64,000 bases of DNA, from contig JAQTLX010000017.1 of assembly GCA_028714695.1 (NCBI GenBank), forward strand, positions 1 through 64,000, given 5' to 3'. Below are positions 1-64,000 of the stretch, one piece after another. The stretch is from Ignavibacteria bacterium (GTDB lineage: Bacteria; Bacteroidota; Ignavibacteria; Tepidaquicellales; Tepidaquicellaceae). A program made the position numbers and the translations under genes. The notes under the pieces are model-generated. The model did no database searches, was not told the origin of the DNA, and saw nothing but the letters and a program-made list of their open reading frames with translations. Each line of letters starts with the position of its first letter. The first letter of the stretch is position 1.

Positions 1-2
1 AA

Positions 3-149
3 GAAATATCAACACTTGTAAACGAACAAAAGATTGCAGGAACATATGCGGTCGATTTTGACGGTTCGAATCTTTCAAGCGGAATGTATTTCTACAAAAT
101 AAGCGTCAACGGTTTCAGCGAAGTAAAGAAGATGACATTAATAAAGTAA
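3..149 (+). CDS. T9SS type A sorting domain, 3' end of a secreted protein (partial)
   Basis: Only the last 48 codons lie in the window, in frame from base 3 to the TAA at 147-149. The peptide contains LSSGMYFYKI and ends in KKMTLIK. That is the usual end of the type IX secretion C-terminal sorting domain: an SSGvYfY strand followed by a basic terminal strand. It matches the ends of the two proteins at 40912 and 43120. This domain directs export across the outer membrane and is cleaved or used for surface attachment. The functional part of the protein lies outside the window, so its role cannot be stated. Confidence 0.85.
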   Translation, partial: EISTLVNEQKIAGTYAVDFDGSNLSSGMYFYKISVNGFSEVKKMTLIK

Positions 150-172
150 TTGAAATCTTTTTTAATACAAAA

Positions 173-198
173 GCCCGGTATTTTATACCGGGTTTTTT
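173..198 (+). terminator. Rho-independent terminator after the T9SS protein
   Basis: A perfect 7-bp stem (CCCGGTA at 174-180, TACCGGG at 186-192) with a 5-base loop is followed by six T. It lies 24 bases after the stop codon of the partial gene. The remaining sequence to 358 is AT-rich and shows no further gene. Confidence 0.85.
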
Positions 199-358
199 AT
201 TCTCAAATTCAAAGTGATAGTCCCAATCAATTTATTATTAAGTTGCTTTCGGGAACATAAATGATTATTTACTGCTATAAAATGTAACTTTAGGTATAAA
301 TTTTGTGTTTCAAAATAAAAAAAGATAAACTAATTTTTATATTACATTATTTTCATAG

Positions 359-1978
359 ATGAAGAATATTTTCAAGTCAATAATTCTTGTTATTATATGT
401 GCTTTGTCGGTTTTATTTCCCGGTAACTCGAGAACAGATGACGTAGTAAGCCAATCCTTGTACACTAAAAATAAATTTTTTGTAAAGACCAGAATTGATT
501 TAAGTGTATCCGAAGCAACCGGTAAAATTATGATGACGCATACAGGCGTCAGTTCAATAGATGTATTAAATAAAAAGTATAATGTTAACAGGATTGAACG
601 CGTATTTAATATTGATAACGGCGATGCTGCACTGTACAACAAACTTGAAATGTCAAAGATTTATGTAATGTATATTGATAGTGATAACGATTTAGTCGAA
701 AAGGCTGTCGATGAATATAATAATGATTTTGACGTAGAATACAGCGAACCGGTCTATAACGGAAGTTCTGCGGGCAGGAAGGAAACTGAATTATATCCAA
801 ATGATACTTATTTCTCTAAACAGTGGTATCTGAATAATCTGGGAAATATTAAACCAAGCAACAGCGACGCCGCAAAAGTGGGCGAAGATATTAATATGGT
901 GAAAGCATGGGAAATTGAACAGGGGAGCGAAGATGTTATTATTGCAATATTGGACTCGGGAGTCGAAGATGTAAGCCCGGACCTAAAAGGACGCATATGG
1001 ATAAATAAAAAAGAAATACCCGGGAATAATATAGATGACGACGGCAATGGATATGTGGATGATTATAAAGGCTGGGATTTTGCTTATGACGACAATAATA
1101 CACATGACGGATTCGGACACGGCACTAATATTGCAACGGTAATTGGTGCGAAAATGAATAATTCTTATGGCTTTGCCGGAATTAACGGCAGAAGCAAAAT
1201 GATGATTTGTAAAAACCTCAGTGACAATAATACGGGTGAATATGAATGGTGGGCAAAGTCGATTAAATACGCGGCTGATAACGGCGCGAACGTAATTAAT
1301 ATGAGCGAAGGCGGTGAAGATTATTCGAAAGTTCTTAAAGCCGCCGTGGATTATGCCGTGATGAAAGGTGTGTTTCTTTCCGCTGCAATGATGAACAAGG
1401 CAGACGGAAACAATTACTATCCCGCTGCTTACAATGGAGTATTCGCTGTAGGGGCTACCGACTCCGACGGCAAAAGATGCAGAAGATTTTCATGGGGCGG
1501 CGGAAGTTGTTACGGGAAACATATAGCGGTTGTTGCTCCGGGAAATAAAATTTACGGTCTTGATTATGCCGACCCGTACGTATTCGATACTTACTGGAGC
1601 GGAACATCACAGTCAACTGCGATGGTCAGCGGACTGGCGTCGCTTCTGTTATCGCAGAACAGAGACAGGAGTGCCGAAGAAATCAAAACAATCATTAAGC
1701 AGACAGCAAAAGACAGAACCGGCGAAACAAATGAAGATAAATCGGGTTGGGATATGTATTACGGTTACGGCAGAATTGATTGTTTTCTTGCGCTTACTTA
1801 TAACGATGAAAGCCTAAGAAATAAATTCGAGAACGTTAACAAGAATAAAGTTGACCACAGAGTCACTGAAGAAAATAATGACGATACCGTGAACGAAAAT
1901 GACGGCGGCGCAAAAGCAATAAAAGATAAAACAAACGGAAAAAATAATTCAAAAGATAAACCTGCAAGAAAAAAGTGA
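359..1978 (+). CDS. Secreted subtilisin-family (S8) serine protease
   Basis: The 539-aa protein begins with a signal peptide (about residues 1-26) and a prodomain (about 40-135) resembling those of fervidolysin-type subtilases. The peptidase domain carries the S8 triad: Asp199 in ILDSGV, His254 in GFGHGT, Ser417 in SGTSQSTA, with Asn346 as probable oxyanion residue. A calcium-loop-like segment (NIDDDGNGYVDD, about 224-235) lies between Asp and His. After about residue 480 there is a hydrophilic tail rich in Lys, Asp and Asn, with no T9SS sorting domain. It is probably an exported or periplasmic protease; substrates are unknown. The stop overlaps the GTG start of birA, so the two are likely co-translated. 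Confidence 0.93.
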   Translation: MKNIFKSIILVIICALSVLFPGNSRTDDVVSQSLYTKNKFFVKTRIDLSVSEATGKIMMTHTGVSSIDVLNKKYNVNRIERVFNIDNGDAALYNKLEMSKIYVMYIDSDNDLVEKAVDEYNNDFDVEYSEPVYNGSSAGRKETELYPNDTYFSKQWYLNNLGNIKPSNSDAAKVGEDINMVKAWEIEQGSEDVIIAILDSGVEDVSPDLKGRIWINKKEIPGNNIDDDGNGYVDDYKGWDFAYDDNNTHDGFGHGTNIATVIGAKMNNSYGFAGINGRSKMMICKNLSDNNTGEYEWWAKSIKYAADNGANVINMSEGGEDYSKVLKAAVDYAVMKGVFLSAAMMNKADGNNYYPAAYNGVFAVGATDSDGKRCRRFSWGGGSCYGKHIAVVAPGNKIYGLDYADPYVFDTYWSGTSQSTAMVSGLASLLLSQNRDRSAEEIKTIIKQTAKDRTGETNEDKSGWDMYYGYGRIDCFLALTYNDESLRNKFENVNKNKVDHRVTEENNDDTVNENDGGAKAIKDKTNGKNNSKDKPARKK

Positions 1979-2757
1979 TTGATTACATAAAACTAAACAC
2001 ACACGGCATAAAAAAGGTGTTCTACCTTGATTCAGTGGATTCTACAAATAAATTCGCTAAAGAAGAAGTTACTGATGATAACGTGCTCATTGTTGCAGGA
2101 TATCAGTTGAAAGGAAGAGGAAGGTTTGACAGACTATGGGAGTCTGACAAGGGAAAGAATGTTACAATCACTCTTGTAAAAAATCTGAATATCACAAAAG
2201 TTCATCTTGTAAATTTTTACACATCTTACATAATATTAAGAGCCCTCAAAGAAGTAACATCTTTTGAGGCAACAGGCTCGGAAGGCCTATTTAAACTCAA
2301 ATGGCCGAATGACGTGCTTCTAAACGGCAAAAAAATCGCCGGCGTCCTTACGGAACTGGTTAACATCAACGATAACCCCAAAAAATTTATTATCGGAATA
2401 GGAATTAACGTAAATCAGGATAATTTTTCGGATGAATTATTAAAGAAGGCTGCGTCACTCAGAAATTTCTTCAAAAAAGAATTTGTCATAAACGATGTAA
2501 TAAACTCTATTGTCAAATCTTTCTATGAGAATATGCTTCTCCTTGACCAGGCAAATATATTGATGGAATTGTGGCGTCTTAATACCGATATTTTCGGCAA
2601 AGAAGTTAAGTTCAGACTGGCAGAGAATAAGGAAGAAATGCGCGGAGAGGTTCTCGAGATTGCGGATGACGGGGGAATTAAGATAAAAGTGTCCGATAAT
2701 AACAACTCAAAAAATATTTCCACTTTTTATACCGGAGAAATAAGTTTCATTTATTAG
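1975..2757 (+). CDS. birA: Biotin--[acetyl-CoA-carboxylase] ligase
   Basis: BirA activates biotin with ATP and transfers it to the biotin carboxyl carrier protein. The 260-aa protein has the ligase signature GRGR (47-50) and KWPNDVLLNGKKIAGVLTE (109-127), which bind ATP and biotin. A C-terminal SH3-like domain spans about 210-260. It lacks the N-terminal helix-turn-helix, so it is a monofunctional (class I) ligase that would not repress biotin genes. The start is GTG at 1975, overlapping the upstream stop as GTGA; no ATG lies nearby. Pairing with a protease gene is unusual and may only reflect local operon structure. Confidence 0.93.
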   Translation: MIDYIKLNTHGIKKVFYLDSVDSTNKFAKEEVTDDNVLIVAGYQLKGRGRFDRLWESDKGKNVTITLVKNLNITKVHLVNFYTSYIILRALKEVTSFEATGSEGLFKLKWPNDVLLNGKKIAGVLTELVNINDNPKKFIIGIGINVNQDNFSDELLKKAASLRNFFKKEFVINDVINSIVKSFYENMLLLDQANILMELWRLNTDIFGKEVKFRLAENKEEMRGEVLEIADDGGIKIKVSDNNNSKNISTFYTGEISFIY

Positions 2758-2808
2758 TAATTTTCTTTAACTTTATTTTTTCAGTAATCATAAAAAGAAA
2801 AATACCTC

Positions 2809-3219
2809 ATGTTATCAAATTTTGGGCAAGTGCTGGTTTTTATGATTATATCGATAGCATTCGTTGCTGTCGCAATCATTGCCGGCAAGATAATGTCCCC
2901 AAGGTTTCCATCCAAAGGAAAATATTCCACTTACGAATGCGGCGAGGATACGGTTGGTGATACCTGGCTGAGGTTTAATTTCCGTTATTATGTTGTGGCA
3001 TTGATATTCATAATATTCGATGTCGAAATCGTTTTTTTGTTTCCTTGGGCTGTAGTTTTCAGAAGTTTAGGCGCAATTTCCTTTATAGAAATGTCAATAT
3101 TCTTATTCATTTTAATAATCGGATTTATATACGCCTATGTAAAGGGGGATTTATACTGGGATAAACCGCAACCGGTCGTTCCGAAGTTAGACAGACAATT
3201 ATTTAAAAGCGAAGAATAA
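2809..3219 (+). CDS. nuoA: NADH-quinone oxidoreductase subunit A
   Basis: NuoA is a membrane subunit of complex I at the junction with the peripheral arm. The 136-aa product has three predicted membrane helices and the conserved loop with [20 protein letters not shown] (about residues 42-61), plus [14 protein letters not shown] in the second helix. It opens the nuo operon, 51 bases after birA. The intervening DNA is AT-rich with no clear terminator, so readthrough from birA is possible. nuoB follows after 4 bases. Confidence 0.96.
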
Positions 3220-3223
3220 TTCT

Positions 3224-3733
3224 ATGGGAATTTTAAATAAGCTTGACAATACAGTTGAGCATTTCGAAAGTGGTAATATTATTATCACTTCAATGGATAA
3301 ATTATTGAACTGGAGCCGTCTGTCGTCAATGTGGCAGATGTTCTTCGGTCTTGCCTGCTGCGCTATTGAGATGATGGCAACATCGGCATCTCATTACGAC
3401 CTTGACAGGTTCGGTATCATTCCGAGACCATCGCCAAGACACGTCGATATTATTTTAATCTCCGGTACCGTTACGCTGAAAATGGCAACAAGGATAAAAA
3501 GATTGTGGGACCAGATGCCCGAACCCAAATATGTCATTTCAATGGGAAGTTGCTCAAACTGCGGCGGTCCTTATTGGGAGCATGGTTACAACGTCCTCAA
3601 AGGCGTTGACAGGGTTATTCCTGTTGATGTTTACGTACCCGGATGTCCTCCGCGTCCCGAAGCCCTTCTTGAAGGTCTTATTAAACTGCAGGAAAAAATT
3701 AGAAATCAATCATTAGCAAAACACACTGCATAA
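3224..3733 (+). CDS. nuoB: NADH-quinone oxidoreductase subunit B (N2 cluster)
   Basis: NuoB carries the terminal [4Fe-4S] cluster N2 that passes electrons to quinone. In this 169-aa protein the four expected ligands are visible: adjacent Cys45-Cys46 in LACCAIEMM, Cys110 in [10 protein letters not shown], and Cys141 in VPGCPPRPE. Length is normal for the family. It begins 4 bases after nuoA and is followed one base later by nuoC, so these subunits are tightly coupled. Confidence 0.97.
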
Positions 3734-3734
3734 A

Positions 3735-4214
3735 ATGGAAATTACAGAAATATACAATAAACTGAAAAAAGTATTCGGAGACGGAATAGGCGATTTGAAA
3801 ACCGATTTGCCTGCCTATCCGTTTTTCTTCGCCGATGCATCTAAAATAAATGCCGTGTCATTATTCTTAAGGGATGAGGAGTCCCTTCAGTTCGACAATC
3901 TGTCCTGCCTCAGCGGCGTGGACTACGATAAGGATAATCTCGCGGTGGTTTATCATATTTATTCGTATGCCCTTAAACATAATATTGTCGTCAAATGCAT
4001 CGTCCCGAAATCCGCTCCCGTTGTTCAGACTGTGTCTGATGTGTGGGCTGCGGCTGATTGGCACGAACGTGAAGCCTATGACCTTATAGGAATAAATTTC
4101 GAAGGACATCCTGATTTAAGAAGGATACTGCTTTCGGAAGACTGGGAAGGTCATCCGCTCAGAAAAGATTATAAAGTACCTGAATTTTATAACGGTATGA
4201 AAGTGCCGTATTGA
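3735..4214 (+). CDS. nuoC: NADH-quinone oxidoreductase subunit C
   Basis: This is the 30-kDa-type peripheral-arm subunit. The 159-aa protein has the signature region WHEREAYDLIGINFEGHPDL (about 107-126) followed by RRILLSEDWEGHPLRKDY. It is separate from nuoD, unlike the fused NuoCD of Escherichia coli. The start ATG lies one base after the nuoB stop. Confidence 0.96.
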   Translation: MEITEIYNKLKKVFGDGIGDLKTDLPAYPFFFADASKINAVSLFLRDEESLQFDNLSCLSGVDYDKDNLAVVYHIYSYALKHNIVVKCIVPKSAPVVQTVSDVWAAADWHEREAYDLIGINFEGHPDLRRILLSEDWEGHPLRKDYKVPEFYNGMKVPY

Positions 4215-4240
4215 TATAATAATTTTTTACCCAACTTAAG

Positions 4241-5359
4241 ATGGCAGAATTAAGAACAGAAGAACTTACTATAAACATGGGTCCCCAGCACCCTTCTACT
4301 CACGGGGTGTTACGGTTGGTTCTTACATTAAACGGTGAAATTGTAACCAACGTTAAACCCGTTCTGGGATATTTGCACAGATGCTTTGAAAAGCATGCCG
4401 AAGCAATGACGTATCCGCAGGTTATACCTTATACGGATAGAATGGATTATCTGAATTCCATGAGCAATGAACTGGCTTATGTCCTTGCCGTAGAAAAACT
4501 TCTTGGTATTGAAATCCCGGAAAGAGTCGAATACATCAGAGTTATTATGGCGGAGTTACAGAGAATTGCTTCTCACCTTGTCGCTATCGGTACGTACGGC
4601 AATGACGCCGGTGCATTCACGCCGTTTCTCTATTGCTTCATGGACAGAGAAAAAGTACTCGAATTGTTTGAAATGGTTTGCGGTGCCAGACTTTTATATA
4701 ATTATATTTGGGTAGGCGGATTGTCTCACGATATCACACCTGAATTCATTACGAAGACGAAGGAATTCATTAAATACTTCAGACCCAGAATTAAACAGGT
4801 AAATAACCTTCTTTCTTATAATAAGATTTTCATCGAAAGAACCGCTAATATCGGCATGCTTCCGCAGGATGTCGCTGTAAATGCCGGTGTCTCAGGTCCG
4901 ACATTGCGCGGCTCGGGTGTAAAATATGATTTAAGAAAAGAAGACCCATATTCAATTTACAATAAATTTGATTTCGATGTTTGCGTCGGTACCGGTGAAT
5001 ACGGCACGGTTGGCGACTGCTGGAACAGATATATTGTCCGTGCTTATGAAATGGAACAATCATTGAGAATTATTGAACAGGCGCTTGACAGCATTCCCGA
5101 AGGCGACGTGCATTCGGCAGTTCCAAAAAGGGTAAAACCTGTTGCCGGCGAATCGTATGTAAGAACTGAGTCTCCCAAAGGCGAACTCGGATATTACATA
5201 ATAAGCGACGGAAGTCTTAACCCTTACCGGGTGAAAGCAAGGTCAACATCGTTTTGTAATCTCAGTGTTATAAATCAGATCTCAAGAGGTCACATGATAG
5301 CCGATGTCGTTATGATACTCGGTAGTTTTGACATCGTATTAGGTTGTATTGACAGATAA
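4241..5359 (+). CDS. nuoD: NADH-quinone oxidoreductase subunit D
   Basis: NuoD is the 49-kDa subunit that forms the quinone pocket with NuoB. The 372-aa protein starts with the hallmark [17 protein letters not shown] (about 12-28), contains [11 protein letters not shown] and ends with [12 protein letters not shown], the conserved C-terminus of the family. It is somewhat short because there is no long N-terminal extension. It sits 26 bases downstream of nuoC. Confidence 0.97.
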
Positions 5360-5383
5360 AATAAAATTTATAATTCTAATAAA

Positions 5384-6439
5384 TTGGAAAACATATTTAC
5401 ACAATGGTTCGGAGATAACTTATTAACGTACATTCTTATTCCCGTTCCGATAATTGCATATGTAAGTGTTTTTGCACTGTATGCCGTTCTGGCAGAAAGA
5501 AAGATATCAGCCTGGATGCAAAACCGTATCGGCCCTAACAGGACCGATAAATTCGGTTTGCTGCAGACTATTCTTGACGCTGTAAAACTCATGCAGAAGG
5601 AACTTATTCTGCCGTCACGCAGGGACAATCTGTATTTCAGAATGGCTCCTTATATTGTTTTCACCGCTGCGTTCATGGGCTATGCGGTATTGCCTTTCAG
5701 TTCAGTGTTCATCGGTGTCGACTTAAATCTGGGATTGTTTTATTTCTTTGCAATCACATCGATTGGTGTTGTAGGCGTCCTGATGGCAGGATGGGCATCG
5801 AATAATAAATACTCCCTCTTCGGAGGTATGAGGACAGTAGCACAGATTGTCAGTTATGAAATACCCACTGCGCTTTCTGCTATCGTTGTTGTTATGCTTG
5901 CAGGCACACTCAGCATGCAGAAATTTGCATTAATCCAGTCAGGCGGTATTTTTAACTGGTATATATTCGGAGGTCCCGGTTCACCGATTAAAATTATTAT
6001 AATTCCGATAATGGTTGTTTCAGCCGTGCTGCTTTTCCTTTCCACGCTAGCGGAAACGAACAGAACTCCTTTCGACCTTACGGAAGCGGATTCCGAACTT
6101 GTTGCAGGTGTTCATATCGAATATTCAGGTATGATGTTCGCAATGTTTTTCTTTGCAGAATATGCGCAGATGTTTGCTGTATCCGGTATTGTGACTACTT
6201 TATTCCTCGGCGGTTGGCAGTCGCCTTTCGGCGAACTGATACCGTTTCTGAATACTCCTGTGTTTCAGGTTTTCTGGTTCCTTGCAAAGGGATTATCGCT
6301 CGTATTTGTTCAAATATGGTTAAGGTGGACACTGCCGAGAGTAAGGATAGACCAGTTGATGACAATGTGCTGGAAATTTTTCATTCCCATTGCGCTCGTA
6401 AATTTATTTTTAATAGGTTTATATATAATATTCGCTTAA
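5384..6439 (+). CDS. nuoH: NADH-quinone oxidoreductase subunit H
   Basis: This membrane subunit links the quinone site to the proton pumps. The 351-aa protein has about eight membrane helices and the family segments ERKISAWMQNRIGPNR (about 38-53) and LAETNRTPFDLTEADSELVAG (about 221-241). The only plausible start is TTG at 5384: the next Met in frame is residue 45, inside a conserved region. It follows nuoD by 24 bases. Confidence 0.96.
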   Translation: MENIFTQWFGDNLLTYILIPVPIIAYVSVFALYAVLAERKISAWMQNRIGPNRTDKFGLLQTILDAVKLMQKELILPSRRDNLYFRMAPYIVFTAAFMGYAVLPFSSVFIGVDLNLGLFYFFAITSIGVVGVLMAGWASNNKYSLFGGMRTVAQIVSYEIPTALSAIVVVMLAGTLSMQKFALIQSGGIFNWYIFGGPGSPIKIIIIPIMVVSAVLLFLSTLAETNRTPFDLTEADSELVAGVHIEYSGMMFAMFFFAEYAQMFAVSGIVTTLFLGGWQSPFGELIPFLNTPVFQVFWFLAKGLSLVFVQIWLRWTLPRVRIDQLMTMCWKFFIPIALVNLFLIGLYIIFA

Positions 6440-6461
6440 AAAAGTTTAAAATTATTTTTTA

Positions 6462-7079
6462 ATGAAAGCATATTTCAAACATATCTATCAGGCGGTTTCA
6501 TCGATTATGATAGGGATGGCTATAACGTTCAAGCAAATGTTTCATAAGAGCGTAACGATTCAATATCCGGAGCAGAGACTGCAATTGCCGGAAAGGGAAC
6601 GTAATCGTCTGTTTGTGAACATGGAAGATTGTATCGGATGCGACCAATGTGCAAAAGCATGCCCGGTGAGTTGCATCGATATCGAAACTGTTAAAGTCGT
6701 TCCGGGTGACGTTGTAGGTAAAACGGGCGTTACTTCTCAGGGCAAGAAGAAAGCATTGCACGTTACAAATTTCACGATAGATTTTGCAAAATGCTGTTAC
6801 TGCCAGTTATGCGTATTCCCGTGCCCCACTGAATGTATCTATATGACGGATGTTTTTGAATTTTCAACTTACAAAAGATCGGATTTATTATATCAGTTTT
6901 CGGATTTAACACCTGAAACTGCCGCTGAAAAGAAAAAGATGCTTGCGGATTTCAACGTGGAACAGGATAAGAAAAAAGCTCTGGCGGCAGAGGAAGCAGC
7001 AAAAAAATCAGCCGAAGCAAAGCCTGCGGAAAATAAGAGCGAAACAAAAAAAGAATCAGATAATACTAAAGAGTCTTAA
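6462..7079 (+). CDS. nuoI: NADH-quinone oxidoreductase subunit I (two 4Fe-4S) with charged C-terminal tail
   Basis: NuoI carries clusters N6a and N6b. Both CxxCxxCxxxC motifs are present: Cys57/60/63/67 and Cys111/114/117/121. Between them, residues about 78-100 form a longer loop than usual. After the conserved core (about residue 145) there is a tail of about 60 residues made mostly of Lys, Glu and Ala, with no membrane segment. Such tails are variable in the family; its role here is unknown. The stop is one base before the nuoJ ATG. Confidence 0.96.
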   Translation: MKAYFKHIYQAVSSIMIGMAITFKQMFHKSVTIQYPEQRLQLPERERNRLFVNMEDCIGCDQCAKACPVSCIDIETVKVVPGDVVGKTGVTSQGKKKALHVTNFTIDFAKCCYCQLCVFPCPTECIYMTDVFEFSTYKRSDLLYQFSDLTPETAAEKKKMLADFNVEQDKKKALAAEEAAKKSAEAKPAENKSETKKESDNTKES

Positions 7080-7080
7080 T

Positions 7081-7581
7081 ATGCCATATACATCAATACT
7101 ATTTTATGTCTTAGCATTAATAATTGTCGTATCGGCAATCATTGTTGTTTTTAATAAGAATGTAATCCATTCCGCTTTCTCATTATTTTTTACATTGTTT
7201 GCGGTTTCGGGAATATACGTTCTTCTGAAAGCGGATTTTATAGCGATAACACAGATTATGGTTTATGTCGGAGGTATATTGATACTTCTGATATTCGGCG
7301 TTATGCTCACGACAAAAATAACCGACGTGGAACTGAAGACCAAAAATCTTAACGTAATACCGTCAATATTATTTTCGGTCGGCATAATAACGATTCTGAT
7401 ATTTGTTGTTTTTTCGACAAAGTGGAATTTAAAGCAGGCAGTCGAAAACGAAGAAACGGTTACTCAAATAGGTACACTGCTTCTCTCGACTTATCTGCTG
7501 CCGTTTGAAATTGCCTCCGTATTACTGCTGGTCGCATTAATCGGTTCGGCTATGTTTGCAAGAAGAATTAAAAACGATTAA
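7081..7581 (+). CDS. nuoJ: NADH-quinone oxidoreductase subunit J
   Basis: A membrane subunit with five predicted helices. The reading frame is open back to 6943, but the protein most likely starts at ATG 7081, one base after the nuoI stop, giving 166 residues beginning MPYTSILFYVLAL. That choice avoids overlap with nuoI and matches normal NuoJ length. The conserved segment ADFIAITQIMVYVGGILIL (about 49-67), with its pi-bulge-like helix 3, is present. Confidence 0.95.
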   Translation: MPYTSILFYVLALIIVVSAIIVVFNKNVIHSAFSLFFTLFAVSGIYVLLKADFIAITQIMVYVGGILILLIFGVMLTTKITDVELKTKNLNVIPSILFSVGIITILIFVVFSTKWNLKQAVENEETVTQIGTLLLSTYLLPFEIASVLLLVALIGSAMFARRIKND

Positions 7582-7598
7582 AGTTTAATTATAAGAAA

Positions 7599-7907
7599 AT
7601 GGAAATTGGTTTAAATCATTATTTGGTACTCGGAGCCGTTCTCTTCGGTCTCGGTCTGTTTGCTATGATATCGAGGCGCAACGCCATTCTTGTTCTTATG
7701 GGCATCGAACTGATTCTGAATGCGGCAAATATTAATCTCGTTGCATTTTCGAGATATTGCGGTCTTGGTGTCAACGGACAGGTTGTCTCGATTTTTGTGA
7801 TTATCCTTGCCGTTGCTGAAGCAGCAGTGGCGCTCGGTATCGTGTTGAACCTTTACAATAACTTTGCGTCTGTCGATATCGACGAAGCAAATACAATGAA
7901 AGATTAA
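7599..7907 (+). CDS. nuoK: NADH-quinone oxidoreductase subunit K
   Basis: A 102-aa, three-helix membrane subunit (MrpC-like) with conserved Glu residues in helices 2 and 3: MGIELILNAANIN (about 34-46) and VAEAAVALGIVLNLY (about 71-85). It sits between nuoJ and nuoL, 17 and 13 bases away respectively. Confidence 0.96.
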   Translation: MEIGLNHYLVLGAVLFGLGLFAMISRRNAILVLMGIELILNAANINLVAFSRYCGLGVNGQVVSIFVIILAVAEAAVALGIVLNLYNNFASVDIDEANTMKD

Positions 7908-7920
7908 AAATTTATTTATA

Positions 7921-9957
7921 ATGGAATTTGCATTACAAAAATTACCGGTTCTAGTCTTACTGATACCCATGCTCAGTTTCCTCGTGCTCGCTTTCTTCGG
8001 AAAGAGACTGCCGAGGGGCGGGGATTGGTTCGGAACATCGCTGCTGTTCATTAATCTTGCGATTTCAGGATTTATTCTCATTGCTTTCGGTGTTGCAGGA
8101 AGATACGAACTGAACCTTGAATGGTTTAATCTCGGGAACAATAATGTTTTAGGACTGACGAAATTCTTCGCCGGATTCCAGATAGACGAGTTAACGGCAA
8201 TTATGCTCGTGGTCGTGAATGCAATCAGCGCTTTCGTGCATTTGTTTTCCATTAAATATATGGAAGGCGACACGAAGTATACAAGATATTATGCTTTCCT
8301 CGGTCTGTTTACGTTTTCAATGCTCGGACTGGTACTGACGAATAATATTCTTCTGATGTATGTATTCTGGGAACTCGTGGGTCTGAGTTCATACCTTCTT
8401 ATCGGTTTCTGGTATGAAAAGAAAGCCCCGCAGGAAGCTGCTAAGAAAGCGTTCCTTGTCAACAGAATAGGCGATGTAGGTTTCTTTCTCGGAATTTCGG
8501 TTCTATTCCTTACTATCGGTTCACTGACATTCACTGATATTTTTGCAGGCGTAGCGGCAGGAAAACTTGCCGGCGGTACACTGACGGCAGCAGGTTTATT
8601 ATTATTCTGCGGTGCAGTCGGAAAATCCGCGCAGTTTCCTTTACACGTTTGGCTTCCGGATGCTATGGAAGGTCCTACTCCCGTGTCGGCTCTAATTCAT
8701 GCTGCCACAATGGTCGCCGCAGGCGTGTATCTTGTAGCAAGAATCTTTGTTATTCTGTCTGCCGATGCCCTTACTGTAGTAACTTTTATAGGCATTATCA
8801 CCGCTTTTATTTCGGCTACTATTGCTCTTACACAAAATGATATTAAAAAGGTTCTGGCATATTCAACAATAAGCCAGTTAGGCTATATGATTATGGCTAT
8901 CGGAGTCGGAGCATATTCATTCGGATTTTTCCATCTCGTAACACACGCATTTTTCAAAGCATGCCTGTTCTTAACCGCAGGTTCGGTTATTTACGGAATG
9001 CATCACATTCAGGATATCAGGGAAATGGGCGGTCTCAGGAAAAAGATGCCCATAACTTTCTATACTTTCTTAATGGCAACGCTGGCAATATCAGGTGTTC
9101 CTTTAACGTCAGGTTTCCTCAGCAAAGACGCGATTTTATCGGCGACTCTTGCATTCGCCGGTGTTAACGGAGGCGTTACTTATATTGTGCCTATTCTCGC
9201 ATTCGGTGTCGCTGGTCTGACGGCATTTTATATGTTCAGGCTTCTAATTATAACGTTCCTCGGCGAGCCTAAGAATCAGGAAAAATATGACCATTGCCAC
9301 GAATCGCCGTGGCAAATGACTATCCCGCTGATTTCGCTTGCAGTACTTTCATTCTTCGGATTCTTCTCGCTGAATCCGCTTTCCGCTGACCACGGATGGT
9401 TCCTTTCAATGGTTAAGATGCCTGAATCTATTCTTGCAGGAACGAAAGGAGCATTTTATCATATACTTCCTCTCGAGGAATTCACAGAACATTTACATCA
9501 TGCGCATACAACAGCCATGATTCTTTCTCTGCTGATTTCAGGCATTGGAATATTAACGGCATTTGTATTCTATTACTGGAAGAAGGTCAATGTAGATAAA
9601 CTTACGGATTCAATTAAACCGTTATATAATTTTTCACTTAATAAATGGTACTTTGACGAACTTTACGATAAGACTGCGGTAGCATTTACAATGAGCCTCT
9701 CAAGACTCAGCAGTTGGTTCGATGCAAAAGTTGTAGACGGTGTTGTCAACGGCTCGGCATCGTTTACGAGAGTATTCTCGAAGTACACGGGTCTGTTCGA
9801 TAATATATTTGTGGACGGACTCGTAAATCTTATGGGCGGACTTGTCGGTGCATTCGGACTTTTATTCAGAAAGTTCCAGACAGGTAAGATACAGACTTAT
9901 ATTGCATTCCTTGTATTTGGAATAATAATTCTGTATTTCGTTTTTCGTGCAATGTAG
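7921..9957 (+). CDS. nuoL: NADH-quinone oxidoreductase subunit L (antiporter-like)
   Basis: This is the distal proton-pumping, Mrp-antiporter-like subunit with the long lateral helix at the C-terminus. The 678-aa protein has VFWELVGLSSYLLIGFW (about 143-159), the pump Lys region GKSAQFPLHVWLPDAMEGPTP (about 234-254) and THAFFKACLFL (about 341-351). Length and order fit nuoL. It is followed by a hairpin and a tRNA-Leu gene before nuoM. Confidence 0.97.
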   Translation: MEFALQKLPVLVLLIPMLSFLVLAFFGKRLPRGGDWFGTSLLFINLAISGFILIAFGVAGRYELNLEWFNLGNNNVLGLTKFFAGFQIDELTAIMLVVVNAISAFVHLFSIKYMEGDTKYTRYYAFLGLFTFSMLGLVLTNNILLMYVFWELVGLSSYLLIGFWYEKKAPQEAAKKAFLVNRIGDVGFFLGISVLFLTIGSLTFTDIFAGVAAGKLAGGTLTAAGLLLFCGAVGKSAQFPLHVWLPDAMEGPTPVSALIHAATMVAAGVYLVARIFVILSADALTVVTFIGIITAFISATIALTQNDIKKVLAYSTISQLGYMIMAIGVGAYSFGFFHLVTHAFFKACLFLTAGSVIYGMHHIQDIREMGGLRKKMPITFYTFLMATLAISGVPLTSGFLSKDAILSATLAFAGVNGGVTYIVPILAFGVAGLTAFYMFRLLIITFLGEPKNQEKYDHCHESPWQMTIPLISLAVLSFFGFFSLNPLSADHGWFLSMVKMPESILAGTKGAFYHILPLEEFTEHLHHAHTTAMILSLLISGIGILTAFVFYYWKKVNVDKLTDSIKPLYNFSLNKWYFDELYDKTAVAFTMSLSRLSSWFDAKVVDGVVNGSASFTRVFSKYTGLFDNIFVDGLVNLMGGLVGAFGLLFRKFQTGKIQTYIAFLVFGIIILYFVFRAM

Positions 9958-9967
9958 TTTCAAAACC

Positions 9968-9998
9968 CGTTAAAGAAATTTAACGCGTGTTCTTTTTA
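9968..9998 (+). terminator. Hairpin between nuoL and tRNA-Leu
   Basis: A 7-bp inverted repeat (CGTTAAA at 9968-9974, TTTAACG at 9979-9985) with a GAAA loop lies 10 bases after the nuoL stop. Nine bases on there is a short T run. It may be a weak terminator or attenuator, or a processing signal separating the mRNA from the tRNA. The stem is AT-rich, so strength is uncertain. Confidence 0.45.
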
Positions 9999-10006
9999 AT
10001 AGCCAA

Positions 10007-10092
10007 GCCGAAATGGCGGAATTGGTAGACGCACTGGACTCAAAATCCAGCGGGACTCAAATCCCGTGAGGGTTCGACTCCCTCTTTCGGCA
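10007..10092 (+). tRNA. tRNA-Leu (anticodon CAA)
   Basis: The acceptor stem GCCGAAA pairs with TTTCGGC, discriminator A, and CCA is not encoded. The anticodon arm is CTGGA-CTCAAAA-TCCAG, giving anticodon CAA. The long variable arm expected of tRNA-Leu is present (about GCGGGACTCAAATCCCGT), as is a TTCGACT T-loop. It lies on the same strand between nuoL and nuoM, inside an otherwise continuous complex I operon. Confidence 0.95.
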
Positions 10093-10140
10093 CAGATGCA
10101 ATAAAAGTAAATAAAAATAAATAAATAAATTTTAATTGAG

Positions 10141-11721
10141 ATGATTGAATTTAAACTTCTTGGAATTGGGATACTGACTTGGATGGTCTTTCTGCCCATA
10201 TTAGGCATGGTTGTCTTGCTTTTAATGCCCAAGAGTGCGGAGAAATACATAAAGTATGTGGCGGTTGGTTTCACATCGCTTCTATTGGTTCTCGCTGCAG
10301 TTCTGCTCGCAGTATATGATCCGTCTAAGGCGGGTGTCAATACTCTCTCGGGATTTCAATTCGTCGAGAAACTTACGTGGATAGATATTCCCGCGTATCT
10401 TTTCGACGGCAGGATAAAAATTGAGTATTTCCTCGGCGTCGATGGTATCTCGTTTCCAATGGTTCTTTTAACGGCATTAATTTCTTTTGTCGGTGCAATC
10501 GCTTCGTTCAGCGTAAAGCGTAATGAAAAAGGATACTATGTAATGTATCTTTTCCTTGTTACCGGTATGATGGGCGTTTTTGTTGCACTCGATTTCTTCC
10601 TGTTCTTTGTTTTCTGGGAAATCATGCTTCTTCCTATGTATTTCCTTATCGGTATTTGGGGCGGCGAAAGAAGAGAATATGCGGCAATAAAGTTCTTTCT
10701 GTATACATTGTTCGGAAGTGCGTTCATACTTCTTGTAATGATCGGATTGTACTTCAGTTCAAAAGATCCCGAAACAGGCTTGCGTACTTTTAATATGATA
10801 ACACTTATGGACCCGAGAACATTTGCTCCCGATTCCATATTCGGAGTACTTAACGTAACCTGGAGGTTAATTGCATTCGCTGCGCTCTTTGTGGGATTTG
10901 CAATCAAAGTGCCTGCTTTCCCGTTCCATACATGGCTGCCCGATGCACACGTCGAAGCGCCGACGGCTATCTCTGTTATTCTTGCCGGTGTCTTGCTTAA
11001 GATGGGTACATACGGAATGCTCAGAATTTCATGGTCAATATTCCCTGACGGTGCAAGATACTTTATGGTGCCGATTGCGATAATTGCTGCAATAAATATT
11101 ATTTACGGTGCACTGTGCGCTATGGCTCAGAAGGACTTCAAAAAACTCATTGCATATTCGTCCATATCCCACATGGGTTATGTGCTTCTCGGAATGGCGT
11201 CATGTACGCAGATTGGAATAAACGGAGCCATATTCCAGATGTTCAATCACGGCACAATCACGGCAGTACTCTTCCTTTCGGTGGGAGTCATTTACGACAG
11301 AGCCCACACAAGAGGTCTGAACGATTTCGGCGGTCTCGCAAACAAGATGCCGAAATATTTCGCGGTTATTATGGTCGCAATGTTCGCATCTATAGGCTTG
11401 CCGGGATTAAGCGCGTTTATCAGTGAAACATTCATATTCTTAGGCGGTTTTAAAAATGAATTTATCAGAGTTATTGCAATCATCTCAACTCTCGGAATAA
11501 TTCTTAATGCGGCATATATACTCTGGACAATTCAAAGATTGTTCCTCGGAACACTTCCCGAAAAATGGAATATCTTGACTGATATCAATGCAAGAGAATT
11601 AATCAGTACCGTACCGCTTTTGGTTATAGTGATTTTCCTTGGAATATTTCCGTCATTTATGATAAATCTGATGACCACTTCGGTCAATCAGTTGGTTAAT
11701 TTTATTTGGGGTATAAATTAA
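10141..11721 (+). CDS. nuoM: NADH-quinone oxidoreductase subunit M (antiporter-like)
   Basis: The second antiporter-like pump of complex I. The 526-aa protein has FFVFWEIMLLPMYFLIGIWGG (helix 5 Glu, about 155-175), FAIKVPAFPFHTWLPDAHVEAPT (about 258-280) and FNHGTITAVLFL (about 368-379), all typical of NuoM. The ATG at 10141 is 48 bases after the tRNA-Leu gene, so its transcript either reads through the tRNA or starts in that gap. nuoN follows after 18 bases. Confidence 0.97.
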   Translation: MIEFKLLGIGILTWMVFLPILGMVVLLLMPKSAEKYIKYVAVGFTSLLLVLAAVLLAVYDPSKAGVNTLSGFQFVEKLTWIDIPAYLFDGRIKIEYFLGVDGISFPMVLLTALISFVGAIASFSVKRNEKGYYVMYLFLVTGMMGVFVALDFFLFFVFWEIMLLPMYFLIGIWGGERREYAAIKFFLYTLFGSAFILLVMIGLYFSSKDPETGLRTFNMITLMDPRTFAPDSIFGVLNVTWRLIAFAALFVGFAIKVPAFPFHTWLPDAHVEAPTAISVILAGVLLKMGTYGMLRISWSIFPDGARYFMVPIAIIAAINIIYGALCAMAQKDFKKLIAYSSISHMGYVLLGMASCTQIGINGAIFQMFNHGTITAVLFLSVGVIYDRAHTRGLNDFGGLANKMPKYFAVIMVAMFASIGLPGLSAFISETFIFLGGFKNEFIRVIAIISTLGIILNAAYILWTIQRLFLGTLPEKWNILTDINARELISTVPLLVIVIFLGIFPSFMINLMTTSVNQLVNFIWGIN

Positions 11722-11739
11722 AAACTAAATTATACTTAA

Positions 11740-13233
11740 GTGTTAGAACAAACGTTAAATAGTTTAAAGAGTTTTATTCCCGAAACGGTTCTGATTGTTT
11801 CGCTGATAGTCTGCATTATACTCGACCTGATTTTAAGAAAGAAATCTGCGATAGTTTCCGTTGCGGGAATAATCGGAATTATTATCAGCGCGTATTTTGC
11901 CTGGATGCAGTTAGACATGAAGGGAATCGCTTTCTCGGGCATGATTGTAGTTGATCCGTACTCCGTGTTTTTCAAAATGATATTCGCTTTATCGACGATT
12001 ATAATCATAATATTCGCGTTATTCTCAAAAGAAATATTCGAATCTACTCATAAGAACGAACATGTTTATTTAATGATATCTCTGGCTCTGGGAGCGAATC
12101 TGATGGCTTCGTCGGTGAATCTTCTTATGATGTATCTGTCGCTGGAAACTGTCAGCATTACATCATATATACTATCAGGCTATAATAAAAAGGTGAAACG
12201 CTCTTCTGAGTCTGCAATGAAGTATGTCATTTACGGTGCTGCATCATCCGGTATAATGATATACGGCATCAGCCTGCTTTACGGATTTACAGGTTCTATG
12301 AATATTTTTGAAATCAGCATGTTCCTTTCGAAAGCAAATCTTGCTTCGAGTCCTCTGATGGTTCTCTGTATCGTAATGATACTCGCCGGTTTCGGCTATA
12401 AGATTTCATCCGTACCGTTCCATTTCTGGACGCCCGATGTTTATGAAGGCGCGCCGATTCCCGTTACCGCATTTTTGGCAGTTACTTCTTCGGCTGCGGG
12501 TTTTGCAGTGCTGATAAGATTTTTTGCGACCACATTCCTTCAGAACGGCATGATTTTGAACGGGAACTTCGGGATTATTCCCGGCGTAAACTGGCCGGAA
12601 ATAATCATTGTCCTTTCTGTCGCATCGATGATACTCGGTAATTTCGTGGCAGTCTGGCAGACAAGTGTCAAAAGAATGCTTGCATATTCATCTATCGCGC
12701 AGGGCGGTTATATTATGCTTGGTCTGGTAGTTGCAAATCAACAGGGTATTACTGCTATGCTGATTTACTTGATGGCATACTTATTTATGAATTTAGGCGC
12801 ATTCTTTGTGCTGATATTAATATCAAATAAACTCGACACCGATGAATTAATCGGAATGAAAGGACTTGGATACAAGGCTCCTGTAATTTGTATAGCAATG
12901 GCAGTATTCATGCTTGCTCTTTCGGGAATTCCTTCTACAATCGGTTTTGTCGGTAAGTTTTATCTGTTCTCTGCGCTTATTCATTCGAATATGTTTTGGC
13001 TTGCTCTTGTTGCTTTGATGAACAGCGTTGTCTCTCTTTTCTTCTATATCAAGGTGTTAAAGTATATGTTCCTTATGAAACCCGATGAAGGCGATACACA
13101 GAAATTAAAATTTAGTCCCGGTGCTTATATAATGCTTTTTGCTCTTGCAATACCGACAATGTTTTTCGGTCTTTATTTTACACCTCTGGTAAGGATTGCT
13201 GAATTTTCGGCAACGATGTTCGGTATAAAATAG
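11740..13233 (+). CDS. nuoN: NADH-quinone oxidoreductase subunit N (antiporter-like)
   Basis: The third antiporter-like pump and last gene of the operon. The 497-aa protein has YLSLETVSITSYILSGY (about 129-145), FKISSVPFHFWTPDVYEGAP-type sequence (about 222-240) and LALSGIPSTIGFVGKFYLF (about 393-411). The start is GTG at 11740. A strong terminator follows at 13260. No nuoE, nuoF or nuoG is adjacent on either side. Confidence 0.96.
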   Translation: MLEQTLNSLKSFIPETVLIVSLIVCIILDLILRKKSAIVSVAGIIGIIISAYFAWMQLDMKGIAFSGMIVVDPYSVFFKMIFALSTIIIIIFALFSKEIFESTHKNEHVYLMISLALGANLMASSVNLLMMYLSLETVSITSYILSGYNKKVKRSSESAMKYVIYGAASSGIMIYGISLLYGFTGSMNIFEISMFLSKANLASSPLMVLCIVMILAGFGYKISSVPFHFWTPDVYEGAPIPVTAFLAVTSSAAGFAVLIRFFATTFLQNGMILNGNFGIIPGVNWPEIIIVLSVASMILGNFVAVWQTSVKRMLAYSSIAQGGYIMLGLVVANQQGITAMLIYLMAYLFMNLGAFFVLILISNKLDTDELIGMKGLGYKAPVICIAMAVFMLALSGIPSTIGFVGKFYLFSALIHSNMFWLALVALMNSVVSLFFYIKVLKYMFLMKPDEGDTQKLKFSPGAYIMLFALAIPTMFFGLYFTPLVRIAEFSATMFGIK

Positions 13234-13259
13234 AATAAGGTTTTAAATATAATATTGAA

Positions 13260-13284
13260 AAGCCGGTTCATCCGGCTTTTTTTG
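13260..13284 (+). terminator. Rho-independent terminator of the nuo operon
   Basis: A perfect 7-bp stem (AAGCCGG at 13260-13266, CCGGCTT at 13272-13278) with a 5-base loop and a seven-T tract that begins inside the stem. It lies 27 bases after the nuoN stop. Confidence 0.9.
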
Positions 13285-13354
13285 TCATTGTTTTCTGTTT
13301 CACCTTTTAATAAATATTCCTAATACTTAATATTATATAATTATTTTATTATTT

Positions 13355-14167
13355 ATGCCCGAAAAATGTTTTTACGATATTTCGAACGTAAAAAAGCAGG
13401 ATAAATTTGAATATCCGGATTTTTTCGCGCGGTTTTATGATGTAATATATGACAGCATCCGGTCCGCCGTCGACCATGAATATTATCTTGAACAGGTTTC
13501 CAAATGCAAAGGTAAAATCCTTGAGGTAGGTGTAGGAACAGGCAGATTATTTATTGATGCTCTCAATAGCGGTGCAGACGTATATGGAATTGATATAAGC
13601 GCTTCGATGATTGATATACTTCGCACTAAAATATCCGAAGAACATCATAACCGCGTATTCGTCAAAGATATCTGCGATTTAAATCTCGGTGTGAAGTTCG
13701 ATATGATTATCGCTCCGTTCCGCATCTTCCAGCATATACTCGATTCAGACGACCAGTTGACTGCGCTGAACAATATCCATAAGCATCTAAATATCGGAGG
13801 CACATTTATTTTTGACGTTTATATTCCCGACCTGAATATTCTCCAAAACGGATTTGATGACGTTATGGATTTCGAGGGAGAATATGAACCCGGGCATATA
13901 CTGAAAAGATATGTCTCTTCTCACTCAAATCTGATTGAACAGATAAATGAAATAAAAATGACATTTGAATGGGAAGAGGACGGAAAAGTTATAAGGAAAG
14001 AATGGTTAAACAATATGCGTTATTACTTCAGATTCGAACTGGAAAACCTGATAAGATTGTCAAATTTGAGGCTTATTGACGTATATGGTGACTTTTTGGG
14101 CGGAAAATTGAACAATGAATCCGCGGATTTTGTTTTGGTTTGTAAGAACGACGCATTAAAAATGTAA
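13355..14167 (+). CDS. SAM-dependent class I methyltransferase
   Basis: The 270-aa protein has the Rossmann motif I ILEVGVGTGRLFIDAL (about 55-70) and an acidic post-I strand VYGIDISASMIDIL (about 76-89). It also has a motif II-like FDMIIAPFRIFQHI segment (about 117-130) and the strand GTFIFDVYIPD. There is no signal peptide. The substrate cannot be told from sequence. It stands alone after the nuo terminator, and its stop codon sits in the loop of the next terminator. Confidence 0.85.
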   Translation: MPEKCFYDISNVKKQDKFEYPDFFARFYDVIYDSIRSAVDHEYYLEQVSKCKGKILEVGVGTGRLFIDALNSGADVYGIDISASMIDILRTKISEEHHNRVFVKDICDLNLGVKFDMIIAPFRIFQHILDSDDQLTALNNIHKHLNIGGTFIFDVYIPDLNILQNGFDDVMDFEGEYEPGHILKRYVSSHSNLIEQINEIKMTFEWEEDGKVIRKEWLNNMRYYFRFELENLIRLSNLRLIDVYGDFLGGKLNNESADFVLVCKNDALKM

Positions 14168-14185
14168 GTTTAATGCGATTTTTTT
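14153..14185 (+). terminator. Terminator overlapping the methyltransferase stop codon
   Basis: An 8-bp perfect stem (GCATTAAA at 14153-14160, TTTAATGC at 14169-14176) with the TAA stop in its 8-base loop is followed by GATTTTTTT. The overlap of the last codons with the terminator is compact and uncommon. Confidence 0.75.
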
Positions 14186-14248
14186 GCAACTTTTGAATAC
14201 GTAAAACGTATTTTATATAGGGAATTTTATAAATTTTAATTTACGGCT

Positions 14249-15208
14249 ATGAAACACTTGGATAAACTTAAATCATCACTAATTATTGCTTTCGTTGCCG
14301 GTTTTATTTATTACGCTTTTGCTGATTTTGATACAATAAAGAAGATTCCATATTTCGCTTATGAAACATTCAAATCTGCTATCGAGCCTAAGGAGGTGCC
14401 TGAAGAGAATGCGCTTTTAGCAGCGGATAAAAAGCGAAACGAAAATGTAACAAATACTGAAATAGCATCTGTACAGGAATCTGCTTTTTCTGACGCAAAT
14501 TCTTTTCCCGGTATTATGTTCCCAAACCTTCCTGATTTCTCAAATTACATAAAGGCGGGTGATTTTGGAGGAGGAGCAGTCCTTAGCCGCGACTTCAAGC
14601 ATGCCAGAGATTATTCGGTAGGGGATTTTGGTTTTGACTCGGATTTCGGACCAAGCATGGTACGATTAGCCGATTTCAGAGACTGGGAATCTCTTGATTC
14701 AAATGAAAAATTCGTCAAACTTAAAATCAGAAGCCTTGATTCTCTGAATTTGTTCCTTGACGAATCCATGTCCAGACTTAACGAATCATTGACAAAGTTA
14801 AACGAACAGTTGAACAGCGAAGAATTCCTTAAAGCCCTGCCGCATTTCGATTCCGATGAATTTAAAGTCGAATTGGATTTCGATTCCGAATCACTTAAAA
14901 ATGAAATCGAAGAATCGATGAAAGATTTTAAAGAAAGCATGAAGGATTTTAAAAAGGATAAATTCGAATTTAAGAATTATAAATTTGATATGAATGAATT
15001 CAAAGATTCGATGGAGAAGTTCAAAGAAGATATGGAAGAATATAAAGAGAACATGGAAGAATATAAAGAAAGCATGAAAGAATTTCAGGAAAACATGAAA
15101 GAATATAAAGAAGGAATGAAAGAACTGAAGAAGAAAATTAAGAATATGGATTCTTCAAAATCAAAGAAATACGAAAACAGCGGTTCGGGTATTATTATAG
15201 AGAGTTGA
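14249..15208 (+). CDS. Membrane-anchored heptad-repeat coiled-coil protein, function unknown
   Basis: I do not recognise this 319-aa protein. It starts with an uncleaved-looking hydrophobic segment (about residues 10-26). A mixed region with Phe-Pro and Gly-Gly stretches follows (about 85-140). From about 155 it is highly charged and helical. The C-terminal part, about residues 248-296, is seven near-identical heptads of the form MxEYKEx or MKEFxEx, with Met and Phe/Tyr alternating in the two core positions. The tail is short and basic, then GSGIIIES. It probably projects from a membrane as a rod. The gene is monocistronic, with terminators on both sides. Confidence 0.75.
   Translation: MKHLDKLKSSLIIAFVAGFIYYAFADFDTIKKIPYFAYETFKSAIEPKEVPEENALLAADKKRNENVTNTEIASVQESAFSDANSFPGIMFPNLPDFSNYIKAGDFGGGAVLSRDFKHARDYSVGDFGFDSDFGPSMVRLADFRDWESLDSNEKFVKLKIRSLDSLNLFLDESMSRLNESLTKLNEQLNSEEFLKALPHFDSDEFKVELDFDSESLKNEIEESMKDFKESMKDFKKDKFEFKNYKFDMNEFKDSMEKFKEDMEEYKENMEEYKESMKEFQENMKEYKEGMKELKKKIKNMDSSKSKKYENSGSGIIIES
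14990..15136 (+). repeat. Seven tandem 21-bp repeats encoding heptads
   Basis: Units begin at 14990, 15011, 15032, 15053, 15074, 15095 and 15116. Each starts ATG and reads roughly ATGAAAGAATATAAAGAAnnn. They keep the reading frame and encode the heptads of the coiled-coil protein. Copy number could change by slippage in steps of seven residues. Confidence 0.85.
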
Positions 15209-15236
15209 ACATGAGTCCTTTTTTCATAATGTTTCA

Positions 15237-15262
15237 GAGAAGCCCCTTTCGGGGCTTTTCTG
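15237..15262 (+). terminator. Rho-independent terminator after the heptad-repeat gene
   Basis: AAGCCCC-TTTC-GGGGCTTTT forms a stem of at least 7 bp with a tetraloop, extended by near-complementary AGAG/TTCT flanks. It lies about 30 bases after the stop. Confidence 0.85.
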
Positions 15263-15269
15263 TTTATTG

Positions 15270-15504
15270 CCCCTATTATAAATTGTCCTATTATCAAATA
15301 ACCCGAAGGTGATTCCTCTATTGCTCCTCTGTTGAGCCGGCGACGGCTTGTATATCCCTAAGCAAAACCTGCAGGCCTTTTCCAGGATAGGCAAGTCCCA
15401 AATCAAATTTACAATTCATAACTAAAATAAGGATACGGAAAAGGAATGATTTTATGTCCTGTTTGTATTATTTTAATTGGGTCATTTTTAATAATAACTA
15501 TATT
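15270..15504. other. Non-coding stretch with GC-rich hairpin, possible dispersed repeat
   Basis: No convincing gene is present. The segment about 15330-15395 is richer in G and C than its surroundings. It holds a small hairpin (AGCCG-GCGA-CGGCT, about 15334-15347) and the palindrome CCTGCAGG. A minus-strand frame through it reads like protein but starts and ends in junk. The segment could be a dispersed repeat or the remnant of an insertion next to the decayed gene that follows. Confidence 0.35.
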
Positions 15505-16733
15505 ATGAAAAAAAGATATTCGTAATTTGTATATTATTGTGTGCATTCGTAATCGCCTTATTTCTTTCTAAACCCTCTCTAAAAACTCATAAAGAATTTA
15601 TTAAAGATAAACTTCATGCTAATTTGAATGCGGCATCGAATCAGAATAAGTCACTAAATTATGTTGAATTAGAGCAAAAGTTGAAATACAACTATTTTCC
15701 TATTCTTCAAGAAGACAACTATTACTTATTCTCGTCTGTAAAAACACCAATTGATAGGGAATGTGAAACAGTAACATTAGGCATAGCAGGGTTAATAATT
15801 CCTTTAAATAATTTCGATATAAATAAATCATACAAAAAGTCAAACATCGGAATTAATATTACTTCTGACAAGAGTGAATATTCCCTGCTTGAACCCGTCT
15901 GGATAACCGTACAATTTAAAAATACCGGTGCAAATGTTGATTCTATAGATGTTTTTGGCGAATTGGAATTGTATCCTAAATTTCTTGTATAAGATACGCA
16001 CGGAAATATGTTGAAGTATCATTACTTCTTAGCGGATTATGCAACACCGAATATAATAAAACTCGAGAAGAACGAACAAAAGAGTTACGATATTGAATTA
16101 TCAAATGCATACGGCAATATACAGTTAATGGGTAAGTATAGACCGAGAGCTTATTTTTCGGAAGGTAAGTATTCGGTTATGCTAAAACACGGAACTGATT
16201 ATCTCAAAGAAATAATCTATTCAAATAAAATTGAATTCTCATCTAAAACACCTGAAAATAACGATTTGAATATTTTCAATAGATTAATCTATATCTGTAA
16301 AATCTATGACGTAAAATTTACGGATTGGGAGAATTATAATAATGATTTAAAGAGATTGTATTATGATAACAATAGCAATATATATTCCGAAGAAATATTC
16401 TATAACTATTTTCAAAATACACTAATGATACTTGACATCCCTGAGCATAAAGAATATGGAAAGTTATTTAACGATAGATTTATCGGCGAATGTGAGGCAT
16501 TCCTTGACAAAAATCCGGATACATACTATAGCGGGAAAATATTAGAGGGTCTTCTTCCTAATTACGTAAGACGGCTGAATAAATCAAAAGCGGAAGCATA
16601 TTATTATCTGAAGGGCTTGATGAATAAGTATCCTAATACAAAAATACACAGTGCCGTAATTAATTATTTAAGCAATACTAAATATATAAATCGATTTTTT
16701 GAACGCAGAAAAAACAGAGAACTAAATAAATAA
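15505..16733 (+). pseudogene. Decayed gene for a secreted protein (frameshift plus in-frame stop)
   Basis: The ATG at 15505 is followed by seven A and runs into a stop after six codons. One more A would give a normal signal peptide (MKKKIFVICILLCAFVIALFLS) that joins the long frame open from about 15510. That frame then stops at TAA 15990-15992 (FLV-stop) and continues in the same frame with DTHGNMLKYH to 16733. The whole would be about 410 aa: a signal peptide, an Ig-like region with SEYSLLEPVWITVQFKNTG, and a helical C-terminal half. Two independent lesions make a true pseudogene more likely than a single sequencing error. The family is not recognised. Confidence 0.7.
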
Positions 16734-16761
16734 GTACACCTGCCTGATATTATTTTCTTTT

Positions 16762-16850
16762 GAGCCGGGTAGGGACTTGAACCCTTCCGCCTGGACTGCC
16801 CGCCAGCCGAAGGCTCGCCGTATCGGGCTGGGCGGGCGGTCTGATTGCAA
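16762..16850 (-). pseudogene. tRNA 3'-half remnant joined to a GC-rich palindrome
   Basis: On the minus strand the segment ends with a T-arm and acceptor 3' strand, GGGTTCAAGTCCCTACCCGGCTC, much like that of the intact tRNA-Thr next to it. The matching 5' half (GAGCCGG and D-arm) is missing. Upstream of the T-arm lies a very GC-rich imperfect palindrome (about 16796-16842: GCCCGCCAGCC facing GGGCTGGGCGGGC) and then TTTGCAATCAG, which resembles the 3' side of an anticodon arm. It appears to be a tRNA gene broken by, or recombined with, a palindromic repeat. Confidence 0.55.
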
Positions 16851-16863
16851 AAACTTTTTGATA

Positions 16864-16898
16864 ATAAAAAACCCCGAAGATATTCTCTTCAGGGTTCC
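16864..16898 (-). terminator. Terminator of tRNA-Thr
   Basis: Read on the minus strand, AACCCTGAAGA pairs with TCTTCGGGGTT (one mismatch) across a five-base loop and is followed by a T run. It lies a few bases past the 3' end of tRNA-Thr. Confidence 0.8.
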
Positions 16899-16904
16899 TT
16901 TTCG

Positions 16905-16977
16905 AGCTGGCAGAGGGACTTGAACCCCCGACCTGCTGATTACAAATCAGCTGCTCTACCAGCTGAGCTATGCCAGC
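16905..16977 (-). tRNA. tRNA-Thr (anticodon TGT)
   Basis: On the minus strand the acceptor GCTGGCA pairs with TGCCAGC, discriminator T. The D-arm reads AGCTCAGCTGGTAGAGC, the anticodon arm GCTGA-TTTGTAA-TCAGC gives TGT, and the T-arm is GGGGGTTCAAGTCCCTC. CCA is not encoded. It lies downstream of the mltD-like gene end, on the same strand. Confidence 0.95.
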
Positions 16978-17046
16978 ATCAAATATCTACAAAAATATGC
17001 AATTCTTAAATTTTATTCAATAATATAATTAATAATCTTTACTGTA

Positions 17047-19593
17047 CTATTGCTCGTTCTTTTTCTTCCTTTTCTTTGTTTGATTCGTGCTTTTCGTATC
17101 GTCATATATCTTTAAAACCTGACCGATTTGAATCGAACCATCTGAATCAAGATCATTCCATTTTATCAACTGCTTTACCGTTACACCATATTCGTCCGCA
17201 ATGGATGCCAGATTGTCTCCTTTTTTCACTTTATATGTTTTCTTCGATGATTCCTTCTCGGTTGTTTTCTTTGTCGTTGTTGTCTTGGAAGGTTTGGATA
17301 CGATTAACTCCTGACCCGGCACTATTACGTCCTTCTCGAGATCATTCCAGTCTCTCAGGTCTTCTACCGTTACATCATATTTGTCCGCTATTAAAGTCAG
17401 ATTCTCGCCTTCTTTTACTTTGTGCGTTTTTGATTTTTTGTTTGTTGTCTTTTCCTTTGTAGTCTTTTCTTTTGTTGTCTTGGGTTCTATAAGAACTAAT
17501 TTCTGTCCCACAATAATCTTGTCTTCATCAAGGTCATTCCAGTCTTTGAGGTCTTCTACCGTAACTCCGTAAGTTTCTGCTATAGTCGAAAGATTATCTC
17601 CCTCTTCAACTATGTGAACAGTCTTGTTTTTCGTCGTCTTTTCTTTCTTCTCTGTTACTTTCTTGTTTGAATAGATGATGAGTTTTTGTCCGACAAGTAT
17701 TTTATCACCCTTGATGTCATTCCATTCTCTGAGTTCCGATGTCTTCACACCGTATGATTCCGCTATCGTACTGAGATATTCGCCTTCTTTTACAATATGC
17801 GTCTGCTGCTTTTCTTCAGGAGCCTTTTTCTTCGTTACCTGTTTTTCTTCGGTATCGTTTTTCTTTTTGTTGTTGTTTTCTTTTTTTACAACTTTTTCGT
17901 TGTCATCTTTCTTTCCGTAATCTTTTCTGGGATTATCCGTGTTCTCTTCTTTTTTCCCGATTTCTTCTTTTACTCCCGTGTCCTTTTTCTCTTCCTCTTT
18001 TATACCGTAAAATTGATTATACTGTTTATCGGTGAAGTATATGTTTATGCTCTGATTTGGTTTCGGATATGTTCCCCATGCTATGTGATTCCATAAACGA
18101 ATATCTGTTTCTCTGACCGTAAACGAATCGGCAACAGCCGATAAATTCTTGTTTCCTGTAAATGTATAAGGAACTGTTTTCTTGTTCGTAATATTTCCGA
18201 GATATTTCTGGTCGCCCGGATCGTAGCCGATAACCGAATATGTCGTTACATTTATTGTGGATGTGTAGTATGACTGGTTCTCGTTGCCTGCAAACTCAGG
18301 ATCTACTGAGCCGTTGTCCCTGTAATCGGAAGAGTTCTTGTAATTTTTTATAAATATTTTATTGCTTCCCTGCGGAATTCTTAACTGGTAAGGAACGTCA
18401 TATTTCGGAACAACATCATTTGTCAATTCGGAATTTAACTCTCTTATTGTTTCAATATCGCTTTCGGCATATTTAGCGACTTTATCAAGCGAAAGTTCAC
18501 CAGTGAAATTAATCCTGTCGAATGTCAGCGGCTTGCCGTATTCAACATCTTTAAAACCGTATCCCGGCGGATCCCTGAAAACAAACGAAAGCGCAATTAT
18601 AGAAGGAACATAATTCTTAGTTTCTCCGGGAAGGTAACTTCTTACATCCCAATAACTTTTTGAACTGCTTTTGGCAAGTGCGTTTGTAATTCTTCCTGCG
18701 CCTGCATTATACGCTGCCCATGCCAGATACCAGTCTCCGAATGTCCTGTACAGGTCCTTCAGGTGTCTCGCGGCTGCGTCTGTCGATTTTTCTATATCTC
18801 TTCTGTCGTCTCTGTAACTGTCCTGATAAAGATTGTAGGCTTTTCCAGTTGCAGGCATGAACTGCCAAAGTCCTACTGCGCCTGCTTTTGAAACAATTGT
18901 CGGATTCAAACCCGATTCCTGCACCGATAAATAAATCATTTCTTCGGGAGTGCCGTGAGACCTGAGTATCTTTCTCATAAGAGGAAAATATTTTCCCGAA
19001 CGAAAAAGTGTTTTGTCTATAAAAGTTCTTCCTCTGTCTGTCTTCGAAAAGAAATCGATATATTCTTCAACTGCGCTGTTCTTAATAAGCGGAACGTCGC
19101 TTCCGTCCGGAAGCGGGTCGGTATCACTGCCGACTTCCGAATTCAAATTGATAACATCATAGTTTATGCCGTATTTCTTTGCGAATTTGAAAACTAAACT
19201 GTTATTGGGAATGTTAGTCTGCGTGTACAGGTAATCCTGTGTTACGCTTTTCGAAAGTGTTGTAAAATCATTTTTCCATTTTACATTATTCGTATCGTCG
19301 AGCAGTCTCGCATTGACTTTTTTTAGTTCTTTTAACGCTTCCTCAAATGATGCTTTTGACTTATCACTGTTCTGCTTTTCATTGTAACTTAAAGCAGACT
19401 TGTATTCCGTAAATGCGTTGTCGATAACCGTATAAACGGATAACGAATCCTTTGCCCGGGCAAGAGCAGGGTCCTCAGGTTTGGCGCCCGAACAACCGCT
19501 CATATACAGCACTGTAACAACTAAAATCGTATATATTATATAATAAAAAAACTTCTTACCCGCTTTCAGGTCTGTCAAAAAAGTTTTTTCCAT
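17047..19593 (-). CDS. mltD: Lipoprotein lytic murein transglycosylase with four LysM domains (MltD-like)
   Basis: This enzyme cleaves the glycan strands of peptidoglycan. The 848-aa protein has a hydrophobic leader and a lipobox ending at Cys34 (LYMSGC). The SLT domain lies at about 205-310, with catalytic Glu226 in QESGLNP and family motifs GLWQFMPATG and AYNAGAGRI. A degenerate LysM-like segment (about 480-520) precedes a Lys/Glu linker (about 523-596). Four clear LysM domains follow at about 599-641, 659-702, 723-765 and 786-830, separated by Thr/Lys linkers. It is longer than Escherichia coli MltD and is probably anchored to the inner face of the outer membrane. The end is strongly basic. 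Confidence 0.93.
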   Translation of the reverse strand: MEKTFLTDLKAGKKFFYYIIYTILVVTVLYMSGCSGAKPEDPALARAKDSLSVYTVIDNAFTEYKSALSYNEKQNSDKSKASFEEALKELKKVNARLLDDTNNVKWKNDFTTLSKSVTQDYLYTQTNIPNNSLVFKFAKKYGINYDVINLNSEVGSDTDPLPDGSDVPLIKNSAVEEYIDFFSKTDRGRTFIDKTLFRSGKYFPLMRKILRSHGTPEEMIYLSVQESGLNPTIVSKAGAVGLWQFMPATGKAYNLYQDSYRDDRRDIEKSTDAAARHLKDLYRTFGDWYLAWAAYNAGAGRITNALAKSSSKSYWDVRSYLPGETKNYVPSIIALSFVFRDPPGYGFKDVEYGKPLTFDRINFTGELSLDKVAKYAESDIETIRELNSELTNDVVPKYDVPYQLRIPQGSNKIFIKNYKNSSDYRDNGSVDPEFAGNENQSYYTSTINVTTYSVIGYDPGDQKYLGNITNKKTVPYTFTGNKNLSAVADSFTVRETDIRLWNHIAWGTYPKPNQSINIYFTDKQYNQFYGIKEEEKKDTGVKEEIGKKEENTDNPRKDYGKKDDNEKVVKKENNNKKKNDTEEKQVTKKKAPEEKQQTHIVKEGEYLSTIAESYGVKTSELREWNDIKGDKILVGQKLIIYSNKKVTEKKEKTTKNKTVHIVEEGDNLSTIAETYGVTVEDLKDWNDLDEDKIIVGQKLVLIEPKTTKEKTTKEKTTNKKSKTHKVKEGENLTLIADKYDVTVEDLRDWNDLEKDVIVPGQELIVSKPSKTTTTKKTTEKESSKKTYKVKKGDNLASIADEYGVTVKQLIKWNDLDSDGSIQIGQVLKIYDDTKSTNQTKKRKKKNEQ

Positions 19594-19747
19594 ACTTGTT
19601 TTGTTTATTTTATTAAGAAATATATGCGATTACGAGAATAAATTCAAGTTAAATTTTAAGAAAATCACGTAACTATTAATGAAATATAATAGATAGATGT
19701 TAAGAGGACTTGGCATGAAAAATCAACATCCATATATAATGACAAAA

Positions 19748-19782
19748 CGCTGCTTGTTATATCAAACAGCGTTCTGTTTTGT
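19748..19782 (-). terminator. Terminator after the small exported protein gene
   Basis: A 7-bp repeat (AACGCTG and CAGCGTT) encloses a 14-base loop with its own short pairing. T-rich sequence follows on both strands, so it could act in either direction. It lies about 20 bases past the end of the minus-strand gene at 19804. Confidence 0.65.
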
Positions 19783-19803
19783 ATTATAAGGGGTTAATCG
19801 ATT

Positions 19804-20184
19804 TTAATTTTCGTCGTGCTGATTCATAATGATATGATATACGAAATCCCTCCCTGCGAATTTCGTATCTGTCCATAAATTTCTTGTTCTGATTCTTTTC
19901 TCGAGCAGGGAATTTAATATATTATTGCTTCCGTTTACAGACTCAACAATTATTTTACCGTTTTCCTGCACTGTAATTGTGACATACGCTTCACCCTTAA
20001 TGTTTTTGTCTTCAAAATAAATCGAAATCGGCGATCTGAAAACATCCAGAATTTCTTTCCCGATTTGATATTTCAAATCCGAAATTGTCGACGGCTCATT
20101 GTTATCTGCCATTACGAACCCCGTTGACAGAAACAACATCAAAACCCCTATTACAGCGGGCATTATTAATTTAAAGTTTTTCAT
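19804..20184 (-). CDS. Small exported protein, TonB-C-like fold possible
   Basis: The 126-aa protein begins with a signal peptide (about 1-26, ending near VMA). The mature part contains EAYVTITVQENGKIIVESVNG, a strand pattern like the secondary-structure unit seen in TonB C-terminal-type domains. There is no TonB membrane helix/proline linker. An AAGGAG motif sits about eight bases before the ATG. It is divergent from the pseudouridine synthase gene and stands alone before a terminator. The function is unknown. Confidence 0.75.
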   Translation of the reverse strand: MKNFKLIMPAVIGVLMLFLSTGFVMADNNEPSTISDLKYQIGKEILDVFRSPISIYFEDKNIKGEAYVTITVQENGKIIVESVNGSNNILNSLLEKRIRTRNLWTDTKFAGRDFVYHIIMNQHDEN

Positions 20185-20326
20185 TTAATATTCTCCTTGA
20201 ATATTTGTTTTTCAATTTTACTGTTTAGTTAATATTCGTATTTTAAAACTAAAAGTTTCATTTGCCGGAATAATAATGTCCCGGAATGCTTTATGGTACT
20301 GTAATTGCACGATTTAAACATAATTA

Positions 20327-21319
20327 ATGGAAAAGAATTATAAATTATCGGTCCCCAATATTAAGGAAAAACAGAGGCTTGATAAATACATAACGCAATT
20401 TGTGGAGAACGCTACACGCACAAAGGTACAGAAATCAATAAATATGGGCAACGTACTGGTGAACGGTAACTTTGTAAAATCCAATTACATACTTAAGCCT
20501 TATGATGAAATAGAAATAGAACTGCCTGTTCCCGATAAACAGGATATACTTCCCGAAAATATTCCGCTGGATATTGTCTTCGAAGATGATTATTTGCTTA
20601 TAGTAAATAAACCAGCCGGTATGGTTACGCATCCTGCGTATAAAAATTATTCGGGAACGCTTGTAAATGCAGTAATGTATTATGCGAAATCAAAGAACGA
20701 TTCTTTGTCAAGCCTTAATGGATTTGAAAGAGCAGGTATAGTGCACAGGCTTGATAAAGATACTTCCGGTCTGCTGGTAATTGCAAAGGATGAAGTTACT
20801 CACAGCAAGTTGTCGGACCTATTTATGCGTCACACAATCGACAGGGAATATCAGGCAATTATATGGGGGCACCTAAAGCAAAAGAGCGGTGTCATTGAAT
20901 CCAGACTTGCGAGAGATAAACGCGACAGAAAAAAAGTTGCTGTACTAAGAGATGATGAAGAAGGCGGTAAAAATGCTATAACAATTTATAATGTAATCGA
21001 AGAATACGGTTTTCTAAGTCTTGTTCGACTGAACCTGAAAACAGGAAGGACACATCAGATACGAGTACATCTTTCATCAAAAGGTCATCCCGTCTTCGGT
21101 GATGAGACATACGGTGGATGTGTACCCCATTCTGTAAGTTTAACCAATAATATAAAAGCACAGATAAAGAACTTGCTGGAATTGATGCCAAGACAGGCGC
21201 TTCATGCGAAGATACTTGGCTTCGTTCATCCGATTACAAAAGAAAAATTATTTTTCGAATCCGAACTGCCTCAGGACATGAAAAATGTTCTTGCCGTGCT
21301 GAAACAAAACGCAAGTTGA
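20327..21319 (+). CDS. rluD: RluD-like 23S rRNA pseudouridine synthase
   Basis: A RluA-family enzyme that isomerises uridines in rRNA. The 330-aa protein has an N-terminal S4 RNA-binding domain (about 14-70) and the catalytic motif GIVHRLDKDTSGLLVIAK, with the nucleophile Asp143. It also has the later RTHQIRVHLSSKGHPVFGDETYGG block (about 241-264). Length and domain order fit RluD, though RluC-type specificity cannot be excluded. It is convergent with the next gene, with only two bases between stops. Confidence 0.9.
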   Translation: MEKNYKLSVPNIKEKQRLDKYITQFVENATRTKVQKSINMGNVLVNGNFVKSNYILKPYDEIEIELPVPDKQDILPENIPLDIVFEDDYLLIVNKPAGMVTHPAYKNYSGTLVNAVMYYAKSKNDSLSSLNGFERAGIVHRLDKDTSGLLVIAKDEVTHSKLSDLFMRHTIDREYQAIIWGHLKQKSGVIESRLARDKRDRKKVAVLRDDEEGGKNAITIYNVIEEYGFLSLVRLNLKTGRTHQIRVHLSSKGHPVFGDETYGGCVPHSVSLTNNIKAQIKNLLELMPRQALHAKILGFVHPITKEKLFFESELPQDMKNVLAVLKQNAS

Positions 21320-21321
21320 AG

Positions 21322-21771
21322 TCACAACTTATTCATTAATTCAAAATGACTTATTTTGCCTCCGAGATGTCCTGCGTATACCATCATCAGATTAACGGCA
21401 ATAATTAGCAGCAGTACCAGTAAACCCAGCCACACAGGCATGCTTCTCCCTTTCTTGAAAATAAAAAGACAAATAACCGAAATAATTCCTGAAATTTCCA
21501 TCGCAATGAAACTAAGCCTGGCAAAGTCCTCGTGCGGTTCTATATTTTCCTCCAGAATACCATCCATTCCTTTTACAATGCCGGCAGCCTTGCCGCCGGT
21601 GAAAAAAACCGGGATAGTTATCAGTGAAATTAATATAAGCAGGAATAATCCGAATTTTTTGAACTTGTCATCGTTTTTAATGACTCCGTATCCCATAACG
21701 ATGACAACAATTGTTGTTCCGATTATAGGAAAATGATTCAATATCAGATGTAAGTGTGCCGTGTTTATCAT
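21322..21771 (-). CDS. DUF2231-like four-helix membrane protein
   Basis: The 149-aa protein has four predicted membrane helices and starts with HLHLILNHFPIIGT, the His-containing pattern typical of DUF2231-type membrane proteins. A periplasmic-type loop with FFTGGKAAGIVKGM follows. Members are often linked to haem or redox proteins, but no function can be assigned here. It ends two bases from the rluD stop. Confidence 0.7.
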   Translation of the reverse strand: MINTAHLHLILNHFPIIGTTIVVIVMGYGVIKNDDKFKKFGLFLLILISLITIPVFFTGGKAAGIVKGMDGILEENIEPHEDFARLSFIAMEISGIISVICLFIFKKGRSMPVWLGLLVLLLIIAVNLMMVYAGHLGGKISHFELMNKL

Positions 21772-21820
21772 AATTTCTCTTTTATTTTCATAACACGGTA
21801 AAGCAATTAAAATTCCATAT

Positions 21821-22270
21821 TTAGAATATAAAGGGAATTATTTTTTTTGTTGTTTCGGCGTATGCAATATAATCCGGTATCCGGTCCAATAAAAGTTTTT
21901 CTTCATAATTTAGTTTCAGTGATAAATCAATGAAAAGAATGAGCCAGAGTGTTAATCTGATAAGACTAAAGTCGGAATAGACCATACATGCTGTGATTCC
22001 CAGTACGGAAGTGTACATAGGGTGTCTGATAAATTTGTATGGTCCGGTTTTTACAAGTGTGATGTTTTTTACGGGGTCCGGGGCAATATTAAAATTGAAC
22101 TTTATTATAATCAAAGCCCATATCCCAAGAGAAGAAAATAAAATGAAAAAACCAGAAATGAAAACGTTTTCAGGTAAGGATTTACCGCTTATGATTATAA
22201 GAAAAATAACTGCAAATTGAATAATGACATATACGGCTGATTTAAAAGAACCGGGTCTGATTATCATCAA
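21821..22270 (-). CDS. Isoprenylcysteine carboxyl methyltransferase-like membrane methyltransferase
   Basis: The 149-aa protein has about four membrane helices. Its C-terminal half carries GPYKFIRHPMYTS (about 93-105) and later NYEEKLLLDRIPDYIAYAE, the SAM-binding signature of the ICMT/phospholipid methyltransferase group. The real substrate in bacteria is usually unknown. Its ATG overlaps the stop of the nitroreductase gene by four bases, so the two form an operon. Confidence 0.8.
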   Translation of the reverse strand: MMIIRPGSFKSAVYVIIQFAVIFLIIISGKSLPENVFISGFFILFSSLGIWALIIIKFNFNIAPDPVKNITLVKTGPYKFIRHPMYTSVLGITACMVYSDFSLIRLTLWLILFIDLSLKLNYEEKLLLDRIPDYIAYAETTKKIIPFIF

Positions 22271-23301
22271 ACAAGTTTAATGACGTCTTCGACATCTCTT
22301 CTTGGAGTTGACTTGACCTCTTTTCCGTAGCCTAACCTTATTATCATCTGCGGATAATAATTTGTATTGATAAGTTCTCTCAGTTTGTCGAAAAGTTCAG
22401 GTACTTCAAGAGGTTGATTCAAGTATGATGCCGCGATACCTTCGGAGCATGCTCTTAACAGCAGTTTCGAAAGTGTCATTCCTGTTTTCAGCCAGTCAAT
22501 TGGTTTGTTGTCTTTGCTTTCAAGCACTCCGAGCACCGGAGAGCCTTTTACGAGATTTCTGTCCCTGCCTGCCTGAATGTCTCCCCAGTTCAGGTTGCCG
22601 ATAAAGAAAGGACTTCCGTATGAAATCAAATCTCCCATACCGAATGCATAACCCGGTATGCCGTCCTTGCTGGATGTACGGTTTGGGTGTACCCATTGGG
22701 CAAGTTCTCTGCAGAAACTTTTGTTCTGCGACTGTGTTCTGTCGCCGAGTTCTATCATCTTTGTCATTTCTTCTCTCAATCCGCCTGCTTCTACCACGCT
22801 GAACCTGACATCTTTGTCATCGTTAGCGGCAGCCATAAGTTTCTGAAGAGTAATTCCGTCAATTATTTCTTCCGCGAAGGGGAGTCTGTTTGTTCTTCTG
22901 TTGGGAATTGCTTTAAAATAAATTTTATCCGCATCAGTCGGCTGATAATCTCGTGCCTTTACTTTTATTGTTGCAAGCAGGTCATTATCCGAATCGCTTG
23001 GGAAATAAATAATTTCAGGTTCGAAGCCGAAATATTTCATCGTTACAATCAGGTTAGTCAATGCAGCGCCGCAACTGATAATCAACTCTCTGTCATCAGG
23101 ATCGATAACAGGAAGCGCTCTTGTTCTGTCCGCGTATAGATTCAAAGACTCTTCATGAACTTCAAAAACCCACGGCTGGGTATTGTGTCCCGAAGGTGCA
23201 AGAATTGCGTACCTGACGAAAAATTTGAATTTTTCTTTTATGCTTCCGAATGAAGGGAAATGGTCTTCAGATACAGTCCAGGCGGAAAGATTGTTGCGCA
23301 T
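22267..23301 (-). CDS. Acg-type nitroreductase-family flavoprotein
   Basis: The 344-aa protein has the nitroreductase N-terminal block YAILAPSGHNTQPWVFEV (about 32-49), and two half-domains with PNRRTNRLPFAEE (about 129-141) and a late RLGYGKE motif. This arrangement resembles the Acg subgroup, a fused and often catalytically altered nitroreductase. Aromatic residues and the length (over 300) fit that subgroup. An AAGGAG sequence lies seven bases before the ATG, a good ribosome binding site for this genome. It probably binds FMN; the reaction is unknown. Confidence 0.8.
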   Translation of the reverse strand: MRNNLSAWTVSEDHFPSFGSIKEKFKFFVRYAILAPSGHNTQPWVFEVHEESLNLYADRTRALPVIDPDDRELIISCGAALTNLIVTMKYFGFEPEIIYFPSDSDNDLLATIKVKARDYQPTDADKIYFKAIPNRRTNRLPFAEEIIDGITLQKLMAAANDDKDVRFSVVEAGGLREEMTKMIELGDRTQSQNKSFCRELAQWVHPNRTSSKDGIPGYAFGMGDLISYGSPFFIGNLNWGDIQAGRDRNLVKGSPVLGVLESKDNKPIDWLKTGMTLSKLLLRACSEGIAASYLNQPLEVPELFDKLRELINTNYYPQMIIRLGYGKEVKSTPRRDVEDVIKLV

Positions 23302-23646
23302 TTTTAAACTCCTTATATATTTAATTTTGTTTTAAGATAATTAATTATTATAAAAAATATAATATTAAAATTAAAATAAAAGTTTCTTTTTTCATAATGT
23401 TTCGCTAATTTAAACCGTTGTTAATTAATGACAAATGATGAAATTGAGCGTTTCTAATTACTATATGGACATCATCATGCTGTTTATGGTTTCTCTTATT
23501 TACGAATTCCTGCTGCTCAATTTACTGTAAATATAAAATCGGCTTCTGATTGTTGTTGAATATTCATGAAATTCTCTGCTTATTATTCGATTACTATTCT
23601 AACGATTTGGAAAAACCCTTTATAAGTTTATTAATTTATTAAAATT
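23302..23646. other. 345-base intergenic region with one tiny hydrophobic ORF
   Basis: The region separates the divergent nitroreductase and 2TM-protein genes and is very AT-rich. It must contain promoters in both directions, but no consensus box is convincing. Within it, 23435-23530 encodes 31 residues, MMKLSVSNYYMDIIMLFMVS and onward, mostly one hydrophobic helix. There is no clear ribosome binding site, so it may be chance. Confidence 0.4.
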
Positions 23647-23931
23647 ATGGATCAGCAGGATTTATATTTTAGAGTAAAAGAACGCGTAAAAAGAATACGG
23701 GCTTTTTATGAACACTTATTCGTCTATATAGTTATTGTGTCAGGTGTTACAGTAATAAACTATATTGATTCTCCTGATGATTTGTGGTTCTACTACCCGA
23801 TGATAATCTGGGGAGTAATTGTTATAGCCCATGCAATAAAAGTCTTTGGAAAGGGCAGGACGTTGGTCGAAGAGTGGGAAGATAAAAAAATGAAAGAACT
23901 GTTGAAGACCAAAAAGAGCAATGAGAATTAG
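23647..23931 (+). CDS. 2TM domain protein
   Basis: The 94-aa protein matches the 2TM domain pattern: a basic amphipathic start (VKERVKRIRAFYEHL), a membrane helix with VYIVIVSGVTVINYI, a loop with DDLWFYYPMIIWG, a second helix, then HAIKVFGKGRTLVEEWEDKKMKEL. These small proteins are frequent in Bacteroidota and are sometimes fused to LytTR regulators or histidine kinases, but here the domain stands alone. Its stop overlaps that of the convergent comEC by four bases. Confidence 0.85.
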   Translation: MDQQDLYFRVKERVKRIRAFYEHLFVYIVIVSGVTVINYIDSPDDLWFYYPMIIWGVIVIAHAIKVFGKGRTLVEEWEDKKMKELLKTKKSNEN

Positions 23932-26288
23932 TTTTCAGCCTTAATATTTCTACCGTCGCATATAAGTCTGACTGCGTTATCAGTATCCGTTCTGAATATC
24001 CGTGCCCCTGTCTCTTTAATTCTTTCCGTTACAAATTCGGAAAAGATTCTTGATTTTTCCCCCGCAGTCGAAATTATACATAAATCCGGTTTCACTTTTA
24101 CAAGGAACTCAACACCGGTAGATTTATCGCTTCCTGCTTTTGCGATTTTCAATACATCCGATTTAAGAAAATCATTGTAAATATTAATAATATTCATCTC
24201 GTCGTCTTTAACTGTGTTTCCCGCGAAAAGGAATGAACGTTCACCGTATACTAGTTTTGTCATAAATGATTTCTCTTCCTTATTTTTAAGAAAATAAAAT
24301 CTGAGACTCCCGTATCCCGAAATCATTTCGGTATTATCGATTGTCTCTATTTCCGTTTGATTCCTGATAATAAGGTCGGCAAGTTTACTCTTAATATCTA
24401 CGCTGTTTACGGCAATTATTTTCTTGATCCTGAAATTGTCGTACAGGTTTTTAATGCAATAATAATTCTTGTTTATGTTTGTTGTGATTACCAGAAGGCT
24501 GATTTCAGCGGCTTGCTTTCTTTTCAGATAGGGGATTACTCTCGCTGAATTAGAGCGGCTGAAAGGGGTTTCGGTTCCCGCATCTATTAGTATTTGACTT
24601 CCGTCCGGCGTTTCTATGTGAGCGCAGTCTGAATTTCCGATGCTTAGATAAGTAATCTTGAGCGAACTGCTATCCTGATATCCGTAAATAACAAAACACA
24701 AAACGATAGTGATTGAAATCAAAATTCGCGGAATGAAATTTGTCCTTTCTGAGGTTGCAAGAATGAAAATCACGAAATAAAATGTGATGATTGATAAAGT
24801 TGTAATCCCGAATATTTCCACATAACTGTAATTAATTGATGAGCATTCTTTAATGAACCATAACTGAAACATCAGAAGAAGTTTGTTGCTCGCTGCAATT
24901 ACCGAACACAGAAAAGATGAGAATGTTCCCGTTATAATCTGAAAAAACCCCAGTGCAAGCGAAATGTTCGAAAGCGGAATCGCTATCAGGTTCGCAAAAA
25001 TACCAATCAAAGATATCTTCGAAAAATATAAAACCGTTATCGGTAAAACTCCTATCTGTGCCGTGATTGTAGTTAATAATAAAACGAACAATTTGTTTAG
25101 CAGAAGCCTGATACCCTTTTTCCTTTTTCCGAATCCCGGAAATAAATGATTGAATCTCTCCATAAAAAAAACTATGGATAAAACCGAACTGTACGTTAGT
25201 ATAAACCCCGGGTTGAATAATTGTTTTGAGTCAATTGCTAGAATTACGATTGCTGAGAAACCTGTTATATTGTAAAAATTGATTTTTCGCTGAACAACCA
25301 GAACTATTAAAATTAACGCTCCCATGATAACCGCTCTTATTATAGACGCAGTGGCTCCGGTGAAGTAAGTGTAAAATGTCAGCGCAATTATATAAAGAAT
25401 TATCTTAGGAATAAGATGCACCCTGAAGAAACTGAAGATGAATGATAAAATCAGAATTACGTATGCTACGTTTAATCCCGATACTGCGAGTATGTGCATT
25501 ACGCCTGCTTTCACGAAATCATCTTTTATCTCAGCCGATAAATCGCTTCTGTAACCCGTTACAAGTCCGTTCAGAAAAGCCGCTTCGTCTCCTCCGATAT
25601 ACTCGTTAATATTCGCGATGGCGTATTTTCTCGCCGGCAGTATAATGTTCTGCTCTATATAATTTAAATTGTTCCTGCTTATTATTTCGATATCGTCGGG
25701 ATAATGCACTCTGAATGTTTTGTCAATATCATTTAAATAAAGATAATTCCTGTAGTTGAATTCACCCGGGTTTGTTTCTTCGGGCGCGTCCGTAAGGTCG
25801 CCGAATAGTAATATTCTGTCGCCTGCTTCGGGAAGTACTGCCGAATCTCTGCTCACTATCTGTTTTGACGGTTTTATGCTGACAAGTATATTGCCGGATA
25901 TGTTTAAAGTGTCTTTTTCGAGAATTAAATTTTCTGCGTTTAATGTAAATCTGATTTTATCTCTCGTTGTTTCAGGCAGGTCGGATATAACGCCCGTCAC
26001 AAAAATATTGGAATAATTTCTGCTGATGTTCAGAACAGACTCCCTTTCAAGATGGTGAAAATCGAAATTTGATTTTGCTATGCCTGCCAATATTATCAGT
26101 ACGAATAATATTATGCTGTTATTATAAACTTTCCCTTCTCTGTTTAAGAATAATACAATTATCAGTAATATGATTAACAAAAAAATAATAAGCCGGCTAA
26201 AAACAATTGCGCGGCCGATGCATATTCCTACACAAAAGAACACCGCGAAAATAAAAGAAGGCGCTGTAGATAATTTGTTTATTAACAT
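23928..26288 (-). CDS. comEC: ComEC/Rec2 DNA-uptake channel with degenerate hydrolase domain
   Basis: ComEC conducts single-stranded DNA across the inner membrane during transformation. The 786-aa protein has N-terminal helices and an OB/DUF4131-like region (about 80-185). The competence membrane domain (about 220-500) includes LNGLVTGYRSDLSAEIKDDF and HILAVSGLNVAYV. The C-terminal beta-lactamase-like domain begins at YLSIGNSDCAHIETPDGSQI. In that domain the usual HxHxDH is replaced by TTNINKNY, the later GD by GN (LFAGNTVKDD) and HHGS by KAGS. No metal ligand seems left, so the domain is probably not a nuclease. The channel domain looks complete. Confidence 0.9.
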   Translation of the reverse strand: MLINKLSTAPSFIFAVFFCVGICIGRAIVFSRLIIFLLIILLIIVLFLNREGKVYNNSIILFVLIILAGIAKSNFDFHHLERESVLNISRNYSNIFVTGVISDLPETTRDKIRFTLNAENLILEKDTLNISGNILVSIKPSKQIVSRDSAVLPEAGDRILLFGDLTDAPEETNPGEFNYRNYLYLNDIDKTFRVHYPDDIEIISRNNLNYIEQNIILPARKYAIANINEYIGGDEAAFLNGLVTGYRSDLSAEIKDDFVKAGVMHILAVSGLNVAYVILILSFIFSFFRVHLIPKIILYIIALTFYTYFTGATASIIRAVIMGALILIVLVVQRKINFYNITGFSAIVILAIDSKQLFNPGFILTYSSVLSIVFFMERFNHLFPGFGKRKKGIRLLLNKLFVLLLTTITAQIGVLPITVLYFSKISLIGIFANLIAIPLSNISLALGFFQIITGTFSSFLCSVIAASNKLLLMFQLWFIKECSSINYSYVEIFGITTLSIITFYFVIFILATSERTNFIPRILISITIVLCFVIYGYQDSSSLKITYLSIGNSDCAHIETPDGSQILIDAGTETPFSRSNSARVIPYLKRKQAAEISLLVITTNINKNYYCIKNLYDNFRIKKIIAVNSVDIKSKLADLIIRNQTEIETIDNTEMISGYGSLRFYFLKNKEEKSFMTKLVYGERSFLFAGNTVKDDEMNIINIYNDFLKSDVLKIAKAGSDKSTGVEFLVKVKPDLCIISTAGEKSRIFSEFVTERIKETGARIFRTDTDNAVRLICDGRNIKAEN

Positions 26289-26387
26289 GATATAAATTTA
26301 CCTATAATTTCTTTGTTTTCAAGTCAATTTATTAAGCAGTTAAAAACTTAGACTTTTTTAAGCGAACATATTTCTTTAATTTGAAAA

Positions 26388-27692
26388 ATGAATATTGTTG
26401 AAATAATTAAGAAAAAACGCAATGGCGGGAAACTGACACGTCGGGAAATCAGTTATTTGATACATGGTTACCTCGATGGTGAAGTAGCGGATTATCAAAT
26501 TACGGCTTTCCTTATGGCAGTTTATTTCAGGGGAATGGATGACGAGGAAACTATCAATCTGACTGAAATTATGCTGAACAGCGGTGATATTATTGATCTC
26601 AGCCGTATAAAAGGCGTTAAGGTCGATAAACATTCCACAGGCGGAGTGGGAGATAAAACTTCTTTAATTCTTGCACCTCAACTGGCGTCATTGGGAGTAT
26701 TTGTTCCTATGATTTCAGGCCGCGGTCTCGGACATACGGGCGGTACTCTCGATAAACTCGAATCGATTCCTGGCTTCAGGATTAACATGGATGTAGAAGA
26801 GTATAAGAAAACGCTTGAAAAGGTCGGTTGTGTTATGATAGGTCAAACAACTAAAATAGCGCCGGCAGATAAAAAGATATATGCCTTAAGAGATGTGACC
26901 GCAACTGTTGACAGCCTGCCTCTTATTATATCAAGTATTCTGAGTAAAAAACATGCTGAAGGTGCGGAAGCGCTGGTTTTTGACGTGAAGATAGGCACGG
27001 GGGCAAATCTGCAGGATGAAAAAGAATCGGAAAAACTTGCTAAGCAGCTTGTGAGCGTGTCAAAAAAATTCGGTACGAAGGCAATCGCCGTTTTAACCGA
27101 TATGAACCAGCCTCTCGGTAATAAAATTGGGAACTGGCTCGAGACTGAAGAGTGCATCGAGGTAATGAAGGGAAAGAAAGTTGACGATTTATTAAAAGTA
27201 AATAATGTACTTGCAGGCGCCATGCTTCTTCTTGCCGGAAAAGCAAAAGATATTGACGAAGGCGAAATTATTGCAGGTCAGGCAATAGATAACGGTACGG
27301 CATATAATAAATTCCTTGAAATGGTGGAAGTTCAGGACGGCGATGTGAGTTACATAAAGGATTACAAAAATCTGAAACGTCCGGCGCACAGCCATAAATT
27401 TGTTTCTGAAAAAGAAGGTTACATTACAAAACTTGACGCTTTCAATATCGGTGTTGCTTCAGTTGAATTAGGCGCGGGCAGGAAAACTGCAGAAGATAAA
27501 ATTGATTATCTGTCTGGTATTATACTGAGTAAAAAATGCGGCGATAAAGTCAGTCACGGAGAGGTCATCTGCGAACTTTTCGCCGAGAATGAGGACAGGA
27601 TTATTAATGCTAAGGAATACGTAAAGCGCGCAATCGAAATCGGTGATGAAAAGAAATCACAACGCAAATTAATAATTGATATCATAGACTGA
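26388..27692 (+). CDS. Pyrimidine-nucleoside (thymidine) phosphorylase
   Basis: The enzyme splits thymidine, deoxyuridine or uridine with phosphate, releasing the base and (deoxy)ribose 1-phosphate. The 434-aa protein has KHSTGGVGDKTS (81-92), the phosphate/substrate motif. It also has the family signature around SGRGLGHTGGTLDKLESIPGF (about 114-134), and a C-terminal beta domain with LGAGRKTAEDKID. The length fits the Pdp/DeoA family; the precise specificity (pdp or deoA) is not resolved. It is divergent from comEC and overlaps the nuclease gene as TGATG. Confidence 0.92.
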   Translation: MNIVEIIKKKRNGGKLTRREISYLIHGYLDGEVADYQITAFLMAVYFRGMDDEETINLTEIMLNSGDIIDLSRIKGVKVDKHSTGGVGDKTSLILAPQLASLGVFVPMISGRGLGHTGGTLDKLESIPGFRINMDVEEYKKTLEKVGCVMIGQTTKIAPADKKIYALRDVTATVDSLPLIISSILSKKHAEGAEALVFDVKIGTGANLQDEKESEKLAKQLVSVSKKFGTKAIAVLTDMNQPLGNKIGNWLETEECIEVMKGKKVDDLLKVNNVLAGAMLLLAGKAKDIDEGEIIAGQAIDNGTAYNKFLEMVEVQDGDVSYIKDYKNLKRPAHSHKFVSEKEGYITKLDAFNIGVASVELGAGRKTAEDKIDYLSGIILSKKCGDKVSHGEVICELFAENEDRIINAKEYVKRAIEIGDEKKSQRKLIIDIID

Positions 27693-28276
27693 TGTTTGGT
27701 TTAAGCAGAAAACTAATATCATCTGCGTTCACTGCGATTTTTATTCTTATGCTTGTTGTTTACGTGGTTTACAATAAGTATAAAGATGAAAGCGGGGACA
27801 ATCCCCGGACGAATAAGTCTTCCGAACTTCTAACTGTGAAGAGGGTAGTGGACGGCGATACATTCCTGTTGTCCGACGGCGAAAGAGTCAGGCTGCTGGC
27901 AATAGATACACCCGAAAAATTTGAATCTAAAAAACTGGACAAAGATGCGGAATCAAGCGGCAAGGATAAAAAGACAATAAAGAAACTCGGTCAACTTGCA
28001 AGCGATTATGTGAAAAATCTTGTTGAAGGGAAAAAAGTAAGACTGGAAAAAGAACCGAATTATGAAGATAAGGACAAATACGGCAGATTGTTAAGATATG
28101 TATATCTTGAAGACGGTACGTGCGTTAATGCAAAAATCATAAGCGACGGCTACGGGCAGGTCTATGAAAGTTATCCTGTCTCGAAAACAAATGAGTTCAG
28201 AAAACTTCAGAGGGAAGCCCGTGAGAACGGAAGGGGACTCTGGGGAAATATAGAAGGATTAGAACAATTCAAATAA
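27692..28276 (+). CDS. Membrane-anchored or secreted thermonuclease-family nuclease
   Basis: The 194-aa protein has an N-terminal hydrophobic segment (about 9-27), then a staphylococcal nuclease fold: VVDGDTFLL (about 52-60), [11 protein letters not shown] (65-75), [11 protein letters not shown] (128-138) and NGRGLW (179-184). By comparison with the family, Arg67, Asp72, Glu75 and Arg132 would be catalytic or calcium-binding. It would cut DNA or RNA outside the cytoplasm. It overlaps the preceding nucleoside phosphorylase by one base, and guaB begins six bases later, suggesting one transcript for nucleic acid use. Confidence 0.88.
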
Positions 28277-28281
28277 AAAAT

Positions 28282-29748
28282 ATGAATAATAAAATATTAG
28301 ATACAGCAGTTACGTTTGACGACGTTTTGCTCGTTCCGTCAAAATCGAAAGTTTTACCCCGCGACGTCGATATAAAAACGAAACTGACAAGAAATATAAC
28401 TTTAAACATTCCTCTTCTTTCGGCTGCAATGGATACTGTAACCGAATCGGAACTTGCTATAGCAATTGCCCGCGAAGGCGGTATGGGAATCATACATAAG
28501 AACATGACTCCCGATAAGCAGGCAGAACAGGTTGATAAGGTTAAAAGAAGCGAAAGCGGAATGATAATGAAACCTGTCACTTTGATTGCAGGCAACACTA
28601 TAGGCGATGCCAACAGGGTCATGGAGAAATTTAAAATCTCCGGTATCCCGATAATTGACAATAACGGAAAACTTATCGGCATACTTACTAACCGCGATTT
28701 GAGATTTAATCCCGATGAGCACATACTCATTGAAAAGATTATGACAAAAGATAATCTTATTACCGCTCCGGTCGGAACCGATCTGGACAAAGCCGAAAAA
28801 ATATTGCAGAACCACAGAATCGAAAAACTTCCCGTTGTCGATAAGAACGGTTACTTAAAAGGACTGATTACTTTTAAGGATATTCAGAAACGCAAAAGTT
28901 TTCCGAATGCCTGCAAGGATGAATTCGGAAGACTGAGGGCTGGCGCCGCGGTCACAATTTCAAAAGATACCATGGAAAGAGTTACAGAACTCGTAAAAGC
29001 AAGCGTCGATGTTGTCGTTGTTGACACTGCTCACGGGCATTCTCAGGGAGTTCTCGATATGGTCAAACGGCTTAAATCAAAATTTGATATCGAAATTATT
29101 GCGGGCAACGTTGCAACTGCCGAAGCAACTGTTGATTTGATTAAAGCAGGCGCGGACTGCATTAAAGTCGGCATCGGAGCGGGTTCGATTTGCACAACAA
29201 GGGTAATTGCAGGCGTCGGTGTTCCGCAGTTGACGGCAATTCTTGAATGCGCGAATGCCGCATCCAAATACGGAATACCGATTATTGCAGACGGCGGATT
29301 AAAGCAGACAGGCGATGTTGCTAAGGCAATAGCGGCTGGCGGTGATTCAGTGATGATAGGCGGAATGTTTGCCGGTACTGACGAAACACCGGGCGAAAAA
29401 GTTTTATATGAAGGAAGAAGTTACAAAATGTACAGAGGCATGGGCTCTATAGAAGCAATGAAGGAAGGCTCCAAAGACAGATACTTCCAGGATGCGGAAG
29501 ATGATATCAGAAAACTTGTTCCTGAAGGAATTGAAGGAATCGTTCCTTACAAAGGTCCGCTGAAAGATACTATCTATCAGATTATCGGCGGACTCAGAGC
29601 CTCGATGGGATATTGCGGAGCCAAAGATATTAAAGATATGAAAACAAAAACAAAATTCACAAGGATTACAAATTCCGGTTTGAGAGAATCTCATCCGCAT
29701 GATGTAAAGATTACGAAAGAAGCGCCTAATTACGGTATGAAAGGGTAA
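28282..29748 (+). CDS. guaB: Inosine-5'-monophosphate dehydrogenase
   Basis: GuaB oxidises IMP to XMP with NAD+, the committed step to guanine nucleotides. The 488-aa protein is a TIM barrel with two CBS domains inserted at about 97-205. It has the catalytic Cys304 in GAGSICTTR, the flap with [10 protein letters not shown] and the C-terminal [14 protein letters not shown]. Length and motifs are standard. It follows the nuclease by five bases and probably shares its promoter. Confidence 0.97.
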
Positions 29749-29802
29749 ACTAAATCGTAACATATTCTGTTCTAATATTTTGTAATCAAAATAATTTTAA
29801 AA

Positions 29803-30513
29803 ATGGATAATTATAATCAATATGCAGTCCCTCAGTCTGTAAGCACGAGTACAACGGACGTGAGGAGATTTATGCTCAGCGTTTACAACTGGATGACGCT
29901 CGGGCTTGGAATAACCGCGTTTGTATCATTCGGCGTTTACAGGGTGGAAGGATTGATGAAAATTTTGTACTCGAATCCAATGCTGATTTGGGGTTTATTT
30001 ATTTTGCAGATTATTACGGTCCTTGTGATATCAGCCGGAATAAATAAAATACCTTCAATTGTTGCCGTCGGACTTTTCTTTTTCTATTCGTTTCTGACAG
30101 GGATTACTTTCTCGGTTTTATTTATGGTATATACATCAACTTCGATTGCCTTCACTTTCTTCACATGTGCCGCTATGTTCGCTTCGGTAAGCGTTTTCGG
30201 TTACATTACGAAAATGGATATGACAAGGTTCGGAGGCTATTTGTTTATGGCATTGATTGGATTGATAATTGCATCGGTAGTAAACATATTTCTTGAGAGC
30301 ACGATGATTTACTGGCTTACGTCTTATGCAGGTGTTGTAATATTCGTAGGGCTTACCGCTTATGATACACAGATGATTAAGAAAACGGGAATGTTTGTGG
30401 ACTCTGAAAGCGAAACAGGCAAAAAGGCTGCTGTAATGGGAGCATTGAGATTGTATCTCGATTTCATAAACCTTTTTCTGTATCTGCTGAGATTCATGGG
30501 TAACAGAAAGTAG
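29803..30513 (+). CDS. Bax inhibitor-1/YccA family membrane protein
   Basis: The 236-aa protein has seven predicted membrane helices after a short polar N-terminus. The family pattern is visible in FMLSVYNWMTLGLGITAFVS (about 24-43) and in the C-terminal GLTAYDTQMIKK (about 183-194), whose Asp belongs to the proposed pH-sensing calcium-leak pair. Bacterial members resemble calcium-leak channels (BsYetJ) and FtsH partners (YccA). It is the last gene before a terminator. Confidence 0.9.
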   Translation: MDNYNQYAVPQSVSTSTTDVRRFMLSVYNWMTLGLGITAFVSFGVYRVEGLMKILYSNPMLIWGLFILQIITVLVISAGINKIPSIVAVGLFFFYSFLTGITFSVLFMVYTSTSIAFTFFTCAAMFASVSVFGYITKMDMTRFGGYLFMALIGLIIASVVNIFLESTMIYWLTSYAGVVIFVGLTAYDTQMIKKTGMFVDSESETGKKAAVMGALRLYLDFINLFLYLLRFMGNRK

Positions 30514-30536
30514 TTATTAAGAATATAAAAAATAAT

Positions 30537-30568
30537 AATGCCGTCCTGTATATGAGACGGCATTTTTT
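30537..30568 (+). terminator. Rho-independent terminator
   Basis: A perfect 9-bp stem (AATGCCGTC at 30537-30545, GACGGCATT at 30556-30564) with a 10-base loop and a T run. It ends the Bax-inhibitor-like gene. Confidence 0.88.
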
Positions 30569-30665
30569 ATAATGATTTTAATTCCTGCAATTGATGTGCT
30601 CTCTATATATCCATAAAGACTCTCGTTATTATGCATAATCGGATTAAGCGTTTATCTAAGTATTT

Positions 30666-31268
30666 TTATAATATTATTTTAAATCCGCCGATTGCTGAGA
30701 ATGCAATGAATTTATTGCCTTCTAAATCCCTGTAAAGGTCGTATTGAAAGTCGAAGAGGAGCCTTTTGCTTAATTTAATATTAAGTCCGGCGCCCAGTGC
30801 GGCAGAATAATGATATGAATACCAGCCATTATTTGTGAATAATAAATTACCAATTTTATAACTGTAATTGTCTATAAAACTAGTTTCGTGATTTAATGAG
30901 AATTGAAAATATGGATTCACATTTTGTTTCCTTAGGTAATATCTGGCTCCAAGTGAAATCGAAAGTCTGTAAGTAGCCGGATTCTTTACATCAGTTATAT
31001 AATCGGAATTATATCTATCAAACATATATTTAATGTCATTACCCGTAAATTGATACAGCCCTCTCGCGAAAAAAGATAAATTGTCCGATTTTACGTATTC
31101 CAATTCCAGACCAAGGGAATTTAGATAATGATTTGGTTCATACAATGGCTTTTCTCCGATATAACTTCCTCCGTATATTCCTACTGTAAAATAATCACTT
31201 GTGTCTTTGAATTGAGCGTATCCTGTTGAATATAAAACCAGCAATGAAACAATAATGAGTTTTTTCAT
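30666..31268 (-). CDS. Outer membrane beta-barrel protein
   Basis: The 200-aa protein has a cleavable signal peptide (about 1-18, ending GYAQ). Alternating strand segments follow, such as FARGLYQFTG, YRLSISLGARYYL, SAALGAGLNIKLSKRLLFDFQYDLYR and a terminal strand ending GGFKIIL. This is the pattern of an eight-stranded OmpA/OmpW-like barrel. It is probably structural or a small porin. It is monocistronic, with an AT-rich 100-base gap on its upstream side. Confidence 0.75.
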   Translation of the reverse strand: MKKLIIVSLLVLYSTGYAQFKDTSDYFTVGIYGGSYIGEKPLYEPNHYLNSLGLELEYVKSDNLSFFARGLYQFTGNDIKYMFDRYNSDYITDVKNPATYRLSISLGARYYLRKQNVNPYFQFSLNHETSFIDNYSYKIGNLLFTNNGWYSYHYSAALGAGLNIKLSKRLLFDFQYDLYRDLEGNKFIAFSAIGGFKIIL

Positions 31269-31371
31269 AATAAGGCAGATTTGATTCGAGTATAAGTTAT
31301 GGAAAATTACATTTATTTAACATGCAGAAATGTAATTAATACCGGTAACTATATATAAGTTAGGACAAGAT

Positions 31372-31620
31372 TTAAACAACCTCAACAACCCCGTTATCTT
31401 TGAAGTTTATTATTGCGACGTCATATCCATCGGTATATTTGTTGTACATCGTACTCTCGTAAATGAAATTCCCCCCCGCATCATCAACGCTCGATATATC
31501 CGGTCTCCTGTTCATCAGCCCTATTACCTCTTCGGGAGTTTTACCCAGTAATATTTCGGTAAACTTTTCTTTGGTTAGTTCTTTCGTGTAAAGTCCCGGT
31601 ATTGTCGTTTTTGTTTCCAT
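31372..31620 (-). CDS. Small protein with BamE/SmpA-like motif
   Basis: The 82-aa protein contains LLGKTPEEVIGLMNRRPDIS (about 28-47) followed by a strand-rich part ending in INFKDNGVVEVV. The helix-turn-strand pattern, in which a GK-(T/S)xxEV-(L/I) helix leads to a Gly-Arg-Pro-like turn, resembles BamE/OmlA-type domains. It lacks a signal peptide or lipobox, so a cytoplasmic stand-alone use of this fold is likely. The function is unknown. Confidence 0.65.
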   Translation of the reverse strand: METKTTIPGLYTKELTKEKFTEILLGKTPEEVIGLMNRRPDISSVDDAGGNFIYESTMYNKYTDGYDVAIINFKDNGVVEVV

Positions 31621-31684
31621 TTTTCTGCTTTAATTTTTACAAAGATAGAAAGAATGGATACAAATAAGCGGACTTAGACAAAAT

Positions 31685-31858
31685 TTATGCGTATGGGTCG
31701 CCCTTCATAAATTCTTCCATATCCATGTTCAGGTGTTTGGCTATTTTGTTGATTTTGTAATTTATTTTATTCCACGCCAAAGCGGTTTCTTGATTCTGTT
31801 TGTCGACCTGCTCTTTCAGTTCCTCTAACTTTTTTAGAATTTCCTGTTCTTGTGTCAT
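31685..31858 (-). CDS. Small coiled-coil protein (57 aa)
   Basis: The frame encodes 57 residues from MTQEQEILKKLEELKEQVDK to EEFMKGDPYA. The first half is a clear amphipathic heptad helix; a second helix with KINKIAKHLNMDMEEFM follows. The start is supported by a strong Shine-Dalgarno sequence, AGGAAGGAG, seven bases before the ATG. That is unusual here, where most genes have none. It lies next to the IS1595-type element and may be a small regulatory or adaptor protein; the function is unknown. Confidence 0.65.
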   Translation of the reverse strand: MTQEQEILKKLEELKEQVDKQNQETALAWNKINYKINKIAKHLNMDMEEFMKGDPYA

Positions 31859-31949
31859 TTCGTAACTCCTTCCTAAATATTAGTTTAGTCTCAAAAGTCG
31901 CAATAATCCCCCGTAATTACAATATAAATTTAGTGCATAAATTAGGTAC

Positions 31950-31980
31950 TTGACAGGACAAATGATTTATGTTATATTTG
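31950..31980 (+). promoter_or_regulatory. Bacteroidota-type promoter for the transposase
   Basis: TTG at 31950-31952 and TATATTTG at 31973-31980 are separated by 20 bases, matching the TTG...TAnnTTTG promoter known from Bacteroidota. It lies at the left end of the element, 21 bases before the transposase ATG. Confidence 0.5.
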
Positions 31981-32001
31981 TACTAACAAAAGATAACACC
32001 A

Positions 32002-32913
32002 ATGGGATACAACAATTTAATAGACGTTCAAAAACATTTTCCAGACGAAACAGTTTGCAAAGAACACTTAGCACAATTAAGATGGAACGGCGAGACCACT
32101 TGTCCGTTCTGCGATTGCAAGAAAGTATATAAAATAAAATCGGGATATAAATGTTCTAATCCTAAGTGTTATAAAAAATTTACTGTGTTAGTTGGAACAT
32201 TTTTCGAGAACACAAAAATCCCTTTAAGCAAATGGTTTGTGGCGATATACATTGCAACATCTCACAAGAAAGGTATTTCATCTCTACAGTTGAGTAAGGA
32301 TATTAGCGTAACTCAAAAGACAGCATGGTTTATGTTGCATAGGATTAGAGAGATGTTAAAAAACAATTCGTCTAAAATGTTAAGCGGAACGATTGAAGTT
32401 GATGAAACTTATATAGGCGGGAAAAACGAATTTAAGCACATAGATAAAAAAGTCAAGAAGTCGCAAGGCAGAGCATCCAAAGATAAAACTCCAGTATTCG
32501 GAATGTTACAAAGAGACGGCGTTGTAGTGTCAAAGCCCGTAGATAACGTAACCAAGGCAACCTTGCAGGGCGTAATAAATAAATCAGTTAGAAAAGGCAG
32601 TACCGTAATTTCGGATGAATGGGGCTCTTATAAGGGATTAGAAAAGAGATACAACCATAGATATATATTTCATAATTTAGGTGAACACGCAATCGGTAAC
32701 GTACACACAAATACAATAGAGGGCTTTTGGAGTTTGTTAAAGAGAGGTATCGTTGGAATTTATCACTCTGTAAGCCCTAAGCATTTAGAAAAATATTGCG
32801 ATGAATTTAGCTTTAGGTATAATACAAAGGATTACAGCGAACAAGATAGGTTTAATAAATCAATTAGTCAGTGTTCCGGCAGATTAAAGTACAATCAATT
32901 AATAGCACAATGA
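32002..32913 (+). CDS. IS1595-family (ISXO2-like) transposase
   Basis: The 303-aa protein has an N-terminal zinc ribbon (Cys34, Cys37, Cys51, Cys56), a helix-turn-helix-like region (about 90-118) and a DDE-type catalytic domain. Asp134 lies in VDETYIGG, Asp205 in ISDEWGSY, and the third acidic region is HTNTIEGFWSLLKRG (about 235-249). All key motifs are intact, so it may be active. Its stop overlaps the ATG of a small basic gene as ATGA. Confidence 0.92.
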   Translation: MGYNNLIDVQKHFPDETVCKEHLAQLRWNGETTCPFCDCKKVYKIKSGYKCSNPKCYKKFTVLVGTFFENTKIPLSKWFVAIYIATSHKKGISSLQLSKDISVTQKTAWFMLHRIREMLKNNSSKMLSGTIEVDETYIGGKNEFKHIDKKVKKSQGRASKDKTPVFGMLQRDGVVVSKPVDNVTKATLQGVINKSVRKGSTVISDEWGSYKGLEKRYNHRYIFHNLGEHAIGNVHTNTIEGFWSLLKRGIVGIYHSVSPKHLEKYCDEFSFRYNTKDYSEQDRFNKSISQCSGRLKYNQLIAQ

Positions 32914-33056
32914 GCAAAGGGAAACCAAAGAAAAAGAGAGCAGACAAATACGAGAAAAAAGTTAAAATTGAGGGGGATTTAGATTCCGTCCTAAAGGTTT
33001 TAATTAAATCGCCATCGCCACTGCTAAAGAAACGGAAAGGGAATAAAAAGGCGTAA
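32910..33056 (+). CDS. Small basic protein coupled to the transposase (48 aa)
   Basis: The gene starts at ATG 32910, overlapping the transposase TGA, and encodes 48 residues. The start MSKGKPKKKRADKYEKK is very basic, the middle is VKIEGDLDSVLKVLIKS, and the tail is KKRKGNKKA. Translational coupling suggests a role with the element, perhaps DNA binding or regulation of transposition. Similar short Lys-rich frames often follow transposases of this family (from memory, not checked). Confidence 0.6.
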   Translation: MSKGKPKKKRADKYEKKVKIEGDLDSVLKVLIKSPSPLLKKRKGNKKA

Positions 33057-33103
33057 CAAGGCGGCAATTTCATTTATAAAACAAACATAGATAAGAGGCA
33101 ATA

Positions 33104-33718
33104 ATGGATATAGACACCTTGAGATTGCTATTTGATTCTTTAATCGTCAAAGAACCCGAAAAACAATTTGATTATTTAGCGGGGATTATCGGTGCTTCAA
33201 GTATACTTTTCAATATTCTTACCGTTATATTTATCCACCAAAGAACTCACTCAAATAGTTATTACGACAAAATTCTCGATAAACGAATCAACGCTTACGG
33301 GCTGTTATCCGATTTCATAAAGCACCTTTACATAAGAAATGCTATCCCGTTACCCGATGGGGGTAAATTGCGCGTTCATAGGTTTTTCTTAGATAAAGAT
33401 AGTTTTGATAAATTCAAACGGGGATTTTTAAACGTTTCTACTTATTCAATTTGGTTTAGTGAGGAGCTAAGCGTAAATTTAAACGAATTGGGTAACGTGT
33501 TATTCGAAATTCAGGAAAAATTTACCGATAGCGAGCCGAACACATACCCCGTGGTCGGCGCACTCTACCACGACAAACTGGCGCAACACTATGCCACCCT
33601 ATATAATTTAATTATTAAAGATTTAATTACCCTACATAAAACAAAGAAGTTTTTGAAAAATCGGAATACCGCTCTCAATAAGGTGTTGGCAGATAGGTTT
33701 AAGGGGAATGGGGCATAA
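33104..33718 (+). CDS. Unknown membrane protein, probable IS passenger
   Basis: I do not recognise this 204-aa protein. It has one hydrophobic segment (about 26-45, LAGIIGASSILFNILTVIFI) followed by a helical cytosolic part with HSNSYYDKILDKRINAYGLLSDFIKHLYIR. The topology, a short N-terminus, one helix, then a long helical domain of about 155 residues, is common in uncharacterised accessory proteins. It lies 47 bases after the 48-aa gene and within the probable IS ends, so it looks like cargo. A GAGG sequence lies seven bases before the ATG. Confidence 0.65.
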   Translation: MDIDTLRLLFDSLIVKEPEKQFDYLAGIIGASSILFNILTVIFIHQRTHSNSYYDKILDKRINAYGLLSDFIKHLYIRNAIPLPDGGKLRVHRFFLDKDSFDKFKRGFLNVSTYSIWFSEELSVNLNELGNVLFEIQEKFTDSEPNTYPVVGALYHDKLAQHYATLYNLIIKDLITLHKTKKFLKNRNTALNKVLADRFKGNGA

Positions 33719-33912
33719 ACCCTCCGATATACCTTATTCAGAACGGGATAAAGGCAACTCAAGAAATAACGCTGTTCCTTACTAAACGGGTTATTCCACT
33801 CTCTCTCTAATGCCTGAATCATGGGAATGGACTCTATCCAAACGGGCAAACCCGTTTCTTCTAAATCCGAGTAAATATCAGCAATACTCTCTGCTAATGT
33901 ATTTTTTTTCAT
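33589..33912 (-). CDS. Possible small gene convergent with the passenger gene
   Basis: The frame encodes 107 aa. The first 60 or so residues (MKKNTLAESIADIYSDLEET, then VWIESIPMIQALEREW) look like a genuine helical protein. The rest is antisense to the end of the 204-aa gene and less protein-like. It may be a real gene truncated by rearrangement, with the last 43 codons spurious. No ribosome binding site is evident. Confidence 0.35.
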   Translation of the reverse strand: MKKNTLAESIADIYSDLEETGLPVWIESIPMIQALEREWNNPFSKEQRYFLSCLYPVLNKVYRRVYAPFPLNLSANTLLRAVFRFFKNFFVLCRVIKSLIIKLYRVA

Positions 33913-33956
33913 TTTTATTCTATTTTCCCCCTTGTCCTAAGTGGTATATAGTTACC

Positions 33957-34802
33957 TTAATACCATCTTCTTACAACAAAAACCCTGCTCGATTTTGAAA
34001 AATCATTTGCGGGCTGCAGATTTGCATAGAGTTTCTCAAGACGTGTTTTAATTTCCGTTTTATGCACTCCTATATTCGGAGAACTCTCAACCGTATATTC
34101 CTTATCGTAAACTATTACTACGTGACCTTTTAAAACAATGAGGTCCAGCGGTTTTAACAGCGAGATAATTTCGTCAATACTTTTACCTTCAATATCAACG
34201 GTATTACCGAATGTTGCCAGCGATGATGTGTTGCGGGGAGTGCATCCGTTTGTAGCCTGGTACAGCAGGCCCGAACAGTCAACTCCTCTGAGCGTCCACA
34301 GACTCTCCGTTTCCTTGGAAATTTTTTCCTTCGGCTTATATAATTTCAACATTCGTTTTATGCCGTCCGCGCAATTTCCTCCCCACATATAAGGATATCC
34401 CGTAAGCCTGTTTAATTCTTTCAGAATATCTACCTGTCCGGGCATTTTTTTTCTTCTGGCATCGGGCGGCGAATAATATACATCCACCATGCGGCTGTCA
34501 ACGTAGAAGTTTCCTTTGTAATCATAATCATCCGTAGTTACTTTGAAATATTTGAGATTTCTGTCTTCGAATACAATTACTTCGTGTATATTGAAAGCAG
34601 TTCCGGGCAGTGCGATAAATTCCATTTCATCAATAAGTCCGTCTCTCAACTTAACGCTTTTACCGTCATTTCCCCCGAATACAAGGAAAAAATCATAAGT
34701 ATTAAGCACCGGAGTGTAATCTGCCGCTACAGCATACGTCTGTGCATGAGATTTTACGGCAACGAACAGCAAAAATAATAATAAAAGCCTTGTCCTCATC
34801 AA
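33957..34802 (-). CDS. Secreted NlpC/P60-family peptidase
   Basis: NlpC/P60 enzymes cut peptidoglycan stem peptides. The 281-aa protein has a signal peptide (about 1-20) and an SH3-like part (about 25-110). The peptidase domain starts at GYPYMWGG (135-142), with catalytic Cys176 in GVDCSGLLYQ, His227 in KGHVVIVYD and a probable third residue near VESSP. A charged insert of about 30 residues lies between the YMWGG strand and the catalytic Cys, more than usual. Two further Cys (143, 187) could form a disulphide. It is divergent from the lamin-tail gene. Confidence 0.88.
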   Translation of the reverse strand: MMRTRLLLLFLLFVAVKSHAQTYAVAADYTPVLNTYDFFLVFGGNDGKSVKLRDGLIDEMEFIALPGTAFNIHEVIVFEDRNLKYFKVTTDDYDYKGNFYVDSRMVDVYYSPPDARRKKMPGQVDILKELNRLTGYPYMWGGNCADGIKRMLKLYKPKEKISKETESLWTLRGVDCSGLLYQATNGCTPRNTSSLATFGNTVDIEGKSIDEIISLLKPLDLIVLKGHVVIVYDKEYTVESSPNIGVHKTEIKTRLEKLYANLQPANDFSKSSRVFVVRRWY

Positions 34803-34878
34803 ACTTTATAAATTGTTAAAGAAATTTAATATGATTAAATTGATATTTATTATAAAAATACAGAACAAAATTGTCAAG

Positions 34879-37092
34879 ATGAAAAAGCTCATTCTTGTAT
34901 TATTTCTATTATCTGCCGCTATTGCGAATTCGCAAATAGTAATTAATGAAGTCATGTACGCTCCGACATCACCGATGAAAGAATGGTTCGAATTGTACAA
35001 CACGTCTTCTTCTCCCGTTAATATTCAAAACTGGAAGTGGAGAGACGCCGCGCAGTCGAATCCGATAAGAACGATTACAACCAGAAGCGTGGAAATCGGC
35101 GCTAATTCTTTTGTCGTTGTTTGTGAGGACTCGCTGAATTTCAAGTCCTCATATCCCGCATTCAGCGGTATTGTGCTTCAGTCATCGGGATGGAATGCGC
35201 TGAATAATTCCGGAGACGAAAATGTAGTCCTGTATAATGCGGCGTCCTTAACAATCGACTCGCTGACTTATAATAATACATGGGGCGGTTCAAGCGGCGC
35301 TTCACTCGAGAAAAAGAATCCGGCAGGTCCCGCGAATTCTTCAGGCAACTGGGGCACGTGCATTGACCCATCAAAAGGAACGCCCGGAAGAGTGAACTCT
35401 CTGACGCCTAAACTTTACGACCTTATTTTAAAATCATTCGCGATTACTCCCTCAAGCCCTTCAGTAGGGGATACGCTTAAATTAAATTTCTGGATAAAAA
35501 ATATCGGATTAAATTCCGCTAATAATTATACTCTGAACATATATAAAGATGTCAACTTCGACAGCATTCCTCAGCCGTCTGAATTATTGAATTCGCAGTT
35601 GTTTACTTCTGCCCTTAATCAGAATGATTCTTTGAATTACATTTTTAATATTCCCGGAATTGACAGCGGGAAAAAACAGTATATCGGTAAATTAATATAT
35701 ACACCTGACCAGGACACGCTCAACAACATGCTTGTAAACAGTGTAAATGTCGGCGGACAGGTTATATCAAGCGGACTGGTTATAAACGAAATTATGTATG
35801 CTCCGCAAAATCCCGAGCCTGAATGGGTTGAGTTATACAATAATTCAAATTCGGCAATAAATATTAGAAACTGGAAAATTGCGGACAGTACCGCTCAAAG
35901 CAGTCCGATACTTATTACGGCAAATGACAGAATTATAAATGCTAACGATTATCTTGTAATTGCAAAATCAAATGTGATTAAAACAGTTCACCCGTCTATT
36001 GATACAAGCAAAGTTCTGTATCTTTCATCATTACCTACACTTAACAACGATAAAGATAAAGTAATTATATTTAATAATGCGTCGACGATTGTCGATGAAG
36101 TCTCTTATAAATCTAACTGGGGCGGAAGCAGCCGGAATTCGCTTGAAAGAATATCCGTAACAAGACCGTCAAACGATTCAACAAACTGGATTACTTCGCT
36201 TGACTGTGAATACTCAACGCCCGCGAGACAAAATTCATATTCCAATGTTGTGCCTGCGTCAAAGAACGATTTGGTGATTAATGAAATCATGTTCGACCCG
36301 TTTACCTTCAGTTGCGAGTGGTTTGAATTATTCAATAGGTCGGGAAAATACATTAACCTTAACGGATGGAAAGCAGTTGTATCAAACGATAATGTCAATC
36401 TGTTCGATACATGTAATTTCTTTTTAAGACCAGGGGCATATCTCGTTATTGCAGCCGATACTACATTGTATAATCGATTCGGATATTTAAGATATACTGA
36501 CAGTACTTTCAGGGTTGTTATCAAATCGAATTTGTCATTAAGCAACAGCGGTGCAATGTTAAGAATCTGCGATGTACTGAATAATACTGTTGACTCTGTA
36601 GTGTATAGTCCGAAATGGCACAACAGCAATATTAGCGATACAAAAGGGTACTCGCTTGAGAGGATTTCAACAGAACTCGTAACGACACTTCCGTCAAACT
36701 GGAGTTCCTGCGCCGATCCGCTTGGCGGAACACCTGGAAAAAAGAACAGTATATTTATTCAAAACAACAAAGAATCTTCACTGAGTGTATCGCCTAACCC
36801 GTTTTCTCCTGACGGAGACGGGCGGGAAGATTTTACAATAATAAAATATAAACTTAAAGCAAATACTTCGTTCGTCAGAGTCAAGATATATGACGCTAAA
36901 GGAAGAATCGTAAGGACTCTGCTGAATAATCAACTTAGCGGCAGCGAGTCGCAGATGATTTTCGACGGTAAAGACGACAGCGGAAATAAACTTCGGATTG
37001 GAATATACGTTGTATTCCTTGAGGCAATTGACGATAAAGGCGGTACAATTGAACAAGCCAAAACGACAATAGTTGTTGCTGCAAAACTTTAA
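34879..37092 (+). CDS. Secreted protein with three lamin-tail domains and a FlgD-like C-terminal domain
   Basis: I chose ATG 34879, giving 737 aa, because a signal peptide (MKKLILVLFLLSAAIANSQ) follows it directly; the frame is open 22 codons further up. Three lamin-tail domains start with the pattern VINEVMYAP...EWFELYN, at about residues 20, 302 and 465. A CARDB-like region lies between the first two. The end has SPNPFSPDGDGREDF and a FlgD-like Ig fold with GKDDSGNKLRIGIYVV, as in gliding-associated/T9SS-exported proteins. Likely surface-exposed and adhesive. It starts a tight unit with two membrane glycosyltransferases. Confidence 0.85.
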   Translation: MKKLILVLFLLSAAIANSQIVINEVMYAPTSPMKEWFELYNTSSSPVNIQNWKWRDAAQSNPIRTITTRSVEIGANSFVVVCEDSLNFKSSYPAFSGIVLQSSGWNALNNSGDENVVLYNAASLTIDSLTYNNTWGGSSGASLEKKNPAGPANSSGNWGTCIDPSKGTPGRVNSLTPKLYDLILKSFAITPSSPSVGDTLKLNFWIKNIGLNSANNYTLNIYKDVNFDSIPQPSELLNSQLFTSALNQNDSLNYIFNIPGIDSGKKQYIGKLIYTPDQDTLNNMLVNSVNVGGQVISSGLVINEIMYAPQNPEPEWVELYNNSNSAINIRNWKIADSTAQSSPILITANDRIINANDYLVIAKSNVIKTVHPSIDTSKVLYLSSLPTLNNDKDKVIIFNNASTIVDEVSYKSNWGGSSRNSLERISVTRPSNDSTNWITSLDCEYSTPARQNSYSNVVPASKNDLVINEIMFDPFTFSCEWFELFNRSGKYINLNGWKAVVSNDNVNLFDTCNFFLRPGAYLVIAADTTLYNRFGYLRYTDSTFRVVIKSNLSLSNSGAMLRICDVLNNTVDSVVYSPKWHNSNISDTKGYSLERISTELVTTLPSNWSSCADPLGGTPGKKNSIFIQNNKESSLSVSPNPFSPDGDGREDFTIIKYKLKANTSFVRVKIYDAKGRIVRTLLNNQLSGSESQMIFDGKDDSGNKLRIGIYVVFLEAIDDKGGTIEQAKTTIVVAAKL

Positions 37093-37098
37093 ACATAT

Positions 37099-39096
37099 AT
37101 GCTGAATAAAAGAAATTTATATATTTTAATAGCGGTAATATCTTTCGCCGTTTACTATAATTCGCTAAGCAATTCATTTGTATTCGACGATGAAAGTGTT
37201 GTGCAGACAAACCCTTCAATTCAGACTCTTTCTAACATCCCGAAATTTTTCACCGCCGATGAAGGATTCCATAAAGTAATTGGCAGATATTACAGACCGC
37301 TTGTATCGACTCTCTATGCTGTCGATTATGCAATCTGGGGGCTGGATGCATACGGTTTTCATCTGACTAACGTACTAATCCACGTTATTTCCTGTCTGCT
37401 TCTGCTTGCCGTACTATTGAAACTCTTCGGTGATTATAAATACGGATTGCTTGCGGCTCTAATCGGCGCATTGATTTTTGCCGTTCACCCTATTCATACC
37501 GAAGCAGTCAGTTGGGTTAGCGGAAGAACCGATTCGCTCGTTACCCTTTTCTTTTTCGCCTCGCTTCTTATGTATATTAATTTCACTGATGATGAAAGCA
37601 GAAAAAAATGGCTTTATCTTTCACTTCTGTTTTATGCGCTCGGACTTCTGTCAAAGGAGATGATAGTCACAATGCCTGTCTTTATTCTGCTATATGATTT
37701 TGTCTATAGAAAGAAAAATACCGATTATCTGAAACAAAACATCGCCGCATACGCATCTTTTATAGTGATTACTTTGATATTCGTATTACTAAGATATTTA
37801 TTGCTGAAGGACATTCCGGACAGGACAACATATTTTTATTTTTACGGAAAAGATTTCGGTACTGCTTTTTTCACTATGCTGAAAACAATACCTATATATT
37901 TTAAATTACTCATATTCCCGGTAAATCTGCTGTATCATTACAACGGAACAATACCCGATTCAAATTCGTTGCTTGATGTTAAAGTGATAATATCCGTGAT
38001 TTTTATTGCTGTATTGTTTTTATTAGCGGCATATTTTTACAAAAAGCACAGCGTTAAAAGTTTTTGCATTCTGTCCTTCTTTGTATCTCTTATGCCGGTT
38101 ATGAATATAATTCCTACAATGAATTTCATGGCGGAAAGATTTTTGTATATGACTTCTTTTGCGCTCACTCTTATTATCTCATATATAATAGTCACTTACT
38201 TGAACGACAAAAACAAGAATCTTATACTTTCGCTCTTTATCATAATTGCGGTGATATTTTCATACCTGACATTAAACAGAAACAAAGACTGGAAAGATAA
38301 CGATACTTTGTATTCTACTGCCGACGGTATTGACGGAAGCGTACTGCTGGTAAACGCAGGGAATATTTATGCAAATAAAAAAAATTATGACGAAGCGGAA
38401 AAACGATATAGGAAGGCAATTGAAATCCGCGATAATTCAGTACTAGCGCATCATAACCTCGGTCTGATATTTTTGCTTAAAGGGAATATCGACTCCGCTG
38501 AGATACAGATAAAGAAAGGGCTTGAAATAGATTCGCTTGCACCCGACGGCTACTTTCAGTTGAGCAATATATATGAACGAAAAGGAAGAATAGACGAATC
38601 AATAAAAGTGCTTGAAAAACTACAGACGTTTGCCCCGAACTACAGGAATTCCGGCGAAATATTAACATCCCTGAAACAGAATTTATTATCTCCGCAAGGA
38701 ATCGTGCCTGACAGTTTGAAGCAAAAAGGCGAAAGTATTAATCAGATACAGATGCTTGAGAAACGCTCGTATGACTATTACAAAGAAAATAAATATAAAG
38801 AAGCAATTAAAGATCTTACCGAGTTGGTGAAGATAAGTCCTGCGGGCAAATCGGGATATTATAATAATATTGCATTGTGCTATGAAGGTTTGAAAGATAA
38901 TGTGAAATCTAAGGAATATTATATCAAAGCATTGACCGCGGACGAAAATAATGTTAATGCTCTGGGCGGGATGGCAGAAATATATTTAAAAGAGAATAAT
39001 AAGCAAAAGGCAATTGAAAATTATAAGAAGATACTCAAAATAAATCCTTCGGACGAGAATGCCGGAATAAAATTAGATTCTTTAAATAAAAAATGA
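37099..39096 (+). CDS. GT-C-fold membrane glycosyltransferase with TPR repeats (TMTC-like)
   Basis: The 665-aa protein has about ten membrane helices in residues 1-400, with the first-loop acidic pair NSFVFDDESVV (Asp30/Asp31) and the family block IFAVHPIHTEAVSWVSGRTDSL (about 127-148). Tetratricopeptide repeats span about 410-660 (for example AEKRYRKAIEIRDNSVLAHHNLG). This layout matches the TMTC-like proteins that transfer mannose to proteins from a lipid donor in eukaryotes; bacterial members are uncharacterised. It starts six bases after the lamin-tail gene and overlaps the next gene by four bases. Confidence 0.85.
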   Translation: MLNKRNLYILIAVISFAVYYNSLSNSFVFDDESVVQTNPSIQTLSNIPKFFTADEGFHKVIGRYYRPLVSTLYAVDYAIWGLDAYGFHLTNVLIHVISCLLLLAVLLKLFGDYKYGLLAALIGALIFAVHPIHTEAVSWVSGRTDSLVTLFFFASLLMYINFTDDESRKKWLYLSLLFYALGLLSKEMIVTMPVFILLYDFVYRKKNTDYLKQNIAAYASFIVITLIFVLLRYLLLKDIPDRTTYFYFYGKDFGTAFFTMLKTIPIYFKLLIFPVNLLYHYNGTIPDSNSLLDVKVIISVIFIAVLFLLAAYFYKKHSVKSFCILSFFVSLMPVMNIIPTMNFMAERFLYMTSFALTLIISYIIVTYLNDKNKNLILSLFIIIAVIFSYLTLNRNKDWKDNDTLYSTADGIDGSVLLVNAGNIYANKKNYDEAEKRYRKAIEIRDNSVLAHHNLGLIFLLKGNIDSAEIQIKKGLEIDSLAPDGYFQLSNIYERKGRIDESIKVLEKLQTFAPNYRNSGEILTSLKQNLLSPQGIVPDSLKQKGESINQIQMLEKRSYDYYKENKYKEAIKDLTELVKISPAGKSGYYNNIALCYEGLKDNVKSKEYYIKALTADENNVNALGGMAEIYLKENNKQKAIENYKKILKINPSDENAGIKLDSLNKK

Positions 39097-40643
39097 ATGA
39101 CCCTTTGACTCTCAATAAGGAAAATAAGAACCCAAAATATATCGATTTATTTCCGGCGGTTTTAATTGCCGTTGCTGCGGGGCTTATTTCTCAGTATTTA
39201 TCATATTTCTATGATTACGGTTATGCATACAGAGACGCTATATTCCGTATGGAGGCTGCAAGGCGGTTTTTCGATAATTTAAATCCGGGAATAATTTCTC
39301 AGATAGGGACGGTATGGCTTCCCGTACCGAATTTAATATTAATGCCGTTTGTATGCATTGATTATCTGTGGACTACAGGACTGGCAGCCGCTATAGTGAA
39401 TTTTCCCGCATTTGTTTTAAGCGCAGTCTTTATTTTTCTTTCATTGAGGAGACTTACGAATAACGCTGCAGCCACGTGGTTCGGATTTATTATTTATGTT
39501 TTTAATTATAACATTCTGTATTTCCAGACTACTGCGATGACAGAACAGTTGTATCTTACATTTCTTATCGGTGCGTTTTATTCTCTTCTCGTATGGTCTG
39601 AAACTGGCAGTGTAAAGTCCCTCCTTGCCGCTTCATTTTTTACAATGCTGAGCACCGGAACGAGGTATGATGCCTGGCCTGTGGCATTAGCAGCGGTTGC
39701 AATTGTATTCATTGTCAGCATTCCGCAAAAAAAATATTTCAGGAATTCAATAATATTCGCCTCTCTGCCTGCAGCCCTTATCATCTGGTGGTTCGTGCAT
39801 AACTGGTATTTCTACGGTGATGCGCTTGAGTTTTCAAGAGGAAAATTCTCAACGCTGCATCAATTGAAATATTATGAAGATGCCGGCAGACTTCTTACTA
39901 AACACAATTTCTTTTTGTCATTCAAAGTATACATTTTCTCGGTATTGTTGTATTCCGGAAATTTATACACAATAATGTCTTTTGCGGGAATTTTATATTA
40001 TATTCTCAGAAATAAACTGAACCTTAAATCATTTATTCCGTATATATTATGGGTGGCTTTTCCAACTACACTGCTGCTGTTGTATATGGGACAGTTGATA
40101 ATCGAGCATCCGTTCTCGGACCCTGCTGGATATTTCAACAGCCGATACGGATTATATCTGTTTCCTGCAATAGCGATATTCGCGGGATATTCGGTTCTGC
40201 TGCTCGGTAAATCTAAAATAAAAAAATATCTATTTGTTCTGTTGTGGATTGGTTTCGCTGTTCAGCAGGCAGTTTTTCTCGTGAATTTTCCGTACAGTAT
40301 TCCGTCGCTTGCAGAATCAAAATATTCATACAGCAAAGCAAGTGATGATTTATCCGCATACCTGAAAGAAAATTATAAAGGAGGCAGGATTTTATATGAT
40401 AACCAGATATTCGCTTTAAATCCGAATACTGGAATTAATTTGAAAGACAGGATAACTTTTCATACTTTTGATCTCGGAGAAAAGGCGATGAAAAAGCCGT
40501 CGGAGTACGTTGAATGGGTTTTGATTTATACTGATGCGCCGAATGATAAGATATATGATGCAGTGAAATATAATAATGATTTTCTTGGCAATTACGAAAA
40601 AACGTTTACTGAAAACGGTATTGAGGTGTACAGGAAAAAATAA
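39093..40643 (+). CDS. GT-C-fold membrane glycosyltransferase (GT39/ArnT-like)
   Basis: The 516-aa protein has about eleven membrane helices. The first external loop has GYAYRDAIFRMEAARRFFDN (about 43-62), and a second contains FNYNILYFQTTAMTEQLYL, the pattern of lipid-linked sugar transferases. The C-terminal 120 residues form a soluble domain. It overlaps the TMTC-like gene as ATGA and has no terminator between, so both transferases probably act in one pathway. The sugar and acceptor are not known. Confidence 0.8.
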   Translation: MNDPLTLNKENKNPKYIDLFPAVLIAVAAGLISQYLSYFYDYGYAYRDAIFRMEAARRFFDNLNPGIISQIGTVWLPVPNLILMPFVCIDYLWTTGLAAAIVNFPAFVLSAVFIFLSLRRLTNNAAATWFGFIIYVFNYNILYFQTTAMTEQLYLTFLIGAFYSLLVWSETGSVKSLLAASFFTMLSTGTRYDAWPVALAAVAIVFIVSIPQKKYFRNSIIFASLPAALIIWWFVHNWYFYGDALEFSRGKFSTLHQLKYYEDAGRLLTKHNFFLSFKVYIFSVLLYSGNLYTIMSFAGILYYILRNKLNLKSFIPYILWVAFPTTLLLLYMGQLIIEHPFSDPAGYFNSRYGLYLFPAIAIFAGYSVLLLGKSKIKKYLFVLLWIGFAVQQAVFLVNFPYSIPSLAESKYSYSKASDDLSAYLKENYKGGRILYDNQIFALNPNTGINLKDRITFHTFDLGEKAMKKPSEYVEWVLIYTDAPNDKIYDAVKYNNDFLGNYEKTFTENGIEVYRKK

Positions 40644-40713
40644 TCACTTATTCGTATACCAAAAAATAAATATTGGTTTGTAATTAGATTTGTTATTAAT
40701 TATTTTTATGAAT

Positions 40714-40790
40714 CGGGGTGTAGATCAGTTGGCTAGATCGCTTGAATGGGGTTCAAGAGGCCGGCAGTTCGAGTCTGCCCATCCCGACCA
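40714..40790 (+). tRNA. tRNA-Pro (anticodon GGG), CCA encoded
   Basis: The acceptor CGGGGTG pairs with CATCCCG (one G-T pair), discriminator A, followed by an encoded CCA at 40788-40790. The anticodon arm CTTGA-ATGGGGT-TCAAG gives GGG. The T-arm is GGCAGTTCGAGTCTGCC. The C1-G72 pair is normal for bacterial tRNA-Pro. Unlike the Leu and Thr genes here, its CCA end is encoded. Confidence 0.95.
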
Positions 40791-40911
40791 GTTCTAACTT
40801 ATTCAAATTTCAGAGAATTATTAAGAAAAAATTTTGTTATAAAAATTAATGGAGTGAAAAATAATATGTATTAATTTAAAATAATTTTTTTTAATTATAA
40901 GGAATACAAAA

Positions 40912-42894
40912 ATGAAACTTAAACTACTCTCTCTAGTAAGCGTTTTATTTATTTTGATTCTTTCAATAATCTCAATCAAAGTTGATTCTCAGGTTATTGA
41001 TCCAAACAGGGACTATCCAGTTTACATACGTCCCGAACTTCCCCCCAGTTTGTTCTCCCCGAATGCAGTTGTTACAATTGGTGATTATGACAACTGGAAT
41101 GTCGGTACGGACTTTGCTGAAGTTGGCTTAGCTGGAAATCCGATTAATCCTACTAATTTCGCCGCCGCATGGAATTCAACAAGTTCCACTTACGGCTCAA
41201 TGATTTATTATACGATTAATGGTATAGACTGGTTTGCTTCAACACAACCGACATGGGGCGGTACTATGCAAGGCGACCCCGTAATGACTTGCGATGGTTT
41301 CGGTAACTTTTTCTTCGACCAATTATACGGTGGACCCGTAGGTTCAAAAACCGCAAAATCAACAACAGGCGGTATGAACTGGTCCGGCGTTGTTAATGTC
41401 GGGACAGGTAACGATAAAAACTGGATAGCCGCTGTACAAACAGGCGGTCCTTATGCAAATTATCTTATTCAGGTAATGACTCCCGGGAATATTAAAAGAA
41501 GTACTGATAACGGTGCAACATGGTCTCAGGTCGCTTCATTTTCAAATACATTGCCGGGTGCAATGACTTGTATCGGTCCGAATGGCGCAGTGAACGGCGG
41601 AACATTTTATGTAGTAACCCATACAGGTTCATCAACCGCTGCAACTTATTCTTTCTACTGTTCTACTGACGGCGGTACTACCTGGACACAGAAAAGTGCA
41701 CAAAATTTTTCCGGTTATATTGGGACACAGTCTGCAGGAAGACACTCGGTCCAAAATATGAGAACAAGACCGTATCCTTTTATTATTGCCGATAACAGCA
41801 ACGGACCTTTCAGAGGCAGACTCTATTTAACTTATGCCAAAAATACTCCGAATGCAGATGGTCAAAAGCCGGATATTTTCTTAAGATATTCTACTGATCA
41901 GGGTGCAACATGGTCTTCTGAAACTCTTGTAAATGACGATGCAAACACTACAGCAAATAATAACTGGTTCCCCTCGACATGGTGCGATATAACAACAGGT
42001 AAACTCTATATCAAATGGCTTGATACAAGAGATTGTCCGACTAGCGACAGTTGCCTGGTTTATGGAACTATTTCAACTGACGGCGGGGTTACTTTTGCCG
42101 CAAATAAACCGATTTCAAACAAGAAATATAGAATTAACTGCACGTCATGCAACGGCGGTACTCCTGCGTATCTCGGTGATTACGATTACCTGAATTCAAA
42201 CGGGAAAGTTGCTATGGTCGCATGGACGGATTTCAGAAATAATAATTTCGGAAATTACGTGGCATATTTCCCGGATTATGCAATGAGAATGAATCCTACT
42301 TCCGGCTCGATTGCCAATCCTAGCGGAACTGCCGATTTCAAAATGGTAGTCCCTTCGGTAAAACTTTATACTGATACGGTAATTGTTACTTCCGCAATTA
42401 CACCAACACCTTCGGTAGGAAATTTTGTAATTTCATACCCTTCAGCAGGTGGTAATAAATTAAAATCGTATCCTGACTCGCTGATAGTTAGAGTCGCAGT
42501 TAACAACGTTACTCCGGGTTCTTATACTATGACAGTCACTGCTAAAGGTCCTAACGGAACACCGGTACATCAGAGAACAGTTGCGCTGACAGTCACAGGA
42601 GCAACATCAGTCGGAATTGAAGAAACACCCGTGTCATTCAAACTTGAGCAAAACTATCCAAATCCGTTCAATCCGGTAACCAGAATTGACTATAGTGTTG
42701 CTAAATTAACTGATGTTAAAATTACTGTATTTAATATTCTTGGTAAAGAAATTGCTTCTTTCGACAGAGAAAAACAGACACCCGGAAATTATTATGTAAT
42801 GTTCAAAGCGTCTAACCTTTCAACCGGCGTTTATTACTACACAATACAGGCGGGTGATTTCACAGATAGAAAAGCCATGGTTCTGATAAAATAG
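40912..42894 (+). CDS. T9SS-exported BNR/sialidase-fold surface protein (copy 1)
   Basis: The 660-aa protein has a signal peptide (about 1-27). The large beta-propeller-like region contains several BNR/Asp-box-type sequences (STDNGATWSQ, STDGGTTWTQ, STDQGATWSS). An Ig-like part follows (about 490-560). The C-terminal T9SS sorting domain holds QNYPNPFNPVTRIDYSVAK and ends LSTGVYYYTIQAGDF...KAMVLIK. BNR propellers bind or cleave glycans, but no sialidase catalytic set was identified. It is followed by a terminator and a paralogue, and probably coats or is released from the cell surface. Confidence 0.88.
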   Translation: MKLKLLSLVSVLFILILSIISIKVDSQVIDPNRDYPVYIRPELPPSLFSPNAVVTIGDYDNWNVGTDFAEVGLAGNPINPTNFAAAWNSTSSTYGSMIYYTINGIDWFASTQPTWGGTMQGDPVMTCDGFGNFFFDQLYGGPVGSKTAKSTTGGMNWSGVVNVGTGNDKNWIAAVQTGGPYANYLIQVMTPGNIKRSTDNGATWSQVASFSNTLPGAMTCIGPNGAVNGGTFYVVTHTGSSTAATYSFYCSTDGGTTWTQKSAQNFSGYIGTQSAGRHSVQNMRTRPYPFIIADNSNGPFRGRLYLTYAKNTPNADGQKPDIFLRYSTDQGATWSSETLVNDDANTTANNNWFPSTWCDITTGKLYIKWLDTRDCPTSDSCLVYGTISTDGGVTFAANKPISNKKYRINCTSCNGGTPAYLGDYDYLNSNGKVAMVAWTDFRNNNFGNYVAYFPDYAMRMNPTSGSIANPSGTADFKMVVPSVKLYTDTVIVTSAITPTPSVGNFVISYPSAGGNKLKSYPDSLIVRVAVNNVTPGSYTMTVTAKGPNGTPVHQRTVALTVTGATSVGIEETPVSFKLEQNYPNPFNPVTRIDYSVAKLTDVKITVFNILGKEIASFDREKQTPGNYYVMFKASNLSTGVYYYTIQAGDFTDRKAMVLIK

Positions 42895-42913
42895 TATCAT
42901 TAATAATGTCTTT

Positions 42914-42947
42914 AAAAGGGGAGCGGACTTTTCGCTCCCTTTTTTTT
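42914..42947 (+). terminator. Terminator between the two paralogues
   Basis: GGGAGCG (42919-42925) pairs with CGCTCCC (42933-42939), extended by A/T pairs, followed by eight T. It makes the two paralogous genes separate transcription units. The rest of the gap to 43119 is AT-rich and holds nothing else visible. Confidence 0.9.
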
Positions 42948-43119
42948 GCGCGATTTATTCTTTCGTAACTTATTTCAACTTTTGAATTATTATTTCATAT
43001 AATTATCATCCGGATACGCATTCCAAAATATAAAATATAAATTATAATGCATGATATTATGTTCTGGAATTAATCATATTATATCACATTAAAAAACTAA
43101 TTTGAAAATGGAGCAAAAC

Positions 43120-45096
43120 ATGAAAATTCTCTCTCTCCTTAGAGTGCCATTTTGGGTACTCTTAATTTTTGTCATGTTCACCGGTGTTATCTCGGCACAA
43201 TGGGATAAGCCCAATTATGACAGAATTCCTGAAAGTTTTATTAAGCAACAGCAGCCCAAGTTATTCGTTCCTATGGCAGTCGTTACTTTAAACGATTATG
43301 ATAATTTCAATATGGGCGTTGACTTTGCTGAAGGTCACGTATCAATGAATCCCTTAAACCCATTGCAGGTATTCTGTGCTTTTAATACTAACGGAACTCA
43401 TTATACGACGGACGGAGGTATGACCTGGTTTACTGCAAATCCATCGTTCCCGACTACTGCCGGTGATCCCGTAACGGCATACGATAGTTTAGGAAATCTT
43501 TATTATGAAACTTTGAACAGCGGTATTACGGCATGCTGGGTCGCCAAATCGACAAACAACGGAGCCTCCTGGTTATGGGCTAACGTTTCCGCAACATCTG
43601 GTAACGACAAGAACTGGATTGCGTGCGACCAAACAGCAGGTCCATACTCAAATTATATTTATACTATAATGACCAACGGCAGTGCCGCGCAGTTTGCAAG
43701 AAGCACAAACAATGGTGTCTCTTTCACAAATACGGCTAGTTTAACTCCTCACACTTACCCGGGTGCTATGGTATGCGTCGGACCAAATGGTAGTATTCAA
43801 GGTGGATGTGTCTATGCTGTCACTCACGTTGGCCCAAATAATTTAGGCTCTTACTCATTCTTTGTGTCAACTGATGGAGGTGTAACATTTACTGCGAAAG
43901 GCTCATATCAGTGGTCAAATGTAATCGGAACAGAAATTTCAAGCCGTTCCACTGTTAGCGGTATGAGATGCAGACCTTATCCGATGATAGCCGCAGATAA
44001 TAGTTACGGACCAAATCGCGGAAGATTATATATCGTATATGCTTCAAATGAACCTGCCGGCTCGGGTAACAAGTCGGATATTTTTTTAAGATACTCCACA
44101 GATCAGGGCACAACATGGTCAAACAGAGTAACTGTAAATGACGACCCAAATACAGTTAATAATTATCAATTCCATCCTGCAATCTGGTGTGATAAACAAA
44201 CCGGAAAACTTTTTATCCAGTTTTATGATACAAGAAACTGTCCGACAAGCGATAGCATGGATGTTTATGCTACTTACACAACAGACGGTGGTCAGACATT
44301 TGCTCCGAATCAAAGAGTCACTAATTCAATGTTCAAGATTAAACTTGCATCTTCAGGTTCAGCCCCTGCATATCAGGGTGATTATAATGCAATTAATTCA
44401 AATCAGAAAACATCTATGCTAGTATGGGGTGACTTCAGAAATTCAAATTATTCGAGTTTCTCGGCATATTTCCCCGACTATGCAATGAGGATGAATCCTT
44501 CGGCAGCAACAATCAACAGCAGCAACGGAGTCAGGGATGTCTTTATGTCTGTTCCTTCCGTAAAACTATATACCGATACGGTATTGGTCTCTGCTGTAAT
44601 AACTCCTGCACCCGGCGCTGGTTCATTCGCAATAACCTATCCCTCGGCAAAAGGAAATAAATTGACATCATATCCCGATTCGTTGACAATAAGAGTGACG
44701 GCGGCAAATGTTACACCCGGTACGTACACAATGACTGTGACTGCAAAAGGACCGAACGGCACACCGGTTCATCAAAGAACAGTTACACTCACTGCATCTA
44801 CAACTTCCGGTGTTGTTGAAACAGGTGCTCCGGTTGAATTTAAACTATCACAGAATTATCCAAATCCGTTCAATCCCATTACAAGAATAGATTACAGCAT
44901 CGGAAAATTATCCGATGTTAAAATCTCGATTTATAACATTCTCGGTAAAGAAATCACTTCGTATTACAGAGAAAAACAGAGTCCGGGTAATTATTATGTT
45001 ATGTTCAATGCTGCTAACTTATCTACAGGTGTTTATTACTATAATATTCAGGCTGGTGATTTTATTGAAAGAAAAGCAATGGTACTGGTTAAATAA
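43120..45096 (+). CDS. T9SS-exported BNR/sialidase-fold surface protein (copy 2)
   Basis: I chose ATG 43120 (658 aa) because it aligns with the start of copy 1 and begins the signal peptide (MKILSLLRVPFWVLLIFVMF); ATG 43108 is an alternative. The domain order equals copy 1: BNR-type repeats (STDGGVTFTA, STDQGTTWSN), the shared RPYP(F/M)I(I/A)ADNS block and DTRNCPTSDS. An Ig-like part and a sorting domain with QNYPNPFNPITRIDYSIGK follow. The two proteins are clearly paralogues over their full length, most similar at the C-terminal 180 residues. Confidence 0.87.
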   Translation: MKILSLLRVPFWVLLIFVMFTGVISAQWDKPNYDRIPESFIKQQQPKLFVPMAVVTLNDYDNFNMGVDFAEGHVSMNPLNPLQVFCAFNTNGTHYTTDGGMTWFTANPSFPTTAGDPVTAYDSLGNLYYETLNSGITACWVAKSTNNGASWLWANVSATSGNDKNWIACDQTAGPYSNYIYTIMTNGSAAQFARSTNNGVSFTNTASLTPHTYPGAMVCVGPNGSIQGGCVYAVTHVGPNNLGSYSFFVSTDGGVTFTAKGSYQWSNVIGTEISSRSTVSGMRCRPYPMIAADNSYGPNRGRLYIVYASNEPAGSGNKSDIFLRYSTDQGTTWSNRVTVNDDPNTVNNYQFHPAIWCDKQTGKLFIQFYDTRNCPTSDSMDVYATYTTDGGQTFAPNQRVTNSMFKIKLASSGSAPAYQGDYNAINSNQKTSMLVWGDFRNSNYSSFSAYFPDYAMRMNPSAATINSSNGVRDVFMSVPSVKLYTDTVLVSAVITPAPGAGSFAITYPSAKGNKLTSYPDSLTIRVTAANVTPGTYTMTVTAKGPNGTPVHQRTVTLTASTTSGVVETGAPVEFKLSQNYPNPFNPITRIDYSIGKLSDVKISIYNILGKEITSYYREKQSPGNYYVMFNAANLSTGVYYYNIQAGDFIERKAMVLVK

Positions 45097-45117
45097 TAAT
45101 TTTATTGAAATATATAA

Positions 45118-45156
45118 AAAGAGGAGTAGATTGCATTTACTCCTCTTTCTTATTTT
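45118..45156. terminator. Bidirectional terminator
   Basis: A perfect 11-bp stem (AAAGAGGAGTA at 45118-45128, TACTCCTCTTT at 45138-45148) has a T run on each strand side. It ends copy 2 on the plus strand and the SRAP gene on the minus strand, whose stop codon lies at its loop edge. Confidence 0.88.
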
Positions 45157-45787
45157 TACTCAAGACTTCTTTTTGTTTTGCCGTTAAAATGTCTTTTGCT
45201 ATTTCGGCGTCGATTTTCACTCTGTCATCTAACGGTTTGCATTTTGACAACGCCTCTTCTTTTCCGGACAGCAAAAATTCTATTCCTTCTTCCTGCATCA
45301 TTATTACCGGCATTCTGTTGTGTATCTTCGCGATTGTAGTATTCGGCTCTGTTGTAATTATTGTAGCGCAAAAAACATTATTTACTTTGATGTATAGTCC
45401 TGCAATGAAGAAAAGACCGTAATCCTGTAATGCAATCCTGTGCGGTATCTTAATATTGCCCGTCTGTTTCCATTCGTAAAATGCAGTTGCCGGAATCAGG
45501 CATCTGTTTTTATCGAACAAATTATTCCAGTAATTTTTGCTTATAATTGTTTCTATCCTTGAATTAAAAATTAAAGGCGATTTTTCATCGAATTTTATTC
45601 CCCATGTCTTTTTATTCATTTCAAGATTCCCTTCGCTGTTCTTTATTATCAGAATATCGTCATTCGGCGCAATGCTGATTTGTTTCAGATTCTCAGGCGC
45701 ATTATTTATTACTTTATATTCCGACCCCTTCTCGATTTTTGTGAAAATTGAAAGTCCCGTCTCTTTGTTTTCGAATCTTGAACACAT
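45137..45787 (-). CDS. SRAP/YedK (HMCES-like) abasic-site DNA crosslinking protein
   Basis: SRAP proteins shield abasic sites in single-stranded DNA by forming a thiazolidine link through Cys2. The 216-aa protein starts MCSRF with Cys2 free after Met removal. It keeps the other active-site residues: Asn75 in IFNSRIET, Glu105 in FYEW, and His156 in KIHNRMPV. Length is normal. The gene is alone and convergent with the T9SS paralogue. No SOS box could be judged. Confidence 0.93.
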   Translation of the reverse strand: MCSRFENKETGLSIFTKIEKGSEYKVINNAPENLKQISIAPNDDILIIKNSEGNLEMNKKTWGIKFDEKSPLIFNSRIETIISKNYWNNLFDKNRCLIPATAFYEWKQTGNIKIPHRIALQDYGLFFIAGLYIKVNNVFCATIITTEPNTTIAKIHNRMPVIMMQEEGIEFLLSGKEEALSKCKPLDDRVKIDAEIAKDILTAKQKEVLSKNKKEE

Positions 45788-45862
45788 GATTGTAAATTTT
45801 ATTTATCGTGATAATATAAATTAGGGTAAAATCAATCAATAGAAAACGAATTTTGAAATAGG

Positions 45863-45870
45863 TATATTTG
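45863..45870 (+). promoter_or_regulatory. Possible -7 promoter box of proS
   Basis: TATATTTG matches the Bacteroidota -7 consensus TAnnTTTG and lies 20 bases before the proS ATG. No good -33 TTTG box is present at the right distance, so this is tentative. Confidence 0.3.
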
Positions 45871-45890
45871 CACTTAATTTTAAAAAATCT

Positions 45891-47615
45891 ATGAAATTAT
45901 CGAAATTTTTTGTTCCGACTCAGAAAGAGGTCCCTTCGGATGCGTTCGCGGCCTCACATATATTGTCTATAAGAGCGGGTTTGTTCCGTTTACTGACATC
46001 AGGCGTTTACTCGGTTCTGCCCCTTGGCGTGATTGTTAAAAACAAAGTCGAAAAGATTATTAGGGAAGAAATGAATGCAATCGGCGGGAATGAATTCCTA
46101 TTGCCTGCTCTTTCGCCGAATGAACTCTGGAACGAAACAGGAAGACTGGACGATTTCGGTGACATTATATTCAGAATAAAAAATAGAGAATTGGTCCTTG
46201 CGCCTACTCATGAAGAAGTATTTACATCAATTGCAAAGCCGTATATAAATTCATATAAAAATCTTCCGCAGATGTGGTATCAGATTCAGACAAAATTTAG
46301 AAATGAAGCCAGACCTAAATCCGGTGTTCTCAGAGGCAGACAGTTTACTATGAAGGATGCATATTCATTTGATTCAACATGGGAAGGACTGGATGCGTCA
46401 TATGAATTGCAGGATAAGGCATACAGGAATATTTTCAAAAGATGCGGACTTAAATTTTTCTCCGTTTCGGCGTCAAGTGGCGCAATGGGAGGTACGAGGT
46501 CTGAAGAATTTATGGTCGAGTCAGATGCGGGCGAAGACTTGATTGCACTTAGCGAAGACGGGAAATACGCATCAAATATAGAAGTTGCTGAATCTTTTGT
46601 AGAAACAGTTGCAAGGAAAAACTCCAATCTTAAGTATGAAGAACTCCATACCCCCGCCATTAAATCAATAGATGAACTTGCAGGATTTCTCGGAATTACC
46701 GACAAATCGCATCTCGCAAAATCGAGAGTGTTTGTTATTCCCGCAAAATCCGAAAATGAAAAAGATAAATATCTTCTGGCATTGGTTTGCGGTGACGATG
46801 AAGTTAATGAAACGAAATTAATGAAGTATTACGGCGCGAATATAAGACCGGGACATCCTGAGGAACTGCTCGAAATAACAGGCGCCGATGCCGGCTCTAT
46901 TGGACCTATAGGATTGAAAAATAATAATGTTGAAATAGTTGCCGACTTCAGATTGCAGGATGCCGACGAACTTATTAGCGGCGCGAATAAAAATGATTAT
47001 CACATTAAAAATATTGATTTCAAAAGAGACGTCCCGGGTATCAAATACAACGATTTACGCGTGGTGAAAGAAGGCGAATACACAAAAGATAAATCGAGCA
47101 AACTGCGAGTTGCCAAAGCGATTGAGATCGGTCATATATTTAAACTCGGCACTAAATATTCCGAGTCGCTGCATGCGACATTTCTTGACAAAGACGGCAG
47201 GGAAAATCCGATTATAATGGGCAGTTACGGTATCGGTATTGAAAGGATAATCGCTTCACATATTGAACAAAATCATGATGGTAATGGAATCATTTGGGAA
47301 GGCGAAATAGCGCCGTTTAAATTAATACTGATTAACATCACTCCTCAGAATGAAGAGATTACTAAATTCTGCGAAACCCTGTATGATGAATTAAGCGCAG
47401 CGAATATCGACGTCCTTTATGATGACAGGGAAGACCTCCGACCCGGATTTAAATTCAAAGACGCTGACCTTATAGGTATTCCCGTCCACGTCATCGTCGG
47501 TGAAAAGAATTTCAAGAACAACCAGATTGAAATCAAAATAAGAAAATCCGGCGAGCGTATAATTATTGATAAAAATGATATTCGCGGCAAAATCAACGAA
47601 TTGGTAAATGCTTGA
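45891..47615 (+). CDS. proS: Prolyl-tRNA synthetase (bacterial type with editing insert)
   Basis: Charges tRNA-Pro. The 574-aa protein has the class II core with motif 2 around TKFRNEARPKSGVLRGRQFTM (about 134-154) and motif 3 near GSYGIGIERIIASHIEQNHDG (about 445-465). A YbaK-like editing insertion spans about 225-390 and an anticodon-binding domain lies at the end. This is the long bacterial architecture (ProS type 1). The last eight bases overlap the start of maf. Confidence 0.96.
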   Translation: MKLSKFFVPTQKEVPSDAFAASHILSIRAGLFRLLTSGVYSVLPLGVIVKNKVEKIIREEMNAIGGNEFLLPALSPNELWNETGRLDDFGDIIFRIKNRELVLAPTHEEVFTSIAKPYINSYKNLPQMWYQIQTKFRNEARPKSGVLRGRQFTMKDAYSFDSTWEGLDASYELQDKAYRNIFKRCGLKFFSVSASSGAMGGTRSEEFMVESDAGEDLIALSEDGKYASNIEVAESFVETVARKNSNLKYEELHTPAIKSIDELAGFLGITDKSHLAKSRVFVIPAKSENEKDKYLLALVCGDDEVNETKLMKYYGANIRPGHPEELLEITGADAGSIGPIGLKNNNVEIVADFRLQDADELISGANKNDYHIKNIDFKRDVPGIKYNDLRVVKEGEYTKDKSSKLRVAKAIEIGHIFKLGTKYSESLHATFLDKDGRENPIIMGSYGIGIERIIASHIEQNHDGNGIIWEGEIAPFKLILINITPQNEEITKFCETLYDELSAANIDVLYDDREDLRPGFKFKDADLIGIPVHVIVGEKNFKNNQIEIKIRKSGERIIIDKNDIRGKINELVNA

Positions 47616-48192
47616 TAAAATTCTCAATTCGGAATATGTGCTTGCGTCTGTTTCTCCGAGAAGAAAATATCTGCTTAAGCAAATCGGGCTGAATTTTATT
47701 ACTGTGAACAGTAACGCTGAAGAAATCCTCCTCGAGAAAGAGCCTTTGAAATCAGTAAGAATTAATGCGAAGAGAAAATCTGATGCCGTTGCTCATAAAT
47801 TTAAAAATAAAATTATTATTTCAGCGGATACAGTAGTTGTAATCGACGGTATAGTATTGAATAAACCTTCGGACGAGAAAGAAGCAAAAAAGTTCTTAAA
47901 AATACTCAGCGGAAAAAAACACATCGTATATACGGGAATAAATGTTGCAAACAATATTACAGGAAGAGAAGAATATGGCTATATGAAAACCACTGTTGAA
48001 TTCAGAAATCTTTCTATTGAGGAAATAGAATATTATGTCACTAACCACAAACCGCTTGATAAAGCAGGCGCTTACGGTATACAGGATGATTTCGGATGTT
48101 TGTTTATAAGAAAAATTACGGGTGATTATTATAATGTAGTAGGGCTTCCGCTTGTAAAACTTTACGAGACAATTACCAAAACATTTATTTGA
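47608..48192 (+). CDS. maf: Maf-family nucleoside triphosphate pyrophosphatase
   Basis: Maf proteins hydrolyse non-canonical or specific NTPs (dTTP, UTP or modified nucleotides). The 194-aa protein has the substrate loop SVSPRRKYLLKQIG (about 14-27), the basic-acidic block with ISADTVVVIDG (about 71-81), and KAGAYGIQDDFGCLF (about 152-166), where AYGIQ is characteristic. It overlaps proS by eight bases and the next gene by four (TTGA), so the three genes form an operon. Confidence 0.93.
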   Translation: MLDKILNSEYVLASVSPRRKYLLKQIGLNFITVNSNAEEILLEKEPLKSVRINAKRKSDAVAHKFKNKIIISADTVVVIDGIVLNKPSDEKEAKKFLKILSGKKHIVYTGINVANNITGREEYGYMKTTVEFRNLSIEEIEYYVTNHKPLDKAGAYGIQDDFGCLFIRKITGDYYNVVGLPLVKLYETITKTFI

Positions 48193-49166
48193 GTACAGGA
48201 TTGTTTAAAAAGTATAAAAAGAAAATATTGCTTTCCGTATCATTCGGAGCGCTTGTCTTCCTGTGTTTCAGTATCTATGCCGATTTCAACAACCTAATGA
48301 TTTCCTTTTCAAGATTTGACTGGAAGTGGCTGCCTGTTATTCTTCTATGCTCATTCGGGAACTATATCATAAGATTCTTTAAATGGCAGTACTACTTAAA
48401 AATACTCAATATTAAAATCCGGCCGTGGCGAAGCGCTATTGTTTTCTTTTCATCCTTTATTATGAGCGTTACTCCCGGAAAAATGGGAGAAGTGCTCAAA
48501 TCATTTCTGCTAAAAGAAGAAACAGGAACGCCTTTGAGTATTTCGGCTCCGATAATACTCGCCGAAAGAATAACAGATTTTCTTTCAATTGTAATATTGT
48601 GTCTTGCCGGTGCTATTGTATTCGATTACGGCACGAATATTATCATAGTAGTCGGATTATTCTTTATATTCTTTACAATTTTATTAAGTTACAGAAAATT
48701 TTGCTTTTACATTATTGGTATACTGAGCAAGTTTAAATTTGTTGAAAAGCATTCGGAAAAAATTTACACTGCTTATGAAAGCACATATAATTTGATAAAA
48801 ATTAAGCCGCTTTTAATGATTGTCGGGTTAAGTACAATTGCCTGGTTTCTTGAGTGTCTCGGATTTTTTTTGGTGCTGAATGTATTTTCATCTGTTTCGT
48901 ATGTCGATGTAAGTATACTTAAAGCAACTTTTATCTACGGATTTTCAACATTAGTCGGCGCTATTGCCATGCTGCCGGGCGGTTTAGGTGCAACGGAAGC
49001 ATCATTGACCGGTTTACTTTTATTATTAAAAATACCGAAAGATATATCGGTAGCCTCAACAATTATTATTCGGGTGGCAACATTATGGTTTGCTGTTATT
49101 CTTGGTATGGTAGCCGTTCAATTTTATCAGAAAACATTTAATAAGGAAATTTCTGAAATTGAATGA
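48189..49166 (+). CDS. Lysylphosphatidylglycerol synthase-type TM protein (UPF0104)
   Basis: The 325-aa protein has about eight membrane helices and the UPF0104/LPG synthase TM-region patterns. These are WLPVILLCSFGNYIIRFFKWQYYL (in two halves, about 43-66), SVTPGKMGEVLKSFLL (about 93-108) and AMLPGGLGATEASL (about 258-271). There is no C-terminal aminoacyltransferase domain, so it is a lipid flippase-like or unknown transporter rather than a full MprF. It starts with TTG, overlapping the maf stop; no ATG is close. Confidence 0.85.
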   Translation: MSTGLFKKYKKKILLSVSFGALVFLCFSIYADFNNLMISFSRFDWKWLPVILLCSFGNYIIRFFKWQYYLKILNIKIRPWRSAIVFFSSFIMSVTPGKMGEVLKSFLLKEETGTPLSISAPIILAERITDFLSIVILCLAGAIVFDYGTNIIIVVGLFFIFFTILLSYRKFCFYIIGILSKFKFVEKHSEKIYTAYESTYNLIKIKPLLMIVGLSTIAWFLECLGFFLVLNVFSSVSYVDVSILKATFIYGFSTLVGAIAMLPGGLGATEASLTGLLLLLKIPKDISVASTIIIRVATLWFAVILGMVAVQFYQKTFNKEISEIE

Positions 49167-49284
49167 ATTATTTCGATATGTCAAAAATTGTAACAATATT
49201 AGGATATTTGAAAGATTTTGTAAATCACTTGAAGTAATATAATATATAGTTTAAATTTACGTTTATTCTTTAAATTTTTCGATT

Positions 49285-49692
49285 TTGAACAGAAAAATAA
49301 GAATTTTAATAGGTAAAGTGGGTCTTGACGGTCATGACAGAGGTGCGAAAGTAATTGCTGCCGCATTTCGTGATGCCGGATTTGAAGTCATTTATGCAGG
49401 ATTAAGGCAAACCCCTGAATCTATGGTCGAAGCAGCGCTTCAGGAAGATGTTGATGCAATTGGTATAAGCATTCTTAGCGGTGCGCATATGACAATATTT
49501 CCCAGAATTAAGAAATTGATGGATGAAAAGGGACTTAATGACGTTTTGCTTTTCGGAGGCGGTATTATTCCGCAAAAAGATATTGATGAATTAAGCAGTT
49601 TGGGTGTGGGGAAATTATTCACTCCCGGTGCGACTACTGTAGAAACGGTAGATTATGTTAAAAAATGGGTTTTAGAAAACAGAAATTATTAA
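49285..49692 (+). CDS. Stand-alone cobalamin-binding domain, methylmalonyl-CoA mutase C-terminal type
   Basis: The 135-aa protein carries the base-off B12 motif: Asp15-x-His17-xx-Gly20 in [14 protein letters not shown] (65-68) and the GGG turn (91-93). It resembles the small subunit of split methylmalonyl-CoA-type mutases. The catalytic large subunit is not nearby, so the partner must be elsewhere, or it may serve another B12 enzyme. The start is TTG 49285; the next in-frame Met (residue 47) would remove the binding motif. It sits 15 bases before the phosphohexomutase gene. Confidence 0.88.
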
Positions 49693-49707
49693 AATTAAAT
49701 TATTGAT

Positions 49708-51114
49708 TTGAAAGAACCGGTAAAATTTGGTACTGACGGCTGGAGAGCCGTAATTGGAGATACATATACATTTGAAAATGTTAGACGCGTATCGCTTGCC
49801 ACGGCAAGAGTATTTAAAAATCATAAGAATATTAAAAACGGTATTGTAATCGGATATGATACACGATTCCTTTCAAAGGAATTTGCTCATTCTTCTGCTG
49901 AAATATTCGCATCTCAAGGAATAAAAGTAATAATCACGGACTCATTCGTTTCTACTCCGACAGTTTCTCTACTATCGCGGGATAAAAAACTTGCTTTCGG
50001 AGTTGTGATTACTGCCTCTCATAACCCATTCAAGTACAACGGTTATAAACTGAAAGATAGTTTCGGCGGCTCGATGAATCCCGAAGAACTTATTCTCGTT
50101 GAAAAGGAACTTATTAATATTACACAACCCGTAGATACTGATACTTTCGAAAACTACTTGAAAAACGGACAGATTGAATATATCGACGGCAGAAGATATT
50201 ATATTAATAATCTAAAAGCGAAAATCAATATAGATGTCATAAATAAAGCAGGACTCAAAGTTCTTTATGAAGCGATGTACGGCGCGGGACAGAATACTAT
50301 TAACGAACTGATAAAAGTCGACCAACTGCATAATATCGTTAACCCTTACTTTGAAGGCGGTGCTCCTGAACCTGTAGAAAAAAATCTCGGTCTTGCATGC
50401 AAAACGGTAAAAGAGGGGAAATATAATATATGCATAGTTACTGACGGCGATGCTGACAGAATTGCTTTAATTGATGATAACGGAAATTATGTAGATGCTC
50501 AGAAAACTTTTGCACTGCTTCTGAAATATCTTCACGCAGTAAAGGGATTTACGGGAAAAGTAGTCCGCGGCTTCTCCGCATCTGAAATTATAAAAGATTA
50601 CTGCAGCAAATACAATCTCGAACTTGAAACTGTACCTGTCGGATTCAAATATATATCGAAAAAGATGATAGAAGAAGATGTAATGATAGGTGCCGAGGAA
50701 AGCGGCGGAATAGGAATTAAAGGACATTTACCCGAAAGAGACGGATTATTCAACGGTCTGCTTTTTCTTGAAATGCTTGCTGTTACCGGAAAGAGCATAA
50801 CTGAATTAATAAAAGAACTGGATGCCGAGTTCGGCAAATATTTCTATAAACGCATCGATATTCATACGACAGAAGAAAAAAAGAACAAAACCCTTGAAAT
50901 CTGCAAAGGACTTAAAGCAGGCGACTCGGTGGCAGGCAAAAAAATTGTGAGTGTTGATCCTCTCGATGGTTATAAACTATTTTTCGATAACGGCTGGATA
51001 ACTATTAGAGCCTCAGGCACTGAACCATTGCTCAGGTTCTACTGTGAAACAAAAGGAACTGACGAAACATTGGATGTCTTAAATAAAACAATATCAAACT
51101 TTAATTTGAAGTAA
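49708..51114 (+). CDS. Phosphoglucomutase/phosphomannomutase
   Basis: An alpha-D-phosphohexomutase that interconverts sugar 1- and 6-phosphates, feeding nucleotide-sugar synthesis. The 468-aa protein has the phosphoserine loop TASHNPFKYNGYK with Ser104, the metal loop DGDADR, the sugar-binding GAEESGGIG and the C-terminal phosphate loop RASGTEPLLR. It starts with TTG 49708 and shares one base with the Wza-like gene (TAATG). It is therefore plausibly the first gene of the polysaccharide locus. Whether glucose, mannose or glucosamine is preferred is unclear. Confidence 0.92.
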   Translation: MKEPVKFGTDGWRAVIGDTYTFENVRRVSLATARVFKNHKNIKNGIVIGYDTRFLSKEFAHSSAEIFASQGIKVIITDSFVSTPTVSLLSRDKKLAFGVVITASHNPFKYNGYKLKDSFGGSMNPEELILVEKELINITQPVDTDTFENYLKNGQIEYIDGRRYYINNLKAKINIDVINKAGLKVLYEAMYGAGQNTINELIKVDQLHNIVNPYFEGGAPEPVEKNLGLACKTVKEGKYNICIVTDGDADRIALIDDNGNYVDAQKTFALLLKYLHAVKGFTGKVVRGFSASEIIKDYCSKYNLELETVPVGFKYISKKMIEEDVMIGAEESGGIGIKGHLPERDGLFNGLLFLEMLAVTGKSITELIKELDAEFGKYFYKRIDIHTTEEKKNKTLEICKGLKAGDSVAGKKIVSVDPLDGYKLFFDNGWITIRASGTEPLLRFYCETKGTDETLDVLNKTISNFNLK

Positions 51115-52841
51115 TGAAGAACAAGCAAATTCTGATGATTATTTTAATAACTCTGTTTTCGGCAATTAATGCTTTTGCACAGATAAATCAAACAAATACT
51201 AACAATACTACTACTAATCAGCAGACAAGTACTCAAAATACTTATAACCCTAATCAGGGGAATTTGAATCTTAAGGTAAATTCAGACGCCCCGGACTTGA
51301 TGAGCCAGTTTAGCTCGCAGAACTCTCAGCAAAGGACATTTGCAGTCGATAAAGCAGTTAATCCGGATTTATACTTGATTGGTCCCAATGATATGTTCAG
51401 CCTTGGTCTTTATGGTTACATCAATCAGACTATTCCTCTTGTTGTAAATCTTGAAGGTACTCTGATAATACCTACCGTAGGTGAGATTAAAGTTAACGGA
51501 TTATCGCTTACCGAAGCCAAAGCTTTGGTCGTAAAAGCTGTCAAAAAAAGATATTACTCAAGCGAGGTTAGTTTAACATTGTCAATGCCGAGGGTTTTCC
51601 TGATATCTGTGTTAAGTTCTGTTCAGAAAAAGATGGAAGTTACTCCATTGACAAGACCAAGCGATATTATTAGTTACATTTTTTATGATACACTTGATAT
51701 TACAAATACGAAATACAGAATATCAAATCCCAAAAATGAATTTTATCCCGAAATATCGTTACGAAACATCGAAATATTGCGTAAAGATGGCTCTACTGTC
51801 AATGTGGATCTGTATAGATATTTCAGCACGAATGACGATAAATACAATCCATATTTTCGGGAAGGGGATTTGCTCAAAATTCCATATGGAATGTTGATGA
51901 AAAATTATATTACCATTAACGGTGCAGTACAGTTAGGCGGCATTTATGAATACAACAAAAACGATAATCTTGAATCCGTTATTGCTTTGGGCAGAGGATT
52001 TGATGCTGATGCCGAAACTGACAGCATTACAGTGTTCAGAATCGACCCGGTCAACTCAAAATACCAGACTTTTAATTTATCTTATGAAAATTCTAAGGAT
52101 TTTAAAATTAATCTGTACGATAGAGTATTCGTGAAATTTAAAACAAACAATATCAAAAACCTGAGTGTTGTTGTACTTGGTGAGGTCAATATGCCGGGTG
52201 TATATCCGATTACACATAAAAATACAACGCTGAAGGAAATCGTTGATATGGCCGGCGGATTTAAGTCTACAGCATTCCTGCCGCTGAGCATTTTATTCAG
52301 GTCTTACGACGAGGAGTATACGAAAAAAGATACAGCCGAAATCATTCTTAATATGCGTGCTAATGATCTTATTGTAAAAGAACAGGATAAAACAAATTTT
52401 CAGAATGATGTAATTTCCAGAAGAAACAGGGTCACCGTTGATTTTGAAAAACTTTTTAAGGAAAACGATCTGAGCCAGAATATAATACTTGAAAATAAAG
52501 ATATTATTTACATAAACGATGACAAAAAAATTGTATATGTATACGGTCAGGTATCTAACGAAGGATATGTACCTTATAAAGAAGGTGAAAATTATGAATA
52601 TTATATCAGTAAAGCCGGCGGATATTCACTCGCTGCTGAAGAAAGTGATACAAGGATAATCAGATTTAATTCGAGAGGATGGTATAAAGCGGATAAGACA
52701 AGTGTACAGTCAGGGGATTTTATTTATGTCCCTAAAGTTGTAAAATATTCATTTAACGAAAATTTGACGTTAATAGCAACTCTCATCGGTACTTTAGTAA
52801 GTATAGTCTCGACTTATTTGCTTATTAAAGCAAATAAATAA
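51114..52841 (+). CDS. Wza-type polysaccharide export protein (Poly_export/SLBB)
   Basis: The 575-aa protein has a signal peptide (about 1-23) and a low-complexity Asn/Thr/Gln stretch (about 24-50). The polysaccharide export domain, with LIGPNDMFSLGLYGYIN (about 84-100) and LEGTLIIPTVGEIKVNGLSL, is followed by SLBB-like domains, the clearest at VVLGEVNMPGVYPI (about 352-365) and VYVYGQVSNEGYVPY. A C-terminal hydrophobic helix (about 553-572) replaces the lipid anchor or forms the outer membrane helix. It probably makes the periplasmic/outer-membrane channel for the glycan. Confidence 0.9.
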   Translation: MKNKQILMIILITLFSAINAFAQINQTNTNNTTTNQQTSTQNTYNPNQGNLNLKVNSDAPDLMSQFSSQNSQQRTFAVDKAVNPDLYLIGPNDMFSLGLYGYINQTIPLVVNLEGTLIIPTVGEIKVNGLSLTEAKALVVKAVKKRYYSSEVSLTLSMPRVFLISVLSSVQKKMEVTPLTRPSDIISYIFYDTLDITNTKYRISNPKNEFYPEISLRNIEILRKDGSTVNVDLYRYFSTNDDKYNPYFREGDLLKIPYGMLMKNYITINGAVQLGGIYEYNKNDNLESVIALGRGFDADAETDSITVFRIDPVNSKYQTFNLSYENSKDFKINLYDRVFVKFKTNNIKNLSVVVLGEVNMPGVYPITHKNTTLKEIVDMAGGFKSTAFLPLSILFRSYDEEYTKKDTAEIILNMRANDLIVKEQDKTNFQNDVISRRNRVTVDFEKLFKENDLSQNIILENKDIIYINDDKKIVYVYGQVSNEGYVPYKEGENYEYYISKAGGYSLAAEESDTRIIRFNSRGWYKADKTSVQSGDFIYVPKVVKYSFNENLTLIATLIGTLVSIVSTYLLIKANK

Positions 52842-52846
52842 TAAAA

Positions 52847-54043
52847 TTGAATAAAGTTAGCATCATGACAGAAAATACAAATGAACCTGAAGCAAGAAAC
52901 AAATCTGCAATTGAGAATTCTATGATTATCAGGTATGTAAATATATTGTTGCATTACAGAAAATTAATTTTCATCACAGTGTTTTTAATCGGATTGATTA
53001 GCGCTTTTATCGTCTTTTTTATGATCAAACCCGTGTATTATTCTAGCGCCATCGTAAAAGCATCAGGAAAATCATCGGGCTTGAGCAGCCTGTTTTCTGG
53101 CGGCAGTATTCCGGATATCGGAGGTCTCGAAGAATTATCCGGGGGATCTGCCGGAAAGGAACTGGCATTGTACAATCAGATTCTTGTTAGCCGCAAGTGC
53201 CTTGAAGAAACAATTCGAAAGTTTGATCTGATGGAAGTTTATGACCAGAAGTATATGCAGTATATGCTTAAGGAATTCAGGGATAAGATTCTTGATGTGA
53301 CAAAAGATACGAAAGCCGGCACTATGGAAATTGGTGTCTTCGATACTTCTCCGGAACGTGCGAGAGAGATAGCAATATTTCTGATAGAGCAACTGAATAA
53401 AATTAATACTGAATTAAATGTACAAAACGCGAGGAATAACAGAGAATTTATTGAAGGAAGATATAACATTATTAAGGAAGAACTGAAACAGGCAGAGGAC
53501 AGTTTGAGGTGCTATCAGGATGTGTATGGAATGTCGCCTGATATTGTCGCTAAATCTGTCGTCCAGACTCAAGTCCAGATTGAAGCAGAAATAAAATCTG
53601 AAGAGGTAAAATTAGATATTTTGAAAAAAATATTATCGGATAATCAATCCGAAATAAAACTGCAAGAAGAAAAAATCGCTTCGTTGAAGAAAGAACTCGA
53701 GAACATTCGTTTTTCCGATGATAATAATATTTTAAATCTTAAAAACACTCCCGTAAAAGTACTGAATTATCTTAGGCTGGCAAGAAACGTTGAAATTAAA
53801 AATAAATTACTCGTATATATTTTGCCCCTGTTCGAACAGGCAAGGATAGAAGAAAAGAAAGATATGCCGAGTGTTCTTGTACTGGATCAGCCGGAAATTC
53901 CCGAAATGAAGAAAAAACCCAAGAGAGTCATTATTATCGGTTTATCTTTGCTGATTTCATTTGTTCTTCTTTCTTCGGGTTTAATTCTATATGAAACTTC
54001 GGTTAAAGAATTATTGAGGTCTTTGAAGAACAAGAATGATTGA
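52847..54043 (+). CDS. Wzz-type chain-length determinant, no kinase domain
   Basis: The frame starts with TTG at 52847; ATG at 52865 (seven codons in) is an equally likely start. The protein has two membrane helices (about 43-63 and 362-382) flanking a periplasmic coiled coil, with KPVYYSSAIVKASG after the first and PEIPEMKKKPKRVIIIG before the second, as in the Wzz family. There is a glycine/serine-rich loop (about 78-105) early in the periplasmic part. The tyrosine-kinase domain of Wzc is absent. It overlaps the polymerase gene by eight bases. Confidence 0.88.
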   Translation: MNKVSIMTENTNEPEARNKSAIENSMIIRYVNILLHYRKLIFITVFLIGLISAFIVFFMIKPVYYSSAIVKASGKSSGLSSLFSGGSIPDIGGLEELSGGSAGKELALYNQILVSRKCLEETIRKFDLMEVYDQKYMQYMLKEFRDKILDVTKDTKAGTMEIGVFDTSPERAREIAIFLIEQLNKINTELNVQNARNNREFIEGRYNIIKEELKQAEDSLRCYQDVYGMSPDIVAKSVVQTQVQIEAEIKSEEVKLDILKKILSDNQSEIKLQEEKIASLKKELENIRFSDDNNILNLKNTPVKVLNYLRLARNVEIKNKLLVYILPLFEQARIEEKKDMPSVLVLDQPEIPEMKKKPKRVIIIGLSLLISFVLLSSGLILYETSVKELLRSLKNKND

Positions 54044-55475
54044 TGCTAAAGCCCTATTGAGAGATAATGACAAAGTAAGATTATTTTATATTATCGGTCT
54101 TATATTTTTATCTTCGATTGCCGTAATTTCGTTGGTGTTTGAATTATATACTTTTGTTTTAATACTCGTAGCTGTTCCTTTCGTTTTTATTGCATTTATC
54201 TATTTCCAGAAACATTATCTGGAAATATTTCTGATATCTCTTTTTCTTGGTAATTATTTCCAATGGTCATTTAGGGTTCAGTTGAGCCTGCTTGCTGCGT
54301 TTGCCGTTATTTTTTACTTCATGTCGTCTGACAAAAACCTTTTTAACGAATTGAATTTGCCGAGGAATATAAAATATTCAGGAATCGTTCTGGTCAGTGC
54401 AGTATATTTATCTTCTTTCCTTACGCCTTTTGTATCATTCTTTACCGTATATTATGCATTCCTTTTTTTCACTTTTGTTACTTTGTCATATGTTGTATTT
54501 CGGTCAGTGAAAGATACCGATACAATTGATAAATTGCTTTATTTTTTTGTAGTATTGAATTCAATATCAGGTGTAATTGTTATATTGCAGATTATCTATA
54601 CCGGTAAGCTTAGGTCTTTGGGGCTTGCTTTATTCCCTCAGATGGATTTTGCTGCAATGGCTTTAATAACAGTGATATTCAGAAATTTTTTGCTTTCAAA
54701 AACCGATAATAAAACTACATTTGTCGCATCAATTGTCTTTATAGTTCTGATAACAACACAATCCCGTTTTGCCTGGCTGGGGTTTTTACTCACATTTATT
54801 TACGGCCTGATTATCTGTTTTATATACTCACCTGATGCAAGATCCATTATCAAGAAAAGAATTCCGGTATTTATTTTTGCAATGCTGATTGGTGTTTCGC
54901 TGATTTTCATATTCAGACTTGACAATATTTTCTTGCAGCGTTTAGGAAGCAACAATTTTACTCTTTTTCAGGGTTCCGAAGAAGGGGTATTAACTACTAA
55001 TTCACTTGAATCACGTGTATTTATTTGGATTGTAGCCGTTAATGCATTTATCCATAATCCGCTTACAGGTGTCGGATATCTTATGTTCAGCGTTGTATCG
55101 AATAATTATAACAATCTGCCGGATATTATATTCACAACATTCGTTGAAAATCTTGATGCGCATACCACTTTACTGAATTTTCTGTGTGAAACCGGAATTA
55201 TCGGATTAAGCAGTTTCCTTGTTTATGTCGTTTCAATATATTTCCTTTCTCTTAAGGCGATAAAACTTTCATACAGTATGGCAACGTTAAAAGTCAGCAT
55301 AATTTTAAATCTGCTAACATTTTTTATAATTATTCACAGTGTATATTCAGGAGCGTTTACAATGGGGCAGAACGCTTTACATATGCATTTTATATTTGGT
55401 CTGACTGTCGCAAATTATGCTTTATTGGCTAAGTCGCAAAAAAACGAAATTAGTTATGATACGTATAATTCTTAG
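54036..55475 (+). CDS. O-antigen ligase/polymerase-family membrane protein (Wzy-like)
   Basis: The 479-aa protein has about twelve membrane helices. A large external loop contains ENLDAHTTLLNFLCETGIIGL (in two parts, about 368-388), corresponding to the HNxxLxxLxExGxxG motif of the ligase/Wzy family. RFAWLGFLL is another family segment. In this setting (Wza, Wzz, Wzx) polymerase activity is more likely than lipid A ligation, but the fold cannot separate them. Confidence 0.85.
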   Translation: MIDAKALLRDNDKVRLFYIIGLIFLSSIAVISLVFELYTFVLILVAVPFVFIAFIYFQKHYLEIFLISLFLGNYFQWSFRVQLSLLAAFAVIFYFMSSDKNLFNELNLPRNIKYSGIVLVSAVYLSSFLTPFVSFFTVYYAFLFFTFVTLSYVVFRSVKDTDTIDKLLYFFVVLNSISGVIVILQIIYTGKLRSLGLALFPQMDFAAMALITVIFRNFLLSKTDNKTTFVASIVFIVLITTQSRFAWLGFLLTFIYGLIICFIYSPDARSIIKKRIPVFIFAMLIGVSLIFIFRLDNIFLQRLGSNNFTLFQGSEEGVLTTNSLESRVFIWIVAVNAFIHNPLTGVGYLMFSVVSNNYNNLPDIIFTTFVENLDAHTTLLNFLCETGIIGLSSFLVYVVSIYFLSLKAIKLSYSMATLKVSIILNLLTFFIIIHSVYSGAFTMGQNALHMHFIFGLTVANYALLAKSQKNEISYDTYNS

Positions 55476-55504
55476 ATTATTCTAAATAAAAGACAACTCT
55501 AATT

Positions 55505-56218
55505 ATGAAAAAAACAATTTATTGGCTGCTGGGCAAATATGGCCTTGAACTTAGAAAAAAATATAACGGTTTTAGTATTAACAACAAGTTAGACTGGTTT
55601 GCTCATAAAGATTTTAAAACAATCCTGGATGTTGGGGCTAATGACGGTCAGTTTGCACTTTTTATAATGAAATTATTTCCGAATTCAAAGATATTTTCAT
55701 TCGAGCCTTTAACATCTTGTTATAAAAATATTCTTGATCTGTCCAAAAATGAGAAAAGAATCATTGCTTTTAATTGTGCCTTAGGCGAGAAAAATGAAAG
55801 TACTGAAATATATCACAATGAATTCTCTCCTTCCTCATCATTGCTGAAAATGGGAAAAGAACATATAAAAAATTTTCCCTATACGGAAGCACAAAAAAAA
55901 GAGACCGTATCGGTAAGGATGCTGGATAGTATTGAAGAACTATCCGGAGTCGGGGGAGAAGTACTTATGAAGGTTGATGTACAGGGTTATGAACTTAATG
56001 TTATTAAAGGAGGAAAGGAGTTTATCAGAAAATATTCTCCTTATATTATACTGGAAGTTTCATTCGCAGATTTATACGAAAATGAACCGCCTTTTGACGA
56101 ACTTTACGGTACTATGAAAGAACTGGGATACTGTTTTAAAGGGGTCCTGGATCAGATGTACAGCACGTTGGATGGCAAAATTTTACAGGCCGATGTATTG
56201 TTCGAAAAGATGATATAA
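55505..56218 (+). CDS. FkbM-family methyltransferase
   Basis: The 237-aa protein has the FkbM pattern: TILDVGANDGQFALFIMKLF (about 39-58) as SAM motif I, IFSFEPLTSCYKNI, then VLMKVDVQGYELNVIKGG (about 155-172). Members O-methylate sugars or small molecules. In this locus it most likely methylates a sugar of the repeat unit. It lies 29 bases after the polymerase. Confidence 0.9.
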   Translation: MKKTIYWLLGKYGLELRKKYNGFSINNKLDWFAHKDFKTILDVGANDGQFALFIMKLFPNSKIFSFEPLTSCYKNILDLSKNEKRIIAFNCALGEKNESTEIYHNEFSPSSSLLKMGKEHIKNFPYTEAQKKETVSVRMLDSIEELSGVGGEVLMKVDVQGYELNVIKGGKEFIRKYSPYIILEVSFADLYENEPPFDELYGTMKELGYCFKGVLDQMYSTLDGKILQADVLFEKMI

Positions 56219-56244
56219 TTGTTTGTTAAATTATAAATAAATAT

Positions 56245-57738
56245 TTGCTTACTAAAACTGATAAGAAAAATGCGCTGTGGAACAGTGTCGGATTCGTGGG
56301 TGTTGCATTACTTGGGTTTGTAAATTTTTCTCTTAATTATGCCACTTACCCTTCGGGTGTGTTCGGCTTATTTATTCTTTTGAATGCAATATTTGGAATT
56401 GGCAATTCTCTCGATTTCGGTTTCGGTGTTTCAACTGTGAAACTTTTATCAGAAGCCAAAAAGCAGGAAGATTATTTAACTCTGAATAAAATTTTTGTTT
56501 CATATTTTTTTTCATATATCATTCTCGGAGTAATTATTCTTTCGGGTTTCTGGGTATATTTCCTGTTGTTCCTGAAGAATTCGGAACTTATTTCAAAAGC
56601 GGGTTTTAGTTCCGTACTTATTATATATTCTTTCCTATCTGTGTCATTCTTATTCAGATATATCAACAATTATCTGAATAGGGTCTATGAGGGGTTCGCG
56701 GAGTTTATACTTTTTTCAAAAATCAGCATATCGGTTTCTCTTTTTAATACCGTATTGATGCTTGCGCTTTTTTTCCTGAAATACGGACTCGAATACCTCG
56801 CGTTTATTTACATGCTTTCAGGAATCGTAAATTTTATTGTCCTTCTTGCCTTTTCCGTTAAACGAATTAAGGTGATTAACTTGAATTTAAAATATTTCAG
56901 CCTCGGTCTGATTAAAAAGTATGCAGTATACAGCATAAATATCCAGGTTTCTTTTTTCGTTAATGGTCTTATAGATCCTCTGATAAAATATTTTATAGGC
57001 TCCTACATTTCAATCAGTTTTGTGACTTATTTTGAGTCAGCAAAAAAAATAATAGATTTATCTAACGGTCTGATATTTTCTGCCCAGAAAGGACTTCTCA
57101 ATAAACTCAGTGAACATAACGTTTCAAACACACTAACGGAATATCTGAACAGCGAAATTCACATTTATTCCAGAATGTCGAATTATTATTCCATTTTCAT
57201 TTACGGTATCATGAACACGTCTATATGTACTTTCATCTATTTTTGGTTCAGGAGTTATGAAGGAATGCTAATGTTCCTAATTTTTATTATGCCGTATTCG
57301 CTAATAAATTTCGCAGGATGCCTTTATCTGGTGCTTATGGTTGAAGGCAAAGGAAAGAAACTTCTGTCGTTGCAAATAATTAATTTTGTGTTTCTGCTAG
57401 GTCTGCTTTTCGTTTCATTGAATTTGTTCAATAACTATTTCGGACTATTTGGATTTTATATTGCGACTCTTATAACTATAATTCTGGTGTTCTATTTCCT
57501 GAGTAAATATAACGGATTCCATGTAAAGGTGTTTCTCGGAAAAATTGTGTTATCCGATCTGATTAAACTTAATATCCTAATTTTCACTGAAATATTAATG
57601 CTGTATACGTTTAAAGATCAATTCGGATATGTGATGGCAGCATTCACGATAGTTTATATCGCAATATTTTATAAATTTGTAAAATATTTCGTCAAAATGA
57701 TTTTAGAAAAATATAAAATTATTTTCTCATATTTCTGA
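56245..57738 (+). CDS. Wzx-type polysaccharide flippase (MATE/MOP superfamily)
   Basis: The 497-aa protein has about fourteen membrane helices and the usual start: a short polar end and then a helix with NSVGFVGVALLGFVNFSL. It also has GIGNSLDFGFGVSTVKLLSEA (in two parts, about 51-71), the pattern of the Wzx/RfbX family. It would flip the lipid-linked repeat unit. It starts with TTG 56245; no close Met is available. Confidence 0.87.
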   Translation: MLTKTDKKNALWNSVGFVGVALLGFVNFSLNYATYPSGVFGLFILLNAIFGIGNSLDFGFGVSTVKLLSEAKKQEDYLTLNKIFVSYFFSYIILGVIILSGFWVYFLLFLKNSELISKAGFSSVLIIYSFLSVSFLFRYINNYLNRVYEGFAEFILFSKISISVSLFNTVLMLALFFLKYGLEYLAFIYMLSGIVNFIVLLAFSVKRIKVINLNLKYFSLGLIKKYAVYSINIQVSFFVNGLIDPLIKYFIGSYISISFVTYFESAKKIIDLSNGLIFSAQKGLLNKLSEHNVSNTLTEYLNSEIHIYSRMSNYYSIFIYGIMNTSICTFIYFWFRSYEGMLMFLIFIMPYSLINFAGCLYLVLMVEGKGKKLLSLQIINFVFLLGLLFVSLNLFNNYFGLFGFYIATLITIILVFYFLSKYNGFHVKVFLGKIVLSDLIKLNILIFTEILMLYTFKDQFGYVMAAFTIVYIAIFYKFVKYFVKMILEKYKIIFSYF

Positions 57739-57742
57739 ATCA

Positions 57743-58489
57743 ATGCTTAAATTTTCTATTATAACTCCGACTCTTAATCAAAGCAAATATATCAGGCAGA
57801 CTATTGAATCTGTGCTTTCGCAGGATTACGAGAATAAAGAACTCATTGTCGTTGACGGGGGATCTGTTGATTCAACAATTGACATATTAAATGAATATAA
57901 AAATATTAAGTGGATTTCCGAACAGGACTCGGGAGCCGCAAATGCCATCAATAAAGGAATGAAAATGTCCGGCGGCGATATAGTGACATGGCTTAATTCT
58001 GATGACTATTATGACGTGAATATTTTAAAGGAAATAGCGGATATTTTTGAGCATAACCCTGATGTCGGTATTGTATATGGAAATCTGACTTTTGTAGACG
58101 AAACAGGTAAAGTATTATGGAAAGATTATACAACTGGATATGATCTGGATACGCTTATTCATAAAAATGCGGATGCCATCAGGCAGCCGTGCACATTTTT
58201 CAGAAAGACCCTGTTTGACCTTGCCGGGGGTCTCGATGAATCTTTTACATGTGTCTTCGATTATGATTTGTTCATTAAAATGATGAAGATCACCGTAACC
58301 AAATATGTAAACAGAAATTTTGCATTTTACAGAGATTATTCCGATACCCTGACGCGAAAGTTTATGAGAAAACAAGGGAGGGAAATCATAAAAGTATCCA
58401 TGAAGAATAATGCTCGCATTTATGATAAGATTGTTATTTCAAGTTTTATAAAAAAAGTACTTTTTCCCAAAATATTTTTCCGAAAATAA
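57743..58489 (+). CDS. Family 2 glycosyltransferase
   Basis: The 248-aa protein has a GT-A fold: FSIITPTLNQSKYIRQTIES (about 4-23), IVVDGGSVDSTIDIL, and the DxD-like NSDDYYD (about 85-91) plus FDYDLFIKM. There is no membrane helix. It probably adds one sugar to the repeat unit on the cytoplasmic face. The ATG is four bases after the flippase stop. Confidence 0.9.
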   Translation: MLKFSIITPTLNQSKYIRQTIESVLSQDYENKELIVVDGGSVDSTIDILNEYKNIKWISEQDSGAANAINKGMKMSGGDIVTWLNSDDYYDVNILKEIADIFEHNPDVGIVYGNLTFVDETGKVLWKDYTTGYDLDTLIHKNADAIRQPCTFFRKTLFDLAGGLDESFTCVFDYDLFIKMMKITVTKYVNRNFAFYRDYSDTLTRKFMRKQGREIIKVSMKNNARIYDKIVISSFIKKVLFPKIFFRK

Positions 58490-58506
58490 GAGAAGGATAA
58501 AATCAT

Positions 58507-59178
58507 ATGAGCGTAATAGTAAAATATCTTTCACTATTCATGGATTTACCGAAAACATTGATTTTTAATTTCAAATATTTTGGTATAAAAGGTTTGATAT
58601 CTTTACCCGTTATTGTTTCAAGAAAAGTCAAATTTGTAAACTTAAAAGGCATTATTGATATCGAGGGCGGACTCGGCAGGGGCAAAGTCAAGATAGGTTA
58701 TTCGGATGCAGGCAATTTTGACAAACGATACGACAGGACATTATGGGATGTATCAGGCAGCATTGTTTTTAAAGGCAGTGCAAAAATCGGATACGGCTCT
58801 AAAATTAGTGTCGGAGAAAAAGGCAAACTAATACTTGGCAATAATTTTACCATAACTGCAGCATCTTCGTTAGTATGCTTTAACTATATCGAAATCGGCT
58901 GTGATTGCCTGTTGTCATGGGATATTCTAATTATTGATACTGATTTTCATAATATAGTTTACTCGAATGGCCATTCAGTTGATGAAAGCAAACGAATTAT
59001 TCTAGGAAACAAAATCTGGATTGGCTGCAGATGTACGCTATTGAAAGGTACGGATATCAAAGAAAATTGCGTCGTTGGTGCAAACAGTCTGCTGAATAAA
59101 AATTATGATTCTCCCAATATTCTTATTGCCGGAAACCCGGCAAAGAAAATAAGAGATATTAAAGAATGGAAAATATAA
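58507..59178 (+). CDS. Hexapeptide-repeat acyltransferase (WbbJ-like)
   Basis: The 223-aa protein has a left-handed beta-helix with hexapeptide turns (for example KIGYGSKISVGEKGKLILGN), the likely catalytic His in DTDFHNI (about 139-145), and the closing sequence ILIAGNPAKKIRDI. It likely O- or N-acetylates a sugar of the surface glycan. It is 17 bases after the GT2 gene. Confidence 0.87.
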   Translation: MSVIVKYLSLFMDLPKTLIFNFKYFGIKGLISLPVIVSRKVKFVNLKGIIDIEGGLGRGKVKIGYSDAGNFDKRYDRTLWDVSGSIVFKGSAKIGYGSKISVGEKGKLILGNNFTITAASSLVCFNYIEIGCDCLLSWDILIIDTDFHNIVYSNGHSVDESKRIILGNKIWIGCRCTLLKGTDIKENCVVGANSLLNKNYDSPNILIAGNPAKKIRDIKEWKI

Positions 59179-59236
59179 ACATATCCTATCATTATACGGA
59201 AGTGTTTACCCTGAATATAAATGTTGCGGGGGAATT

Positions 59237-60388
59237 ATGATTATGAAAAGTATTCTTATGATAACTCATTCCTCAAACCTGACAGGCGGCGGCGAGGATG
59301 ACTTTTACAGACTGCTTAAGTATTTCAAGAAAAAATATCATATCATCAGCGTTATTCCGGAAGGCCCTCGTGCCGCAGAGACTGCATTAATATCCGATGA
59401 ATTCACAGTTATCCCAAACGGTATATTTCCTTTTACAGGATTCGGAATAAAAAGTTATGCGAAATACATTATTGGTGTCTATAGCAAAACAAAAGTATTA
59501 TTACCGTTCCTCTTGAAGCATAGAGAAAAAATTGATATTTGCTTTGTAAATTCCTCTACCTGTATTATCGAAATGTTCCTGTTGTATATTCTCGGTATTC
59601 CGTATATCCTTTCAATAAAAGAAATAACCGAACCTTCATTTGTCAGATATTTATTCTCCAAATTCTTTAAACTAACATCAAAAAGGGTAATCGTTATTTC
59701 CAATTTGCTGAAGGAGATGTATGAGAAAATCAACGGCGAAAATTCTGCTGAATTAATATATTCCTCAATTGAAGAAGAACTGTACGAACCTGTCAAACGC
59801 GAAATACGAAAGAATTTTAATGGGGAGCAGGATATTTTTCGCATAATCAATATCGGTGTTATTTGTCCGATGAAAAATCAGGAATTGCTGGTAAGAGCAA
59901 TGGCAAAAACTGCGCAAACCAAAAAAATCGAAGTAATGTTTATAGGAAAAATAATAGATGAAAAATATTACGGCCGCATTAATTCCTTAATCGGGGATTT
60001 GAATCTGAATAATGTCACTTTCTGTTTCCCCGGTGAGATGAAAAAAGAAAACGTCATTAAGGCATTAAGTATGTCGGATTGTGTTGTTATCACGTCCCTG
60101 AAAGAAGGCATGTCACTGGTTTTGGTTGAATCACTGTTTATGGAGAAACCGTTATTAACTACTAACGTTGGTGTTGTTCCCGAAATTATAGAACACGGTA
60201 TAAACGGTTTCATAATTGATAAGGACAATCCTGAAATTCTTGCAGAGTATATAAATGATCTTATATCGGATAAAAATATTTCCGATAATATATCAGCAAT
60301 GACTTACAAATATTATTCCGGAATGTTCAGCATGGAAAGGTATCTCGCAGGGCATGATGAAGTAATAATAAAAGCAATCAGTAAGTAA
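59237..60388 (+). CDS. Family 4 glycosyltransferase
   Basis: The 383-aa protein has a GT-B fold. Its N-terminal domain starts ILMITHSSNLTGGGEDDFYRLLKYF (in two parts, about 5-29). The C-terminal nucleotide-sugar site includes INIGVICPMKNQELLVRAM and the retaining ExxxxxxxE motif in SLKEGMSLVLVESLFMEKP (about 286-304). Cytoplasmic, probably elongating the repeat unit. The next gene is convergent. Confidence 0.9.
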   Translation: MIMKSILMITHSSNLTGGGEDDFYRLLKYFKKKYHIISVIPEGPRAAETALISDEFTVIPNGIFPFTGFGIKSYAKYIIGVYSKTKVLLPFLLKHREKIDICFVNSSTCIIEMFLLYILGIPYILSIKEITEPSFVRYLFSKFFKLTSKRVIVISNLLKEMYEKINGENSAELIYSSIEEELYEPVKREIRKNFNGEQDIFRIINIGVICPMKNQELLVRAMAKTAQTKKIEVMFIGKIIDEKYYGRINSLIGDLNLNNVTFCFPGEMKKENVIKALSMSDCVVITSLKEGMSLVLVESLFMEKPLLTTNVGVVPEIIEHGINGFIIDKDNPEILAEYINDLISDKNISDNISAMTYKYYSGMFSMERYLAGHDEVIIKAISK

Positions 60389-60440
60389 TATCTTAAGCGA
60401 AAATAGTTCTATAATCCTCAATAACAGAATAAACGTATCG

Positions 60441-61382
60441 TCAGGTTTTGTTCGTAATGTATAATTCGAGAATCTGCTTATAGAACCGAGCATATTCTTT
60501 TCTTGTGTGTCTGTATTTATCTCTGAACATAAGTAAAGAAAGGCGGCCAAAGATGCCAAAAACATGTATAAATCTTATTAGATTTCTTTTGAGAAAAGAA
60601 TAATGCTTGTTTATAAAGATTAATTTGCTTTTGTATAAGTTAGAATAATAAAATATGTCGCCGTTAACGCTTTTAGTCGAGGTATTTGGGGAATGAATAA
60701 TTTTACAGTCGGTCGCTATCGCATTGTACATCCCGATATCAGAAATTCTTTTTTGCAAATCTGTATCTTCATAATACAAAAACAATTTTTCATCAAAACC
60801 GCTTAAACTATCGAAAAGTTTCTTGTCTATCAATATGCATGCGCCTGTGAATGCATCAACTGTAAATAAATCCCTGTTTACGGCAGAGTCTGAAAGTTTT
60901 TTAATCAGCCTTCGCGTAATCCTCGTAGTGCCGTTTAAACCCATTGCTTCTGCTAATTCCCACTTGATATTCGGGAAATAGTTATATGAATAAATAATGT
61001 CGAGGTTTTTGTCAACAAAAACCGGGGATAGTGCTCCGATTTTGGATGGCGTATATTTTTTGTACAATTCAATAAGCCTCAAAAATATATTATCGTATAT
61101 TTCAGTATCGGGATTAAGAAATAATAAATAATTCCCAGATGCTTCTTTTGCGCCAAGATTACATCCTGATCCGAAACCCGTATTTGAATTATTGTGAATT
61201 ATTTTGAGATTATTAAAATTTCCCGCGAGATTGCCAAGCAATTGCTTTCCGGGTGAATCATTATCAACTATGATTATCTCAAAAATAAAACCCGATGTGT
61301 ATTTGTAAATTGAGTCGAGACAGGTAACTAAACAATCTTCGCTGTTATAATTGACTAATATAATTGATAAATCATAATGCAT
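60441..61382 (-). CDS. Family 2 glycosyltransferase, rhamnosyltransferase (WbbL)-like, opposite strand
   Basis: The 313-aa protein has SIILVNYNSEDCLVTCLDSI (about 6-25), IIIVDNDSPG, FLNPDTEIYDN (about 93-103, DxD-type) and FTGACILIDKKLFDSLSGFDE, the pattern of WbbL-like rhamnosyl transferases. It faces the other genes of the locus and is separated from its right neighbour by about 300 bases, so it has its own promoter. It may have been added to the locus later. Confidence 0.88.
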   Translation of the reverse strand: MHYDLSIILVNYNSEDCLVTCLDSIYKYTSGFIFEIIIVDNDSPGKQLLGNLAGNFNNLKIIHNNSNTGFGSGCNLGAKEASGNYLLFLNPDTEIYDNIFLRLIELYKKYTPSKIGALSPVFVDKNLDIIYSYNYFPNIKWELAEAMGLNGTTRITRRLIKKLSDSAVNRDLFTVDAFTGACILIDKKLFDSLSGFDEKLFLYYEDTDLQKRISDIGMYNAIATDCKIIHSPNTSTKSVNGDIFYYSNLYKSKLIFINKHYSFLKRNLIRFIHVFGIFGRLSLLMFRDKYRHTRKEYARFYKQILELYITNKT

Positions 61383-61738
61383 TAAGATATTTATTTTAAT
61401 TTATAATAATGCTTATCCATTTGGAAATAGCACGGATGCTCTTCAAAAATACAATATATTTACGTTTTAATGTAGTATAATAATTTTATTCCGAACAATT
61501 TGTTCCAGATCCGGGTTGTCGGAAATATATTTACTTCTTCGCGTTATTAAAATAAAAATTCCGCATTGATATTATCGGTAAACGATATGACGATTCTCAA
61601 AAATATATAATTTGTTTAAAGAAAGTACAAACCTAATTGCAGTTGATATAGTATAAACTTTTCTTAATTTATTACCATTTGACTAGAGTATCCGTTGTTA
61701 TAAAACATAAAATTTTAATATACATTAATTTATTTGCA
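61383..61738. other. Divergent intergenic region of the polysaccharide locus
   Basis: A very AT-rich gap between the minus-strand GT2 and the plus-strand GT4. It must hold promoters for both. I see no convincing consensus box, RNA gene or repeat. Part of it (61679-61738) is in frame with the GT4 gene from an upstream TTG. Confidence 0.5.
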
Positions 61739-62794
61739 TTGAAAAAAGTGTATTTTTATATGCCGGATTATCCTGATTGTACAACCGGAGGTATATTATA
61801 TCACAAAATTATATTCGATTATTTCAAAGAAATGAATTTATGCGTTAACCTGTTGGGAAATAAAAAATGGGAAAAATGTTTGATAAAATATAAAATATTA
61901 AAACCGTTGGCCGGACTACTTATGTATCTGCGGCTTCCGGCACATTCGGTTATAGTCCTGACTAATACTGAATATGTTTATTTTTTGTTGCCTGATATTT
62001 TTCTGAAATTTCTTAAGAAGCATGGTTTTTATATGATTGTACACCATTTATTGAGTGAACAAAGGAATTCGCATTATAAGGACCGATTCGAACTGTCATT
62101 TATCAAAAGAGCGGGTTTCCTTGTGACGGTAAGCGAAGTAACTAAAGAGTCTCTCATAAAAAGAAAACTCGCTGATTCGAAACTACAGGTGATATATCCT
62201 GGTCTGAATTACAGCATTACAGAAAAAAAAGATATAATCCATGACGGTCATTTCAATGTACTCTTCGTCGGCACTATTGAAGAAAGGAAGGGGCTTGCTT
62301 ATGCCATCGAGGCTTTGAAAAATATTAAAGGTGAAGATGTTATTTTCCATATAGCGGGAAGCACTGTTCAAAAAGATTATTATGACAATCTTATTAAGAA
62401 AATTCAAAAATACGGATTGGATAAAAATATTAGATTTTATGGCAAAGTTTCTAATGAAAATTTAAGAAATCTGTATATGAAAGCTGATGTATTCCTGTTT
62501 CTGTCGCTCTGGGAGGGATACGGAATGGTAATTGCGGAGGCATTATCTTTCGGCTTGCCTCTCATTGTATCTTCTATACCTACAATGAAATATTTTGTTG
62601 CGGACGGCGAAAATGGATTTATAGTTGATATGAAAAACAGTGAACAGATTTACGAAAAATTGATGCTTCTTTGGAATGATGCAGGATTGAGGGAAAAAAT
62701 GTCGGTGAAATCTATTGAAAAAGCTAAAGAACTCCCAACGTGGGAGGATGCTTCTATCCGGCATTACGATTTAATTTGTAAATATATTGAATAA
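61739..62794 (+). CDS. Family 4 glycosyltransferase
   Basis: A GT-B-fold protein of 351 residues if it starts at TTG 61739, which places LKKVYFYMPDYPDCTTGG at the N-terminus, where the first strand of GT4 enzymes normally begins. The open frame reaches back to TTG 61679, and ATG 61760 is a third choice. The C-terminal domain has LFVGTIEERKGLAYAIEAL and SLWEGYGMVIAEALSFGLP, with the ExxxxxxxE motif. Cytoplasmic; the sugar is unknown. Confidence 0.87.
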   Translation: MKKVYFYMPDYPDCTTGGILYHKIIFDYFKEMNLCVNLLGNKKWEKCLIKYKILKPLAGLLMYLRLPAHSVIVLTNTEYVYFLLPDIFLKFLKKHGFYMIVHHLLSEQRNSHYKDRFELSFIKRAGFLVTVSEVTKESLIKRKLADSKLQVIYPGLNYSITEKKDIIHDGHFNVLFVGTIEERKGLAYAIEALKNIKGEDVIFHIAGSTVQKDYYDNLIKKIQKYGLDKNIRFYGKVSNENLRNLYMKADVFLFLSLWEGYGMVIAEALSFGLPLIVSSIPTMKYFVADGENGFIVDMKNSEQIYEKLMLLWNDAGLREKMSVKSIEKAKELPTWEDASIRHYDLICKYIE

Positions 62795-62866
62795 TATTCA
62801 AAATTTTTAATAGATATCAGCTAAATGCCGGTTGAACTATTGCCGGCTAATCTTATAAAAATTATT

Positions 62867-64000
62867 ATGAGAGCAACATTACCGAAATCATCGAAGAAAA
62901 TCACAGTGCTTAATGTAATGACCTCCATTGAAGATGGCGGCCTGGAGATGCTTGTTTACCGTATTTACAGGGGACTCGACAAGTCAAAATACAACTTGAA
63001 AATTGTTTCACTGACACCGTTTAAATATAATTTTCTTGAAAATGATTTTAAAAACTTAGGTGCGGATTTATATGAATTCGATTTCAGAAATAAAGGGAAA
63101 GGCTTAAAGGATACTATACATAACATTGTCCAGTTTTTTGAGTTTGTTAAATTTCTGATTCAGATTAATGCAGATGTTATACATTCTCATGATTTTTTCC
63201 CTGCTCTGGTTACAAGGTCAGCTGTAATATTCAGTCTGATAAGATTCAGTTGGAGAGATTTCAGATTATATTCAACATATCATAATATTTATTACTGGCT
63301 TAAACCTTTGCACCATAAGATTAACAAATTCCTTTCTCTATTTACTGACAGAATAGTGTGCGTATCCAATTCAGTAAAACTGGATTCACAGAAGAAAGAG
63401 AAAATTAACGAAAAAAAGTATAAAGTAATTTTTAACGGAATAGATGAAAATGAATTTTGTAAAAATGAAGACTTTAGAAAGATCTGGAGAAACAAACTTG
63501 GTTATTCTGATGAAGAATTCGTAATTAGTAATGTCGCTGTCCTTTGCGAAAGAAAAGGCCAAATATACTTGCTTGAAGCCTTTAATTCGATTAAAGATAA
63601 ATTTAAAAATGCAAGATTGTTGCTGGTAGGAGGTGTGCGTGAGCACGAAGAATACTATGCCGAAATGCTTAGAAATTATATAGACCAAAATTCTTTAAAG
63701 GATTTAGTTAAAATTCAAAGTCCTATACGGGAGATTAAAGAATTATATAATGCATTGGACCTCTTTGTTATGCCTTCCGTGACTGAAGGATTCGGACTTT
63801 CTGCATTTGAAGCCATGCTGACAGAGAAAATTTGCCTTTTTTCGGATATACCGCCATTTCTTGAACTAATTGATGACGGAATAAACGGTTTCATTTTTAA
63901 AGTATCCAACAGCAATTCAACGGCCGAAAAACTGGATTATGTAATGGAAAATATCAGTAATTTAACTGAAATACCTCAAAATGCAAGAAATCACGTAATT
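62867..64000 (+). CDS. Family 4 glycosyltransferase (partial, runs off the window)
   Basis: From ATG 62867 the frame stays open to the last base (378 codons). It begins MRATLPKSSKKITVLNVMTS, followed by EDGGLEMLVYRIYRGLD, the usual GT4 start. It has ADVIHSHDFFPALVTR, VIFNGIDENEF, NVAVLCERKGQIYLLEAF and PSVTEGFGLSAFEAML, the family donor-site motif. The last few dozen residues of the protein may lie beyond the edge. Confidence 0.9.
   Translation, partial: MRATLPKSSKKITVLNVMTSIEDGGLEMLVYRIYRGLDKSKYNLKIVSLTPFKYNFLENDFKNLGADLYEFDFRNKGKGLKDTIHNIVQFFEFVKFLIQINADVIHSHDFFPALVTRSAVIFSLIRFSWRDFRLYSTYHNIYYWLKPLHHKINKFLSLFTDRIVCVSNSVKLDSQKKEKINEKKYKVIFNGIDENEFCKNEDFRKIWRNKLGYSDEEFVISNVAVLCERKGQIYLLEAFNSIKDKFKNARLLLVGGVREHEEYYAEMLRNYIDQNSLKDLVKIQSPIREIKELYNALDLFVMPSVTEGFGLSAFEAMLTEKICLFSDIPPFLELIDDGINGFIFKVSNSNSTAEKLDYVMENISNLTEIPQNARNHVI

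What the first reader, a model, noticed from the sequence alone, without database searches (positions are those of the whole stretch)
23928..24700. ComEC whose beta-lactamase-like domain has lost every visible metal ligand
In ComEC the C-terminal domain normally carries HxHxDH, a later GD and HHGS as metal ligands for a nuclease thought to degrade the non-transported strand. Here the matching positions read TTNINKNY, LFAGNTVKDD and KIAKAGS. The domain is still full length and its strands are kept, while the channel domain looks normal. A DNA uptake channel with a structurally kept but inactive hydrolase suggests strand degradation is done by another protein, or that the domain has a new binding role. 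A secreted thermonuclease is encoded nearby.
Basis: partly seen in the sequence, partly recalled or inferred. Interest (0 to 1): 0.58.

Follow-up and report, generated by a model that had tools for sequence, protein, structure and literature searches.

The report
DNA-uptake channel with dead nuclease domain
In this bacterium the protein expected to pull DNA into the cell keeps the complete shape of its attached DNA-cutting domain but has lost every residue thought necessary to cut, and relatives have lost it separately several times, so the domain is probably kept for something other than cutting.

Summary
The window's only ComEC (786 aa, 23928-26288, minus strand) has ordinary OB and channel parts and a full-length C-terminal metallo-beta-lactamase (MBL) domain in which all six expected metal ligands are replaced and the strand-guiding loop has changed. 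One histidine remains in the domain, so ligands have not simply shifted. The AlphaFold model still superposes on the M. glycerini ComEC nuclease (Z 33.0, rmsd 1.9 A, 246 residues). It is no frameshift: all five same-genus species share the loss. Of 44 genomes in the order, 23 have lost the site, 18 keep it, 3 cannot be scored; the channel tree needs at least four losses. In lost lineages the domain stays under purifying selection (dN/dS 0.06-0.12 in close pairs) and new residues are fixed at old ligand sites. The adjacent thermonuclease also sits beside active comEC genes, so it is not specific to the loss. A dead ComEC domain is already described for Streptococcus pneumoniae; new here is its complete, repeated occurrence in this order. 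Pfam does not call the dead domain, so Pfam-based surveys would score it absent. Function in DNA uptake is untested.

The parts
23928..26288 (-). comEC, 786 aa, single copy in the genome
   Evidence: ORF; only PF03772 match in the genome; TIGR00361 at 190.0 bits (cut-off 190.05)
25695..26195 (-). DUF4131/OB-fold region, residues 32-198
   Evidence: Pfam PF13567 E 4.9e-24
24753..25565 (-). Competence (channel) domain, residues 242-512
   Evidence: Pfam PF03772 E 1.3e-48; 26 of 29 near-invariant columns retained
23931..24671 (-). Degenerate MBL (nuclease-like) domain, residues 540-786
   Evidence: No Lactamase_B hit at E<=10, yet VIA-align Z 33.0 to 9ic4 over residues 540-786
24465..24482 (-). 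Former HxHxDH motif, now T603 N I605 N K607 N608
   Evidence: Alignment; K607 and N608 invariant in 5 of 5 same-genus rows
24216..24218 (-). Former aspartate of the GD motif, now N691
   Evidence: Alignment
24129..24140 (-). Former HHGS motif, now K717 A718 G719 S720
   Evidence: Alignment
24042..24065 (-). Former NxFxHP (strand-guiding) loop, residues 742-749, aromatic and His lost
   Evidence: Alignment; correspondence with the L. pneumophila loop (R688, F689, F691) is by spacing from the conserved Ser, not by an alignment run here
26388..27692 (+). Pyrimidine nucleoside phosphorylase, divergent neighbour of comEC
   Evidence: Pfam PF00591, PF02885, PF07831
27692..28276 (+). Short SNase (thermonuclease) with a hydrophobic N-terminal stretch; candidate periplasmic nuclease
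   Evidence: Pfam PF00565 E 2.4e-22; beside comEC in lost and kept relatives alike; membrane anchoring is read from the sequence, not predicted by a tool

Best explanation
This is a ComEC DNA-uptake channel whose C-terminal nuclease has become a pseudo-nuclease. SHOWN by sequence and model: all metal ligands and the strand-guiding loop are lost, the fold is complete, and in ligand-lost relatives the domain remains under purifying selection; the same loss happened separately in other lineages of the order. INFERRED: the domain is kept as a structural and DNA-handling cap over the channel entrance, next to the OB fold, and no longer cuts. The non-imported strand is then removed by other periplasmic nucleases or simply displaced while the other strand is pulled in. 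This is like what is proposed for S. pneumoniae ComEC, but no single substitute nuclease is identified here.
For: Ligand loss: six of six in the window, 0-2 of six kept in all 23 scored lost rows, against six of six kept in 43 rows, 28 of them class outgroups. One His in the domain. Fold kept in the window (Z 33.0) and in an independently lost family (L109, Z 28.7, rmsd 2.3 A, 247 residues). Purifying selection: MBL dN/dS 0.061-0.084 in a close ligand-lost trio with dS 0.54-0.60, against 0.074-0.099 in their channel, and 0.112 and 0.157 for two kept pairs; 0.119 at dS 1.5 for one pair in the window's genus. Neutral drift at 0.6 changes per site left no stop-free domain in 2000 simulations. Recurrence: least four changes on the channel tree; one-clade trees rejected, p-AU 3.65e-10 for all lost rows and 1.7e-4 for lost rows of the window's family. 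DprA matches in 44 of 44 and HHH_3 (ComEA-type) in 43 of 44 order genomes.
Against: The MBL domain evolves about 1.7 times faster relative to the channel in lost than in kept lineages of the order (ratio 1.76 against 1.03), so constraint is partly relaxed. In two lost genera (g14, g4) the domain has shortened to 193 and 172 residues, so it is not kept at full length everywhere. Catalytic mutants abolish transformation in L. pneumophila (Stedman 2025), so a dead domain could equally mean that transformation is lost. DprA and HHH_3 are too widespread to prove competence (both also ring in E. coli). No experiment bears on this organism.
Confidence: 0.55

Rival explanations
1. Hand-over to a separate nuclease: a periplasmic enzyme (the neighbouring short SNase, or an EndA-family Endonuclease_NS) degrades the non-imported strand, as EndA does in S. 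pneumoniae, and this made the ComEC nuclease dispensable.
For: The short SNase lies next to comEC in the window and several relatives. Endonuclease_NS occurs in 7 of 23 lost and 0 of 18 kept genomes, Fisher p 0.012. Short SNase or Endonuclease_NS: 21 of 23 lost against 11 of 18 kept, p 0.028.
Against: The window genome has no Endonuclease_NS match. The SNase neighbourhood is shared with ligand-keeping relatives; SNase alone p 0.075. Only two independent pairs on well-supported branches (three on all branches), so no association can be shown. The 'either' grouping was chosen after seeing the data.
Confidence: 0.3
2. The domain has been repurposed: the former active-site pocket now binds a partner, a nucleic-acid end or another ligand, using residues fixed separately in each lost clade.
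For: At or beside former ligand positions K607 and N608 are invariant in 5 of 5 same-genus rows, and E608, F609, R610 and N569 in 13 of 13 rows of the other family, where only 66 of 244 and 33 of 251 columns are invariant.
Against: Other former ligand columns vary in the same clades. Invariance in five or thirteen related sequences is weak evidence. Net charge without ligand columns does not differ consistently.
Confidence: 0.25
3. These lineages no longer transform; ComEC has another task or is drifting slowly, and the nuclease decayed because no DNA is imported.
For: Loss of ligands and strand-guiding loop together; relaxed MBL/channel rate ratio; truncation in g14 and g4.
Against: The channel keeps 25-29 of 29 near-invariant residues in all lost rows that cover it fully, channel dN/dS in the close trio is 0.074-0.099, and DprA is present in all 44 genomes.
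Confidence: 0.2
4. The domain is still a nuclease with a non-canonical or shifted metal site.
For: D554 and D569 are retained in the window.
Against: One His in the domain; several other ligand-lost rows have none; most ligand columns carry unrelated residues in different clades.
Confidence: 0.03

Closest known systems
Streptococcus pneumoniae ComEC (with EndA)
   Same: Full-length MBL domain with non-conservative changes at metal positions, proposed inactive; retained perhaps as a DNA guide (Baker 2016 PMC5031224, section 12; Silale 2021 PMC8579336, passages).
   Different: S. pneumoniae keeps two of seven metal positions and has EndA; here none of six is kept and the window genome has no Endonuclease_NS match. 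Losses here recur within one order of a different phylum.
Moorella glycerini ComEC beta-lactamase-like domain (PDB 9ic4)
   Same: Same fold, Z 33.0 over 246 residues.
   Different: That domain is an Mn2+-dependent nuclease with H598, D600, D602, H603, D700, H725 (Stedman 2025); the corresponding motifs are lost here.
Helicobacter pylori ComEC and other ComEC proteins scored as lacking Lactamase_B
   Same: No active ComEC nuclease; fate of the non-imported strand unknown.
   Different: H. pylori ComEC ends before the domain; here the domain is present but not called by Pfam.
MBL pseudo-nucleases such as CPSF100 and INTS9
   Same: MBL fold kept without a working metal site (recalled; only a search listing was seen; entries containing INTS9 appear among fold matches).
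   Different: Those partner an active paralogue (recalled); no such partner was shown for this ComEC.

Membership tests
ComEC/Rec2 family | Competence (PF03772) channel domain | tested here: met
   E 1.3e-48; 26 of 29 near-invariant residues
ComEC/Rec2 family | DUF4131/OB fold | tested here: met
   E 4.9e-24
ComEC/Rec2 family | TIGR00361 full-length model at its cut-off | tested here: inconclusive
   190.0 bits against a cut-off of 190.05
ComEC/Rec2 family | Imports DNA | not testable with these tools
   No experiment on this organism
Active ComEC-type MBL nuclease | MBL fold | tested here: met
   Z 33.0, rmsd 1.9 A, 246 residues to 9ic4
Active ComEC-type MBL nuclease | Metal ligands (HxHxDH, GD, HHGS) | tested here: not met
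   0 of 6
Active ComEC-type MBL nuclease | Strand-guiding loop with aromatics | tested here: not met
   Window S746 and I748 where kept rows have F/Y and H; correspondence with L. pneumophila by spacing only
Pfam Lactamase_B | Score over gathering cut-off 22.7 bits | tested here: not met
   No hit at E<=10; seven of seven other lost proteins also below, three of three kept proteins above
ComEC with inactive MBL domain | Retained but ligand-poor MBL domain | tested here: met
S. pneumoniae arrangement (inactive ComEC domain plus EndA) | EndA-family nuclease (PF01223) in the genome | tested here: not met
   No PF01223 match in G000; genome about 96% complete

The most novel reading that the evidence does not exclude
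Conversion of the ComEC nuclease into a selected, non-cutting domain is a recurrent and common evolutionary path. Part of the ComEC proteins counted as lacking the nuclease domain, including many Bacteroidota proteins with 150-220 residue tails after the channel, would then carry dead or shrunken MBL domains that guide DNA, so that DNA uptake without ComEC-borne strand cutting would be ordinary in this phylum.
Probability: 0.3. Interest if true: 0.7.

Novelty: new variant of a known kind. Interest (0 to 1): 0.5.

Why it matters
How the non-imported strand is handled where ComEC lacks an active nuclease is stated as open by Silale et al. 2021. An order in which related lineages differ in whether the nuclease site survives is a natural comparison for that question. 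It also shows that surveys based on the Pfam Lactamase_B model would record such domains as absent, which would affect estimates such as Lactamase_B in 52.3% of competence-domain proteins (Pimentel and Zhang 2018).

Tried and rejected
Frameshift or assembly error: rejected, intact reading frames in the same-genus species (in G004 the gene lies on two contigs, which were scored as separate rows and not joined). Two apparently split genes (G008, G023) contain N runs and keep their ligands; they were counted as kept.

Shifted ligands: rejected, one His in the domain.

Thermonuclease as specific replacement: not supported.

Endonuclease_NS as replacement: suggestive only, no match in the window genome.

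Bacteroidota tails as shrunken MBL domains: profile comparison gave only weak in-register matches (probability 11%, E 0.0027 over 65 columns with 35 tails; probability 39%, E 3e-4 over 33 columns for three other families); several groups showed nothing. Not claimed. The 35 tails were chosen from 50 by length and family.

Charge shift of dead domains: seen, not consistent once ligand columns are left out.

Other weak points: 11 of 71 rows were dropped before the rate test (listed in the script; rerun); two of 71 rows with under 200 channel residues (G004 second contig, G039) were left out of the tree. G041 was labelled lost in the tree and from its family, its domain being cut by the contig end. 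p-AU 0.025 and 0.021 for two further groupings and the other clade tests come from groups named after the tree was seen. The first alignment script misread minus-strand loci; its minus-strand rows were discarded. One search failed for a thread setting. dN/dS is a simple counting estimate; many pairs were saturated at synonymous sites and were not used.

Full report
THE GENE. Window 23928-26288 (minus strand) encodes a 786-residue ComEC, the only PF03772 protein in the genome. Pfam finds DUF4131 (residues 32-198) and Competence (242-512) but no Lactamase_B even at E 10; TIGR00361 scores 190.0 bits, just under its cut-off of 190.05.

THE SITE. In an alignment of 71 rows (43 rows from 42 genomes of the window's order, 28 rows from other families of the class) I scored six ligand columns. 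All 28 outgroup rows and 15 order rows carry all six. The window carries none: T603, I605, K607, N608, N691, K717. Also changed are A718 of HHGS and the NxFxHP loop (E744, S746, I748, F749). Among the 44 genomes of the order 23 are lost (0-2 of 6), 18 kept and 3 not scorable: G041 is cut by a contig end, and G021 and G027 have fragments only. The 18 kept include G018 with 5 of 6, a possible intermediate, and G008 and G023, whose genes are interrupted by N runs but whose ligands can be read. The contrast is nearly all-or-none. The window retains 16 of 31 near-invariant MBL columns and 26 of 29 channel columns. It has one His in the domain; kept domains have 6-14, and lost domains average 1.3, range 0-7.

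THE FOLD. AlphaFold2 on 66 aligned sequences gave mean pLDDT 88.7, pTM 0.85. The best match, covering residues 540-786, is the M. glycerini ComEC nuclease domain 9ic4: Foldseek E 6.8e-16, VIA-align Z 33.0, rmsd 1.9 A, 246 residues. A protein of the other, separately lost family (L109) gave pLDDT 84.2 and Z 28.7, rmsd 2.3 A, 247 residues to the same structure.

HOW OFTEN. On a tree of the channel part alone (69 rows), lost against kept needs at least four changes, three of them forced by well-supported branches: family f2; genera g14 and g4; g11, whose sister G006 keeps the site; and the window's genus g1 with g6. A single clade of all lost rows is rejected, p-AU 3.65e-10, as is one of the lost rows of the window's family, p-AU 1.7e-4; two further groupings gave p-AU 0.025 and 0.021. 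The losses are therefore at least three, probably four, taking regain of a lost site as unlikely. Named relatives fetched are mostly Ignavibacteria and other uncultured Bacteroidota or neighbouring groups; outside the two families of this order the aligned named rows keep the HxHxDH, GD and HH motifs, with occasional changes in the last His or the Ser.

SELECTION. Between three close ligand-lost genomes of f2 the MBL domain has dN/dS 0.061, 0.083 and 0.084 at dS 0.54-0.60, and their channel 0.074-0.099; kept pairs G005-G020 and G073-G205 have 0.112 and 0.157; G003-G004 of the window's genus 0.119 at dS 1.5 (simple counting method). Neutral change of 0.6 per site left no stop-free domain in 2000 simulations, mean 9.6 stops. 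Relative to the channel, on a fixed topology, the MBL domain changes faster in lost lineages (1.76) than in kept ones of the order (1.03) or the outgroup (0.85) (60 rows, 11 dropped; ligand columns left out). So the domain is constrained but less tightly than an active one. New residues are fixed at or beside old ligand positions: K607 and N608 in 5 of 5 g1 rows; E608, F609, R610 and N569 in 13 of 13 f2 rows, while 66 of 244 and 33 of 251 columns respectively are invariant.

SURROUNDINGS. comEC is divergent from a pyrimidine nucleoside phosphorylase gene followed by a short SNase gene. The short SNase lies within about 3 kb of comEC in lost genomes (G000, G001, G002, G009, G014) and in kept ones (G025, G011, G028, G026, G022, G019, G008, G023), read from coordinates. 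Presence of short SNase: 20 of 23 lost and 11 of 18 kept, p 0.075; Endonuclease_NS: 7 of 23 and 0 of 18, p 0.012; either: 21 of 23 and 11 of 18, p 0.028 (41 tree rows, G041 counted as lost by family and G039 absent). Relatedness leaves only two or three independent contrasts, so none of this shows a hand-over. DprA: 44 of 44 genomes, 43 over the cut-off. HHH_3: 43 of 44.

WHAT IS KNOWN. Baker et al. 2016 (passages and section 12) describe an S. pneumoniae ComEC with most metal positions lost and EndA as the working nuclease, and H. pylori without the domain. Silale et al. 2021 (passages) suggest an inactive domain may guide DNA and call the fate of the strand in ComEC proteins without the domain an open question. 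Stedman et al. 2025 (abstract, passages, section 21) show that ligand mutants lose activity and transformation, and identify the strand-guiding loop. Pimentel and Zhang 2018 (passages) scored domains by Pfam. Eight of eight lost proteins tested here fall below the Lactamase_B cut-off and three of three kept ones above it. Searches for ComEC with Ignavibacteria, with metallo-beta-lactamase and inactive, and with Bacteroidetes and lactamase listed no paper whose title or abstract start reports this loss in this group; these listings cover only the held open-access library.

WIDER LEAD. Several groups of Bacteroidota ComEC proteins carry about 150-220 residues after the channel in which I saw no HxHxDH-type motif. 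Profile comparison gave weak in-register matches to the MBL domain. This is a lead, not a result. R. anatipestifer, a transformable flavobacterium, needs ComEC, and its authors leave the strand-degrading step unidentified (PMC8459023, passages); its ComEC tail was not examined here.

VERDICT. Catalytic loss is near certain from sequence, retention under selection well supported, recurrence well supported; the role of the dead domain and whether these bacteria transform are inference.

Noticed in passing
L010 (G018, genus g15): A ComEC with five of six ligands; the first His of HHGS is Asn, the Ser is Gly and the loop His is Asn: a possible intermediate stage of the loss.
   Followed up: partly
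L146 (G017) and L147 (G007): Ligand-lost ComEC whose MBL domain has shortened to 193 and 172 residues, still recognisable by profile comparison.
   Followed up: partly
L195-L235, L246-L274 (Bacteroidota ComEC tails): Tails of about 150-220 residues after the channel in many of these proteins that resemble parts of an MBL domain in register but weakly; may be shrunken dead domains.
   Followed up: partly
window 26388-28276: Divergent neighbour pair pyrimidine nucleoside phosphorylase and short SNase; the SNase lies beside comEC in several genomes of the family whatever the state of the ComEC nuclease.
   Followed up: partly
G030, G034, G038, G041 (family f2): Endonuclease_NS domains, in three of these four genomes inside open frames of over 700 residues.
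   Followed up: no
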